Source of the DNA: an uncultured Hyphomicrobiaceae bacterium
GTDB lineage: Bacteria > Pseudomonadota > Alphaproteobacteria > Rhizobiales > CAMYJA01
NCBI GenBank assembly: GCA_947258705.1
Contig: CAMYJA010000013.1
Span: 1-51,727, forward strand
Length of the DNA: 51,727 nucleotides
Direction: 5' to 3'
The notes under the pieces are model-generated. The model saw only the letters and a program-made list of their open reading frames with translations. It made no database searches and was not told where the DNA came from. The position numbers were made by a program, and so were the translations under genes. Positions within the stretch are counted from its first letter, which is position 1, and each line of letters opens with the position of its first letter. Shown here one piece after another: positions 1 to 51,727 of the stretch.

Positions 1-575
1 CCAAATAGAGACCGCGATTCGCGTTCTTCTGCGTATGCCAAACGGACATACATCCATACCAGAACCGGAAACATGAGAAGCGTCAGGATCGTTGGCCACT
101 GAAACAGGAAGCCCAGCATAATGAGGATGAAACCATCATATTGTGGATGCCGCACATATTGATAAGGCCCTGACATTGCGACGGCACCTTTTTTCTGTGC
201 CTTGTAGAGCACTTTCCATGACGCGGAGATCAGAATGAATCCGGCACCAATGAGAGCAAAGCTGATGAGATGAAACGGACCGAAATGCGGATTGGACTTC
301 CATCCGAACAGCATTTCAGGCAAGTGGCCTGAATCGTGTGCAAACCAATCCACCCCCGGATAGTTGCTCTGTAGCCAGCCCGACAGAATATAGAGCGTAA
401 CTGGAAAGCCATACATTTCGGTGAACAGGGCGACGAGGAAGGCGCTAAAGGCACCAAAAGATCGCCAGTCACGCTTTGTTCTGGGTTTGAAAAAGCTGAA
501 CGCAAAAATAATGAATATTGCGGAATTGATCAGCACCAGGAACCACAGGCCATATGCCGAGTAATCGGTATTCAT
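1..575 (-). CDS. Isoprenylcysteine/phospholipid methyltransferase-like integral membrane protein (partial, C-terminus off the window)
   Basis: Reading leftward from the ATG at 575 gives an open frame of about 191 residues to the window edge, so the C-terminus is missing. The protein is hydrophobic, with about four or five membrane segments. Near the visible end it has the family signature GPYQYVRHPQYDGF, followed about 40 residues later by an EE pair (AEERES). This matches the ICMT/PEMT-like membrane methyltransferases (SAM-dependent, acting on lipid or isoprenylated substrates). The substrate of the bacterial versions is mostly unknown. The gene follows the DUF2933 gene by 8 bp and is probably the last visible member of the leftward operon that starts at 2540. 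Such proteins recur in copper/heavy-metal clusters. The family is fairly certain; the substrate is not. Confidence 0.75.
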   Translation of the reverse strand, partial: MNTDYSAYGLWFLVLINSAIFIIFAFSFFKPRTKRDWRSFGAFSAFLVALFTEMYGFPVTLYILSGWLQSNYPGVDWFAHDSGHLPEMLFGWKSNPHFGPFHLISFALIGAGFILISASWKVLYKAQKKGAVAMSGPYQYVRHPQYDGFILIMLGFLFQWPTILTLLMFPVLVWMYVRLAYAEERESRSLF

Positions 576-583
576 TTTTATTC

Positions 584-841
584 TCACTTTGGATTCGGAT
601 CACGCTCAGCTTTTCGAGGGGGCTCAACGTCGCCATGTCTGTGGGCTCCGGCCCCCCCATGCAGGAGAAAATGCATTGCCAAGCAAGCGCCAAAAATAAG
701 AACCACCGGCAGTAATCCCACGAGCTCAAATTTGTTGCTGTCCCAAAGGGCGAGCACCACAAGGAAAAACGCGCCGACCGGCAGCCACACGCACAGCGAC
801 CGTATTACGGATGAAAACCCTGTACTGTTTTTATTGGACAT
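584..841 (-). CDS. DUF2933-type small membrane protein
   Basis: An 85-residue protein with two hydrophobic segments (about residues 16-34 and 40-58). A short histidine-containing tail follows, with MHFLLHGG then HRHGD. This hydrophobic pair plus MHxxxHG pattern is typical of DUF2933 proteins, which are of unknown function and frequent in heavy-metal resistance clusters. The start at 841 was chosen because AGGAG lies just upstream. The first codons overlap the 3' end of the CFA synthase gene by 11 bp, so the two are probably translationally coupled. The histidine tail could bind metal; that is inference. Confidence 0.7.
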   Translation of the reverse strand: MSNKNSTGFSSVIRSLCVWLPVGAFFLVVLALWDSNKFELVGLLPVVLIFGACLAMHFLLHGGAGAHRHGDVEPPRKAERDPNPK

Positions 842-2132
842 TAGCCTGCTCCTGTATCTCAATTTCTGAGTGTCGCGCCGAATGAAGCAGAGCGTGTCTA
901 TGATCTCCAGAATCGGCGATGTTTTTGGGGGAGATGCCCTGCTCGTCCTGAGAAATATAATCACGGGTCAATGGTAGAGCATCGCGATGCTTGGTGATCT
1001 GGATCTGAAATACCATATGATCACCGTATCGGAAGGCTGCTTCACTAATTGCCAGGTAGTACTCCCACATCCGGCAAAAGCGTACGTCAAGAAGCTCTGC
1101 AACCTCTCGCCTGTTGGCCTTGAAGCGCTCCGACCATAGTCTCAGTGTCTCTGCGTAATGCAGTCGTAATATTTCGATATCGGCGATCCATAATCCGGCT
1201 CTCTCGATGCTGGTCATTACCTCAGAAAGAGCTGGGGAATAACCGCCGGGGAAAATATATTTGCGGATCCATGAACTGGTTGTCGAAGGTCCTGCCATGC
1301 GACCTATGGAATGCAGGAGGAAAACACCGTCGTCGGTGAGCAAGTCTTTGATCTTGTCGAAAAACTCCTCGTAATGACGTATGCCGACATGCTCGAACAT
1401 GCCAACCGATACGATGCGATCATATTTGCCTGTTTCTTCCCGATAATCACGGAGAGCAAACTTTACCTGATCACTCTTCTTCGACTCTTGCGTTTTGCGG
1501 CAGGAATAGGCGAATTGTTCTTTGGACAGCGTCAGACCTTTCACCTGCGCACCTCGCTGTTGCGCGAGATAAAGCGCTAAACCGCCCCAACCGGAGCCTA
1601 TGTCGAGAACTCTATGGTCTGAGTTGATCCGCAATTTGGCTGCAAGGTGAATCTGCTTGTTGCGTTGAGCCGTTTCCAGATCCTCATCTGGGTTCGTGAA
1701 ATAGGCACAGGAATATTGCCGGTCACGGTCGAGGAACAAGTCATAAAGATCGTCCGGCAAATCATAGTGGTGCGCCACATTTTTCTGCGCCCGTCCGATG
1801 GGATTGTAGTGTTGCCAGCGCCGGTTTAGCAGACACATTTTGTTATAGGCGCTATAGGCGGGGTAGTTTAATGCGGTGGGCAAGTTTCGCATCAGGATTT
1901 CAGCAAGATCTTCGAGTGACCCCTTTTCAATCGTCAAGGTCCCATCCATATAGGCTTCGCCGACATGAAGGTCCGGGTTACACAAGAGTTTATAATGCAG
2001 CTTTTTGTTATGCAGCCGAACTGTTACCTCTGGTCCGGGCGCACTACCACTCAAATGGCGCCGCCCCTTGGCATCGATAACATTCAATTTGCCGATGTGA
2101 ATGACCGTCTTCAGAAAATGAGCCAGTAGCAT
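831..2132 (-). CDS. cfa: Cyclopropane-fatty-acyl-phospholipid synthase family protein
   Basis: A 433-residue SAM-dependent enzyme of the CFA synthase/mycolic acid synthase family. The SAM-binding motif VLDIGSGWGG is visible in the middle. Further family landmarks are HYDLPDDLYDLFLD before it and MFEHVG after it. The family adds a methylene bridge to double bonds of membrane phospholipid acyl chains, making membranes more stress-resistant. The ATG at 2132 is preferred over an in-frame GTG at 2147 because GGAGGG sits 8 nt before 2132, and the GTG overlaps that ribosome site. It lies in a leftward unit behind a CueR-type operator at 2578-2603, so copper induction is likely (inference). It may be a second, stress-specific copy; a housekeeping cfa elsewhere cannot be excluded. 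Confidence 0.88.
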   Translation of the reverse strand: MLLAHFLKTVIHIGKLNVIDAKGRRHLSGSAPGPEVTVRLHNKKLHYKLLCNPDLHVGEAYMDGTLTIEKGSLEDLAEILMRNLPTALNYPAYSAYNKMCLLNRRWQHYNPIGRAQKNVAHHYDLPDDLYDLFLDRDRQYSCAYFTNPDEDLETAQRNKQIHLAAKLRINSDHRVLDIGSGWGGLALYLAQQRGAQVKGLTLSKEQFAYSCRKTQESKKSDQVKFALRDYREETGKYDRIVSVGMFEHVGIRHYEEFFDKIKDLLTDDGVFLLHSIGRMAGPSTTSSWIRKYIFPGGYSPALSEVMTSIERAGLWIADIEILRLHYAETLRLWSERFKANRREVAELLDVRFCRMWEYYLAISEAAFRYGDHMVFQIQITKHRDALPLTRDYISQDEQGISPKNIADSGDHRHALLHSARHSEIEIQEQANVQ

Positions 2133-2219
2133 TGTCTGACCCTCCACAATTTGTGTCGGTTGGAAATAATTGTAAGTCGAGCCCCGTCATTCGCGGCAGG
2201 GCTCGACCCGTCTTTGTCG

Positions 2220-2540
2220 CTAAATTTTCCCGCGGAAATAATTGTAGAGCGGGACGAATATGAGGGCCACGTACCAGCCATATGCGAAGGATTCTACGAG
2301 ACCCAAAGCGAAGCTGGGCCAACTGATCCAGGTAACTCCCGGGAAAAGCTTTATCCACGCCGGATACATGGCGTGGCTCGGAAATAACAGGTCAAAGGCC
2401 ACACAGATCGCAAAAGTGATAGCCAGAAAGGTGCCAAGCGTCATGCCCAATGGCGTGATTGCCAATTTGTGTATTCCTGCGGTATCCGCGTTCGCATATT
2501 GCCCTTTCGTCGCTTGTGTAGGATGAATAGTGTCACTCAT
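2220..2540 (-). CDS. DUF5676-like membrane protein
   Basis: A 106-residue protein. A polar N-terminus of about 30 residues is followed by two membrane segments (about residues 32-52 and 70-98) joined by a loop with FPSHAMYPAW and FPGVTWISW. The end is GWYVALIFVPLYNYF. This pattern looks like the DUF5676 membrane family, which is often beside copper genes; the assignment is from memory of the family and not searched. The start at 2540 is set by GGAGG 5 nt upstream; an ATG 12 nt further out overlaps that site. It is the first gene of the leftward unit behind the CueR-type promoter at 2578-2603. Function unknown. Confidence 0.65.
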   Translation of the reverse strand: MSDTIHPTQATKGQYANADTAGIHKLAITPLGMTLGTFLAITFAICVAFDLLFPSHAMYPAWIKLFPGVTWISWPSFALGLVESFAYGWYVALIFVPLYNYFRGKI

Positions 2541-2572
2541 TTTAACCTCCATGGTTATAACCCCTTGTTACT

Positions 2573-2603
2573 AAGGTGGTGCTTCCATCAACTAGAAGGT
2601 CAA
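2573..2603 (-). promoter_or_regulatory. CueR-type operator/promoter for the DUF5676-cfa-DUF2933 unit
   Basis: Read on the minus strand, TTGACC (2603-2598) is followed by the dyad CTTCTAGTTGATGGAAG, the same arrangement as the four other copper-type operators in this window. The -10 hexamer at 19-bp spacing (CACCTT) is poor, so the promoter is either weak or uses a different offset. The site is about 35-60 bp upstream of the start at 2540. Confidence 0.65.
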
Positions 2604-2963
2604 GTGCCCTCGCAAATTTTTTTATGAACTTTTTGGCTGAGTACTTTTTCTCTCACGCTTTGCATCGCGGAATCCGGGAGATTAATAAAAAGGAGAAAAA
2701 ATAAAGGTTCGTTTCCGTGAGATAGATACGGATCAATCACACGAAACGGTGGCGACTTCGGGAGATAAATAATTCCGCCTATCTGGTGTGGTTTATATCC
2801 ACAATGACAGGATGGAGCTGGTGGGGAAGATCATTATTGCCGACTGATGACTGCGTTTGTTGAGTGCAGCAAACCAGAGCAAAGGCAACCGGTCCGAATA
2901 CGACGCGTGCTTGAGAATGACCAACGATAGAATAAGTCAATTTCCGTCCCAGAGCGAATAGGG
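2604..2963. other. Intergenic stretch without a recognised gene
   Basis: About 360 bases between the operator at 2573-2603 and the end of the cytochrome c gene. It is AT-rich near 2625-2710. An AAGGAG-like string near 2690 is not followed by a usable start codon. I see no convincing small gene or terminator. Confidence 0.5.
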
Positions 2964-3434
2964 CTATCTCTGCCGGCTTTGCTCATTGATCATATCTTGC
3001 CGCCGTCTGATCTTTTCCGGCCAGGTGCTTTTGATGTAGGAAAGAACAGCAATGATTTCCTCATCGCTTAGTTCGTCCTTAAAACCGCGCATGTCTGTTT
3101 CATAGTTGCTTCCAGCCAGGGCAGCAGAACCGAGCTTGGTTATTTTGAACAAAAGCCTATCGGAGTGATGCCAGGTATGACCTGTTTCATCATGCGGTGG
3201 GGCCGGTAGGCGTCCGTTATCAAGGCGGTTACGCCAATTCGGCTGTCCCTCCAGTTTCACACCGTGGCAACTGGCGCAGCTCTTTTGATAAATTTTTTCT
3301 CCGGAGCTGACGATCGTGCGGTCGCTTGACCGCAACAACGATGCATCCACCTTATTGTTTCCGAACGGCCAATAAAAATAGGTGGCCATGACGAAGACGA
3401 ACAAGGCCAATAGGCTCCAGGACATGGGGCGCAT
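2964..3434 (-). CDS. Membrane-anchored mono-haem cytochrome c
   Basis: A 156-residue protein. One N-terminal hydrophobic segment (about residues 5-23) would anchor it or act as an uncleaved signal. It has a single haem site, CASCHG, near residue 53, with likely sixth-ligand methionines further on (TDMRGF near residue 115). The closing helix region LSDEEIIAVLSYIKSTWP is typical of class I cytochrome c domains. The domain would face the periplasm and carry single electrons. It is encoded downstream of the beta-propeller protein gene, in the same direction and separated by a hairpin. In copper clusters such cytochromes may serve as acceptors for periplasmic oxidases; that role is inference. Confidence 0.85.
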   Translation of the reverse strand: MRPMSWSLLALFVFVMATYFYWPFGNNKVDASLLRSSDRTIVSSGEKIYQKSCASCHGVKLEGQPNWRNRLDNGRLPAPPHDETGHTWHHSDRLLFKITKLGSAALAGSNYETDMRGFKDELSDEEIIAVLSYIKSTWPEKIRRRQDMINEQSRQR

Positions 3435-3534
3435 AAAATTATTGACTCCGTGAATTCGAATTGGCGTTCGTTTGCTGCAATCTCGGTTCTGACACCCCCT
3501 CCCGGCATCAAAACGGGAGGCGGATTCAGAGGTT

Positions 3535-3564
3535 GAAAGACTGGGCGTTTTTCAACGCCCAGTC
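3535..3564 (-). terminator. Hairpin between the beta-propeller and cytochrome c genes
   Basis: On the minus strand an 11-bp stem (GACTGGGCGTT / AACGCCCAGTC, 3539-3564) closes on a GAAA tetraloop and is followed by a short TTTC. The U-run is short, so this may be a weak terminator or an mRNA-stabilising processing hairpin. A second 7-bp stem lies at about 3498-3520 (CCTCCCG / CGGGAGG). Confidence 0.5.
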
Positions 3565-3578
3565 CCGAAGTTTGTTGA

Positions 3579-4661
3579 TCAGCTTCCTGACGATTGAACG
3601 ATCTGGTGCCCCTTGCCGCCAATATTGATCTCACCGATGGCTTTAAGGCTCTTTGCATCAATCACCCAAACCTTCGGTTTGTCAGCGCTCGACACGTAAA
3701 CCTTTCCTGCCCCTCGAATAACCTTAAGGTGATAGGGCTCGGGCTTCAGCATCACATTCCTGGACTTGCCTGACGCCAGATCAACCGCGACGAGTTTGTT
3801 GCCGCCGAGGGAAGCAACAAAGAGCGTCCCGCCATCGTCGGAGAGATCAATTCCGTGCAAGGGAGATCCGCCGATCGAGAGCGTTTTCACGACCTCTTGC
3901 TTCGTTACATCGAGAACGGATACGGTGGCATCATCTATATTATTGGTGTAGAGCGTGTTTCCGTCCTTTGACAGGACCACGTGTTCCGGGCTCTCCCCAA
4001 CTACGGCGTTCCAGCGCACGAACCATTTATTCACGTCGATGGCGGATATCGTATTGTTTCCAGCGTTGCTGACATAGACCTGGCTGCCGTCTGGACTGAA
4101 TACCGCGTAGTTCGGCAGTGAGCCCGTCGCGATGTTGGCAACAACCTTGTAGGATTTGAGTTCAACCGCGCTCACCTTATCCTCGTTTGGATGGGTGACG
4201 ATTGCAAAACGTCCATTGGGACTTACCGCCACATGGTGGACAGCGCCTGGCACATCTATCCGGCGGACAATTGATCCATCGGCAACTTTTACAACGGATA
4301 ATGTGCTGATTTCGGATCCGGGCTTGATCGCCCCCTTAGGTGGTTTTGCGTGATGAGCGGCATGCTCATCCGCAGAAACCCCGGTCGGTTTCGCGATCTT
4401 CTTGGCGCTGGGTTCACGACCTTCATAACTGCCAGCAATCAGAAATTTGCCATCGGGTGTTTTCGCCAGGCCGTGAACAGCCTGCAACCCAGAAATTGCA
4501 CCGGTCACTTTATCGCTCTTGATGTCGACAATTACCAGTTTGTTATCGCTTCCAAGAGGCACATAGGCCACCTCGCCTGCAATTGCCGTTTGCGTGGCGG
4601 CTGCGAACGAGGCTGCGACAATAGCCACGCTCATCGTGTACTGAAAATAGGATTTCATCAT
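3579..4661 (-). CDS. Secreted YVTN/YncE-type beta-propeller protein with a His-rich insertion
   Basis: A 360-residue protein with a Sec signal peptide probably cleaved after TAIA (residue 28). Repeating blade motifs follow, for example VSPNGRFAIVTHP, FSPDGSQVYVSNAGN, LSKDGNTLYTNNID and LSDDGGTLFVASLGGN, as in YVTN-family seven-bladed propellers. Between blades one and two (about residues 83-117) there is a polar insertion with ADEHAAHHAK, a possible metal-binding loop. The family is periplasmic and mostly of unknown function. AAGGAAAG lies just upstream of the double ATG at 4661. The neighbouring cytochrome c gene runs the same way, so the two products may work together in the periplasm (inference). 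Confidence 0.82.
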   Translation of the reverse strand: MMKSYFQYTMSVAIVAASFAAATQTAIAGEVAYVPLGSDNKLVIVDIKSDKVTGAISGLQAVHGLAKTPDGKFLIAGSYEGREPSAKKIAKPTGVSADEHAAHHAKPPKGAIKPGSEISTLSVVKVADGSIVRRIDVPGAVHHVAVSPNGRFAIVTHPNEDKVSAVELKSYKVVANIATGSLPNYAVFSPDGSQVYVSNAGNNTISAIDVNKWFVRWNAVVGESPEHVVLSKDGNTLYTNNIDDATVSVLDVTKQEVVKTLSIGGSPLHGIDLSDDGGTLFVASLGGNKLVAVDLASGKSRNVMLKPEPYHLKVIRGAGKVYVSSADKPKVWVIDAKSLKAIGEINIGGKGHQIVQSSGS

Positions 4662-4688
4662 TCTTTCCTTTTAAAGAGTGTTTTTGAA

Positions 4689-4720
4689 CCGGGGACAATT
4701 TGAAGCTACGCTGTCCCCGG
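4689..4720 (-). other. Intergenic inverted repeat downstream of the Met-rich gene
   Basis: CCGGGGACA (4689-4697) pairs with TGTCCCCGG (4712-4720), a 9-bp perfect stem between the Met-rich gene and the beta-propeller gene. On the minus strand it is followed by TTCAAAAA and not by a U-run, so it is not a typical intrinsic terminator. It may stabilise or process the transcript. Confidence 0.4.
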
Positions 4721-4757
4721 CCATAATCTTTCTCGAAAGAAATATGCCATTGGCAAA

Positions 4758-5348
4758 TTACTTGACGATGGTGGCTCGGCCTGTCGTGCTGTCGACCTTC
4801 AGACGCATTACAAGCTCACCCTTGGCGGTCACCACGTCCGCGGTCACGATATTGCCCTCGCCTTTCTTTGCGTTGGCGGCTTTAAGCCGTGACAAACCGC
4901 GCATGACCAGCCTGCCATCGATAATCCGGGTGATTTCCTGCGGCGTGAAAGGGGTTTCGCGGCTGAAACCCATGCCGCCCATCATGCCCCGTCCCATGCC
5001 CATCATGCCTGGTCCCATGCCCATCATGCCTGGTCCCATGCCACCCATCATGCCTGGTCCCATGCCACCCATCATGCCGCGACCCATCATCATGCCCGGT
5101 CCCATGCCCTGGTTTCCCTGGCCCATCATCATTCCGGGGCGCATGCCCTGGTTTCCCTGGCCCATCATCATTCCGGGGCGCATGCCCTGGTTTCCCTGGC
5201 CCGGTGCCATCATCGTGCCGGGAGACTGGTTTTGTTGTCCCATGCCAGTGCCGGGTTGCATCATCTGCTGGGCGGCGGCCGGCAGTGAAAACGCGCCGAT
5301 GACAATCGCTATCGATGCGAGTTTTGTGAGGCTTTTGTTATAAGTCAT
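4758..5348 (-). CDS. Secreted Met/Gly-rich protein, long paralogue (candidate copper-binding)
   Basis: A 196-residue protein. A Sec signal peptide ends near SLPAAA, followed by QQMMQPGTGMGQQNQ. It then has 13-residue repeats of the form GNQGMRPGMMMGQ and shorter GMGPGMMG units, reaching about residue 130. The last 65 residues are non-repetitive (ETPFTPQEITRIIDG ... VDSTTGRATIVK) and look like a small folded domain. Methionine clusters of this kind bind Cu(I) in periplasmic proteins such as CopC/PcoE-type and CueO loops, so copper binding is a reasonable inference. The start at 5348 follows AAGGAAAAG. It is the second gene of the unit driven from 6019-6049 and a paralogue of the upstream gene. 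Confidence 0.75.
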   Translation of the reverse strand: MTYNKSLTKLASIAIVIGAFSLPAAAQQMMQPGTGMGQQNQSPGTMMAPGQGNQGMRPGMMMGQGNQGMRPGMMMGQGNQGMGPGMMMGRGMMGGMGPGMMGGMGPGMMGMGPGMMGMGRGMMGGMGFSRETPFTPQEITRIIDGRLVMRGLSRLKAANAKKGEGNIVTADVVTAKGELVMRLKVDSTTGRATIVK

Positions 5349-5444
5349 GGTCTTTTCCTTTTTTGCATTTGAGAAAGTGAATTGGTCTTGAGAAAATTGC
5401 GGACAGGGAGAGCACCGCCCATTAGGGCTGAACGCTCCTGTAAG

Positions 5445-5466
5445 CCCCTCGCGAACCCGCGAGGGG
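5445..5466 (-). other. Leader hairpin upstream of the long Met-rich gene (copy 1)
   Basis: A 9-bp GC-rich stem CCCCTCGCG / CGCGAGGGG with a 4-nt loop lies about 100 nt before the start at 5348. The same hairpin with nearly the same flanks is found before the paralogue (5923-5942). Its conservation in both copies follows from duplication of the whole leader-plus-gene unit. It could end readthrough from the upstream gene or stabilise the mRNA. Confidence 0.5.
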
Positions 5467-5488
5467 AAGAGATATTGAGAGATGTCGT

Positions 5489-5695
5489 TCATCTCATTCC
5501 GGGTCCCATGCCATGAGTACCCTGTTTATCCATCATCCCGGGTCCCATGCCCTGAGCACCCTGGCCATCCATCATTCCAGGTCCCATGCCTTGGGTACCC
5601 TGGCCATCCATCATCCCGGGTCCCATGCCTTGAGTGCCCTGGCCATCCATCATCCCGGGTCCCGTGCCCCGGTTTCCCTGCCCCATCATCGTATC
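5489..5695 (-). repeat. 39-bp in-gene tandem repeat
   Basis: About five imperfect copies of a 39-bp unit (13 codons) make up the 3' half of the short Met-rich gene. Copies differ at a few positions (for example GQGAQ versus GQGTQ). Units with the same 13-residue period occur in the long paralogue at about 5090-5205. Such arrays expand and contract by slippage. Confidence 0.75.
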
Positions 5696-5824
5696 AGGGT
5701 GCTGGTTTTGTTGTCCCATGCCAGTGCCGGGTTGCATCATCTGCTGGGCGGAGGCCGGCAATGAAAACGCGCAGATGACAATCGTTATCGATGCGAGTTT
5801 TGTAAAGCTTTTTTTATAAGTCAT
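5489..5824 (-). CDS. Secreted Met/Gly-rich protein, short paralogue (candidate copper-binding)
   Basis: A 111-residue protein almost identical in its first 40 residues to the downstream paralogue (signal peptide ending SLPASA, then QQMMQPGTGMGQQNQ). After that it is nothing but repeats: about five near-copies of a 13-residue unit such as DGQGTQGMGPGMM, encoded by a 39-bp tandem DNA repeat. It lacks the folded C-terminal domain of the long paralogue and ends at GMGPGMR, so it may be a shortened copy. It is nevertheless first in the unit behind the CueR-type promoter at 6019-6049. The start at 5824 follows AGGAAAAG. Cu(I) binding by the methionines is inferred. Confidence 0.7.
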   Translation of the reverse strand: MTYKKSFTKLASITIVICAFSLPASAQQMMQPGTGMGQQNQHPDTMMGQGNRGTGPGMMDGQGTQGMGPGMMDGQGTQGMGPGMMDGQGAQGMGPGMMDKQGTHGMGPGMR

Positions 5825-5922
5825 GGTCTTTTCCTATATCTGCATTTGAGAGAGTGAATTGCCTTGATAAAATTACGGACAGGGACAGCACCGTCCAATA
5901 GGTCTGAACACGCCAGTAAGCT

Positions 5923-5942
5923 CCCTCGCGAACCCGCGAGGG
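5923..5942 (-). other. Leader hairpin upstream of the short Met-rich gene (copy 2)
   Basis: An 8-bp stem CCCTCGCG / CGCGAGGG with a 4-nt loop, inside the roughly 190-nt leader between the promoter at 6019-6049 and the start at 5824. It is the twin of the hairpin at 5445-5466. Confidence 0.5.
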
Positions 5943-6018
5943 GAAGAGAGATATTGAGAGGTGTTGTTCGTCTCATTGAAAACCAATCTTAGGGGCTTAG
6001 GCTCTGTTGATTTTTTAA

Positions 6019-6049
6019 AGGCTAGAGGTTCTACTTACTGGAAGGTCAA
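6019..6049 (-). promoter_or_regulatory. CueR-type operator/promoter for the Met-rich protein genes
   Basis: On the minus strand: -35 TTGACC (6049-6044), a 19-bp spacer carrying the dyad CTTCCAGTAAGTAGAAC, and -10 TAGCCT (6024-6019). The overlong spacer and dyad are the hallmark of promoters activated by MerR/CueR regulators. It is about 195 bp upstream of the first Met-rich gene. Confidence 0.75.
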
Positions 6050-6399
6050 ATAGTTTTTTTGCACTTTACCACAGCGCAAATATCAACAATTCATGATGAA
6101 AAATTTGGGGGAACAACCGAAACTGCAGACAGCTCGAAATCGGTGTTGGTGTGATAATGAGAAGCAGGTGTATTGAATGTGTCAGCCGACAGTTGAGCCG
6201 AACTCCCTCTTAATAACTTGGTTCAACTGTTTCAGAAAACCTTACAGCGGACAGTTATGAAACGGAGAAATAAAAAGGGCATATTTGCGCCTGAAAGATG
6301 CGGCTCAGCCGAAAGCCTGAGTTCACGCTCCCTCGCACACACCATTGAGGGTCGCCGGTCTGGAAAGCCACAAATTTCCACGGGAGTTTGGTAAAAGGC
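6050..6399. other. Intergenic stretch without a recognised gene
   Basis: About 350 bases between the CueR-type promoter and the end of the MCFS-type membrane protein gene. It is AT-rich to about 6120. I see no convincing coding frame, RNA or terminator on either strand. Confidence 0.5.
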
Positions 6400-7086
6400 C
6401 TACGCAAATATGATTGGACATTCCCGTTGGCATTTGTTCCGCAGAATAATGTAGATGAGGTGAATGGTTCCTATTCCGCCTAATAGGCAGAAAAAGGAAA
6501 TATAAGCGTGAATCAGGAAAAGATAGATCACGATAACGATGACCATGAGGGTCACGCCGAATAACCGCACATGCAGATATGTCGATGCCAGCGGTGGCGC
6601 GATAATCAAAAACAGATAAATTGCATAAGTCAGCCATCGCGGAATGAGATAATCGAGAAACATCGTATCCTCATAAGAGAGCGAGTGCCTGTTAATGCTG
6701 ACCTTGATCCAGTCAGGATTTATCAAATGCGGAATAAAGAGGACCAATCCCAACAGCGCACCTGCCAATGCCAATTGCAATAACAGTTTCTTGCGGTTGC
6801 TCTCCGGTGGCTCCAACGCATAAACACTATATGGAATCCACACCGGCCACATAAACCAGGAAAAAAAGATAAATCCCATCGCCCCCCACCAGACCATGAA
6901 TGGATCGCTGTCGTTCAACCCCATCCAGACATGACCTTCCAGCACTTGCTGAACGCCTGCCCATGCCGGCATGAGCGCGATCGGAAAATATCGCTTGTTT
7001 ATTTCCCATGCCTTCCAGCTCGCGAAAGCGCCCCCGGTGACCAACACCCCTCCGGTCGCAAAACTAACGGATTCTGAAAAACACAT
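6400..7086 (-). CDS. MCFS-type multi-pass membrane protein (DUF6629-like)
   Basis: A 228-residue hydrophobic protein with about seven membrane segments. It starts MCFSESVSFATG, the signature start of a family usually labelled DUF6629 or hypothetical; the name is a tentative recollection. Other visible points are HVWMG near residue 52 and several tryptophan/proline-rich turns (WFMWPVWIPY). It ends with a cysteine pair (NKCQREC). No function is known. It is the last gene of the leftward series TVP38-4TM-permease-this gene, separated from the permease by 105 bp. It may therefore share the copper-type promoter at 9814-9844 or have its own promoter. Confidence 0.6.
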   Translation of the reverse strand: MCFSESVSFATGGVLVTGGAFASWKAWEINKRYFPIALMPAWAGVQQVLEGHVWMGLNDSDPFMVWWGAMGFIFFSWFMWPVWIPYSVYALEPPESNRKKLLLQLALAGALLGLVLFIPHLINPDWIKVSINRHSLSYEDTMFLDYLIPRWLTYAIYLFLIIAPPLASTYLHVRLFGVTLMVIVIVIYLFLIHAYISFFCLLGGIGTIHLIYIILRNKCQRECPIIFA

Positions 7087-7191
7087 TATTCGCTCCAGTA
7101 CATTTCATGAGCTTTCGAACTGATGCTGGCATTTATCGGGGTAAATCGGGGTAAAAATGACGGTGATCACCTCTCCGGGTGGAATGCTACG

Positions 7192-8523
7192 TTATTTTTC
7201 ATTCCCTTGAACTCTCCTCAAGAAAAACCTCTCGCCAATAAAAATAACCAGCATTCCAATCAATGCCGCATAGATAACTAATATGTCCGTCGATGCTTTC
7301 ATGGCCAGGAATGCGACAAGCACTATGAGGTCAAACATAATTGCCGTGATCAGGATAAAAGCGTTGGCATTAATCTCCTCTCGAAGGTAGCGGAAGACGC
7401 CCCAGTGGACGGCAATATCCATCGCGATATAGAAAATAGCGCCAAGCGATGCGATCCGGCTCAGATCGAAAAATATGGTCAGGAATATTGCAATCACGAC
7501 GGTATAGACCAGCGTATGCTTCTGGATATCGCCCGGCATGCCGAAATGGCTATGCGGCACCAGCTTCATATCCGTCAACATGGCCAGCATGCGCGATACC
7601 GCAAACACGCTGGCAATAACGCCGGAAACGGTAGCAATGATCGCCAATCCAACAGTGAACCATAAACCGTAATCACCGAAAGCGGGACGCGCCGCCTCAG
7701 CCAGAGCATAATCTTTTGCGGCAACGATTTCAGGTAATGTAAGATTGCTGGCGACAGCCATTGCCACTAGAAAGTAGATCACCACACAGATCACAATCGA
7801 AATAATGATGGCTCGCCCCACGTTACGGTGCGGGTCGATAATTTCAGAGCCGCTATTGGTGATGGTGGTGAAGCCCTTGTAAGCAAGAATGGCCAGCGCC
7901 ATTGCCGCGATGAAGCCCATGACGGAAGTGTCCGCGGCATGCGCGGGGGTGGATTGAAAAGAAAAACCGCCAATAAATAAACCTCCCAGGGCAAAAACAA
8001 CAATGCCGCCAATCTTGACAAAGGCCATCAAGAAAGAAAACAGGCCGATCGTGCGGTTGCCCGAAATATTCACAAGAAAAGCGAAAATCAATACGCCAAC
8101 CCCCAGGGCCGGCACGATCCAGCTACCGGGATCAACGTCGAATAATTGTACGGTGTATGTGCCGAAGGTACGCGCAACCAGGCTTTCATTTATGACCATT
8201 GAAAAATACATGAGCAGCGCACATGCTGCGGTCATCACGCTTCTGCCATAGGCTTTCTCCAAGAACATGCCGATGCCGCCGGCGGAAGGATAAGCGTTGG
8301 ACATCTTCACGTAGGAATAGGCACTGAAAGCGGTAACGACGGCGGCCGCGAGAAAAGCGAGCGGAAACAATGGGCCCGCAAGTTCGGCAATCTGACCGGT
8401 CAATGCCAGTATACCGGCACCGATCATCACGCCGGTCCCCATCGAGACGGCACCGATAAGCGTCAGAGAGTTTTCCTTATATTGAGCCGATCTATTCCCG
8501 TGATCACCGTGAGGATGCGTCAT
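7192..8523 (-). CDS. APC-superfamily amino acid permease with a His-rich N-terminus
   Basis: A 443-residue transporter with about 12 membrane segments. The APC signature GVMIGAGILALTGQ lies at about residues 31-44, with helix-breaking glycines as in the LeuT fold. A conserved E near SGSEIIDPHRN in TM6 matches the family. The family imports amino acids or amines with protons. The N-terminus is unusual: THPHGDHGN within the first ten residues is a possible metal-binding tag. The gene starts 1 bp after the upstream stop codon, so the two are likely coupled. It lies in the unit behind a CueR-type promoter. The substrate cannot be read from sequence; histidine or cysteine supply, or a metal-amino acid complex, are speculative options. 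Confidence 0.82.
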   Translation of the reverse strand: MTHPHGDHGNRSAQYKENSLTLIGAVSMGTGVMIGAGILALTGQIAELAGPLFPLAFLAAAVVTAFSAYSYVKMSNAYPSAGGIGMFLEKAYGRSVMTAACALLMYFSMVINESLVARTFGTYTVQLFDVDPGSWIVPALGVGVLIFAFLVNISGNRTIGLFSFLMAFVKIGGIVVFALGGLFIGGFSFQSTPAHAADTSVMGFIAAMALAILAYKGFTTITNSGSEIIDPHRNVGRAIIISIVICVVIYFLVAMAVASNLTLPEIVAAKDYALAEAARPAFGDYGLWFTVGLAIIATVSGVIASVFAVSRMLAMLTDMKLVPHSHFGMPGDIQKHTLVYTVVIAIFLTIFFDLSRIASLGAIFYIAMDIAVHWGVFRYLREEINANAFILITAIMFDLIVLVAFLAMKASTDILVIYAALIGMLVIFIGERFFLRRVQGNEK

Positions 8524-8524
8524 A

Positions 8525-8965
8525 TTACAGCCCTATCTCTTCGAGTACATCCTGACCTTTTGTCGTGAAGACGAGCCAGGAAATTAGGGTGCTCCCAATG
8601 GCCGCCATAATGATGCCGTTCCAGAAAAACAGTTCTGGCTGTTCGCGGCCGCCGAAAAAATTGTAATGCTGATCAATGGTAAGGCAGAGCCAGTTACAGG
8701 CTGCCAGCACAGAAAAAGCGGTGGCAGCGCCGACAATAAAAGCGCTTCTTCCTGCAAATCGCTCTACCACAATAAGAGTGACCAATGCGCCGGTCGCGGC
8801 GCCCATGCCGATGCCGCAATAAAATCCGGCCCAGATAAACTTGTAAAGCAAACTGCCATCGGGAAACGCAAACATTCCAAAGATTACAAATAGCCCGATC
8901 TCTCCGATCGAAGAGAGAAGGATCGAAACGACAATCGGTCTCTTATATTGTTTGCTTAAATCCAT
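8525..8965 (-). CDS. Four-TM membrane protein of unknown function
   Basis: A 146-residue protein with four predicted membrane segments (about residues 12-32, 39-63, 73-95 and 112-135). A polar loop with DQHYNFFGGREQPE lies before the last segment. I do not recognise the family. The start at 8965 follows AGGAG with normal spacing; an in-frame start 57 nt further out lacks such a site. The stop is 1 bp from the permease start, so they form one unit with it. The upstream TVP38-like gene is 130 bp away in the same direction. Confidence 0.65.
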   Translation of the reverse strand: MDLSKQYKRPIVVSILLSSIGEIGLFVIFGMFAFPDGSLLYKFIWAGFYCGIGMGAATGALVTLIVVERFAGRSAFIVGAATAFSVLAACNWLCLTIDQHYNFFGGREQPELFFWNGIIMAAIGSTLISWLVFTTKGQDVLEEIGL

Positions 8966-9094
8966 GGGTGATCTCTCCTGTGAGGTTACGCCTGCTGCAA
9001 ATCCCTGCTGTTCGACCCGCACCTGTTGGCGGGATCAGTGTCTATTTTTGTTTTTCAACTGCTATTCTTTTTCTTTTGTTCCTTTTTCCAGGCG

Positions 9095-9778
9095 TTATTT
9101 CTGACGTGACATTGTTATCAGCTTAATGATGAGGGGAATTGCGAAAAGGATACCGAGGAGAATAACGGAAAATAATATGCGGCCCTTTTCATCGGCGATG
9201 AGTTCACTGCCCAGATGGCCCAACAAAAAGCTGGCCGGGATGATGCCTGCCAGTGTCGCAAGGGCAAAACGCCAGTATGATAAGGCCGTCAATCCAGCCG
9301 CATAGCTTATAATATCAAATGAGACAAAGGGCAGGAGTCGACTAGCAAATACAGCGCCCATCAGAAAGCCTTGCGAGCCAACGAGTCCCTCACTTATCTG
9401 CTTTCCAAACCAGCTGTGCAGAGCGTCACGCCCCAGGACTCGGGCAACGGCGAAGGCTCCTAAGGCACCAATTACAGATCCGACAAGAATATAAAGAGAT
9501 CCCCAAAAATGCCCGTAAATCGCGCCAGCGGATAAGGCAATGGGCGCACTGGGAATAGGGCTGACCATAATTGCCACAGTCATCGACCCTATAACCGCTA
9601 GCGGACCCCAAACACCCATTGCTTCAAAATATTGACGAAGCAAGGCGCTGTCTGGCAGCTCGGAAGGCAATCCAATCTTGGAGCTCCACCAGCCAAAAGA
9701 TATGATGCCAATCGCAATGGTGATGCCCAAAAAAACTTTCAGGGAAGTCACTACATTCATGGCCTGTTTATTCTCCAT
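9095..9778 (-). CDS. TVP38/TMEM64 (DedA-superfamily) membrane protein
   Basis: A 227-residue protein with about six membrane segments. The VTT-domain core is visible: SPIPSAPIALSAGAIYG, then GALGAFAVARVLGRDAL, then FASRLLPFVSFDIISYAAGLT. These proteins are related to DedA and to eukaryotic TMEM41/VMP1 lipid scramblases and are linked to membrane homeostasis. In some bacteria they are annotated next to mercury/metal genes. The start is ambiguous: ATG 9778 has only a distant GGGGA, while ATG 9760 has GGAGA about 11 nt upstream. It is the first gene behind the leftward CueR-type promoter at 9814-9844. Confidence 0.82.
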   Translation of the reverse strand: MENKQAMNVVTSLKVFLGITIAIGIISFGWWSSKIGLPSELPDSALLRQYFEAMGVWGPLAVIGSMTVAIMVSPIPSAPIALSAGAIYGHFWGSLYILVGSVIGALGAFAVARVLGRDALHSWFGKQISEGLVGSQGFLMGAVFASRLLPFVSFDIISYAAGLTALSYWRFALATLAGIIPASFLLGHLGSELIADEKGRILFSVILLGILFAIPLIIKLITMSRQK

Positions 9779-9813
9779 CTCACCGGATTCCCCGGTACCG
9801 TTTCTATATGGTC

Positions 9814-9844
9814 AGCATAGAGCTTCCACTTAATGGAAGGTCAA
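9814..9844 (-). promoter_or_regulatory. CueR-type promoter, leftward, for the TVP38-permease unit
   Basis: Minus strand: -35 TTGACC (9844-9839), 19-bp spacer with the dyad CTTCCATTAAGTGGAAG, -10 TATGCT (9819-9814). The transcript would start about 30 nt before the first ATG of the TVP38-like gene. Confidence 0.85.
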
Positions 9845-9897
9845 GAAAGCTGATTTTTTCAACATGGCCTTGACCTTCCATTAAGTGGAAGCTCTAT
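9817..9897. repeat. Perfect 29-bp inverted repeat carrying two divergent CueR-type promoters
   Basis: Arms 9817-9845 and 9869-9897 are exact reverse complements, separated by 23 bp. Each arm holds a full -35, dyad and the start of the -10. The -35 elements lie at the inside, so the two promoters fire outward. Confidence 0.95.
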
Positions 9898-9900
9898 CAT
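9870..9900 (+). promoter_or_regulatory. CueR-type promoter, rightward, for the Rieske-copA-cueR unit
   Basis: Plus strand: -35 TTGACC (9870-9875), exactly 19 bp including the dyad CTTCCATTAAGTGGAAG, then -10 TATCAT (9895-9900). This matches the architecture of the E. coli copA and cueO promoters that CueR remodels when it binds Cu(I), Ag(I) or Au(I). Confidence 0.88.
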
Positions 9901-9979
9901 AATAACCAACAGCGGTTATAGAGTGAATTCATGCTGCCAGGAGTGATCAATTCTGAATTGATAACAGAGGAGCGCCGGC

Positions 9980-10528
9980 ATGGCGGATTTATCAAATAAC
10001 TTAGTTCAATCTCACACTCCGACACGGCGGGATTTTATTTTCATCGCGGCTGGAAGCTTTGCGGGCCTCGGCGGCGCGATCAGCCTGTGGCCCATTTTGG
10101 ATAGTTTTAATCCATCCGCAGATGTACGGGCGGTCGCGAGTATCGAGATTAATCTCGAGCCGATTTCACCTGGGCAGAGACTTACCGTTCTTTGGCGGGG
10201 TAAACCGGTTTTTATCGATCACCGGACCCCGCAACAGATCAGGAGCGCGCGCGCGGATGACAAGGCCGAACTCATCGAACCGGAAACCGACGCTGAAAGA
10301 GTGCAAAATCCGGATTGGCTGATTGTTATCGGCATCTGCACACATCTGGGATGCATACCCCAGGGCCAGAGACCCAATAGCCGGACGGGCAAATGGGGCG
10401 GCTGGTTCTGCTCCTGCCACGGCTCCCAATATGACACATCGGGGCGTGTCCGCGTCGGCCCGGCACCGCGCAATCTCGCCGTGCCGCCATATAAATTCAT
10501 CTCAGAAACGCTTGTTAAAATCGGATGA
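9980..10528 (+). CDS. petA: Orphan Rieske iron-sulfur protein (cytochrome bc1 type)
   Basis: A 182-residue Rieske subunit. It has a Tat-type N-terminus (TRRDFIFIAAGS) that forms the single membrane anchor, then a hydrophilic domain. Cluster ligands are all present: C120 and H122 (CTHLGC), C144 and H147 (CSCHGS), with C125 and C146 for the disulfide. Family role: transfer of an electron from ubiquinol to cytochrome c1 in the bc1 complex. No cytochrome b or c1 gene is nearby. Instead it is the first gene behind a CueR-type promoter and is followed after 51 bp by the copper ATPase gene. GAGGAG precedes the ATG. It is most simply a spare, copper-induced Rieske subunit; a dedicated partner elsewhere is possible. 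Confidence 0.9.
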   Translation: MADLSNNLVQSHTPTRRDFIFIAAGSFAGLGGAISLWPILDSFNPSADVRAVASIEINLEPISPGQRLTVLWRGKPVFIDHRTPQQIRSARADDKAELIEPETDAERVQNPDWLIVIGICTHLGCIPQGQRPNSRTGKWGGWFCSCHGSQYDTSGRVRVGPAPRNLAVPPYKFISETLVKIG

Positions 10529-10579
10529 TCAGAACACTTGTAACATTTTTCAATCTGGCAATGCATAGGGGGGGCGATT

Positions 10580-13147
10580 ATGACTTCTTCAACAGCTAAG
10601 GGAAGCGGGCAGGCTCTCAAGCACAGCCCGCATGGTCACGAAGGAGATGTGCATGAAGGATGTGGGTGCGGGCATGACGGGCATGATGACGCAGATCACG
10701 CCGCCGCCGATACCGTCAAGGACCCGATTTGTGGAATGAACGTCGACCCGGCGACCAATGAACACAGGTTCAGCCATGAGGGACATGACTATTATTTCTG
10801 CTCCGCGGGTTGTCAGAAAAAATTCGCTGCTCACCCCGAGGATTATGTCGAGGCAATCGACCCGGTCTGCGGCATGAAGGTAGACCGGGCGCGCGCAAAA
10901 TACATGGTCCGGCACGCGGGTAAAAATTTCTATTTCTGCTCTTCGGGCTGTCAGAACAAATTTGAGTCCGAGCCAGAGAAATACCTCGATGGCAGACCTG
11001 CTCCCGAGCCGATGCCGGAAGGCACAATCTACACCTGTCCGATGCACCCCGAAATCGAGCAGGAAGGGCCGGGCGATTGCCCCATATGCGGCATGGCGCT
11101 TGAGCCAAAAGGCATCCCCGTCGGCGAAGAGGGACCAAATCCGGAACTGATTGATTTCAAGCGGCGCTTCTTGCTCGGCGCCGTTCTCACGATTCCGCTT
11201 CTCGCCCTGAGCATGGGCCCCTTCGTCGGTTTCACCTGGCTGCGCGACCTTCTCGGCGAGCATGCGTCGCAATGGGCCGAATTGCTTCTTGGAACGCCGG
11301 TCATCCTGTGGGCTGGTTGGCCGTTCCTCGTGCGTGGCGTGAAATCAGTGCAGACCATGAATCTCAACATGTTCACCCTGATCGGGATGGGCGTCAGTGC
11401 GGCATGGTTGTTCAGCGTTGTGGCTGTAATAGTCCCGCAGGCCTTCCCCGACGGATTCCGTCAGGCAGATGGCAGCGTCGGCATATATTTCGAGGCTGGC
11501 GCCGTTATTGTCGTGCTCGTGCTTTTGGGCCAGATCCTGGAACTCAACGCTCGCGAGCGCACCGGCTCTGCGATACGCGCTCTCCTCGACCTCGCTGCCA
11601 AGACGGCTCGGGTGATCCGGCCAGACGGTTCGGAAGAGGAAATTCCGCTGGAGGAGGTGGTTGTCGGCGACCGGCTGCGGGTTCGCCCTGGCGACAAGGT
11701 GCCGGTCGACGGCAAGGTCATCGAAGGTCGCTCATCCGTGGACGAGTCGATGATCTCCGGCGAAGCTATTCCTGTTGAGAAAGTCGATGGAGATCCCGTT
11801 ACCGGCGCAACCATCAACGGTACCGGCTCCCTCGTGATCGAAGCAATGCGCGTCGGTGCCGACACTATGCTTTCCCAGATTGTCGAAATGGTCGCCAACG
11901 CGCAGCGCAGCCGCGCGCCCATACAGAAACTGGCTGATTCCGTGGCCGGAAAATTCGTTCCTGCCGTGATTGCTGTCGCGATTTTGTCGTTCATCTCATG
12001 GTCTATATGGGGCCCGGCTCCCGCTTATGCCTATGCTCTCGTCTCGGCCGTTGCCGTACTTATCATCGCTTGCCCCTGCGCGCTTGGCCTCGCCACACCG
12101 ATGTCGATCATGACGGCGACAGGACGCGGTGCGCAGGCGGGCGTACTTATCAAGAACGCCGAAGCACTGGAGCGCTTCGCCAAGGTTGATACGCTGATGG
12201 TCGATAAGACCGGCACCCTGACCGAGGGCAGGCCGAAACTGGTCGCAGTGTTGCCGCAAGAGAAGCACGACGAGGCCGAGGTCTTGCTCCTCGCCGCCTC
12301 CCTGGAGCGCGGTTCGGAACATCCTCTCGCGGAGGCCATTGTTGCCGGTGCAGAGGAACGCGGCGTTTCTTTTGCCCAAACCGAGGACTTTGAAGCGATC
12401 ACGGGCAAGGGCGTCAAGGGACGCGTAAACGGCAAGGCGGTGGCCCTTGGCAATGCCAGGCTTCTTGCCGATATGGGCCTCGACGGCAGCGCATTGGTTG
12501 ATGAAGCGAATAGTCGCCGTGATGAAGGCGAAACAGTGATGTTCGTTATGCTAGAGAACGAGATCGCCGGACTGGTCGCCGTCGCGGACCCGGTAAAGGA
12601 AACGACCCCGCGCGCATTGAAAGCCCTGCACGCTGAGGGTTTGCGCATCATCATGGCCACCGGCGATAATGTGCGCACCGCCAGGGCAGTCGCCGGAAGG
12701 TTGGGAATCGACGAAATCCGCGCCGATGTTCTGCCTGAGGACAAGGCCCGGATTATTCAGGAGTTACAGGCGCAGGGAAGCAAAGTCGCTATGGCCGGTG
12801 ACGGGGTCAATGACGCGCCGGCATTGGCTCAGGCCGATGTCGGTATCGCCATGGGCACTGGCGCGGATGTTGCTATAGAGAGCGCCGGGTTTACCCTGGT
12901 CAAGGGCGACCTCAATGGTATAGTCCGGGCTCGGAGGCTTGCCCATGCGACCATGCGGAACATCAAACAAAATCTGTTTTTTGCAATGATCTATAACGCA
13001 CTTGGCGTACCAGTGGCTGCCGGTGTTCTCTACCCGGTGTTCGGTGTGTTGATCTCGCCGATTTTCGCTGCCGCCGCCATGAGTTTTTCGTCAGTGTCCG
13101 TGATAACCAATGCGCTCAGATTGCGGACCGTCAAATTGGGAGAATAG
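10580..13147 (+). CDS. copA: Cu(I)-exporting P1B-type ATPase with two YHS domains
   Basis: An 855-residue copper efflux ATPase of the inner membrane. In order: a His-rich leader (about 15-42, HSPHGHEGD and [10 protein letters not shown]), YHS/TRASH domain 1 (48-86, CGMN...FCSAGC), YHS domain 2 (94-136, CGMK...FCSSGC), a heavy-metal-binding domain (150-176, CPMHPE...CPICGM), then the ATPase core. Core motifs are the CPC of TM6 (ACPCALG, about 497-501), phosphorylation loop DKTGTLTEG (near 542), [18 protein letters not shown], and late TM motifs YNALG and MSFSS, which point to Cu(I). No classical GMTCxxC HMA domain is present. GGGGGG precedes the ATG. It lies between the Rieske and cueR genes; CueR starts 2 bp after its stop. 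Confidence 0.96.
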
Positions 13148-13149
13148 AA

Positions 13150-13560
13150 ATGAATATCAGTGCTGCCAGCCGGATCTCTCAACTGCCGGCGAAAACAATT
13201 CGGTATTACGAGGATATCGATCTCATACATCCATCGCGCCGGGACAATGGTTACCGCGACTATTCCGAAGACGATATATGCAAGCTGCGTTTTCTGCAGC
13301 ACGCACGGAGTCTCGGGTTTACGATTGAGGATTGCCGAATATTGCTCTCACTTTATGAAGACAACAGCCGAGCGAGCAAGGACGTGAAGGCAATCGCCGC
13401 GACACATCTGCAAAAAATTGAACAGAAAATTACCGAGCTGAAATCCATGCATGCCACATTGCGGCATCTGATCAATAACTGTCACGGCGATCATCGTCCC
13501 GACTGCCCGATCATTGAGGGGCTGGCTCAAACAGGAGAACCAAGGAGCCGCAAACGCTGA
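13150..13560 (+). CDS. cueR: CueR-type MerR-family copper-responsive regulator
   Basis: A 136-residue MerR-family activator. An N-terminal winged helix (TIRYYEDIDLI, YRDYSEDD) is followed by a dimerisation helix and a C-terminal metal loop CHGDHRPDCPII with C111 and C119. This matches the CueR loop, which has the same spacing. A serine (S76, in SRASKDVK) stands where divalent-metal MerR proteins carry a cysteine, which is the known mark of selectivity for Cu(I)/Ag(I)/Au(I). GGGAGAA is just upstream. It sits in the operon that it probably activates (promoter at 9870-9900), so it should be autoregulated, and it likely acts on the other four operators here. Confidence 0.94.
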   Translation: MNISAASRISQLPAKTIRYYEDIDLIHPSRRDNGYRDYSEDDICKLRFLQHARSLGFTIEDCRILLSLYEDNSRASKDVKAIAATHLQKIEQKITELKSMHATLRHLINNCHGDHRPDCPIIEGLAQTGEPRSRKR

Positions 13561-13619
13561 TCGCTATCGGGCACGTATCACGGCTCGCAAATTTGTGTTG
13601 CCTTATGTGAGATGAGACC

Positions 13620-13650
13620 TTGAGCTTCCATCAGATGGAAGGTCTAGGAT
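13620..13650 (+). promoter_or_regulatory. CueR-type promoter for the SHOCT-multicopper oxidase unit
   Basis: -35 TTGAGC (13620-13625), 19-bp spacer holding the dyad CTTCCATCAGATGGAAG, -10 TAGGAT (13645-13650). The site is 68 bp upstream of the SHOCT gene. Confidence 0.82.
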
Positions 13651-13717
13651 GACTCGTATGGCGCTTTTTCTGGATGACATCGTTTAGCGATGATGCTCGT
13701 AAAATGGAGGTTTAGAC

Positions 13718-14026
13718 ATGTTGAATTATCCGATCATTGAGAAGACCGCGGTAATGGTCTCTCAATGGGGTTCCGGACAGTGGGGTCCCGGAGGAATGGG
13801 AATGGGGACATGGGGCGGAGGTGGTTTTATGTGGATTATGCCCATATTCTGGCTGGTCATATTGGGCCTGTTGATCTGGTTCGTGGTCGCTCTCGTAAGA
13901 GGCGATATGGGCAGCGGCCCCCGAAATACGACGAATAAAACACCGCTTGATATCCTCAATGAGCGTTATGCCCGTGGGGAAATAGATACTGAAGAATTTG
14001 TTGAACGCCGCAACAGACTCGAATGA
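13718..14026 (+). CDS. SHOCT-domain small membrane protein
   Basis: A 102-residue protein. A Gly/Met/Trp-rich N-terminal stretch (WGSGQWGPGGMGMGTWGGGG, about 17-36) precedes one membrane segment (about 38-61). The C-terminal SHOCT motif follows, with LDILNERYARGEIDTEEF near residues 78-95. SHOCT domains are short helical modules, thought to mediate oligomerisation. GGAGG precedes the ATG with correct spacing. It is first in the unit with the multicopper oxidase. The Met/Gly stretch resembles that of the other copper-cluster proteins here, so it may bind Cu(I) (inference). Confidence 0.8.
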   Translation: MLNYPIIEKTAVMVSQWGSGQWGPGGMGMGTWGGGGFMWIMPIFWLVILGLLIWFVVALVRGDMGSGPRNTTNKTPLDILNERYARGEIDTEEFVERRNRLE

Positions 14027-14068
14027 TGCCGGTCGGACAATTCAAACTATACAACTGTTGGAGACATC

Positions 14069-15607
14069 ATGATTACAAGGCGTAGGCTCCTCATGGGGGG
14101 TGCGGCAACCGCAGCCGTTTCTGCGGCAGGAGTTGCGATGCCCTGGGGATTTGGTTCCATCTCTTCCCACGCCCGGATTATCGGAGCGGCCCCTCTTGCG
14201 ATCCCTCCTCTTCTCAAGGGGAATCTGAAAAATGGCGTACGGACATTTGATCTGACTCTGAAGCAAGGGCAGTCCACATTCCTGCCGGGATACACAACCA
14301 GTACACTCGGAATCAATGGCCCTTATCTTGGCCCCACGCTTCATTTCACCAATGGCGAGAAGGTCCGCCTCAATGTCAAAAACACGATTGGTGAGACGAC
14401 AACTATCCATTGGCACGGGCTGCATGTCCCAGCCATTGCCGACGGCGGACCGCATCAGGTAATCGGGCACGGCGAAACATGGTCACCTTCGTTCACGGTC
14501 AAGCAGCAAGCAGGGCTGTTCTGGTATCATCCGCATCTGCTTCACAAAACAGGTCTCCATGCCTATCTCGGCATGGCCGGCGGCATTCGCGTCGAGAATG
14601 CCGAAACTGATGCACTGCCCTTACCCAAAACCTATGGCGTCGACGACCTGCCCGTTGTTCTTCAGGACAAGCGCTTCAATAGCGATGGCTCGCTGCAATA
14701 CGGAAATTCAATGCATGACCTGATGATGGGCATGAAGGGGGACGTTTTACTGGTCAATGGCGGTGTGGCCCCGATATTCAAGGCGACCACAGCCAAGTTG
14801 CGGCTGCGCCTGCTGAACGGCTCGAATGCGCGCACATACAACCTTGGATTTAAGGACAATCGTTCATTCGACATCATTGCCGGTGACGGCTCATTGCTGC
14901 CGGCACCCGTGAAAGCCGGTCGCGCGGTCATCGCGCCCGGCGAACGCGTTGAAATTGTCGTGGACGTTAAAAGTGCGGAGCCCGCCGAGCTTGTGACCTA
15001 TCCCTATGAGAGCGTGGGTGCGATGGGTCGTGGAATGGGTCGCGGCATGATGGGTCGCGGCATGATGGGGCGCATGATGGGCATGATGGGCGACGACGGC
15101 CGGCGATTCGAAGTTCTCCGCATTGAACCCGGCGAAAAGCTTGCTCCATCACCCAGAGTTCCCGACGAACTCCTGACACTGCCGGCACTCAATGCCCGGG
15201 ATGCCGTGCGGACGCGCCGCTTTGAGCTTGATATGGGCATGGGTCCCATGATGATGATGGGGAGATCGGGATTCACGATCAACGGAAAAACGATGGACAT
15301 GAGCCGCATCGATGCCCGGGTCAAATTGGGTACGACCGAGATATGGGAAATAGCAAACCTGTCACCCATGATGCACCCTTTCCATATTCACGATATCCAG
15401 TTTCGGATTCTCGATCGGAACGGCAGGCCTCCGGCGCCATATGAAAGCGGCCTCAAGGACACGGTCCAGGTCAATTCGGGAGAGGTCGTGCGCGTTATTG
15501 CCAAATTCGAAGATTACGCCGATCCCAAATGGCCCTACATGTTCCACTGCCATATCCTCGAACATGAGGATGCGGGGATGATGGGTCAATTCACGGTTGA
15601 GGCTTGA
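14069..15607 (+). CDS. cueO: Tat-exported multicopper oxidase (CueO/CopA-type) with a Met-rich loop
   Basis: A 512-residue periplasmic oxidase that probably oxidises Cu(I) to the less toxic Cu(II). It has a Tat signal (TRRRLLMGGAATAA) and three cupredoxin domains. Copper ligands: HWHGLH (about 114-119), WYHPH (152-156) and HAYLG in domain 1; HPFHIHD (about 435) and HCHILEHEDAGMM (about 493) in domain 3. These build the type 1 site and the trinuclear T2/T3 site. Between them is a Met/Gly/Arg loop (about 317-342, units of GRGMM), the equivalent of the methionine segment that feeds Cu(I) to CueO. It follows the SHOCT gene by 42 bp and is under the CueR-type promoter at 13620. The symbol is by function; orthology to E. 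coli CueO was not tested. Confidence 0.93.
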   Translation: MITRRRLLMGGAATAAVSAAGVAMPWGFGSISSHARIIGAAPLAIPPLLKGNLKNGVRTFDLTLKQGQSTFLPGYTTSTLGINGPYLGPTLHFTNGEKVRLNVKNTIGETTTIHWHGLHVPAIADGGPHQVIGHGETWSPSFTVKQQAGLFWYHPHLLHKTGLHAYLGMAGGIRVENAETDALPLPKTYGVDDLPVVLQDKRFNSDGSLQYGNSMHDLMMGMKGDVLLVNGGVAPIFKATTAKLRLRLLNGSNARTYNLGFKDNRSFDIIAGDGSLLPAPVKAGRAVIAPGERVEIVVDVKSAEPAELVTYPYESVGAMGRGMGRGMMGRGMMGRMMGMMGDDGRRFEVLRIEPGEKLAPSPRVPDELLTLPALNARDAVRTRRFELDMGMGPMMMMGRSGFTINGKTMDMSRIDARVKLGTTEIWEIANLSPMMHPFHIHDIQFRILDRNGRPPAPYESGLKDTVQVNSGEVVRVIAKFEDYADPKWPYMFHCHILEHEDAGMMGQFTVEA

Positions 15608-15656
15608 ATTATCCAAAAAGTAAGGGCTCTCGAAACGATCATGTCCTGCCTGTCAT

Positions 15657-15767
15657 ATCTTCAATCTCGGCTCCATCATCACCGGTCAGGTCTATTCGAT
15701 GCCGATGATCATCGCCGTGATTGTCTTCTGGTATCTAGCCGGGCGTCGGGGTGCCGAAATGACCTGA
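15657..15767 (+). pseudogene. Remnant resembling the C-terminus of prolipoprotein diacylglyceryl transferase
   Basis: In the gap after the oxidase, one frame reads FNLGSIITGQVYSMPMII, then AVIVFWYLAGRR, up to a TGA at 15765-15767. The order GQ-x-x-S-x-PM followed by a hydrophobic helix is the usual last segment of Lgt, which is sometimes carried in metal-resistance clusters. Nothing upstream in frame looks like the rest of the enzyme, so this would be a deletion remnant. The match is short and made by eye. Confidence 0.4.
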
Positions 15768-15887
15768 CACGGAGAGCAACTCAGTGCCATCGGATACCAA
15801 GCTAAGAAATTGTCGCCTGGAATCCGAGCGCGGTAATAATCTTTTTGATGCGGTTTCCTCCGCCCCCTTTTTTTAGACTAAATGCAG

Positions 15888-15919
15888 TTGACTCCGTACT
15901 ATGGTACGTGCGTTAGGGT
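15888..15919 (+). promoter_or_regulatory. MerR-type (mercury-class) operator/promoter
   Basis: -35 TTGACT (15888-15893), followed by CCGTAC-TATG-GTACG, close to the classic mer dyad CCGTAC-N4-GTACGG. TAGGGT (15914-15919) gives a 20-bp spacer, one longer than in Tn501 merT. It stands 23 bp upstream of the merR-like start and reads toward it. Confidence 0.78.
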
Positions 15920-15941
15920 GATTTGACTGAGGAGATTTTGG

Positions 15942-16406
15942 ATGCGAATTGGACAGGCTGCAAAAGCTGCAAATGTCGGAATCGAAACCATTCGGTTCTA
16001 TGAACGTAAGGGCTTGATCAACCAGCCACGGCGACCCGTTGATGGAGGCTTCAGGACCTATCCGCGCGAAACCGTTAGCCGTGTCCGCTTCATTCGCGAG
16101 GCGCAGGAACTGGGCTTCTCATTGAGTGAAATCGATGAGCTTCTGGCACTGAAGTCAGATCCGGGAACGGATTGCGGCTCGGTACGTGAACGGGCACTTG
16201 AGAAGCGCCAGGAGGTTGCAGCCAAGATCAAACGGCTAAAAGAGATTGATAAGACCTTGATCACATTGATTGAAGCCTGTCCCGGCAAAGGCTCATTAAA
16301 TTTTTGCTCGATACTCAATGCAATGAATGAGGGTTCGAGCACGAAGCAGAACACCCGGGCGAGACAGGCGGGGAAAGGCAGGAAATGCAATGACCAAAAA
16401 ACGTAA
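15942..16406 (+). CDS. merR: MerR-family regulator with the Hg(II) cysteine triad
   Basis: A 154-residue MerR-family protein with a winged-helix N-terminus (IETIRFYERKGLI, FRTYPRETV). The three mercury ligands of true MerR are present with identical spacing: C78 (TDCGSV), C113 and C122 (CPGKGSLNFC), against C82/C117/C126 in Tn501. The C-terminus is about 20 residues longer than usual and rich in R/K. GAGGAG precedes the ATG. Unlike transposon merR it is the first gene of the operon it faces, and its own promoter carries the operator. Hg(II) is the best guess; Pb(II) or other divalent sensors share parts of this layout. Confidence 0.85.
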   Translation: MRIGQAAKAANVGIETIRFYERKGLINQPRRPVDGGFRTYPRETVSRVRFIREAQELGFSLSEIDELLALKSDPGTDCGSVRERALEKRQEVAAKIKRLKEIDKTLITLIEACPGKGSLNFCSILNAMNEGSSTKQNTRARQAGKGRKCNDQKT

Positions 16407-16656
16407 AGTAGAAATTTTCAGCGCCGATTGTCCGATCTGCCGGGAGGCGGTTTTATTGGTGGAAAGCATCGCATGCGAAGCCTGCGACATCAGCGTGCTC
16501 GAGATGAGCGATGAGCTGGTGGCGGAACGGGCGCGCCGTCTCGGCATCCGCTCTTTGCCAGCCATTGCAATTGACGGCGTGCTTGCTGATTGCTGTGTTG
16601 GCCGGGGAATAGATGAGGCTGCACTGCGAAGGGCGGGAGTTGGCCAGCCCTTGTAA
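16390..16656 (+). CDS. Cysteine-rich thioredoxin-fold small protein
   Basis: An 88-residue protein. It begins KVEIFSADCPIC, a beta strand into a CxxC turn as in glutaredoxin/thioredoxin-like proteins. RRLGIRSLPAIAIDG has the cis-proline site (SLPAI) of that fold. It has two extra cysteine pairs, CEAC (29/32) and CC (67/68), giving six cysteines, which suggests metal or metal-thiol handling. The ATG at 16390 overlaps the end of merR by 17 bp and a GGAAA lies before it, so it is coupled to merR. It may be a cytosolic metal-buffering or reducing partner; no exact family is claimed. Confidence 0.72.
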   Translation: MTKKRKVEIFSADCPICREAVLLVESIACEACDISVLEMSDELVAERARRLGIRSLPAIAIDGVLADCCVGRGIDEAALRRAGVGQPL

Positions 16657-16697
16657 ACTGAAAGCGTTAGATTTTAAGTACAAAAAGGAAAAAGATC

Positions 16698-17009
16698 ATG
16701 AACCATACCAAATTCGCAAGATTTTTCAGGCGAACCTTTCTGCCACTTGTCGTAGGCGTCGTTCTCGTGGCCAGCACAAATGTTTGGGCCGGAACCACCC
16801 ATCGGATCGGCGTTGACGGTCTCGCCTGCCCGTTCTGTGCCTACGGTGTCGAAAAGCAGCTGATGTCTATACCCGGCGTCAAATCAGTGAAAGTGACCGT
16901 GAAATCCGGGACAGTGATTGTCACCATGCAGGATGGCGCCAAGCTTTCGCGCGGGCGCGCGGGGCAGGCGGTCAAGGACGCCGGGTTTTCCATGCGAAGC
17001 TTCAAATAG
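16698..17009 (+). CDS. MerP-like periplasmic heavy-metal-associated (HMA) protein
   Basis: A 103-residue protein. It has a basic N-terminus plus hydrophobic signal (about 14-28), cleaved near VWAG, then a 70-residue HMA fold. The metal motif is GLACPFC (C44 and C47), in the place of GMTCxxC of MerP and CopZ. The rest follows the babbab pattern (SIPGVKSVKVTVKSGTVIV...). It would bind a soft metal ion in the periplasm. No MerT or other membrane importer is encoded beside it, which is odd for MerP. It is the third gene of the MerR-led operon. Confidence 0.82.
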   Translation: MNHTKFARFFRRTFLPLVVGVVLVASTNVWAGTTHRIGVDGLACPFCAYGVEKQLMSIPGVKSVKVTVKSGTVIVTMQDGAKLSRGRAGQAVKDAGFSMRSFK

Positions 17010-17039
17010 CGACAAGAGTAATTGAGGGGGGTCAGAATA

Positions 17040-17933
17040 ATGATGCTCATAAAACAAACGACCATCATCTGTGCGCTGGGAATCATGTTCACGGTAGCGG
17101 CTGATGCGGCACCTATTTCTACGAATACGGCCCTGCCGGTTGCAAAGGGAGAGTATGTGTTCCGAGAGCAGATCATTTTTAACCAGTCGGGCGACGATCC
17201 GTCTACGCTAGACCGGGATCACCAGGTCAGTGTATCGGCGAGCGTGCTGGGTTATGGCGTAATGCCAGATCTGGCGCTCTTCGGCGTCCTGCCCATCGTT
17301 TACAAACGTCTTGAACTACCAACAGCCGGCGTGACCCGGCAGGCTGGGGGTGTCGGTGATGCGCGGATTTTCGCCCGGTACACGCTCTTTCAACAGGACG
17401 CGCCTGGGCAAACGTTCCGCATTGCCCCCTTTCTTGGTGTTGAGCTTCCAACAGGTGAGAACACTAAACGGGATGCGCTTGGTCGCCTGCCTATGTCCGT
17501 GCAGCCGGGTTCTGGCTCATGGGATCCGTTCGGCGGCGTCATCCTCACCTATCAAACTCGTGATTTCGAGATCGACATGCTCGCCAGCTATCAGGCGAAC
17601 ACTGAAGCTTCCAATTTTGAGTTTGGCGATGTCGCCCGGCTCGATGGTTCGCTTCAATACCGCCTCTGGCCGCGCGAGTTGAGCGAAGACACTTCCGCCT
17701 TCGTCTATGGTGTGACCGAGTTCAATCTGATCCACCAAGAGAAAAACCAGGTCTTGAATGTCAGTAATCCCAATTCCGGCGGCACCACGGTTTTCGGCCT
17801 CATCGGTCTGCAATATGTCAACAAACGGCAGATTTTCGAGGTCGCCTTGCAGGCACCGCTTGTCCAGGATTTAAATGGCACGGCGCTTGAGCGGGATTAT
17901 ATTCTCCGCGGCAGCGTGCGCGTTAATTTCTGA
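17040..17933 (+). CDS. Outer-membrane MetA/transporter-type beta-barrel protein
   Basis: A 297-residue protein with a signal peptide (cleaved near ADAAP) and alternating-hydrophobicity strands up to a C-terminal RGSVRVNF that ends in phenylalanine, the usual last strand of outer-membrane barrels. VGDARIFARYTLFQ and the ELPTGENTKRDALGR loop are typical of the family once named from phenol-degradation MetA, now often just 'transporter'. The ATG at 17040 is chosen because GAGGGGG stands 9 nt before it; a TTG 18 nt further out overlaps that site. Its stop overlaps the next start by 1 nt. It may let metal species or organics across the outer membrane; substrate unknown. Confidence 0.72.
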   Translation: MMLIKQTTIICALGIMFTVAADAAPISTNTALPVAKGEYVFREQIIFNQSGDDPSTLDRDHQVSVSASVLGYGVMPDLALFGVLPIVYKRLELPTAGVTRQAGGVGDARIFARYTLFQQDAPGQTFRIAPFLGVELPTGENTKRDALGRLPMSVQPGSGSWDPFGGVILTYQTRDFEIDMLASYQANTEASNFEFGDVARLDGSLQYRLWPRELSEDTSAFVYGVTEFNLIHQEKNQVLNVSNPNSGGTTVFGLIGLQYVNKRQIFEVALQAPLVQDLNGTALERDYILRGSVRVNF

Positions 17934-18887
17934 TGCCGAGGCTTCTCGTAAAAATTATTGGATGGGCTGCCGCCACCCTGGCCCTGCTGCTTGTCGCGGC
18001 GTGGTTGGCATTTGTGCCATCCGCCAGAGAGCCCGGTTATGAATTCGTTGCGGCCTGGGGATCGAAAGGGAGTAGTCCGGGCCAATTCGATGACCCGACG
18101 GGGATCGCCATTTCCGGCAATCAGCTTTTCATTTCCGACGCACGCAATGGCCGCATCCAGGTTTTCGATCTGAGCGGCAAATTTCTGCGAAGTTTCGGGG
18201 CACCGGGAAATAAACCCGGCGAGTTGGGGCGTCCCATGAACCTCGACATCAAAGATGGCAAACTTTACGTGCCGGAATATTTCAATGATCGCATTCAGGT
18301 CTTCAGCCTGGACGGAAAATCTCTTCGTGTTCGGTCCCGATGGCGCCATCTATGTGGCGGATTTTTACAATAGCCGCATCCAGAAACTCTCAAATGAGGG
18401 GGCGTTCGTTCGCCAATGGGGAAGCGTGCCCCCTCAAGGGCGCGGTTCGGGTGCATTCACCATTAATATGTCAAGCAGAGGGGCCGTTTCCTTCAGCTAT
18501 CCGACCGATGTAGCGCTGACGAAAGGTGGCGCACTTTATGTTGCAGATGGCTATAACGACCGCGTTCAGGCGTTCAAGCGTGACGGCAGCTTTTCACATA
18601 AATGGGGCGGTCCGTTCGCGGCCAATATTTATGGTCCCTTCAATGGTTGGTTCACGACCGTCACCAGTATTGCGATCGGCCCACAAGGCAACGTATTTGT
18701 TGCCGATTTTTACAACCATCGGGTACAGAAGTTCACACCGGAGGGCGTTTTTCTATCGAGCTTCGGCGATCAAGGGACCGGTACAGGAGAATTCAATTAC
18801 CCGATCGCCGTAGCTGTCGCTCCGGACGGGACGGTATTCGTGGCAGACTATGGCAATAACAGAATAACGAAGTGGCGGCCGCGTTAG
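17933..18887 (+). pseudogene. NHL-repeat membrane-anchored protein, broken by a frameshift/deletion
   Basis: The start at 17933 overlaps the previous stop (TGATG). The first frame encodes one N-terminal membrane segment (about 6-28) and NHL blades such as DPTGIAISGNQLFISDARN. After FSLDGKSL (about 18320) the frame is lost; the blade continues in the +1-shifted frame as FVFGPDGAIYVADFYN and runs on to WRPR at 18887. Comparing blade lengths, 15-20 codons that normally lie between these motifs are missing, so an out-of-frame deletion is more likely than one miscalled base. NHL propellers bind ligands or act as lyases/scaffolds; here the product is probably lost or truncated (146 residues). Confidence 0.75.
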
Positions 18888-19236
18888 ATTACGGCTGAGA
18901 AAGCTCTATTTTTTCACGGGTTTGCCAACCTTCGCTCAAAGGCATCAAGGGCTGCGAACGGGATGAACCGGCTGCTCCCACTTTAGGGGCTGCTGCGGGT
19001 CATCCTGGCAATTGGCAGTGCACGGAAAGCTTCGTCCGGTGTCGCCCTGACAGTCGACGTACAAGCCTCGACTTTCCGCTTCACCCTTGAAAGCGAACGT
19101 ATTGATATGTGTACCGATAGGGTGAGTTAATCTCAAAAACGGAAGCGGTGGCTGGGGCTTTAGCCTGGTGGCTTATTGACTTCTCGCTAAATCGGCCTCG
19201 ATTATTGGCGTGCGTTTGTTGAACAGGAAATCCAAA

Positions 19237-19250
19237 TTGACTCAGATCAA
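19237..19250 (+). promoter_or_regulatory. FNR/FixK/DNR-type box
   Basis: TTGACTCAGATCAA matches the CRP-FNR family consensus TTGAY-N4-RTCAA. It lies 110 bp upstream of the first gene of the molybdoenzyme operon, which suggests induction under low oxygen (or NO). Confidence 0.7.
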
Positions 19251-19331
19251 GGACGATCGATTTTTAACTATTTACCCTGCAAGGATAAATAGGGGGGGTA
19301 TCGTTCTGCACGGAGGGGGTAATTTCTTCGG

Positions 19332-19347
19332 TTGACCAAAAGGTCAA
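19332..19347 (+). promoter_or_regulatory. Perfect palindrome TTGACC-AAAA-GGTCAA before the FeS subunit gene
   Basis: A 6-4-6 perfect palindrome 12 bp before the start at 19360. It is an FNR-like variant and may be a second CRP-FNR family site or an operator for a repressor; at this position it could also form an RNA hairpin next to the ribosome site. Confidence 0.45.
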
Positions 19348-19359
19348 AAGAGAGGTCAG

Positions 19360-20091
19360 ATGCCCGGCGACACTAGAACGGCTTCCATCAGCCGCAGAGA
19401 TTTTCTGAAAGCATCAGCAGCCGCCGTGCCAGTAGCCGCAACAGCTAATGCTGCCGTGGCGGATCCCAAAATACAATATGGCATGCTCATCGACATTCGA
19501 CGTTGTATCGGCTGCCATGGCTGCAGTGTGGCCTGCAAAGCCGAGTTTGAGGTTCCTCTTGGGGCCACTAGATCCTGGGTGGAATATGTTGAGCGCGGGG
19601 CTTATCCGGACGTGCGGCGCAGTTTTCTACCACGGCTTTGCAACCAGTGTTCCAATCCCTATTGCGTACCGGTGTGCCCCACAGGCGCGACCTATAAGAG
19701 GGATGAGGACGGTATCGTCATTATCGATCCGGAGATTTGCATCGGCTGCGGAAACTGCATTCTCGCCTGCCCCTATGATGTCCGCTTTCTCAATCCCGAT
19801 ACCGGGGTGGCGGAAAAATGTGACTTCTGCATACATCGGGTCTCGAAAGGCCTGGCGCCTGCCTGTGTCGAGGCTTGCATTGGCAATGCGCGGATCTTCG
19901 GTGACCTGAACGATCCGGATAGCGAAATTTCCCGCCAGATCGCAACTCATCCCGTGTCTGTTTTACGACAAGGTGTGGGGACCGAACCCAATGTTTATTA
20001 CATCGACGCCGATCATGCTGGAGAACGTGAGCGTGAGCAGGGGCAATACATACGCATCACGACCCACCGAAAGCAGCAGGAGAGGAGATAG
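19360..20091 (+). CDS. Tat-exported four-cluster ferredoxin subunit of a molybdoenzyme (DmsB/PsrB/TtrB type)
   Basis: A 243-residue protein with a Tat signal (SRRDFLKASAAAV). Sixteen cysteines are arranged for four [4Fe-4S] clusters: CIGCHGCSVAC, CNQCSNPYCVPVC, CIGCGNCILAC, and CDFC followed by CVEAC. It is the electron-transfer subunit that links the membrane quinone-reactive subunit to the catalytic subunit. It has its own Tat signal, which TtrB-type subunits carry and many DmsB-type subunits do not. GAGAGG precedes the ATG. First gene of the operon; the next starts 2 bp after its stop. Confidence 0.9.
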   Translation: MPGDTRTASISRRDFLKASAAAVPVAATANAAVADPKIQYGMLIDIRRCIGCHGCSVACKAEFEVPLGATRSWVEYVERGAYPDVRRSFLPRLCNQCSNPYCVPVCPTGATYKRDEDGIVIIDPEICIGCGNCILACPYDVRFLNPDTGVAEKCDFCIHRVSKGLAPACVEACIGNARIFGDLNDPDSEISRQIATHPVSVLRQGVGTEPNVYYIDADHAGEREREQGQYIRITTHRKQQERR

Positions 20092-20093
20092 TC

Positions 20094-21062
20094 ATGACCC
20101 ATGACCTCGTATGGGGATGGTCGATAATCATTCACCTCTTTTTGGTCTCGCTTGGCGCGGGAACGCTAATTGTGAGCGCGGTGCTGCTTTTGCGCGGCGG
20201 TGATGAGCGAGCTGACAGGTCCGATTTCAGGATCGCACGCATTGCCGCCTTTATCGCTCCCGTTCCCGTAATGATCGACGGCCTCATTCTGATTTCCGAG
20301 CTAGGATCGTTCCAGGCTGGCTATTGGTTCAAATGGTTGAATCTCTATAAGACGATCATTTTTACGGCGCCGATGTCCGTTGGTCTCTGGTTATTGACCG
20401 CATTCATATGCGTGAGCCTCCTTTATGCTGCGACATTCGTATTCGCTGATGCGACACCCGGTAACGTCTGGCATGGTCGAAGAAAAGTACTGGCATGGGT
20501 GGGAGTGCCTCTCGGCATCGCAGCCGCCCTCTATCCGGGTTTCCTGCTCGCCACCATGCAGGCTCGGCCATTGTGGAACACGCCGCTTCTGCCTCTGCTG
20601 TTTCTGTTGTCCTCGCTTTCGGTGGGGATTGCGGTGGCAACGCTTCTGCGCGCAATACTACGCACGAAGGCGCCGCCATCGGCCGGTGAGACTGTTCATC
20701 AGAGAGGTGCGTACGCGATGGCTGCCACGGACGTCATGCTTATCGGTGGGCAGCTTCTGCTTATAATCTTGTTCCTGCTGTTCGGCCATCTGTCAGTGGG
20801 CAGTGTAACGCACGCCATGCAGATCATTTTACCGGGCGGTCAAATGGGCTCACTTTTCTGGATCTGGGTTGTGCTGATAGGTCTGCTGACGCCGGGTCTT
20901 ATCGAATTGTCTTACCTGCTTCCAAAACTGCGCGAGAGGGGCGAATTCTCTTTACCAACTGCGCTCCAGCTTGCCGTACCACTCACTGTTTTCGTCGGTG
21001 CCTTCATGCTGCGCTACGTTTTGACAATTGCAGGACAAATCACAGGGGCAACCGGAATTTGA
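20094..21062 (+). CDS. NrfD/PsrC-type polytopic membrane anchor subunit
   Basis: A 322-residue hydrophobic protein with about nine membrane segments. It begins HDLVWGWSIIIHLFLVSLGAG, the characteristic first helix of the NrfD/PsrC family. These subunits exchange electrons with the quinone pool and do not need haem. GGAGA precedes the ATG. It sits between the FeS and catalytic subunit genes, the gene order of tetrathionate reductase (ttrBCA). Confidence 0.9.
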   Translation: MTHDLVWGWSIIIHLFLVSLGAGTLIVSAVLLLRGGDERADRSDFRIARIAAFIAPVPVMIDGLILISELGSFQAGYWFKWLNLYKTIIFTAPMSVGLWLLTAFICVSLLYAATFVFADATPGNVWHGRRKVLAWVGVPLGIAAALYPGFLLATMQARPLWNTPLLPLLFLLSSLSVGIAVATLLRAILRTKAPPSAGETVHQRGAYAMAATDVMLIGGQLLLIILFLLFGHLSVGSVTHAMQIILPGGQMGSLFWIWVVLIGLLTPGLIELSYLLPKLRERGEFSLPTALQLAVPLTVFVGAFMLRYVLTIAGQITGATGI

Positions 21063-21073
21063 AGGAGTGAGAT

Positions 21074-23599
21074 ATGTCGAACCGCCGCGAATTCTTGAAA
21101 TTTGGCGCCGCCTCCGCCGCTTTGGCCGTTGCAGGCACGGACGCCAAGGCCAAAAAGCCTGCACAATTCAAAAAGGGAGGCATGGATTTCTCCCCCGAAA
21201 CCCAGAAGGCTCGCCAGGCCGTGCCCACGGCGTGCTGGCAATGCGTCACGCGTTGCCCTGTGATTGGATATGTCGAGAACGGCCGGTTGGTGAAAATCGG
21301 CGGGCAACCGGAGTCGATCAGAACAGGTGGTCACCTATGTGCCAAGGGTCAGGCCGGTGTCAACCAGGTCAACGACCCGGACCGGCTTCTTCACCCCTTG
21401 CGCCGCGTCGGTAAACGCGGTGAAGGTAAATGGAAACGTATTTCCTGGGACGAGGCAATAAGCGAGATTGCAGGCCGCCTCAAGAAACTGCGCGATGAGG
21501 GGCATCCCGAGAAGTTCATGTTCCACTACGGGCGGATGAAAGGCAGCTCCAGCAAATTAATCAAGAGCGTTTTTCTTGCCAGTTACGGGACCGGCACCAT
21601 TGGCAATCATACGGCCATCTGCGAATCCTCTAAATGGACCGGGCAGGAATTGACCTGGGGCAAGCATTACGACAATTGGGATTTCGACAAGACCAAATAT
21701 GTACTGAATTTTGGCAGCAATTGTCTCGAAGCCCACACGAACCATACACCGGTCGCCTACCGCCTAACGACGGCTCTGGTGGACCGGCAGATCAAGATGG
21801 TGACATTCGATCCCCGGCTCTCCAACACGGCCGCAAAATCCTCCGAATGGGTGCCCATCAAGCCCGGCACCGACTTGGCGGTTGTGCTCGCCATGTGCAA
21901 CGTAATCATGGCGGAAGAACTCTATCGAGGAGAGGGCGAAGCGTTTCTGAAGTTCTGCAAGGTGACAGAGGGGGCCGATGCCACGACCGAGGAAAAAATT
22001 AACGCGTTGAAAAAACATCTGGCGCAATATACGCCGGAATGGGCGGCTGGAATCAGCGGCGTTCAGGCAGACAAGATCCGTGAAATCGCCCGTGAACTCG
22101 CCACCAGTAAACCAGCCTGCGTCGTCAGCTACCGCGGTGCCGTGACACATTATTATGGATCGGAAGCGGAACGCGCCATACAAATGCTGGCGGCGATCAC
22201 GGGAAATATCGACAATCCCGGCGGCCGCTGCCTGGCGGTTGGCGCCAAGTGGAAATATCCGCATGGACCGAAAAACAAACCGAAAACCAAAAAACTGAAG
22301 ATCCTCGATGGATTTAACGGGACTGTGAGCCTGCCAACACATCATGTCAGCCATCAGGTGTTGTCCATGATCAAGGACGGCAGCCATGGCCGGCCCGACG
22401 TCTATATGTGGTACTGCTATCAACCAGTTTATTCCAACGGGGATTGCAAAGAGAATATCGCCATCTTGAAGGACGAGTCGCTCTTGCCGTTCACCGTGGC
22501 CGTCAGTCCGTTCTATGACGAATCCTCGGAATTGGCGGATATCATCCTGCCCGATGCCACCTATCTCGAACGTTGGGACTGGGAGGATATGGTCTCTCCC
22601 AACCAGGTGCCGGAATATTACATCCGCCAGCCTGTGGTGAAACCTCTGGGCGAAGTCCGTGACTTTGCCGACGTTTGCTGCGAGTTGGCCGAGCGGATGG
22701 GGTTTCCCTTAGGCTTCAAATCCAAGGAAGAGTTCGTCAATCAGTCATGCGCGATGACACCTGCCGTCAAAGCAGCAGGCGGATTCGAATATATGAAGGA
22801 GCATGGCGTCTGGCATGATCCCAAGGCCAGACCGAAATATTATTCTTACAAAAAGGAAGTGTCGCCTGCTGCGCTGCAGGTGGATGGCGTGATTTTCGAT
22901 GAAGCAACGGGCGTCTACTGGAACTGGCACAAATCCAAAGCCAAAAGCGCAGGGGAAGCAGGCTCGACCGGCTACACGCGCACCAAGAAATCCTACAAGG
23001 GCTATGTGGGGCAAAAGATCGGGGACAAAGTCTATGTCGGTTTCAAGCCTGACAAGGTGAACAAGTCCGGCTATTTCGAGTTCTATTCCCACATCATGGA
23101 GGAGAAGGGGTTTGCGCCTCTTCCGAGTTACAAGCCGATCCCCGAGCACGTGGCGATGAAGCCCGGTGAACTCATTCTCACGACGTACAAGGTCAATGTG
23201 CAGACCCACTCCCGGACACAGAACAGCAAATGGCTGAGCGAGATCTATCACAACAATCCGGCGTGGATTAATCCGGAGACCGCAGCATCACTGGGCATTG
23301 GTGAGGGCGATAAAATCAAGGTCAGGTCAGAAAAGGGGACTATAGAAATCAGCGCACGCGTCACCCCCGCCGTGGCGCCGGGCGTCATCGCCATCTCGTT
23401 CCATTGCGGGCACTGGCAGTATGGACGCTATGCGTCAGGCGAGAAAACCGGTTTTGGTGATCTGCATGACCCGGATGGCGCTCGCATCTGGTGGACGGAT
23501 AAGGGCGTGCACCCCAATTGGATCATCCCGAACAAGCCCGACCCGATCAGCGGGGTGCAACGGTGGATGGATACTGTGGTCACCGTGACCAAGGTGTGA
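21074..23599 (+). CDS. Tat-exported molybdopterin oxidoreductase, catalytic subunit (substrate unassigned)
   Basis: An 841-residue enzyme of the DMSO-reductase superfamily. It has a Tat signal (NRREFLKFG), then a [4Fe-4S] site C54-x2-C57-x3-C61-x27-C89, and the bis-MGD binding domains. The likely Mo/W ligand is C183 in GNHTAICESSKW. The C-terminal domain has FHCGHWQYGRY. With the FeS and NrfD-type subunits it forms a periplasmic quinone-linked complex. The length and the YGRM motif ahead of the cysteine recall the ArrA/ArxA/TtrA/PsrA group (arsenic oxyanions, tetrathionate, polysulfide, thiosulfate). TtrA is usually longer (about 1,000 residues). I cannot pick a substrate or even the direction of catalysis from sequence alone. 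AAGGAG precedes the ATG. Confidence 0.9.
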   Translation: MSNRREFLKFGAASAALAVAGTDAKAKKPAQFKKGGMDFSPETQKARQAVPTACWQCVTRCPVIGYVENGRLVKIGGQPESIRTGGHLCAKGQAGVNQVNDPDRLLHPLRRVGKRGEGKWKRISWDEAISEIAGRLKKLRDEGHPEKFMFHYGRMKGSSSKLIKSVFLASYGTGTIGNHTAICESSKWTGQELTWGKHYDNWDFDKTKYVLNFGSNCLEAHTNHTPVAYRLTTALVDRQIKMVTFDPRLSNTAAKSSEWVPIKPGTDLAVVLAMCNVIMAEELYRGEGEAFLKFCKVTEGADATTEEKINALKKHLAQYTPEWAAGISGVQADKIREIARELATSKPACVVSYRGAVTHYYGSEAERAIQMLAAITGNIDNPGGRCLAVGAKWKYPHGPKNKPKTKKLKILDGFNGTVSLPTHHVSHQVLSMIKDGSHGRPDVYMWYCYQPVYSNGDCKENIAILKDESLLPFTVAVSPFYDESSELADIILPDATYLERWDWEDMVSPNQVPEYYIRQPVVKPLGEVRDFADVCCELAERMGFPLGFKSKEEFVNQSCAMTPAVKAAGGFEYMKEHGVWHDPKARPKYYSYKKEVSPAALQVDGVIFDEATGVYWNWHKSKAKSAGEAGSTGYTRTKKSYKGYVGQKIGDKVYVGFKPDKVNKSGYFEFYSHIMEEKGFAPLPSYKPIPEHVAMKPGELILTTYKVNVQTHSRTQNSKWLSEIYHNNPAWINPETAASLGIGEGDKIKVRSEKGTIEISARVTPAVAPGVIAISFHCGHWQYGRYASGEKTGFGDLHDPDGARIWWTDKGVHPNWIIPNKPDPISGVQRWMDTVVTVTKV

Positions 23600-23818
23600 G
23601 ATTGCTTCACGAATTTGTTCCCCGTCAGCAAATTGGACAATGGTTGTTTATCAATAGATTTGTCCCTGAGGTTTCCCTTTTCTTTTTTGTAATTCCACTG
23701 AGGTTGGGGGACACTGTTGCTCATGACTGCTCGTCCAAGCACATGAGTTTTGTTACTCATAAGCTAACCGATGCAGTTTTTTGGATTTGAGAAAGAACCT
23801 AAGCCCTTGGAAGAAAAA

Positions 23819-23894
<76 letters not shown>

Positions 23895-24089
23895 ATGGGG
23901 TCTTTTGCTCTTGAACCATCTTCCGCGCTTGAGAGAAAATGCACCCGGGCCGCGTTAATCGTCAAGGTCCGGACTTCTGAGAAAGACTCCTCGGCGGCTT
24001 ATAAGGAATGATGGGCCGGATGTCGAGTGTTTCCAACCCTCTATTCAGGACATATCGCAAATAGCCGTAATGTCTGCGTTATCAAGGTC

Positions 24090-24332
24090 TCAGTTTTTCC
24101 GATCGGGGACTTCATCGTCTTCAAAACTTCGATAGCTCCCGCCATCTTCCGGCAAGCCACCATCTTCATCGGAATCCTCCGATCCGGAAATTACATATCT
24201 GCCGGTGAGCCAGCGGCCCAGATCAATGGTTGCACAACGCTTTGAGCAAAAGGGCCGGTATTGTTCGACGGCCGCGTCCTCGCAGATCGGGCATTTCGTC
24301 TGTTGGATTTTTTTGGACGGATTGTTTTTCAT
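24090..24332 (-). CDS. yacG: DNA gyrase inhibitor YacG-type zinc protein
   Basis: An 80-residue small zinc protein. Four cysteines sit as CPIC ... FCSKRC, with IDLGRWLTGRYVISG after them, the pattern of YacG (DUF329), which binds zinc and can inhibit gyrase. The C-terminus is acidic (EDSDEDGG, EDDEVPD). The start is uncertain: ATG 24332 has no strong ribosome site, and a TTG at 24347 is an alternative. It lies 40 bp downstream of maf, an order typical of alphaproteobacteria. Confidence 0.85.
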   Translation of the reverse strand: MKNNPSKKIQQTKCPICEDAAVEQYRPFCSKRCATIDLGRWLTGRYVISGSEDSDEDGGLPEDGGSYRSFEDDEVPDRKN

Positions 24333-24372
24333 AATCTTTTTCGGCAACCCTGCATCTGCGACCCTGCCGGCA

Positions 24373-25005
24373 TCAGTCGACCTGGGATTCGCTCAGCTTG
24401 AGCCAGTTGAAATAGATCGGGAAGCCTTCGCCGGTCAGGAGATTGACCGTCTCGGTAATCGGCAGGCCGACGACATTGGTATATGACCCCGACAGTTTCT
24501 GCACGAATGCGCCGGCAATTCCCTGAATGGCATATGCACCGGCCTTGCCGCGCCATTCGCGCGAGGCGATATAGCTGTCCATTTCCTCTTTGCTGAGCCG
24601 CTTGAAACGGATGCGGGTTTCGACCAGTTTCGATCGGGCGTTGTTTTCAGGGGTGATCAGGGTGACGGATGTGAAAACACGGTGGGACCGGCCCGACAAG
24701 AGCTGCAGAGAAGCAATAGCCTCTTCGACAAATTGCGGTTTCATCAGGATGCGCCGACCAACGGCAACCACCGTGTCCGCCGCCAGGATATAGGCATCCG
24801 CGAATTCGGGATCGTTGACGATATTGGCTTGCGCGTATTTTGCCTTTTCCAGGGAAAGCCGCTTGACGAGCGTGCGCGGCATTTCACCCTTTTTGGGTGT
24901 CTCGTCAATTGAAGCGGGTCTCAGGGCATCGGGCTCGATACCGACCTGTCCGAGAAGACTCAAGCGGCGCGGCGAGGCGCTGGCGAGCACGAGTTTCGGC
25001 CGCAA
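24373..25005 (-). CDS. maf: Maf-like nucleotide pyrophosphatase
   Basis: About 210 residues from a TTG at 25005. N-terminal [15 protein letters not shown] is the Maf signature, followed by [11 protein letters not shown] and [11 protein letters not shown]. The family hydrolyses modified or canonical nucleoside triphosphates. The reading frame is open further upstream to an ATG at 25119, but that would overlap infA by 41 bp and add a basic, poorly conserved tail. The TTG has AGGG a few bases upstream and gives the usual length. Either start remains possible. Confidence 0.88.
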
Positions 25006-25078
25006 GGTCGCCCTGCGGCCGGTCGGCTTCGTCCTCGAGCGCTTTTTTCGCAGCGACCGGCCACCAAGGGCCTCGAGT

Positions 25079-25297
25079 TTATTTAAAGCGGTAAGTGATA
25101 CGCCCTTTGGTGAGGTCATAAGGTGTCATCTCAACGAGGACTTTGTCGCCAGCCAATACGCGGATACGGTTTTTGCGCATACGTCCTGCGGTATGCGCGA
25201 CGATTTCATGTTCGTTTTCGAGTTTCACGCGGAATGTCGCGTTCGGAAGAAGTTCCGTCACGACACCCGGAAATTCGAGGAGTTCTTCTTTTGCCAT
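25079..25297 (-). CDS. infA: Translation initiation factor IF-1
   Basis: A 72-residue OB-fold protein, full length. It reads [20 protein letters not shown] at the start and GRITYRFK at the end, with [19 protein letters not shown] in the middle, all diagnostic for IF-1. It binds the ribosomal A site with IF-2 and IF-3 during initiation. GAGAGGTAAA lies before the ATG. It is followed by maf in the same direction. Confidence 0.97.
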
Positions 25298-25475
25298 TTT
25301 ACCTCTCTTGACAAATGTCTATGGCAGAATTTGCAGTCTCATTGAAAAAAATCAAGGTAATTCGAGATTTTCTTGCAGGTCACGGCCAGCGGCCATGAAT
25401 GCAGGGCGTCTGGCCGGCAATGCACGCGAAAATCTGTTTCCAACGCAAAGGGGACACTGCCCGGCATGTTCGATT

Positions 25476-25934
25476 TCAAGGAGCGGGCGATCCCCCCAGC
25501 CCGAATCGCTCCTTGATCCTCTCAAGCAAGGATTGCCTCAGATCCCTGAAAGCCTCCAGCCTTTGTTCGCGATTTCCAGTCACCAGCGTTGGATCATGTG
25601 TTGGCCAGTATTCGGTCTCAAGCGCCATGGTTCGCGTCATTTCCATGGCCTGATGGTGGGCTTCGGGCGTCAGGCTGACGATCAGATCGAATGAGGTGTC
25701 GCGCAGATCGCTGAAGGTTTTCGGTTCATGGCCGGAAAGATCAATGCCGATTTCATCCATAACGGCAATCGTGAACGGATTGGTTTCGCCACAGTGCACC
25801 CCCGCTGACTTCACGTAAATCCGCCCGCCGGCGAGATGGCGCAGAATGGCGCATGCCATGGGCGACCTCACGGCGTTCATGTTGCACGCGAAGAGGACCG
25901 CCCCGGGTAAGTCAGTGGTTGGCCGGGAGGGCAT
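25476..25934 (-). CDS. Low-molecular-weight phosphotyrosine phosphatase-like protein
   Basis: A 152-residue protein of the LMW-PTP/arsenate reductase fold. The P-loop CxxxxxR is intact as C17NMNAVR23 followed by SP, although the usual glycine (CxGN) is a methionine. A conserved general-acid region, YWPTHDPT, is at about 110-117. The ATG at 25934 is chosen since GGAGGGG stands 9 nt before it. It starts 5 bp after the end of the UPF0262 gene. This gene is a regular member of the infA-hisD block in alphaproteobacteria; its physiological substrate is unknown. Confidence 0.85.
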   Translation of the reverse strand: MPSRPTTDLPGAVLFACNMNAVRSPMACAILRHLAGGRIYVKSAGVHCGETNPFTIAVMDEIGIDLSGHEPKTFSDLRDTSFDLIVSLTPEAHHQAMEMTRTMALETEYWPTHDPTLVTGNREQRLEAFRDLRQSLLERIKERFGLGGSPAP

Positions 25935-25939
25935 GACGG

Positions 25940-26434
25940 TTATCCCCTCCAGTGAAGGGCGCAAATGAGGGTGAACAGACGCCGGGCCGTATCGAAGTCG
26001 ACGTTTATTTTGTCCTTGAGCCGCTCCATCAAAAGGCGGCTGCCATCGTCATGAAGACCGCGGCGCCCCATATCGATTGCTTCGATTTTGGCGGGGGAGG
26101 CGGTCTTGATGGCTTCGAAATAGCTCTCGCAAACCAGAAAATAGTCTTTCACCAGCTTCCTGAACGGCGTGAGCGAAAGCGCATAATTCATATATTTTGT
26201 TTGATCCGCGTGCTCCACGGCCAGGACCAGCTTGTTGTCATCGATGGACAGCTTCAACCGATATGGCCCGTTCTTGCCGTTTGCCAGTTCGAAATAATTG
26301 TCTTCGAGCAAATCGTAGATCGCGACTTCGCGTTCGTGCTGGATTTCAGGCGTGTTGGATCCGATGGTGTCCTCATCGAGGATGACATCTACCAGGCGGC
26401 AACTGTCGCTGCTGTTTTGCTCTCCATCACTCAT
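25940..26434 (-). CDS. UPF0262 family protein
   Basis: A 164-residue soluble protein with conserved stretches VDVILDEDTI, ANGKNGPYRLKLSIDDNKL, LTPFRKLVKDYFLVCESYF and DMGRRGLHDDGS. These mark UPF0262, an alphaproteobacterial family with no known function. It lies between hisD and the phosphatase gene and is almost certainly co-transcribed with both (39 bp and 5 bp gaps). Confidence 0.9.
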   Translation of the reverse strand: MSDGEQNSSDSCRLVDVILDEDTIGSNTPEIQHEREVAIYDLLEDNYFELANGKNGPYRLKLSIDDNKLVLAVEHADQTKYMNYALSLTPFRKLVKDYFLVCESYFEAIKTASPAKIEAIDMGRRGLHDDGSRLLMERLKDKINVDFDTARRLFTLICALHWRG

Positions 26435-26473
26435 AGGAATGATTTTAATCCGGCTTGTTTAAAATTCGATGTT

Positions 26474-27772
26474 TTATGGCTGTTTTTTCAAACGGATGGC
26501 GACAGAATTTTTATGGGCTGCAAGCCCTTCTGCTTCGGCCAAGGCCATTGCGGCGGGACCCAGTCGGGCCAGGTTTTCCGCATTGAGACGCAAAATCGAC
26601 GAGCGCTTGACGAAATCAAGCACACCGAGACCGGATGAAAAACGCGCACTGCGGGCCGTCGGGAGAACGTGATTCGAACCGCCGACATAATCGCCGATGA
26701 CTTCCGGCGTGTGGTGGCCGAGAAATATGGCGCCGGCATTGCGGATCTCAGGGAGAAAGGCTTCAGGATTTTCCGTTGCAATCTCCAGATGCTCGGGCGC
26801 AATCCGGTTGGCGAGGTCCGGCGCCCGGTCGAGCGACGGCGTGAGAATGACCGCGCCAAAATTGCTCCAGCTCGCGGCGGCAATGTTGTTGCGCGGTAAA
26901 TCCTTGAGTTGGCGATCGACCTCGGCAGATACGGCTTCTGCGAGTACGGGGCTGTCGGTGATGAGGATGGATTGCGCCGACATATCGTGTTCCGCCTGGG
27001 CCAGAAGATCGGCCGCAATCCAGGATGGATCGGCATTCGCGTCGGCAATAATCAGGACTTCGGACGGACCGGCGATCATATCGATGCCAACGGTTCCGAA
27101 AACCTGGCGCTTGGCTTCTGCGACATAGGCATTTCCGGGGCCGACGATTTTTGCAACCGGCGCCATGGTTTCAGTTCCGTAGGCGAGCGCGGCCACCGCC
27201 TGGGCGCCGCCGACCCGATAGATTTCGTCGACGCCTGCCAGCCGGGCGGCCACCAGAACAAGGGGATTTGTCTCGCCGTTCGGTGTGGGCACAACCATGG
27301 CAATGCGCGGGACGCCGGCGATTTTTGCAGGGATGGCGTTCATGAGAACCGAGCTCGGATAACTCGCCGTGCCTCCGGGAACATATATTCCGACAGCATC
27401 AATGGGGGTCCAGCGGTAGCCGAGTTCGATGCCGATGGCATCGCGGTAGCTGTCGTCTTCGGGCACCTGACGCTGGTGATGGCTGGAAATCCGCTCATGG
27501 GCAAGGGTCAGGGCATCAAGCGTTTCGCGGTCAATTTTTTCATGGGCAGCGTCAATCTCGTCATTACCGACCCGCGCGCCACTGTCCTTGAGGTCGATGC
27601 GATCGAAACGCTCGGTCAGTTCATACAGGGCGTCATCGCCACGCTCACGGACATCCGAAACGATCTTTTTCACAGCGTCCGCCACATCGTCGGCGGCATC
27701 CCGCCTGGCGTTCAGGAGGACATCGAATTTATCGTCAAAATCGCTATCGCTTGTGTTGAGGGTGGTTACCAT
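26474..27772 (-). CDS. hisD: Histidinol dehydrogenase
   Basis: A 432-residue enzyme for the last two steps of histidine synthesis (L-histidinol to L-histidine, NAD-dependent, zinc). Motifs: GIYVPGGTASYPSSVLMNAIPA, here given only by its ends; VGPGNAYVAEAKR; PSEVLIIAD; AEHDMSAQ with zinc-ligand Q/H; ALPTARSARFSSGLGV with minor change (VLPTARSARF). The ATG at 27772 fits the family N-terminus and has GGA upstream; an in-frame start 60 nt earlier overlaps the DUF2948 gene's end region. Isolated from other his genes, as usual in this lineage. Confidence 0.95.
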   Translation of the reverse strand: MVTTLNTSDSDFDDKFDVLLNARRDAADDVADAVKKIVSDVRERGDDALYELTERFDRIDLKDSGARVGNDEIDAAHEKIDRETLDALTLAHERISSHHQRQVPEDDSYRDAIGIELGYRWTPIDAVGIYVPGGTASYPSSVLMNAIPAKIAGVPRIAMVVPTPNGETNPLVLVAARLAGVDEIYRVGGAQAVAALAYGTETMAPVAKIVGPGNAYVAEAKRQVFGTVGIDMIAGPSEVLIIADANADPSWIAADLLAQAEHDMSAQSILITDSPVLAEAVSAEVDRQLKDLPRNNIAAASWSNFGAVILTPSLDRAPDLANRIAPEHLEIATENPEAFLPEIRNAGAIFLGHHTPEVIGDYVGGSNHVLPTARSARFSSGLGVLDFVKRSSILRLNAENLARLGPAAMALAEAEGLAAHKNSVAIRLKKQP

Positions 27773-27832
27773 GGCGTTTTTCCGGAAAATCTGAAAATCC
27801 AACCGCGCCGGAGAGCAGCTCCGCGGCGACAT

Positions 27833-28312
27833 TCATGCCGATGTATCGCTTTCTTCCCTGGAGTCGTTCTCGTCCGAATGTTCGGGGATGGAACTCGCGC
27901 TCCAAGCCGGTCCGAGATCCTTGAGCTCGGCCTCAAGACATTCGACCTCCAGACGGATCGCGCCGCCACCGGAGAAATTGAACGTTACGATGCCTTCCGG
28001 AGCCGAGCTTTCCTCGAATTCTATGGAAAGAAGTTCGAGCACGGCATTGGGGGCGTCGTCTTTAATTTTAAGGCGTTGGACGCGTTTGACGTGTTCGAAG
28101 CGGAGGCCGGTTCGCCGGCGTTCGACGTTCTTCTTGCCATTGCCGGCGGGTTGCAGCGCGGCATGCCAGTTAAACCGGTTGGCAATGATCACGAAACGCC
28201 CTTCGCCCGGCAGATAGGCAATATCGCCAACGCGCAGGATAGCGTCCTGCATGTGGGCAGACAGGGTCACCAGGCCCTCCGGATCAAAGGCTATGAGTTT
28301 TAATTCGGTCAT
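27833..28312 (-). CDS. DUF2948 family protein
   Basis: A 159-residue protein beginning TELKLIAFDPEGLVTLSAH, then MQDAILRVGDIAYLP and FVIIANRFNWH. This is the DUF2948 pattern, alphaproteobacteria-specific and normally next to hisD and murA. The C-terminus is acidic (SDENDSREESD). The start at 28312 matches the conserved N-terminus; a longer reading to 28432 adds an unconserved tail. Function unknown. Confidence 0.88.
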   Translation of the reverse strand: MTELKLIAFDPEGLVTLSAHMQDAILRVGDIAYLPGEGRFVIIANRFNWHAALQPAGNGKKNVERRRTGLRFEHVKRVQRLKIKDDAPNAVLELLSIEFEESSAPEGIVTFNFSGGGAIRLEVECLEAELKDLGPAWSASSIPEHSDENDSREESDTSA

Positions 28313-28491
28313 CGCGAGGCTGTAAAAAAATCCAAAATTCGATAATGGGGATATTTGCCCCAAATTTCTGTCATTGCTGAAAGTGATAACCACCTTAAGC
28401 CTGCCGCGCAATGATATGTTGCTCTGCGGCAAAGTTTGTCACAGGCTCTGGAGAGATGAAATCAAGCGTTCACCCGGGTGGCAGACCGGTA

Positions 28492-29781
28492 TCAGCCGGC
28501 CAGACGTTCGATGCTGGCGCCACAGTTCCTGAGCTTCTCCTCAAGACGTTCAAAACCTCGGTCCAAATGGTAAACGCGGCTGATTGTTGTCTCGCCCTCC
28601 GCTACAAGTCCTGCAATCACCAGCGACACGGAAGCCCGAAGGTCGGTGGCCATCACTTCAGCGCCCTTGAGTTGCGTCCGGCCACGGATGGTGGCGAGTT
28701 CGCCATTAAGCTGGATATCGGCACCGAGCCGAGCAAGTTCCTGAACATGCATGAAACGGTTCTCGAATATCGTTTCGCGGATGGTGCTGGTTCCCTCCGC
28801 ACGGGTCATGAGCGCCATGAGCTGGGCCTGCAGGTCGGTAGGGAAACCTGGGAATGGCTGAGTTTCGACGGAAACCGGACTAGGGCCACCGTTCATCTGG
28901 CGGACACGGATGCCACCCTCTTCGGGAGTAATCTCGACGCCGGCTTCGATCAATATGTTGATGGCGGATTCTAGCAGGTCGATGCTGGTATCCTTGAGCA
29001 GGACCTCGCCTCCGGTTGCCGCCACGGCCATGGCGAATGTGCCGGTTTCAATGCGGTCCGGCAGAACCGTGTGGGTGGCGCCCTCGAGATTGGTCACGCC
29101 CTGGATATGCAATGTCGATGTGCCGATGCCTTCGATCCTGGCGCCCATTTTATTCAGACATGTTGCCAGATCGCCGATTTCGGGTTCGCGCGCTGCGTTT
29201 TCAAGAACCGTTTCGCCCTTGGCCAGGACGGCGGCCATCAGCACATTGTGGGTGGCGCCGACAGAAACTTTCGGGAAAATAACCCGCGCCCCCTTGAGGC
29301 CGCCGGGCGCCTTGGCGAGAACATAGCCGTTATCAATCCGGATATCGGCGCCGAGCGCCTCTAGGCCCATGAGATGAAGATCGACGGGACGGGTGCCGAT
29401 GGCGCAGCCGCCGGGGAGCGAAACTTTTGCCTCGCCGCAGCGACCGAGCAACGGGCCGAGAACCCAAAAACTGGCCCGCATGCGCGAAACCATGTCATAG
29501 GGCGCTGTGGTGTCGACGATATCGCGGGCGGTCAAATGGAATGTTTCACCCAGATAGCCGTTCGAGCCGGCGCGTTTGCCGTCAACGGATAAATCAACGC
29601 CGTGGTTGCGCAATATGCGCGTCAGCAGATTGACGTCGGCCAGATTGGGTACGTTTTTCAGCGTTAACGTTTCGCTGGAAAGCAGGCTGGCGATCGTCAG
29701 CGGCAGGGCTGCGTTCTTAGCGCCGGAAATGGGGATGACGCCATTAAGCGGCTGACCGCCGATGATGCGAATTCTGTCCAT
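28492..29781 (-). CDS. murA: UDP-N-acetylglucosamine 1-carboxyvinyltransferase
   Basis: A 429-residue enzyme of the first committed step of peptidoglycan synthesis (enolpyruvyl transfer from PEP to UDP-GlcNAc). It has the N-terminal substrate loop GAKNAALP with K22, the catalytic cysteine C126 in [12 protein letters not shown] (the site attacked by fosfomycin), and the C-terminal [15 protein letters not shown] cysteine, not the aspartate of natural fosfomycin resistance, is present. It is transcribed toward the DUF2948-hisD block. Confidence 0.96.
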
Positions 29782-29998
29782 GAGGTCCGATAGATAATTT
29801 AAGAGGTGAGTTCAAGTGATGAGTTGAACGCGATCATAGCGTTTCCGCCACCGCGCTTCATGTGCTTCAGATGTAAAGCGAGAAACTTGCTTAATGGTTT
29901 ATGTGGCCTCCGCCCCGCCGGGGATGAAGACGTAAAGGGGTCCGGCCCTGTGGCCGGGCTATAATCTGGCATTGAGATGAGCGATTATCAATGGAAAA

Positions 29999-30163
29999 TT
30001 ACGAAGTCTCGCCTTCAGAACCTGTAGATTTCCGGTTCATGTCGCGCATATGGTCCTTGCGCTTTTTCAGATTCGATCTGAGCTCGGCTGCCAGACGTTC
30101 TTCCCGGCCGGACTCGGATTTGGTGGCGTTCGATTTGACATCCTGTTTATTTTCTTCAGCCAT
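29999..30163 (-). CDS. Small conserved-type basic protein (54 residues)
   Basis: A 54-residue frame starting MAEENKQDVKSNATK, with a charged core REERLAAELRSNLKKRKDHM, and stopping at 29999. GGAGG stands 6 nt before the ATG, which strongly supports translation. The R/K-rich motif LAAELRxNLKKRK is like that of short proteins found beside murA in other alphaproteobacteria (recollection, not searched). It is predicted soluble and helical; function unknown. Confidence 0.7.
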   Translation of the reverse strand: MAEENKQDVKSNATKSESGREERLAAELRSNLKKRKDHMRDMNRKSTGSEGETS

Positions 30164-30315
30164 ATTGGGCCTCCGTGTCGTGATTGAAACTCTGGAACGG
30201 ATCAGTGCGCAGTATAATATGAGCGCCGCATGAGCGCTAGGGCCGGAACGGCTCCGGACGTTGCAGTTGCGCAGGGTGACAAGTTATGGCAGTAGGACAG
30301 ATATTACCCGGACTG

Positions 30316-30390
30316 GCCGCCGTAGCTCAGGGGTAGAGCGCACCCTTGGTAAGGGTGAGGTCCGGAGTTCGAATCTCCGCGGCGGCACCA
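30316..30390 (+). tRNA. tRNA-Thr (GGT)
   Basis: A 75-nt cloverleaf: acceptor GCCGCCG / CGGCGGC, D arm GCTCAGGGGTAGAGC, anticodon stem CACCC / GGGTG with loop TTGGTAA (anticodon GGT), T arm with GGAGTTCGAATCTCC, encoded CCA. Confidence 0.97.
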
Positions 30391-30474
30391 GGGGCCGGCT
30401 CTTTTCGTTATATCTTCTTCGCCAATATGTCGCCGCGCCGCCGCCGGGCTGATCCTGTATGGCGTCAGCAAGAA

Positions 30475-32136
30475 TTAAGTCTCAAAATTCCAGTTGTGAT
30501 CGCGGGCCATGAGGATCATGGCGCGTTCGGTCAGCGCGGTGATCGTCAGCAGCGGATTGACGCCCAAAGAGCGCGGGATGACGGATCCGTCGCAGACGTA
30601 AAGCCCCTTGTGGACGGCTGATGCAGCGCTTTCCGGAGTGCCGTCAAAAACCTGGCACTTGTGGTTGACGACGCCGAATGAGCGATCCGATCCCATGGCG
30701 CAGCCTCCAAGCGGGTGCGCGGTTGCCGGGCGGCTTCCAACCATGGTCTCCGAAAGCGGGCTCTTGACATAGGATGCTCCCGCGCCGCCGGTAATTTTCT
30801 CCAACATTTCATCGAGCCGAGCATAAACCGGTTCCTCTGCCACACAGGGCCATGAGAGCGTCAGGCGGTCGTCATTGAGGATCATTTCGCCCTCCGCCCT
30901 GTCATGGGAAACGGCGAAAAAGGTCTGGAGGCTGGCAAACGGGCCGTTGTAGACGCCCTTGATCAGGCTCTGCAGGGCGCCGAGGATACGGCCTCCCGGA
31001 ATAAACAACATCGGCAACAGGGGCGCCAAAGCCGAGGGTAGAACGCCTTCCTGCACATATATTTCCCGATCGAGGTTGCCGGGATCCGAGATCTTGATCT
31101 GGCCCGATACGCATGCGCCGATATCACCCAGATCGACGCGGGGGGGATGGCCGACTCCGATCGAGTTGACCCTGTCATCGGCGCCGTAGCCGAAGGCGAT
31201 GATATCGCCATTGGCGGAAAAGCGCCGGCCGAGCCGGTCTGACAGCGCAAGGCCCATATTTCTGGAGCGCAGCAGAATTTCTGTCGAGCCCAGGGTTCCG
31301 GCGGCGAGAACGACCCTGTCCGTTTCCACCACCAATGTCTCGCTCTCCCCTTCTCCGGATTGGCTCGCGTCTGCCGCATGACAGAACACCCTCCAGCCAT
31401 TATCCGATTTTTCGATATGGCTAACGCGTATTTCCGTGTAGATTTCAGCGCCGTGGTTGCAGGCGTCGGGAAGATAGGTGAGCGCAACCGTGTTTTTTGC
31501 ACCGACATTGCAGCCCGAGCAGCAATCTCCGCATAATGTGCAGGCGGGCTGATCGATATTAGCGGGATTTGTATTTTTCTCGAAGCTTACGACGACTTCG
31601 GCAGGCTTTGGCGCTGTGGCGATGGCGCTCCCCGATTTTTCCAGGGCCCTGTATTTGGTCATGGAGGCTGCTCGATCGTGTACCGCCGGGCGCAGCATCC
31701 GCCGCGCTCGTTCATAGGCCTCGTCAATGAGATCAGAGGACCGGATTTCATCCGGCCATATCCCATCCTCAAACACCCTGCTGTCGGGCCGGAGCGCAAC
31801 ACCCGCATTGACAAGGGAGCCGCCGCCAAGGCCCCGACCTATGAGGACATGGATATCGCGGCCCATGCGGAAATCATAAAGCGCCGTTTCAGAACCGGTA
31901 TCGATCCGTTCGCCGGTTACTTTTAGGTTGTTTTTGAGATCCGGAAATCGAGTGGGAAAGGCGCCGGTTTGAAATTCACGCCCGCGTTCGAGCACGCAGA
32001 CGGACCGGCCGGCGCGGGCAATGCGCGACGCTGAAACGCCGCCGCCATAGCCTGATCCGACGATCACCGTGTCGTATCGGGGCCTTAGCGCGCGCAGGGG
32101 GGAGGAGAGTGTCAAGTTTTTCGGCTCAACGGCCAT
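30475..32136 (-). CDS. GMC-type FAD-dependent oxidoreductase (cholesterol-oxidase-like)
   Basis: A 553-residue flavoprotein. The FAD dinucleotide motif is VIVGSGYGGGV at about 24-34 with the acid-ending strand CVLERGRE. GRGLGGGSLVNAG is the GMC signature 1. The C-terminal domain has AHPLGGCAMG and LGVNPLLTITALTERA. A cysteine-rich insert, CTLCGDCCSGCNVGAKN, resembles a cluster-binding loop found in a subset of these enzymes. It oxidises an alcohol group of an unknown, perhaps sterol- or terpenoid-like, substrate. AAGGACG lies before the ATG. It stands alone between tRNA-Thr and mscL. Confidence 0.85.
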   Translation of the reverse strand: MAVEPKNLTLSSPLRALRPRYDTVIVGSGYGGGVSASRIARAGRSVCVLERGREFQTGAFPTRFPDLKNNLKVTGERIDTGSETALYDFRMGRDIHVLIGRGLGGGSLVNAGVALRPDSRVFEDGIWPDEIRSSDLIDEAYERARRMLRPAVHDRAASMTKYRALEKSGSAIATAPKPAEVVVSFEKNTNPANIDQPACTLCGDCCSGCNVGAKNTVALTYLPDACNHGAEIYTEIRVSHIEKSDNGWRVFCHAADASQSGEGESETLVVETDRVVLAAGTLGSTEILLRSRNMGLALSDRLGRRFSANGDIIAFGYGADDRVNSIGVGHPPRVDLGDIGACVSGQIKISDPGNLDREIYVQEGVLPSALAPLLPMLFIPGGRILGALQSLIKGVYNGPFASLQTFFAVSHDRAEGEMILNDDRLTLSWPCVAEEPVYARLDEMLEKITGGAGASYVKSPLSETMVGSRPATAHPLGGCAMGSDRSFGVVNHKCQVFDGTPESAASAVHKGLYVCDGSVIPRSLGVNPLLTITALTERAMILMARDHNWNFET

Positions 32137-32271
32137 CGGGCGTCCTTGCGGGAAATCGTGTGTCAGCTGTTCAGCGGGAGACTATCCGACGAACCGTTTC
32201 TCAGCAATCATGCCGCGCAAATCATGCTGCGCAAATGATGCCATGCAATTAAGATTGCGACATTGTTCAGA

Positions 32272-32307
32272 AAATAAAAAGCCGGTCAATATCGCATTGA
32301 CCGGCTT
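32272..32307 (-). terminator. Rho-independent terminator of mscL
   Basis: On the minus strand a 12-bp stem (AAGCCGGTCAAT / ATTGACCGGCTT) with a 5-nt loop, running into TTTTTATTTT. It ends 28 bp after the mscL stop. Confidence 0.9.
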
Positions 32308-32334
32308 GATATCTATTTCGATCGGGACGTCTTT

Positions 32335-32739
32335 TTATTTTTTCAAGGCGTCGCGAATTTCCTCGAGAAGAACTTCCTGGCGGGGCGGTTCCGCAGGAGC
32401 CGCTTCCTCTTCTTCTTTCTCCATTTGCGCCTTGGCGGTATTAATGACTTTGATGAGCAGGAAGATGGCGCCCATAATGATGAGGAAGCTGATCATGCTG
32501 TTGATGAACGAACCGTATTTTATAATGACGTCCTTGCCGTCAAATCCCTTGCCGAGAGAAAGGCCGAGTTCGGAAAAGTCGACACCGCCCATGAGATAGC
32601 CTATCGGCGGCATGATGATGTCCGCGACGAGCGATTTTACGACGGTTCCCGCGGCACCGCCGATGATTATACCTGTCGCCATATCGATGAAATTGCTTTT
32701 CATCGCGAAATCTTTGAATTCTTCAAGCATGTTTGACAT
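32335..32739 (-). CDS. mscL: Large-conductance mechanosensitive channel
   Basis: A 134-residue channel subunit, full length. It shows the N-terminal amphipathic helix plus first pore helix (FKDFAMKSNFIDMATGIIIGGA), given here only as an outline: residues 8-29. The periplasmic loop then leads to the second helix (about 77-98) and a charged C-terminal bundle (EEEEAAPAEPP). It opens on osmotic downshock. AGGAGAG precedes the ATG. A strong terminator follows. Confidence 0.95.
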   Translation of the reverse strand: MSNMLEEFKDFAMKSNFIDMATGIIIGGAAGTVVKSLVADIIMPPIGYLMGGVDFSELGLSLGKGFDGKDVIIKYGSFINSMISFLIIMGAIFLLIKVINTAKAQMEKEEEEAAPAEPPRQEVLLEEIRDALKK

Positions 32740-33197
32740 TAATCTCTCCTGATTGATGTGAGCAGTTGTTCAGCCTTGGGTAATTTACATACATGAAGTC
32801 TCAACAAAGAATCCCTGAACAATCTTTTCTAGTCGATAGAATTTACTGTAATTTTCAAATAGTTCGAACGCAGAGCGAATCATTTGAAATAGACTAGAAA
32901 AATAGCCCAAACGCATCAATGACTATTGGAATATCAGGTTTGTTTACCCACACGCCGCTTATCCGGTATCGCCTGGCTGCTGTAATCCGGGGCAAATCCC
33001 GCATTATGGTTTTTTCATTTATCCTGTTATTGCAACTAACAGTTTGAAAGAAAAAGGACATGTATCGTCTTTCCATGCGATTGTTATGGACAGGCTGGCA
33101 ACAATAATCTCAGCTTGCGCGGTCTGCCTCAGTCCAACCAAAATGAGCTGTAAAAGATTTAGTTTATTTTATTTAGCCACAGGCGAGAGGTTCCGAA
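32740..33197. other. Divergent intergenic region between mscL and the symporter genes
   Basis: About 460 bases, AT-rich. It contains two nested inverted repeats: outer arms TTTTCTAGTC (32825-32834) and GACTAGAAAA (32892-32901), inner arms TTTCAAAT (32853-32860) and ATTTGAAA (32882-32889). No convincing gene is seen. It must carry the promoters for both divergent units. Confidence 0.5.
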
Positions 33198-33458
33198 TTG
33201 CTCGATCTTAAGTATCGCCGGCCTTATTGGCGCGAAACGCGGACGCTGATGCTGCGATTTATCGCGCCAGGGGCTGTTCTCGTCCTCGGCACGCTTCTTT
33301 TTTGGGAAAAAATAAGCGCGTTCAGCTTTATCGGCTTTCCACTCGGGTATTTTCTTTTGATGCATGGCTTTATCATTCTTGGAATTGTCGTGATGGCATG
33401 GCATGGCGTGGCCCAGGGCCGGATTGATCGCCGTCATGGAATTCATGGGGACGAGTAA
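33198..33458 (+). CDS. DUF4212 small subunit of a sodium/solute symporter
   Basis: An 86-residue protein with two membrane segments (about 19-37 and 45-70). YWRETRTLMLRFI at the start and GFPLGYFLLMHGFIILGI in the middle match DUF4212, the small partner of VC_2705-type symporters. The start is a TTG at 33198 with GAGAGG 7 nt upstream. The large subunit gene begins 5 bp after its stop. Confidence 0.87.
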   Translation: MLDLKYRRPYWRETRTLMLRFIAPGAVLVLGTLLFWEKISAFSFIGFPLGYFLLMHGFIILGIVVMAWHGVAQGRIDRRHGIHGDE

Positions 33459-33463
33459 AGGCC

Positions 33464-35323
33464 ATGACCCTGCATACTCAGTACCGGAGGGCTAATCCCC
33501 GACTCGGGATTTATTTCAGCATTTTTGCGGCGATTGTAATCGGCCTGATCTTTTTTCTGCTGATTATCGAACAGCTCGGCGCCGATGAATTGTCCATCCG
33601 TTTCGTTATGATCGGCTCGGTCCTCGGGCTTTTCGCCCTGATTGCGGTGCTGGCATTTACACTGGATGTTACGGATTTTTTTGTTGTCGGTCACAGGGTT
33701 CCGGCATTTTTCAACGGGCTCGGACTATCGGTGACGGCGCTGGGTTCTGTCGGCGCTCTTTCGCTGACCGGTATTTTTTTTCATGGCGGATTCGACGCGC
33801 TTCCCCTGGCCATGGGATTGATGGCGGGCATGGTTCTTATGGGGCTTTTGATTGCGCCCTATTTCAGCAAATTCGGGGCCTATACCGTGCCGGGTTATCT
33901 CGGCGGGAGATTTAACAGCCGTGTGCTCCGGTTTACATTCGCATTTCTCGTTATCCTGCCATGTTTCATTTTTCTACTGGCCGAAATACAAATCGGCTCG
34001 GCCCTGCTGGGCATGGTGATTGACCGCAGTCCCGATGTTGCGATCAAGGCGTTCACCGGCCTCGTCGCGTTCATGATCGTATGGGGCGGTGCTCGCGGAT
34101 TGATATGGACCAATGGCGCGCAGGGTATCGTATCCTTGATCGCAATTCTCGTGCTGCCCGTAATCGCGGCCGTACTGCTGACCAATCTGCCCGTCCCGCA
34201 GATTACCTATGGCACGCTTCTTGACGATCTTTCGCGGCTTGAGTCCGAATACGGGCTCAGACCGATAACAGCGCAGAGCGGCAATATCGGCGAATTGCTG
34301 GAAATGGGGGCGCGCAATCTCGAAAAACCGTATTTACAGGCGTTCGGTTCGATCGACCGGATCGAATTTATTCTGATAATTGCGACATTGATGGCAGGAA
34401 TCAGCGCCGCGCCACATATGCTCGTGCGCCTGAGCACGGCATCCGGCGTGTCGGAAATCCGCAGGGGGGTTGGATGGGGCGCTCTGTTCCTTGGCCTTAT
34501 ACTGCTGACAATTCCTGTGATCGCGGTTTTCGTCAGATATTCGATATTCGACAAGTGGGTCGGACTGACACCTGACCAGCTGCCTCAAATTCTGGATATG
34601 TTCACGCGCGCCGGTTTTATCAATGTCGACCAGAATACAGACAATCTGAGCATTGCCGATCTAGAGATTTCCCGTGAGGCGGCACTTCTGTTATTCCCGG
34701 CAGTGCATGATTTTCCCGAAATCTTCACGCATCTTGTCGTGGCCGGGATGATCGCCATGGCGCTGGCGGCCGCCAGCGCGCATCTGATGGCGATGTCGAC
34801 AATGGTGACGCTTGATATAGGATCCATCGGTGAGGAAGACATCGGGCATAATTTGCGTCAAACCGTGATTGTACGTGTTCTGATGGTCATTTTCGGAGGC
34901 CTGGCCGGTTGGGGTGTCCTGTCATGGCGGATAGACCCGCTGGAATTGTTCGTTTACGGATTGCAGCTAACCTCGGCAATAGGTTTTCCGGTCATGATCC
35001 TGTCGATATGGTGGAAGCGCTTCAATCACTGGGGGGCGCTGGCGGGGATGATCTCGGGATTTACGGTGACTCTCGGATATATGGTATCGGTGAAGATGGG
35101 CTATGCACCCGAATTACTGGGTCTCGACCACAGGCTGGCAGCAATTTTCGGCCTTCCTGCCGGCTTCGCAGCCGCGATATTTGTCAGCCTGCTGACCCCG
35201 GCCCCTGGCACGGAGCAAATCGAACTGGTGCGCGATATGCGGATTCCAGGCGGCGAGACGCTTTATGACCGCACGATGAGATTCGCCAGGCTCAAGGCGC
35301 AACGCACTCAAAACCGAAAATGA
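33464..35323 (+). CDS. VC_2705-type sodium/solute symporter (SSS family), large subunit
   Basis: A 619-residue transporter with about 13-14 membrane segments, longer than typical SSS members because of an extended loop (about 245-300). The SSS pattern is visible in DFFVVGHRVPAFFNGLGLS, YTVPGYLGGRFNSR and AASAHLMAMSTMVTLDIG. This subfamily, paired with DUF4212, is usually annotated as acetate/pyruvate or other short-chain organic-acid uptake with sodium. The substrate is not shown by sequence. It is co-transcribed with the small subunit gene. Confidence 0.88.
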   Translation: MTLHTQYRRANPRLGIYFSIFAAIVIGLIFFLLIIEQLGADELSIRFVMIGSVLGLFALIAVLAFTLDVTDFFVVGHRVPAFFNGLGLSVTALGSVGALSLTGIFFHGGFDALPLAMGLMAGMVLMGLLIAPYFSKFGAYTVPGYLGGRFNSRVLRFTFAFLVILPCFIFLLAEIQIGSALLGMVIDRSPDVAIKAFTGLVAFMIVWGGARGLIWTNGAQGIVSLIAILVLPVIAAVLLTNLPVPQITYGTLLDDLSRLESEYGLRPITAQSGNIGELLEMGARNLEKPYLQAFGSIDRIEFILIIATLMAGISAAPHMLVRLSTASGVSEIRRGVGWGALFLGLILLTIPVIAVFVRYSIFDKWVGLTPDQLPQILDMFTRAGFINVDQNTDNLSIADLEISREAALLLFPAVHDFPEIFTHLVVAGMIAMALAAASAHLMAMSTMVTLDIGSIGEEDIGHNLRQTVIVRVLMVIFGGLAGWGVLSWRIDPLELFVYGLQLTSAIGFPVMILSIWWKRFNHWGALAGMISGFTVTLGYMVSVKMGYAPELLGLDHRLAAIFGLPAGFAAAIFVSLLTPAPGTEQIELVRDMRIPGGETLYDRTMRFARLKAQRTQNRK

Positions 35324-35331
35324 GCCTGCGC

Positions 35332-35772
35332 TCAATTTCCGTCGCTGGCGCTACCCAGAAACTGTAAAACGACTTTTCTCTGATGCGGTTTGAACCTGTG
35401 TTCGATCAGAAAGAGTCCCTGCCAGGTGCCGAGGGCTGTTTTACCATCAATGACGGGTATAGACAGGCTGGTCGCGGTAAGGAGGGATTTGATATGGCCG
35501 GGCATGTCGTCCGGCCCCTCATTGCAATGACGGTAAGGCTGATCCTCCGGCGCGAGGCGCTTCAAGGCATCCTGAAGATCCTGAAGGACATCGGGATCGG
35601 CATTTTCCTGAACCGTCAGGGACGCCGATGTATGGCGGATGAAAGCCGTCAGGAGGCCGCCATGGGCATTGATGCTTTCAATCCAGTTTTCGACCTTTGA
35701 GCTGATGTCTGTGAAACCCTGGCCGGGAGTGTCAATTACCAGTTCGGTTTGCGCGGTGCTTACAGGGTGCAT
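35332..35772 (-). CDS. YjbQ/UPF0047 family protein
   Basis: A 146-residue protein with FIRHTSASLTVQENADPDV, GPDDMPGHIKSLLTATSLSI (end-trimmed here) and TWQGLFLIEHR, the UPF0047/YjbQ signatures. Conserved H and D/E residues (HTSA, ENADPDV, GHIKS, EHR) form a metal-type site. The family has been given a weak thiamine-phosphate synthase activity. It converges with the symporter gene; the two stop codons are 8 bp apart in a small TGAGC/GCTCA dyad. Confidence 0.9.
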   Translation of the reverse strand: MHPVSTAQTELVIDTPGQGFTDISSKVENWIESINAHGGLLTAFIRHTSASLTVQENADPDVLQDLQDALKRLAPEDQPYRHCNEGPDDMPGHIKSLLTATSLSIPVIDGKTALGTWQGLFLIEHRFKPHQRKVVLQFLGSASDGN

Positions 35773-35824
35773 CTCAAACTTTCAGATATGTCGGTTATTG
35801 TCGGTTAGGTCATAAACAGAAAAC

Positions 35825-36301
35825 TTAAAGCGGTGTGCCCGGCTCTTGATCTTCCTTGAGTTCGTTTACCATGCCCTTGAATTTTTTTGCCAGTTTTTCG
35901 AGAAAGCCGATGATCTTGTCAACATCCTGATCGCTCGGCAAAGTGATACTGCCCGATCCCGAACCATTTTGTCCGCCATTTTTTATTTGAGAATCCAGGA
36001 CGCGTCTCAGCTCCCGGACTTCGTCCTTAAGTTCCTCGTTCTCTTTCGTGATGGCTGCCAGTTTATCCTGCATCGATAGCTGGTCATCGTCGACGGGCGT
36101 GCAGGACCAACCGCTTTCCGTTCTGGCGCAAAGCGCCACAGCACCGCTTTGACTGTCAAGACGGAGATAACCGTCATCGGTCGGGGTCATGGTGTAGCGC
36201 CCTTCGCCATCGGCCGCCGTGGCGAATTGGATGGGCGATATCAGCATCATGGCCGCCAGCAGTGCGGCGGGAAGAATTGCTTTGCGGGGGGTGTTTTTCA
36301 T
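35825..36301 (-). CDS. Secreted coiled-coil protein of unknown function
   Basis: A 158-residue protein with a signal peptide (about 1-29, cleaved near ATAAD). A small beta-like region with two cysteines follows (ALCARTESGWSCTPVDDD, C58 and C67). A heptad coiled coil runs at about 80-106 (MQDKLAAITKENEELKDEV and on), then a Gly/Ser linker and an amphipathic C-terminal helix (IGFLEKLAKKFKGMV). I do not recognise the family. The arrangement suggests a periplasmic protein that multimerises. AGGAG precedes the ATG. Confidence 0.7.
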   Translation of the reverse strand: MKNTPRKAILPAALLAAMMLISPIQFATAADGEGRYTMTPTDDGYLRLDSQSGAVALCARTESGWSCTPVDDDQLSMQDKLAAITKENEELKDEVRELRRVLDSQIKNGGQNGSGSGSITLPSDQDVDKIIGFLEKLAKKFKGMVNELKEDQEPGTPL

Positions 36302-36725
36302 CCTGATAAACTCCTGAGCTAAACCCGTGGGAGGGGTGTCTTCCCTTTTAAGCCGGGCAAAAATACGCGGTTGGCATGGTTTAAACTAAGCCTTTCACAT
36401 CGGCTGTTCAAGACAAGCCCGGCAGCAATATATCCGAGCCATGGCCGATTCAAGGTCGCATTGGAAGGATTGCCATTGCGACCCCTGCGGGGCAGGCGCG
36501 TGTTTCACGGGATTACTGAACCAGATTCTTACGGACTTTAACGAAAACTTTACTCGTGGCTGAGAGTGTTAGCTGTGGTCTTCGTTAGTTCTCGCGTAGG
36601 ACCCCGTGATCGCTTGCGCCCCCGTCGGTTTGCCGACACGCCGGCGTTGCTGGTCACCAAAAGCGTTCTGGGTAAGTGGTGGTTATGTGTTTCGTTTTAT
36701 TGAAGCAGTGCCCGTGGGGAACCAA
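36302..36725. other. Divergent intergenic region before the PodJ-like gene
   Basis: About 420 bases between the secreted coiled-coil gene and the PodJ-like start. I see no gene or terminator. An in-frame stretch of 40 codons upstream of 36726 has no ribosome site and reads as unlikely protein (Arg/Trp/Cys-rich). Confidence 0.5.
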
Positions 36726-39700
36726 ATGACATCCAACAAAAATCCAATTCAACCCAGCTCGAATGCTGTAAACGAGAAGCAGCAATCAGCAGATCTATCC
36801 GCACATACAACCGAACTCGAGGAGCTCTTGAGCACACTCGGGCATGCAATTGCGGACAGTCAGCGCCAGCATGATGACAGCCTCTCGGAGATAAGCTCAC
36901 GCGCAAAAAAACTGAGCATTCAGGCCGATGAGGCGAAAAACAATCTGAATGAAAATGAAGCTGACGTTTTCGGCTCACTCGAAGACCAGATCGCCGATCT
37001 GGCTCATGGTGTCGGGAGCAAGGGGGAAGCCTCGGATGTCCTTGATGATCAGGCGGAGATCCGTAAGGCGTCCATGCCTCTCGATAGCGGAACGGACCTG
37101 GATAGCGGCGCGGCGCCGGAGGTGGACAACCCGGACCAGGCATACGAACGTGCTTTCGATAGGGAATGGGATCAACAGGCCGCGGACGAACTCGCGCGCA
37201 TTTACACCGCGATGGACACTGACTCGGTTACCGGAGAGGTCGCGGTTTCCAGCGAGGACGCGGTTTCCAACGATGACGCGGTTTCCAAAGAGGACGCTGT
37301 CGCCATTGACGAAAACGGTGTCAGCGGTTATGCCGCGGATGATCGCCGCGAAGAGCAAGCCACCACGGAAGCCGCGGTTGAAGCGGTTCACGAAATCGAT
37401 GCCGATGATGGACGGGACGACCCCGAGACAGACTTCGCAACCCATCCCGATATGACGCTCGAACCCGATATGGCGCCCCAGCCCGATATGGCGCCCCAGC
37501 CCGATATGGAGATTGACGTCAACGCTCACGGCCAGATGGTCGCGGATGCCGATGATTACGGACAGGCGCGCGGCGACGCACCGGCGATGGCCGTGGCGGC
37601 TGATGTTTCGCTTGAAGATCGGTTTGCAGAGATAGCTTTACGGCTTGAGGAGGCGTTTGGGGGGGAGCAAGAGGATTCTACACTGCTCGCCATTGAAAAG
37701 CGCTTCGATCTACTTGAAAACAAAATGAACGAGGCGATCACGAATCCGGAAGACAGTGAAGCCATACGTTCCCTCGAGCAACAGGTCTCCGGTCTCAAAG
37801 AGCAGTTTCAACATGCAGAAAGGCAGCTCGGGCGCATCGCGGCGATCGAGGAGAATATTGATCATCTCGTTCAGGAAGTCGAAAAATCGCGTGGGGAGAG
37901 CAGCGCGATTTTGGCGGCGGTCCCGATGGCCGGTGAAAGCGCCAGCAATGTGTCACAGGGGGACCCTGAGCATGGCAAGAGGCTTGAAGAATTGCAAAGC
38001 GTTCTTGAAAGCTACATCCAGGACAGGCGTGCGGGCGATGTAGAAACCTCAAGCGTTCTTTCGTCGATCCAGACAGGGATTCATGACATCGCGGCACGGA
38101 TGGCACCCGGGGAGACGGCACCGGTTTTGACGGAAACAGATGCGCAGGAATACGACATGGCGCCGCCGGAGACGGCATATGCCGATATGGGCCAATTGTC
38201 GGATCCGCATGGCCAGGGCCAGGCGGCTTTTGCAATTCAGACCGCCTCAGAAGACAATATTTCCACCATGAGTGATGAGGAATTGGCTCATGACCAGGCA
38301 GAGGTGCGTGAAGAGATTGAAAGCGCGGCAGGGTTGGTAGCGACCGGCGAGGAGATGTCTGGCGACGACAGCCGCTCGACAACTCAGATTGAAGCAGATA
38401 TTGCGCCCTATGACACCGATGAACTGGCGCCGGAAAATACACCCATGGCGCGAGAAGACATGATCCGGGCGGCGCGCGAAGCGGCTGCTTCCATCGCAAT
38501 ACAGCGCTCAACCGTGTCCCCGCAGCCAACCGAAGCCGAGACCGAGACGGAAAACGCGGAGGAACCAAAGAACAGTTTTCTGACTGCGGCGCGCGGTTCG
38601 GCGAAAGCGGCTGCAGAGCGCCTGGCAACGCTGGCAAGCGAAGAAGCCGAGGCCAAAAAGAAAAAACACAAAAAGAAAAAACGCAGCCTGTTTTCACTTG
38701 GTCGGAGCTCGGCCAATCCGGTGCTGATTATTGCCACCACGATGCTTACGGCGACGACGGCCGGACTTGTATATTCACAGATCAAGGACCAACCAATCGA
38801 TAACATCGCTGCCGCAGAACCGAGGGTCTACGTGCAGGGTAATGGCAATGTCATGGAAAACGCTCCGGCGCCGGATGCCATATCACCTTCAACGACGAAA
38901 ACGGAAGCACGCATTGACAGTTCCGACATGACACGCCGGGTTGCGGCAAGGGAGCAAAATGTCCCGCGCCCGGTAATCGATGATGTGCCACATCACCTTT
39001 CCGGGCAGGTCGGCGGAATGGTTGTACCCGCGGGCATCATTGTCGACAATCAAGACGTCAAGCCGGATTTGAAGCAACTTGCGTCAATGCACCGCCGTCA
39101 AAGACTGGCAAAAATGTCTTCCGACCTGACGGATGGAGGATCATCCCTGCCCGTCACGAAGATCGCGCTAAAACCGGATGAAACGGTTCGGGCGGAGAAA
39201 AAGCAACCTGAGAACAACAGTGTGCCCAAACTGGCGCTGCCGCCGGCTGCCGTCGGTCCGTTTTCCCTCCGTGCCGCCGCGGCCAAGGGCGATGCCGGAT
39301 CGCAATTCGAAGTGGCAACGCGCTATGCGCAGGGCCGCGGGGTCAAGCGTGATTATTCCGTAGCAATGAAATGGTATGGACGCGCGGCGGCCCAGGGTCA
39401 CGCGATTGCGCAATACCGGCTTGGGGCACTTTATGAAAAGGGTCAGGGGGCCTCGAAGAATATTGGACGGGCCAGGATCTGGTATCAACGTGCGGCGAAA
39501 AAAGGCAATATCAAAGCCATGCATAATCTTGCCGTGCTCTATACCGGCCAGGGCGGCGCCGACCCTGACTACGTTACTGCCGTACAATGGTTCAAGCCGG
39601 CGGCGGAACGCGGCCTGGCGGACAGCCAGTTCAATCTGGCAATTCTCTATGCCAACGGGCTCGGGGTGAAACGGAGTAAAACCGAAGCTTATAAATGGTT

Positions 39701-40088
39701 TTCTCTGGCTTCGGCCCGTGGGGACAAAGAGGCACTCAAGCGTCGCAACATCCTGAAAACAAGCATGAGTAGCGCGCAGGTAAAATCGGCCGAAGAACTG
39801 GTTAACAAATGGCAGGGCAAACCGGTTGTCTCGAGTGCGAACAATGCCCGTAAGGCAGCATTGAAACTCAAGAAGAGCGGCACGAGTACCGATATGGGTA
39901 CGCGTCAGATGGTTGCGCGGACTCAGGACCTTTTACGCAAGCTTGGATATGATGCAGGCCCGGTAGACGGGAATATGGGCGCCAGGACGAGATCTGCGGT
40001 CCGCAGCTTTGAAAAGCGTTCCGGACTGAAGGTGAGCGGCAAGGTCACACCGCAACTCGTCGCTCGTCTTTCGGGACTGGTCAACTAG
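36726..40088 (+). CDS. PodJ-like polarity protein: coiled coil, single TM, Sel1 repeats, peptidoglycan-binding domain
   Basis: About 1,120 residues. The N-terminal half is acidic and cytoplasmic, with coiled-coil stretches (about 25-80 and 285-350) and low-complexity repeats (VSxEDA at about 170-195; PDMAPQPDM at about 240-260). A basic cluster (KKKKHKKKKRS, about 643) precedes one membrane segment (about 663-684). The periplasmic part carries about four Sel1/TPR-like repeats (about 843-1005; AAAKGDAGSQFEVATRYAQG, AAAQGHAIAQYRLGALYEKG, ...) and a C-terminal peptidoglycan-binding domain (about 1060-1120; LLRKLGYDAGPVDGNMG). This order is that of Caulobacter PodJ, a polar organiser. The ATG at 36726 has GGGGA 5 nt upstream. 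Confidence 0.82.
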   Translation: MTSNKNPIQPSSNAVNEKQQSADLSAHTTELEELLSTLGHAIADSQRQHDDSLSEISSRAKKLSIQADEAKNNLNENEADVFGSLEDQIADLAHGVGSKGEASDVLDDQAEIRKASMPLDSGTDLDSGAAPEVDNPDQAYERAFDREWDQQAADELARIYTAMDTDSVTGEVAVSSEDAVSNDDAVSKEDAVAIDENGVSGYAADDRREEQATTEAAVEAVHEIDADDGRDDPETDFATHPDMTLEPDMAPQPDMAPQPDMEIDVNAHGQMVADADDYGQARGDAPAMAVAADVSLEDRFAEIALRLEEAFGGEQEDSTLLAIEKRFDLLENKMNEAITNPEDSEAIRSLEQQVSGLKEQFQHAERQLGRIAAIEENIDHLVQEVEKSRGESSAILAAVPMAGESASNVSQGDPEHGKRLEELQSVLESYIQDRRAGDVETSSVLSSIQTGIHDIAARMAPGETAPVLTETDAQEYDMAPPETAYADMGQLSDPHGQGQAAFAIQTASEDNISTMSDEELAHDQAEVREEIESAAGLVATGEEMSGDDSRSTTQIEADIAPYDTDELAPENTPMAREDMIRAAREAAASIAIQRSTVSPQPTEAETETENAEEPKNSFLTAARGSAKAAAERLATLASEEAEAKKKKHKKKKRSLFSLGRSSANPVLIIATTMLTATTAGLVYSQIKDQPIDNIAAAEPRVYVQGNGNVMENAPAPDAISPSTTKTEARIDSSDMTRRVAAREQNVPRPVIDDVPHHLSGQVGGMVVPAGIIVDNQDVKPDLKQLASMHRRQRLAKMSSDLTDGGSSLPVTKIALKPDETVRAEKKQPENNSVPKLALPPAAVGPFSLRAAAAKGDAGSQFEVATRYAQGRGVKRDYSVAMKWYGRAAAQGHAIAQYRLGALYEKGQGASKNIGRARIWYQRAAKKGNIKAMHNLAVLYTGQGGADPDYVTAVQWFKPAAERGLADSQFNLAILYANGLGVKRSKTEAYKWFSLASARGDKEALKRRNILKTSMSSAQVKSAEELVNKWQGKPVVSSANNARKAALKLKKSGTSTDMGTRQMVARTQDLLRKLGYDAGPVDGNMGARTRSAVRSFEKRSGLKVSGKVTPQLVARLSGLVN

Positions 40089-40151
40089 ATTTCCGACCGA
40101 CATGGCCTTTGGCCTGCCGGTTCGATAGTCCACGATATTGGCATCAATCGA

Positions 40152-42935
40152 TCAGCCGCTGTTGCGCAGGCCCGCCGATATTCCGTTAATGGTCAGATGA
40201 AGGCCCTGGAGCACCTTACGGTCTTCGGATTTTCCGCGGTGCGTCTTTAGCAGTTCAACCTGTAAATGGTTCAGGGGATCGATATAGGGGAAGCGGTTCT
40301 TTATTGATCGCTTCAGGAGGGGATTGCCGTCAAGAAGCCTTTCACTTTCGGAAATTTCCAGGAGCGCCGCAATCGAAGCCGCATGTTCGGCGCTAATACG
40401 CCCGAAGACCTCGTTTCTCACAGCCTTGTCGGGGACGAGATCGGCGTAGCGGGAGGCGATAGCCATGCTGCTCTTGGCGAGCACCATGTCCATATTCGAC
40501 AGGAGTGCGCGGAAGAACGGCCAGTTGCGGTACATATCGCGCAACACATCAATGCCGTCGTCGGACTGCCCGGCAAGCCATGATTGCACGGACGAACCGA
40601 ATCCGTACCATCCGGGCAGCATGACACGGCATTGCGACCAGCTGAATACCCATGGGATGGCGCGCAAATCCTCGATGCGTCCTGACTTCGTTCGCGCGGC
40701 AGGTCGAGAGCCGATGTTCAGCGTCGCAATCTCGTTGATGACTGTTGATGCATGGAAATAATCGTTAAAGCCGGGTGTCTCATACACCAGCGCGCGATAA
40801 GTCTTGAATGCCTCCGCAGACAGGTGCTCCATGGTGTCGAGGTATTGATCGGGAACCGGCTGTTCCTGCCTGTTGACCTGGCAGGCGTCGAGCGAGGCTG
40901 CGGCCAGAATCTCCAAATTGCGCTGTCCGAGTTCGGAATTGGTGTATTTGCTCGATATCGTTTCACCCTGTTCGGTGACGCGGAACTGACCGTTCATCGC
41001 CCCGGCTGGCTGGGCGAGAATGGCTTCGTAACTCGGTCCGCCACCACGCCCGACCGAACCGCCGCGGCCGTGGAACAAGCGTAGCTTGAGGCCGTGCTTT
41101 TCGCACAGCTTAACCAGGCTGACCTCGGCCTTGTAAAGCTCCCAGCCCGAGGTGATGTATCCGCCATCCTTGTTGCTGTCGGAGTAACCGAGCATGACCT
41201 CCTGGACGCCGCCACGACTGTCGACAATCCGACGGTATCCCGGAATGGAGAAGAGGCGATCGAGAATGTCGACACAACTGCGAAGATCCGAGATGGTTTC
41301 GAAAAGGGGAAGGATATTGATGGCGCTGACGCCGTCGGAGGAGATGAGACCGTTCTCTTTGAGCAGGACCGCCAGTCCCAGGAGATCCGACACGCTTCTG
41401 GTGTTGGAGACGATCGAGGCGGTGATCGATTTTGGGCCATAAATCTTGCGGTCGGTCTTGGCGGCTTGCAGAATTGAAAGCTCCCGCGTGGTCTGTTCGG
41501 AGTATGACCAGTCAGGACGGAGAAGGGGACGGAGCGTATCGAGTTCTTCGCTCAAGCGCGCTACCCGGTCCTCTTCGTTGCTTTTGAGGTAGTCATAGCC
41601 CGGCTCTACCGCCTGAAACATCTCGGCCAGGGTGGCCTCGTGTATGTCCGAATTCTGGCGCAGGTCGAGACTTGCAAGATGAAAGCCGAAACAGTCAATG
41701 GCGCGCCGCAAATTTCTCAGGCGGCCACGGGTCAGGGCCTCGGAGCCGTTCTCCTTGAGCGAGTCGTGGACAATCTTCAGGTCCGCAAGCAATTCTTCTG
41801 GCGACTCGTAAGGATCGGCTTTCCGGACAGGACGCTTTGGCGGCGCCATTTCGGTCAGTTTTTTCTGGGTCGCGGCGAGCCGGGCATAGATCGAGATAAT
41901 CGCGCGTCGGTAAGGCTCGACTTTCCGGTGCAGCGATTTGTCGGGTGAACGGTCGGCGAATTCACGAAGCGCCTCCGAGACGTCGACAATGTAGAGAGAC
42001 ATGGACAATTCATCGCCAAGCTTATGAAGTTCCTCAAGATAGAAATTCAACGCCTTTCCGCACTGCATTTTCAATGTTTTGTGCAAGACGTCCGAAGTCA
42101 CGAAAGGGTTGCCGTCCCGGTCACCGCCGATCCAGCTGCCGATAATGAGAAATGAAGACAGGTTGACTTCTCTTTTGTCAGGATCAAGGGCCGCAAGCTT
42201 GTCTTCGAGATTGGCATACAGGCGAGGCAATTCCCGAAAGAAAGTGTAATCGTAATAGGTCAGGCCGTTGGCGACCTCATCGATCACATTCAACTGGGTC
42301 TGGCGTAGCATGTTCGTTTGCCACAAAACGAGCACGGCGCGGTATATTTTGTCATCGATGGCCTTCATCTCTTCGGGCGTCCAGTTTCCCCGTCCGCGCC
42401 GGTCGAGCAGGTTCGCCATGGCCATCTCCCGCCGCATCGTGCTTTTGCGCCTGACTTCGGTCGGATGCGCGGTCAGGACGGGCGAGATAAAGGCTTCGTT
42501 GTAGAATGCCACCAGATCCGACGGTTTGATGCCCGATTGTATGGCATTGGACAATGACCGTTCAATCGTACCCTTGCGGGGCGCCGAGCCGGCGATGTCG
42601 TGACTGCGGGTGCGCCGGATATGATGCTGGTCCTCGGCGATATTCGCCAGATGAGAAAAGTAGCTGAATGCACGGATAACCTGGACGGCCCGGTCCGGTG
42701 GCAGCATCTCAACGGCTTTCTCGAGTTCAAGCCTGGCGTCATCATCGCCGTCGCGATGAAACCGGATCGAAGTGCGCCGGATAGCCTCTATAACGTCGAA
42801 GGTGGCCTGGCCTTCCTGGGCGTGCACGATTTCGCCCAGCATGCGGCCGAGATGGCGAATGTCTTCGCGCAACGGGATGTCCTTCTCAGATATATCCGAT
42901 GAATATTCGGCCTGAGGATCGGTTACAGGTTTCAC
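40152..42935 (-). CDS. ppc: Phosphoenolpyruvate carboxylase
   Basis: A 927-residue enzyme that makes oxaloacetate from PEP and bicarbonate. Catalytic histidine H157 lies in [12 protein letters not shown]. Other motifs are [10 protein letters not shown] and [19 protein letters not shown] (end-trimmed). The C-terminus is LRNSG, where most homologues end NTG. Length is normal for the bacterial type. It converges with the PodJ-like gene, with 63 bp between stops. The N-terminal start [14 protein letters not shown] is a little variable in this family; the ATG at 42935 is the best supported. Confidence 0.96.
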
Positions 42936-43072
42936 TGTGTGGTCTTGCCTTTGACGTTGCTGACTTATTGAATTCCGGATAATGATTTTTATCCGGCTGA
43001 AAAATTAAAGAATATGACCAAACCAATTAGCATTTGCGCGGTAGGGGTGCAAATGCCGCAAAGCGAGGATGC

Positions 43073-43567
43073 ATGGCGGGGGTTGAATATCATGTCCTGA
43101 TATTGTGCACGGGGAATTCCGCGCGCTCGATCATCGGGGAATCGCTGATTAACCGGCTCGGTCAGGGACGATTTATCGGTCATAGCGCCGGAAGTACCCC
43201 GACCGGGAAGGTCAATTCCTTCGCGCTGAGACTGCTCGCGCAGAAAAATTATCCGGTCGAGGGATTGAGATCAAAATCGTGGGATGAGTTTGCCGGTCCC
43301 CATGCGCCTGTTATCGATTTCGTGTTTACCGTTTGCGACAATGCCGCCGGCGAGGTCTGCCCTATTTGGCCCGGCCATCCAATGGTGGCGCATTGGGGTA
43401 TTCCCGATCCGGCCGCCGTTGAGGGTACGGATGAGGAAAAGCTGCGCGCTTTTTCCGATGCTTATGACAGGCTTGAGGCGCGCATCGGCGCATTTCTGGC
43501 TCTGCCTTTCGATGAACTGGATGACGATTCCCTGAGATCCAAACTTGGCGATATCGGACGGCTTTAG
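43073..43567 (+). CDS. ArsC-type low-molecular-weight phosphatase / arsenate reductase family protein
   Basis: A 164-residue protein. The P-loop is C12TGNSAR18 followed by S, as in thioredoxin-coupled arsenate reductases and LMW phosphatases. DFVFTVCDNAAGEVCPIWPG and the HWGIPDPAAVEG stretch (given in parts) are the ArsC-type signature, with extra cysteines C91 and C97 that can form the relay disulfide. The ATG at 43073 has GAGG just upstream. No arsR, arsB or acr3 gene is nearby, so arsenate reduction is only a family-level inference. Confidence 0.82.
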   Translation: MAGVEYHVLILCTGNSARSIIGESLINRLGQGRFIGHSAGSTPTGKVNSFALRLLAQKNYPVEGLRSKSWDEFAGPHAPVIDFVFTVCDNAAGEVCPIWPGHPMVAHWGIPDPAAVEGTDEEKLRAFSDAYDRLEARIGAFLALPFDELDDDSLRSKLGDIGRL

Positions 43568-43646
43568 GACTCTCATTCGAACGGCAGTTTGTTTTGTCTC
43601 ACAGTTTTTTTTCGCTCGCGGATCTCTGTTATGTCTCACGTGCTGT

Positions 43647-43687
43647 TCATTGCGGCCACTCAGTGGCCGCAATGACACTCTTTTATT
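43647..43687 (+). terminator. Strong hairpin after the ArsC-type gene, probable terminator
   Basis: A 12-bp perfect stem TCATTGCGGCCA / TGGCCGCAATGA with loop CTCAG (43647-43675), followed by CACTCTTTTATT. The T-run is offset by a few bases, so termination efficiency may be moderate. Confidence 0.65.
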
Positions 43688-44080
43688 GAGTGACGCCGAC
43701 CAGGACGGCTCCGCCTACCCTGGCGGCGGGCGGTGCCCTCGCTGGTGTTGAGTTGTCCGCAGGGCTGATCTTGAGTACCGGAGCACGCTTGTGCTCAGTC
43801 CGAGCCGACATAGTCATGTCAGCTCCTCCGTTGAGATGCATTTTTACGCTTGTCCGTACATTGTTATTGCGCCGACCAGGACGGCTTCGCCGGGCTGATC
43901 TTGAGGCCCGGTATCGACTGCTGAGTGAACCGATATGACTTTAAAGCGTGGCCGGTTCTGGTTGAGCGGCAATTTCGACTTTCACCAAAGAACGATAATT
44001 AGAGAAAGCTTTGGTGGCGGGCGTCTCATTCCTATATTATGTATGGTTCTGACTGCGATCAATGAAACGGGAATGTTATT
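43688..44080. repeat. Intergenic region with a duplicated two-part element
   Basis: The 17-mer CGCCGACCAGGACGGCT occurs at 43694-43710 and 43870-43886. In both cases GGGCTGATCTTGAG follows, at 43762-43775 and 43892-43905, with about 50 extra bases in the first copy. A GAGCAC-GCTT-GTGCTC hairpin lies at 43781-43796. No convincing gene; a frame through it (43690-43938) has no ribosome site. Confidence 0.55.
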
Positions 44081-44761
44081 TTGCGACTGCTTGTTGTCGA
44101 AGACGATCCGGACCTTAACCGCCAGCTTGTCGCGGCGCTTGATGATGCGGGATACGCCGTCGATACGGCGCTTGATGGAGAAGAAGGGCATTTTCTCGGC
44201 GACACGGAGCCCTATGATGCCGTGATCCTCGATCTGGGACTGCCGAAAATGGACGGTATCAGCGTTCTTGAAGCCTGGCGACGGGATGCCCATAAAATGC
44301 CGGTGCTAATCCTGACGGCGCGGGACCGGTGGAACGAAAAGGTCGCCGGCATGGATGCGGGTGCGGATGATTACGTTGCCAAGCCCTTTCATATGGAAGA
44401 GCTTCTGGCGCGGATCAGGGCACTGGTGCGCCGCGCTGCGGGGCATGCATCGAGCGAACTCGAATGCGGCCCGTTGCGTCTCGATACAAAAATGGCTCGG
44501 GTGACGGTAGATGGCGTGCCCATAAAGCTCACATCCCATGAATTTCGTCTTCTCGCCTATATGATGCATCATCAAGGGCGTGTGGTCTCGCGAACCGAAC
44601 TCGTCGAACATCTTTACGATCAGGATTTCGACCGCGATTCAAATACGATCGAGGTTTTTATCGGCCGGCTGCGCAAGAAAATTCCTCCTGAGCTCATCGA
44701 AACCGTGCGCGGGCTGGGATATTGTCTGTCGCAGGACGGGGCTGAAGCTGCTTCGAAATGA
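44081..44761 (+). CDS. feuP: OmpR-family response regulator (FeuP-like)
   Basis: A 226-residue two-component regulator. The receiver domain begins LLVVEDDPDLN, with phospho-aspartate near residue 51 (VILDLGLPKMDG), T79 (LTARD) and K101 (AKPF). The C-terminal winged helix has LTSHEFRLLAYMMHHQG and DRDSNTIEVFIGRLRKKI. The start is TTG, with a modest ribosome site. It overlaps the kinase gene by 4 bp. Place and type fit FeuP of rhizobia, which lies beside cycHJKL; the symbol is by context. Confidence 0.85.
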   Translation: MRLLVVEDDPDLNRQLVAALDDAGYAVDTALDGEEGHFLGDTEPYDAVILDLGLPKMDGISVLEAWRRDAHKMPVLILTARDRWNEKVAGMDAGADDYVAKPFHMEELLARIRALVRRAAGHASSELECGPLRLDTKMARVTVDGVPIKLTSHEFRLLAYMMHHQGRVVSRTELVEHLYDQDFDRDSNTIEVFIGRLRKKIPPELIETVRGLGYCLSQDGAEAASK

Positions 44762-46140
44762 CGTTTAACTCCCTAGCATTTCGTTTGATCGTTGCCGCAG
44801 CCGTCTCCTGTCTCATCGTTCTGCCGATTGCGGGGATTGTCCTCAACTCTCTCTTTTACAAGCAACTCGAACGTAATTTCGACGTACGCCTGCAGGTACT
44901 CCTTTCCAATCTCATCGCGGAGAGTATTGATGAGCAGTCGCCTGATCCCGTCAGGCCGCGCAATATCGGCGCGCCGGAGTTTATGCAGCCCCTGTCCGGC
45001 TGGTACTGGCAGATCAGGCCGCTTGAAGGCGCAGGCAATGTACTTTCTTCAAATTCACTGACCAGCGAGAAGCTCAGAGTACCGAGTTTGCATGGTGTCG
45101 CACCCAATAAAAATGGCGGCTTTCAGAATTATGCAAAAGGGCCGGTCGGGGAAAAATTGAGGGTGCATGAGCGGATCGTCGATTTTGGCGATGCAACAAC
45201 ACCGAGGCGTTTTTCCTATGCGGTTGCGGGCAGCAGCGAGGAAATTGACGAGGAGGTGACAAATTTCATCTATATCGTCAGCGCCGCGCTGACGCTTTTG
45301 ACATTAGGGCTTTTGGCGGCAACGTTCCTCCAGGTGCGTTTTGGCCTCAATCCACTGAGAAAAATCGAGCGCGGACTAGCTGAAATCCGGTCGGGTCAGG
45401 CGACACGACTCGAGGGCGAGTTTCCGGATGAAATCACGCCACTTCAAACCGAACTCAATGCGCTTATCAAATCCAATCAGGATATCATCGACCGCTCGCG
45501 CACGCAGGTCGGCAATCTCGCCCATGCTCTGAAAACGCCGCTCTCGGTGATTACGAATGAGGCCAACAGCGAGAAGACCAGTTTTGCGGCCAAGATGGTC
45601 GAGCAGGCGCATCTCATGCGGGATCAAATCAATCATTATCTCGATCGGGCGCGGATGGCGGCACGTGTCGGCGTGATCGGGGGCACAACGGATGTTCGCC
45701 CCGTTGCCGACTCACTGGTGCGTGCGCTGGGCCGCATCCATGAAGACCGTCATATCGAGATCGGGCTCGAATGTGCGCAAGACCTCAAGTTTCAGGGCGA
45801 GCGTCAGGACCTTGAGGAAATGCTCGGGAATCTGCTCGACAATGCCTGTAAATGGGCCGAGAAAAGGGTCGATGTCGTCTTTGAGGTTTCGCAGAAGACA
45901 AGCGGCAGGGGCCTTTCCTCGCTCATTGTTACGATTGACGATGACGGGCCGGGCTTGTCGGATGTGGAGCGGGTGAAAGTGGTTAAACGGGGACAAAGGC
46001 TTGACGAAAGCAAACCGGGCTCGGGTCTCGGGTTGTCGATCGTCACCGATCTGGCATCTCTTTATAACGGCGTGTTTGAGCTTGACCGTTCGCCGCGCGG
46101 TGGATTGCGCGCGCGTCTCGAATTGCCGCTTGCACCGTGA
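44758..46140 (+). CDS. feuQ: Sensor histidine kinase (FeuQ/PhoQ-like)
   Basis: A 460-residue kinase. Two membrane segments (about 10-33 and 168-190) frame a periplasmic sensor of about 135 residues. The H-box is VGNLAHALKTPLSV with the phospho-histidine near residue 256. N-box LGNLLDNACKWA, DDDGPGLSD and GSGLGLSIV follow. The short HALKTPLSV version with a direct link to the ATPase domain is typical of the PhoQ/FeuQ group. The sensor region does not show the acidic Mg-binding face of PhoQ plainly, so the stimulus is open. Translationally coupled to the regulator (ATGA overlap). Confidence 0.85.
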   Translation: MTFNSLAFRLIVAAAVSCLIVLPIAGIVLNSLFYKQLERNFDVRLQVLLSNLIAESIDEQSPDPVRPRNIGAPEFMQPLSGWYWQIRPLEGAGNVLSSNSLTSEKLRVPSLHGVAPNKNGGFQNYAKGPVGEKLRVHERIVDFGDATTPRRFSYAVAGSSEEIDEEVTNFIYIVSAALTLLTLGLLAATFLQVRFGLNPLRKIERGLAEIRSGQATRLEGEFPDEITPLQTELNALIKSNQDIIDRSRTQVGNLAHALKTPLSVITNEANSEKTSFAAKMVEQAHLMRDQINHYLDRARMAARVGVIGGTTDVRPVADSLVRALGRIHEDRHIEIGLECAQDLKFQGERQDLEEMLGNLLDNACKWAEKRVDVVFEVSQKTSGRGLSSLIVTIDDDGPGLSDVERVKVVKRGQRLDESKPGSGLGLSIVTDLASLYNGVFELDRSPRGGLRARLELPLAP

Positions 46141-46300
46141 AATTTTCGGTATGATGGGGAACAAAGTCGGCTTCAGGGTCGAAATTTTGCCCGAATCTCA
46201 GGTTTCGTTCATATTTAGAAGGAAATAATGGTGCCTGATGGTACTTCATGCAGGCACGCATGCCGGGAATGGCATGGAACTTATGAATTGGAATGATCTG

Positions 46301-46786
46301 ATGGCCCCAAGTTTGACGAATATTTTGCGTGGTTTGGCAGTTATTTTCCTCGCGCCTGCGTTTTTGGCGGCCTGTGGCCCCGGTGGGGCGACGAAGTCCG
46401 ATGCCGGACTGGCGATCGGCGCGGTTGCCGGTGGTATCATCGGCAATCAGGTCGGCAAGGGCTCGGGCAATGTTGTTGCGACTGCGCTTGGCGCGGTCGT
46501 CGGCGGCATCGTCGGCAGCGAAATCGGCCGGTCTCTCGATGAGGCTGACCGCCGCGCCGCAGCTCACGCGGAATTTACGGCGCTTGAAAGCGGTCAATCC
46601 GGTGTCGGCACACCCTGGCGCAATCCGGATTCCGGCCGCTACGGAATGGTTGTACCGGGACGCCCCTACACCAATGGCGGCTATAATTGCCGGGATTACA
46701 CGCATACGGTTTATATGAACGGCAGACCGGAGACGCTGCGCGGGCGGGCATGCCGGAACGGCGATGGAACATGGCGTAAAGCCTGA
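46301..46786 (+). CDS. Glycine-zipper lipoprotein of the 17-kDa surface antigen type
   Basis: A 161-residue lipoprotein. The signal ends in the lipobox LAAC (C25 from the ATG at 46301). A glycine-zipper membrane motif follows, with LAIGAVAGGIIGNQVGKG and ALGAVVGGIVGSEIG, and the C-terminal half has PYTNGGYNCRDYTHTVYMNG, as in Rickettsia 17-kDa antigens. It is probably anchored in the outer membrane and involved in envelope structure. The start is uncertain: 46301 has GGA 8 nt before it, while 46283 and further ATGs also lie in frame. Confidence 0.82.
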   Translation: MAPSLTNILRGLAVIFLAPAFLAACGPGGATKSDAGLAIGAVAGGIIGNQVGKGSGNVVATALGAVVGGIVGSEIGRSLDEADRRAAAHAEFTALESGQSGVGTPWRNPDSGRYGMVVPGRPYTNGGYNCRDYTHTVYMNGRPETLRGRACRNGDGTWRKA

Positions 46787-46943
46787 CCGTCAGACATGCC
46801 GGAATCAATCGCTAACTTATCTCCGTGAACGCGAGACGTCGCTTCGGGGGTTGCTTAACGGAGCGTGGAGTTTTAAGTAATTCCCAAACGAGTTTACCGC
46901 GCGTTCGTTGAAACGCGCATATGTGAGAGTTCATTAGGCCTGA

Positions 46944-48113
46944 ATGATTATCTGGTTGATTTTTGCCGCCCTTACAGTGGCAGTCATGCTCGCGGTCCTG
47001 GGACCGTTCTATCGCACAGATTCTGCGTCCCGTTCGCGCGATGCGTTTGATCGCGAGATTTATCGCGATCAGTTGGCGGAGGTGGATGGCGACCTGGAAC
47101 GCGGTGTGCTGGGCCCGGAAGAAGCGGATGCGGCGCGCATTGAAATTTCACGGCGCTTGATCGCAGCCGAGGAGGCGGACGCGCAGGTATCGGGTGCGAC
47201 GTCGGCCGATCAGTCAGGCGACCCTTTCAGAAAAATTACGTTTTGGGCGATGGCTCTGCTCATCCCAGCGACAGGGCTAGGTGGCTATCTGGTTCTGGGA
47301 AACGCGGACCTGCCGTCACAACCCCATGCTTCCAGATTTGAAAATCCCGATCAGCAAAAAAATTTCGCGGTCCTGATCGCCCGGGTCGAAGAGAGGCTGC
47401 GCACTCATCCTGAGGATGGACGCGGGTGGAAGGTGTTGGCTCCCGTCTATATGCGGCAGGGCCGATATAACGATGCGGCGGACGCGTTTGAAAAGGCGAT
47501 CGCTACTCTGGGTGAAGACGAGGAACTTCTCACCGGTTTTGCCGAGGCATTGATTTCAGCCAATCGGGGCATTATTGCGCCTGATGCGCGCGCTGCCTAT
47601 GTGAAGGTTCTGAAAAAGAACAAAAACTCACTCGTCGCCAGGTTCAGGCTCGCAATGGCAGATGAACAGGACGGAAACCTCAAAAAAGCCTCTAGTGAAT
47701 ATCGCGAACTTCTGCTTCTGGGCGATCCGGAAGGTTCATGGCGCAAGATCGTTTCGGACCGTCTTGCCGCGGTCAATCAGCAAATGCTCGGCAGCCAGGA
47801 GGGGGAGGGGTCGCAGAGCGCCTCTCGTTCGGCACCCGGTCCAGGCCCTAGCGCGGACGACGTGAAGGCGGCGCAGAAAATGTCCGCGGCCGAGCGCTCG
47901 CAGATGATCAACAGCATGGTTGAGCGGCTGTCGAAACGGCTGCAAGACGATGGCGATGATATTGATGGCTGGTTACGGCTGATGAATGCCTATATGGTTC
48001 TGGGCAAGGCGGAGGCGGCAAAATCCGCTCTTGTCAGCGCGCGCAAACAGTTTTCGGGAAATACGCAGGCACTGTCGCGGCTTGATCAGCTTGCCCGGAG
48101 GCTCGATCTCTGA
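46944..48113 (+). CDS. ccmI: Cytochrome c maturation protein CcmI (CycH)
   Basis: A 389-residue membrane protein. A first TM (about 3-20) is followed by a cytosolic helical segment (DREIYRDQLAEVDGDLERG), a second TM (about 97-118) and a periplasmic TPR domain (GWKVLAPVYMRQGRYNDAADAF in parts). CcmI chaperones apocytochrome c to the haem ligase CcmF/H. First gene of the ccmI-E-F-H operon. A 7-bp hairpin (GCGCGTT / AACGCGC) lies about 30 bp before the start. Confidence 0.93.
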   Translation: MIIWLIFAALTVAVMLAVLGPFYRTDSASRSRDAFDREIYRDQLAEVDGDLERGVLGPEEADAARIEISRRLIAAEEADAQVSGATSADQSGDPFRKITFWAMALLIPATGLGGYLVLGNADLPSQPHASRFENPDQQKNFAVLIARVEERLRTHPEDGRGWKVLAPVYMRQGRYNDAADAFEKAIATLGEDEELLTGFAEALISANRGIIAPDARAAYVKVLKKNKNSLVARFRLAMADEQDGNLKKASSEYRELLLLGDPEGSWRKIVSDRLAAVNQQMLGSQEGEGSQSASRSAPGPGPSADDVKAAQKMSAAERSQMINSMVERLSKRLQDDGDDIDGWLRLMNAYMVLGKAEAAKSALVSARKQFSGNTQALSRLDQLARRLDL

Positions 48114-48184
48114 AGGCATGTTTGGGCCCGGTATCGGGCGGAGTCGCGTGATTGAAAATCGAGCGATTGAAAATTGGACGGCGA

Positions 48185-48640
48185 ATGACACGAAAACAAA
48201 GACGTTTTACATTGATCGGCGTTTCTCTCACGGTTCTCGCGATTGCGGTCGGGCTGGTGTTGACGGCGCTTGAGGATTCGATCGTATTTTTCTACAGCCC
48301 GAGCGATGTGGTAGAAAAACAGATCAAACCGGGCGAGCGTTTTCGCTTGGGCGGACTTGTGGTTGATGGCAGCGTTAAACGCGGCAAAGGCACGAAAGTG
48401 GATTTCGCGATCACGGATACAGACCGCACGACCTCGGTGCGTTTCGATGGCGTGCTTCCCGATCTCTTTCGCGAGGGGCAGGGCGTGATTACCGAAGGGC
48501 AGCTCGACGGCAACGGCGTTTTCATGGCAGACAACGTATTGGCCAAGCATGACGAGACCTATATGCCGCGCGAAGTCGCGGATGCTTTGAAGAAAAAGGG
48601 CGTCTGGCAGGGGCAATCGGAGCCGGCCGCAAAACAGTGA
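48185..48640 (+). CDS. ccmE: Haem chaperone CcmE (CycJ)
   Basis: A 151-residue periplasmic haem chaperone. A basic start and one TM anchor (about 9-29) lead to the beta-barrel domain. The haem-binding histidine is H122 in [10 protein letters not shown], with tyrosine Y126. VEGSVKR-like and [16 protein letters not shown] stretches fit the family. The ATG at 48185 is taken over a TTG 33 nt upstream because it matches the usual N-terminus ([11 protein letters not shown]). Confidence 0.94.
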
Positions 48641-48763
48641 GCGGATGGATTGCAGCAAAAGCGGCCATGTCACGGGCAGAAGAAAATACGGCTAGGTAAT
48701 TGCGACAGAACTCGATAATGTCATGCAATTGGTTTTCCGTGAGATGAGTTTGGATGGATTTTC

Positions 48764-50746
48764 ATGATTATTGAGATTGGCCATTTTGCGCTTATTTTGG
48801 CATTTTTGGCCGCTATTATTCAAACGCTGCTGCCGCTGCTCGGTACTTACCGGCGCGACAATGTGCTGATGGCGGTTGCCGTGCCCGCGGCGTTGACGCA
48901 ATTTATCCTTCTGACGCTCTCCTTTCTGGCATTGATGTATGCCTTCGTTATTTCCGATTTTTCGGTCGAATTGGTGTGGAAGAACTCGCACTCGGCAAAG
49001 CCGGTACTTTATAAAATTTCGGGCGTCTGGGGCAATCATGAAGGATCGATGGTTCTGTGGGTGCTGATCCTCGCCCTGTTCGGAACGCTGGTTGCCCTGT
49101 TCGGGCGGAACCTGCCGCCGGGCCTAAAGGCAAATGCCCTGGCCGTGCAGGGATCGATATCAGTGGCCTTTCTGTTTTTTATTCTGGCGACGTCCAATCC
49201 ATTCACGCGTCTCGATCCGGCACCGATAGACGGCCGGGGGCTCAATCCCATCCTTCAGGATCCGGCGCTCGCCTTTCATCCGCCATTCCTCTATGCGGGC
49301 TATGTCGGATTTTCCATGGCTTTCAGTTTTGCGGTCGCGGCTCTCATCGAAGGGCGGCTCGATGCGGCCTGGGCGCGCTGGGTGCGGCCATGGACACTGG
49401 TCGCATGGATGTGCCTTACCATCGGCATATCGATGGGGTCCTGGTGGGCCTATTACGAGCTTGGCTGGGGTGGCTGGTGGTTCTGGGATCCGGTCGAAAA
49501 CGCATCATTCATGCCGTGGCTGGCAGGCACGGCGCTGTTGCATTCGGCCCTGGTCATGGAAAAACGCGATGCCCTGAAGATCTGGACCGTGCTCCTTGCG
49601 ATCCTGACTTTTTCGCTCAGTCTTCTGGGCACGTTTCTCGTGCGTTCCGGCGTCCTCACATCGGTGCATGCTTTTGCCACAGACCCCGAGCGCGGGGTAT
49701 TCATACTCGGCATCATGATGTTCTTTATCGGCGGCTCGCTTGCCCTTTATGCATGGCGGGCTCCGCAGCTACGCCAGGGCGGCCTGTTCGCGCCTATCAG
49801 CCGCGAGGGCAGTCTGGTCCTCAACAATCTGATTCTGACAAGTGCCGCGGCCTGCGTGCTCGTGGGCACGCTCTATCCGCTCGTCCTCGAGTCCCTGACG
49901 GGAGAAAAGATTTCCGTCGGCGCGCCGTTTTTCAACATGACCTTCGGGCCGATCATGCTGCCGCTGCTTGTCGCTGCGCCGTTTGGGCCGCTTCTCGCCT
50001 GGAAACGCGGTGATATCCATGCTGCCGTGCAACGTCTTTACTGGGCCGCGGGCCTGTCGTTCGTTGCGATTGTCGCATCTTTCGCGCTTGTCGAGCGGGG
50101 GCCGTGGCTGGCGCCCTTCGGCATTGGCCTGGGACTATGGATTGTCGGCGGCGCCCTGTCGGAAATCATATTCCGCACAAAATTGTTCAGGGCTCCAATT
50201 GACGAGACATGGCGCCGTGCGCGAGGATTGCCCCGCTCGGCATACGGTACATGTTTCGCGCATCTGGGGCTCGGGCTCTCGGTGCTTGGAATAGTCGCGA
50301 CGTCGGCCTGGCAAAGCGAGAAGGTCGTGGCGATGAAACCCGGTCAAGCTGAGAATATTGCCGGTTACAGGGTCATATTCGGCGGCGTGGCGCCGCGGAG
50401 CGGGCCAAATTACAAGGAGCTTGTCGGTCTGTTTACCGTGACCAAAGGCGGTGAGCTGGTCACCCGGCTCAATCCATCCAAGCGCAATTTCACGGTGCAA
50501 AAACAGGTGACGACCGAGGCCGGTATTTACAATTCCGTTCTTGGGGATCTTTATGTGGTTCTGGGCGACAAGCTCGATGCCGGCGGCTATTCGGTGCGGG
50601 TTTATTTCAATCCGCTCGTGCGTCTTATATGGATCGGCACACTTGTGATGTTTTTTGGCGGATTTCTTTCGCTCACCGACCGGCGTCTCCGGGTGGGGGC
50701 GCCAAAACGCGCCCATGCCGCTGCACATCCCGCACCGGCAGAATAA
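48764..50746 (+). CDS. ccmF: Haem lyase CcmF (CycK)
   Basis: A 660-residue membrane protein with about 15 membrane segments. The tryptophan-rich haem-handling motif is WGGWWFWDPVENASFMPWL, with flanking histidines in GNHEGS, HPPFLYAG and LLHSALVMEK. It joins haem from CcmE to apocytochrome c together with CcmH and CcmI. It starts 123 bp after ccmE; that gap shows no other gene. Confidence 0.96.
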   Translation: MIIEIGHFALILAFLAAIIQTLLPLLGTYRRDNVLMAVAVPAALTQFILLTLSFLALMYAFVISDFSVELVWKNSHSAKPVLYKISGVWGNHEGSMVLWVLILALFGTLVALFGRNLPPGLKANALAVQGSISVAFLFFILATSNPFTRLDPAPIDGRGLNPILQDPALAFHPPFLYAGYVGFSMAFSFAVAALIEGRLDAAWARWVRPWTLVAWMCLTIGISMGSWWAYYELGWGGWWFWDPVENASFMPWLAGTALLHSALVMEKRDALKIWTVLLAILTFSLSLLGTFLVRSGVLTSVHAFATDPERGVFILGIMMFFIGGSLALYAWRAPQLRQGGLFAPISREGSLVLNNLILTSAAACVLVGTLYPLVLESLTGEKISVGAPFFNMTFGPIMLPLLVAAPFGPLLAWKRGDIHAAVQRLYWAAGLSFVAIVASFALVERGPWLAPFGIGLGLWIVGGALSEIIFRTKLFRAPIDETWRRARGLPRSAYGTCFAHLGLGLSVLGIVATSAWQSEKVVAMKPGQAENIAGYRVIFGGVAPRSGPNYKELVGLFTVTKGGELVTRLNPSKRNFTVQKQVTTEAGIYNSVLGDLYVVLGDKLDAGGYSVRVYFNPLVRLIWIGTLVMFFGGFLSLTDRRLRVGAPKRAHAAAHPAPAE

Positions 50747-50761
50747 AGAGGAGCGCGGCAG

Positions 50762-51280
50762 ATGTATTTGCGACATGCCCCGTTCGGGTTTTCCCTGATT
50801 TTCGTTTTCGGTATTTTTCTTTCCGCCGCAGGGTTGAGCCAGACTGCACATGCAGTCGAACCCGATGAAATTCTCAAAGATGCCACGCTCGAAAAGCGCG
50901 CCCGCAAAATTTCGGCGGAGCTCAGATGCCTTGTCTGTCAAAATCAATCCATTGACGATTCCAATGCGCCACTTGCCCGCGATCTCCGCGTTCTCGTGCG
51001 CGACCGTTTGAAAAAGGGCGACAGCGATACTCAGGTATTCGAATATGTGGTGTCGCGTTATGGCGATTTCGTTCTTCTCAAACCTCCCTTCGGCGCAAGC
51101 ACAATATTGCTCTGGCTGTCACCTTTTCTGGTTTTGGGCTTTGCATCGTTTATTCTGCTCAGATCCTACCGGTCACGACTTGCGGCTTCTAGCACCGGTG
51201 CAGCAAATTCCGCTGCGCTCAGCGATGAAGAGCTTGCGGCGCTGAAACGCATCAATGAAGAGGATGAGAGCCCGGAATAG
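50762..51280 (+). CDS. ccmH: Cytochrome c maturation thiol protein CcmH (CycL)
   Basis: A 172-residue protein with a signal peptide (about 1-31), an LRCLVCQNQ motif with redox cysteines C56 and C59, and a C-terminal TM (about 117-136). It keeps the haem-binding cysteines of apocytochrome c reduced. GAGGAG stands before the ATG. No ccmG is encoded between ccmF and ccmH, which is usual for the cycHJKL arrangement. Confidence 0.95.
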   Translation: MYLRHAPFGFSLIFVFGIFLSAAGLSQTAHAVEPDEILKDATLEKRARKISAELRCLVCQNQSIDDSNAPLARDLRVLVRDRLKKGDSDTQVFEYVVSRYGDFVLLKPPFGASTILLWLSPFLVLGFASFILLRSYRSRLAASSTGAANSAALSDEELAALKRINEEDESPE

Positions 51281-51293
51281 GCGGTGGCGATAA

Positions 51294-51727
51294 ATGGAAA
51301 AAATCGAGTTTGATGGTGGAGATGGCGACCGACTTGCCGCACGGCTCGATCTGCCGGAAGGACAAATTCGGGCTTATGCGCTCTTCGCACACTGTTTTAC
51401 CTGTTCGAAGGACATATTTGCCGCGAGCCGCATCTCGCAAGGTCTTGCTGATCACGGATTTGCCGTGCTCAGATTTGATTTCACCGGTATTGGCGCCAGC
51501 GAGGGCGAGTTTGCGAATAGCAATTTCTCATCCAACATTAAGGACCTGATATCGGCGGCCGGGTATCTCCGCGATCATTTCGAGGCCCCGAAACTATTGA
51601 TCGGACATAGTCTGGGCGGAGCTGCCGTGCTTGCTGCAGCTGCCGACATACCCGAAGCACGGGCCGTGGCCACAATCGGCGCGCCGGCCGATGCCGATCA
51701 TGTGGTCGAACATTTCGCAGCCCAACT
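51294..51727 (+). CDS. Alpha/beta hydrolase, N-terminal part (possibly OsmC-fused; runs off the window)
   Basis: The first 144 residues are visible. [15 protein letters not shown] is the early strand/loop, [16 protein letters not shown] the oxyanion region, and [15 protein letters not shown] the nucleophile elbow with serine (GHSLGG). This version with HCFTCSKD is typical of bifunctional alpha/beta hydrolase-OsmC proteins, in which the OsmC peroxidase domain follows. That part lies beyond the window, so the fusion is inference. It starts 13 bp after the ccmH stop. Confidence 0.8.

Follow-up and report, generated by a model that had tools for sequence, protein, structure and literature searches.

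Second Rieske proteins, their interchange in Rubrivivax and forms encoded outside petABC are already in print (PMC4013037). In Rubrivivax gelatinosus the second Rieske protein PetA2 is reported to be interchangeable in the complex (PMC4013037, citing Ouchane et al. 2005), and the pair is described there as closely related. The same paper reports alphaproteobacterial ISP2 forms that lie outside petABC in isolated clusters, are longer and beta/gamma-like, and have no common flanking genes. In the case of Mesorhizobium loti the second Rieske protein, Mlr0970, is expressed under low oxygen and has its own cytochrome b gene next to it (PMC6256036), and the word copper occurs 0 times in the text of that paper.

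The window discussed here, by which we mean the whole stretch of DNA analysed, is 51,727 nucleotides long and makes up the whole of contig C13 (1-51727); the genome has 66 contigs totalling 2.77 Mb and a listed completeness of 100%. At 9980-10528 on the forward strand it carries a petA-type gene, starting with ATG, for a Rieske iron-sulfur subunit of 182 aa with a Tat/transmembrane helix, a hinge and a [2Fe-2S] domain, which we refer to as the orphan. The product passes the bc1-type Rieske model TIGR01416 in a profile search (205.8 bits against a cut-off of 97.4) and matches both UCR_Fe-S_N, the Tat/membrane segment, and the Rieske domain, with a helix predicted at residues 16-42. The ligands C120, H122, C144 and H147 are at the expected places, as are C125 and C146, the usual second cysteine pair, and S149 and Y151, the Ser and Tyr of the high-potential type. 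The structure matches of an AlphaFold2 model (mean pLDDT 80.5, pTM 0.65) are bc1 Rieske chains, the best at E 4.7e-18, and the model fits the soluble domain 1rie with an rmsd of 2.7 A over 131 columns; the closest solved structures include bacterial and mitochondrial bc1 Rieske chains. Judged by sequence and fold, the orphan is thus a member of the bc1 Rieske family. A b6f-type identity was rejected, the best two models of that type giving only 44.2 bits (cut-off 154) and 41.7 bits (cut-off 250).

With regard to the known systems, the orphan shares with petABC Rieske proteins the domain order, the ligands, the hinge and the high-potential Ser/Tyr, but its gene is outside petABC, in a copA-cueR operon, and it belongs to a group without petABC members. 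Like Rubrivivax PetA2 it is a second Rieske protein in one genome. However, the Rubrivivax proteins are closely related according to PMC4013037, whereas the orphan is 62% identical to the Rieske protein of the host operon, sits on a separate branch and is linked to copper genes. The ISP2 forms also lie outside petABC, but the members of the orphan group are mostly short and repeatedly have copper genes as neighbours, and the orphan itself, at 182 aa and without the insert of the host protein, goes poorly with the description of ISP2 as 'longer' (PMC4013037). Mlr0970 resembles the orphan in being a second, differently regulated Rieske protein, but only Mlr0970 is followed by a cytochrome b gene (PMC6256036).

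The petA gene is followed on the forward strand by a gene for a CopA-type copper P-type ATPase with a YHS-YHS-HMBD N-terminus (10580-13147, from profile and domain matches) and one for a CueR regulator (13150-13560; TIGR02044, 155.8 bits against a cut-off of 147.4). There are 51 bases from the end of petA to the start of copA and 2 bases from the end of copA to the start of cueR, and a simple scan gave no terminator-like site between petA and copA. Ahead of petA, at 9870-9900 on the forward strand, is an element resembling a CueR-type promoter for petA-copA-cueR, with TTGACC, a 19-base spacer and TATCAT, 0 mismatches to the CueR-box consensus used for all scans reported here, and with the dyad CTTCCATTAAGTGGAAG inside the spacer. 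The original prediction had a full Rieske subunit, with its four ligands, first in a copA operon behind a CueR promoter, and the reading frame, the residue positions, the gene spacing, cueR and the 9870-9900 element all bear this out, the promoter as a call from sequence. Between that element and the petA start codon there is also a perfect 17-base palindrome, ATCAATTCTGAATTGAT, at 9946-9962, possibly a second operator or a hairpin; the whole window has ten palindromes with 8-base arms, some of them overlapping.

A search of the whole window for the CueR pattern gave 9 matches where 0.10 were expected. These fall at 6 places (2579, 6025, 9820, 9870, 13620 and 43191), as palindromes count on both strands, and 5 of the 6 are between the start of the window and 14 kb, where the copper genes are. 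A mirror-image box (9820-9844, reverse strand, 0 mismatches) faces the gene for a TVP38/VTT-domain membrane protein that is divergent from petA (9095-9778, reverse, domain match) and has homologues near orphan petA genes in relatives. Another (13620-13644, forward, 1 mismatch) is ahead of genes for a SHOCT-domain protein (13718-14026, forward, domain match) and a CueO-like multicopper oxidase (14069-15607, forward) that is below the CueO equivalog cut-off. Boxes with 2 mismatches on the reverse strand are at 2579-2603 and, upstream of the Met-rich genes, at 6025-6049.

The Met-rich genes, both on the reverse strand, encode two Met/Gly-rich proteins, a candidate secreted copper binder (4758-5492, the start of the reading frame being uncertain) and a second candidate copper binder (5489-5824), both roles being putative; GMGPGMM-type repeats are present in the two, with the CueR-like box at 6025 upstream. 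Also on the reverse strand are genes for an APC-family permease (7192-8523) and a YncE-like beta-propeller protein (3579-4661), which both recur in the same cluster in relatives, a small c-type cytochrome adjoining the YncE-like gene (2964-3434), and a 165-aa protein (8525-9022) without a Pfam or NCBIfam match, homologues of which lie between the APC permease and an orphan petA in loci L005, L006, L015, L017, L026 and L151. Further along the window, at 19360-23599, is a three-gene molybdopterin oxidoreductase unit (4Fe-4S protein, NrfD and molybdopterin subunit), for which the best NCBIfam models are TtrB and PhsA, with scores below their cut-offs.

Efflux, oxidation and sequestration are the usual explanations of copper resistance in bacteria. 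The window shares cueR, copA, a CueO-like oxidase and CueR-type promoters with the CueR/CopA/CueO regulon, but while no respiratory subunit is known to us among the E. coli members of that regulon, the set in the window includes one.

The host has a second Rieske gene, 62% identical to the orphan, on contig C5, where petA is followed by reading frames of 431 aa and 289 aa that by sequence and position are cytochrome b and cytochrome c1. The only match to PF00033 (cytochrome b) in the genome is the one on C5 beside the host petA, and no match to cytochrome b or c1 was found in the window, in agreement with the prediction that the orphan stands without either. The proposed check, for another petA within a complete petABC operon, therefore comes out positive, and the orphan is not the only petA of the genome. 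As there is a single PF00033 match, we rejected both a further bc1 complex and a cytochrome b of the orphan's own. Beyond the two petA genes there are two more PF00355 matches, on C37 and C2, and these proteins are absent from the matches when the genome is searched with the orphan protein.

The host Rieske protein on C5 carries a 14-residue insert that the orphan is without (55 against 41 residues). In the orphan group 27 of the 28 members that could be measured are short and one is long. According to PMC4013037 a prominent Rieske insert is matched by inserts in cytochrome b, and we assume that the insert of the host is the same one.

A tree built from 147 Rieske rows places the orphan in a group of 33 rows that has no petABC member (support 92/96), and in a pruned tree the 30 remaining rows of that group are one side of a branch (97/85), the bootstrap being not fully settled in either tree. 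The pruned tree left out 33 rows, long branches among them, of which three are group members (L157, L158 and L162); repeats of the window or of longer loci, and identical rows, had been dropped. The named members belong to Rhodobacterales and Hyphomicrobiales, that is to at least two alphaproteobacterial orders, and three (L138, L140 and L143) are from genomes of the window's own order. Plasmid records, which were sought on purpose, account for 11 of the 33 rows. The host Rieske protein (L003) is in a supported 11-row set from the window's own order, comprising 10 petABC rows and 1 orphan, and as the two proteins of the host are in separate groups a recent local duplication of the host petA is ruled out. 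On the trees, the orphan thus belongs to a larger group of orphans, some of them on plasmids, and is neither private to this genome nor a local duplicate. There are also orphans near metal genes but outside the group (L011/L104/L150, L106, L010, L163 and L165), which suggests that Rieske genes entered such islands more than once.

To our knowledge the mobile hinge of Rieske proteins is used only inside bc/bf complexes. The hinge of the orphan group (44-54) has a mean entropy of 0.97 over 33 rows against 0.98 over 90 petABC rows, a count that left out 7 divergent petABC rows, and since related rows lower the entropy this is to be read as similar, not greater, constraint. The loops CTHLGC, CxCHGSxYD and GPAPxNL are invariant in all 33 rows. 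In one position the orphan is unusual, having CSCH where CPCH is usual, and Ser is found there in 2 of the 33 rows. The linker between helix and head of the R. capsulatus protein, residues 40-50 in PMC7876108, maps onto the same hinge stretch by way of the offset of the 1zrt_E match. The 14 Rhodobacterales orphans compared gave dN/dS values of 0.05-0.20 in the 47 of 91 pairs for which an estimate was possible, as expected for purifying selection. Hinge, anchor and docking loops are thus kept without an adjacent cytochrome b gene, which points to a function within a bc1 complex that other genes encode.

The neighbourhoods of other Rieske genes were compared in a sample of 65 loci from named records, taken on sequence alone by scanning with peptide patterns of the query, of which 62 with a match of at least 140 residues were kept (L049, L058 and L068 being left out). 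A cytochrome b gene is beside petA in 44 of these and absent in 15, and in 3 the contig ends too soon. A CopA gene is within 10 kb in 10 of the 15 orphans and in 0 of the 44 petABC loci, and at least one gene of the window cluster is nearby in 15 of 15 and 0 of 44 respectively, though many of the petABC contigs are short (3.4 kb upwards). The cluster genes counted were those for CueR, multicopper oxidase, YncE-like protein, APC permease, cytochrome c, the 165-aa protein and VTT, which are not all copper-specific. In the orphan group as a whole, 21 of the 33 rows have a CopA-type ATPase at no more than 10 kb, whereas none of the 22 petABC loci of at least 18 kb does. In a further 39 genomes, mostly picked for more than one Rieske match, 60 Rieske places were read by eye from tables; 9 of the 21 without a cytochrome b match alongside have a CopA-type match within 15 kb, as against none of the other 39, which have cytochrome b alongside. 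All 39 of these genomes have a cytochrome b match.

A Rieske match was present in 128 plasmid records, not all of them orphans, and of the 18 whose surroundings were inspected, L164 turned out to hold an ordinary petABC operon. Ruegeria sp. B32 (L151) has a tight run of copA, APC permease, a DUF2933 gene, a hypothetical gene, cytochrome c and petA, and L005, L006, L015, L017 and L026 have the order CopA, APC permease, 165-aa-type protein, (cytochrome c), petA on a single strand. The Nitratireductor locus L154 has cytochrome c, petA, cytochrome c and a copper ATPase, and on pSinB, a conjugative plasmid from a gold mine, petA is between an SCO/DsbA/CcdA block and a CusA-type efflux system. L135 has a cueR gene after petA (165.8 bits, above the CueR cut-off of 147.4), and L027 a CueR-like gene before it (124.5 bits, below that cut-off).

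No CopA gene was found in the stretch scanned, within 10 kb, for 12 of the 33 group rows. Of these, L009, L027, L032 and L152 have other copper signs, L153 has an annotated P-type ATPase 9.2 kb away, just beyond the stretch scanned, and L004 and L019 end at contig ends. In the case of L161, a copper-free setting was ruled out by a wider view, which gave a copper ATPase 14 kb away and, with it, multicopper oxidase, SCO and CcdA genes, all about 10-30 kb from petA. No annotated copper gene was seen on the sides viewed in L140, L157 (a Sulfitobacter plasmid) and L162 (a Bosea plasmid), nor on the single visible side of L143. L140 is the closest relative found, 67-68% identical to the orphan, and has its petA between a Crp/Fnr-type regulator and RquA (L140 10135-12564); RquA is an enzyme of rhodoquinone biosynthesis. 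L162 likewise has a Crp/Fnr regulator, 3.4 kb from petA.

The relatives were also scanned for CueR-like boxes, 38 loci in all, with that single consensus, at most 4 mismatches and both strands, palindromes being counted twice. There were 66 matches, compared with 12 when the letters of each locus were put through a single plain shuffle. A box within 300 bases ahead of petA, or of a copA heading the run, is found only in the window, L005, L006, L032 and L151, with a weak one in L155, and the four relatives are all Rhodobacterales. In L005, L006 and L151 it is 58-287 bases ahead of the copA match heading a copA-APC-...-petA run, starting in L151 65 bases upstream of the annotated copA start, and in L032 it is 78 bases ahead of the petA match. 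In the Hyphomicrobiales loci L152, L153 and L161 the box is downstream of petA, not upstream, and at up to 4 mismatches there is none anywhere in L007, L017, L160, L167, L134 and L139. CueR control of petA in every relative is thus unsupported, an upstream box being found in the window and four relatives of 38 loci.

We suggest that the orphan is an alternative Rieske subunit for the only bc1 complex of the host, made on demand in copper excess, and put the probability of this at roughly 0.58. Given the invariant loops and a hinge under the same degree of constraint as that of petABC proteins, exchange into the host bc1 under copper stress would be the likeliest role, and CueR-type control in the window makes a copper-induced alternative subunit the simplest account. 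We infer both copper induction and incorporation into bc1. Cu(I) would activate CueR at the dyad between the -35 and -10 sequences before petA, which the box and the presence of cueR make likely, and the spacing of the genes makes it likely that petA, copA and cueR are transcribed as one unit. The product has the signal and the helix, and would be exported by the Tat route, as follows from its family, and held by the N-terminal helix. It is then a reasoned guess that the orphan would replace damaged or missing housekeeping Rieske protein in bc1, and equally so that quinol oxidation would be restored while CopA and the oxidase lower copper. Target replacement would in this way be carried along with efflux.

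In favour of that role are the host petABC operon with its single cytochrome b, a group without petABC rows, the constraint on the proteins, the proximity of CopA, the CueR-like boxes of L005, L006, L151 and L032, the cueR of L135 and CueR-like gene of L027, the cytochrome b match in each of the 39 further genomes, and the fold shared with bc1 Rieske proteins. Copper is also said to perturb Fe-S clusters in a rhomboid-protease study, in which FdnH and FdoH were processed further under copper stress (PMC7232013). Against it are the 12 of 33 rows without CopA within 10 kb, the absence of copper genes from view in L140, L157 and L162, the small number of upstream boxes, the lack of the insert in the orphan, the cytochrome c gene directly ahead of petA in several relatives and the replacement of CPCH by CSCH. 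The idea of a copper-induced replacement for the bc1 Rieske subunit, as first put forward, therefore keeps its second petA, its bc1 Rieske features, the purifying selection seen in relatives and the copper genes close by in many of them, but has to allow for a wider, partly plasmid-borne group, some members of which, including the closest, L140, have no copper gene in view. These members suggest that copper-induced replacement may be one use of a general spare Rieske protein.

Taken further, this would make the orphan a general-purpose spare on mobile stress islands that joins bc1 under low oxygen or mixed stress, with the copper control seen here just one of several promoters behind which petA was placed. 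L140, with its rquA and Crp/Fnr regulator, L162 and L157 have no copper genes in view and fit this well, as do islands in which copper genes are mixed with genes annotated for the thymidine phosphorylase family, ribose-phosphate diphosphokinase and phosphoenolpyruvate synthase, and a Methylocystis plasmid petA shortly after merA (L163, outside the group). The second Rieske protein of Mesorhizobium loti is likewise expressed under low oxygen, although it has a cytochrome b gene downstream (PMC6256036). However the sole control element recognised before the window petA is the CueR-type promoter, and CopA is within 10 kb in 21 of 33 members, with the copper ATPase of L161 found at 14 kb, so that we regard this explanation as rather unlikely.

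A cytochrome c gene is just upstream of petA in ten loci (L004, L006, L015, L019, L026, L133, L134, L138, L151 and L154), another is near YncE in the window, and multicopper oxidase matches are close to petA in several loci. From these positions the cytochrome c and Rieske proteins of several relatives could form a separate chain, and the orphan might then be a stand-alone periplasmic carrier that works with a small cytochrome c in a copper-handling chain, for example in Cu(I) oxidation, without bc1. We know of no such stand-alone Rieske chain. This is distinctly improbable, as the helix, hinge and docking loops, for which a free carrier would have no need, are kept as strictly as in petABC proteins, and that petA-adjacent cytochrome c has no match within 10 kb in the window, L005 or L017. 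That the orphan is a mere passenger, a surplus petA picked up by an island, transcribed only by chance and irrelevant to copper resistance, is very improbable in view of the purifying selection, the recurrence in similar neighbourhoods and the several separate tree placements of metal-island Rieske proteins, even though extra Rieske genes without a copper-cluster match within 10 kb do exist (L141, L142 and L144-L146).

If the copper-induced alternative subunit is correct, then replacement of a respiratory part joins the list of copper-resistance mechanisms, and the Rieske protein is indicated as a copper target in living cells; the presence of its relatives on copper-resistance plasmids and islands suggests that the replacement of a damaged respiratory part may belong to copper resistance. 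The system would be a simple one for study, since it needs a single small gene, involves one known complex and can be read out by bc1-dependent growth. What is new, as far as the open-licence literature shows, is a copper-linked, partly plasmid-borne orphan Rieske group: no Rieske gene in a copper operon was met among the titles and abstract openings listed from that literature, which says little of subscription journals. The original view that such a repair strategy is undescribed holds to this extent for the copper-linked group, but exchangeable second Rieske proteins are known from Rubrivivax (PMC4013037). More tentatively, and with some doubt, we raise the possibility that mobile alphaproteobacterial copper islands carry a 'universal' short Rieske protein, lacking the insert of the host form, that is copper-induced and swapped into the bc1 of any recipient. 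This, if true, would be target replacement as a form of metal resistance, comparable to the replacement enzymes of drug resistance and travelling with efflux genes.

Some features of the islands deserve mention in their own right. An orphan petA on a Methylocystis rosea plasmid (L163, 8977-9495) closely follows a merTPA mercury operon, which repeats the arrangement with a different metal. Genes of the PEP synthase, thymidine phosphorylase family, ribose-phosphate diphosphokinase and zwf/gnd/tal kinds occur in the islands of L150, L157, L158, L159 and L163, and such carbon and nucleotide metabolism genes beside orphan petA suggest mixed energy-stress islands. On the Ensifer/Sinorhizobium plasmids (L152, L153 and L161) there are CcdA, DsbA- and TlpA-type genes within about 30 kb of the orphan petA, and SCO genes in two of them, as if these copper islands held spares for respiratory-chain maturation.
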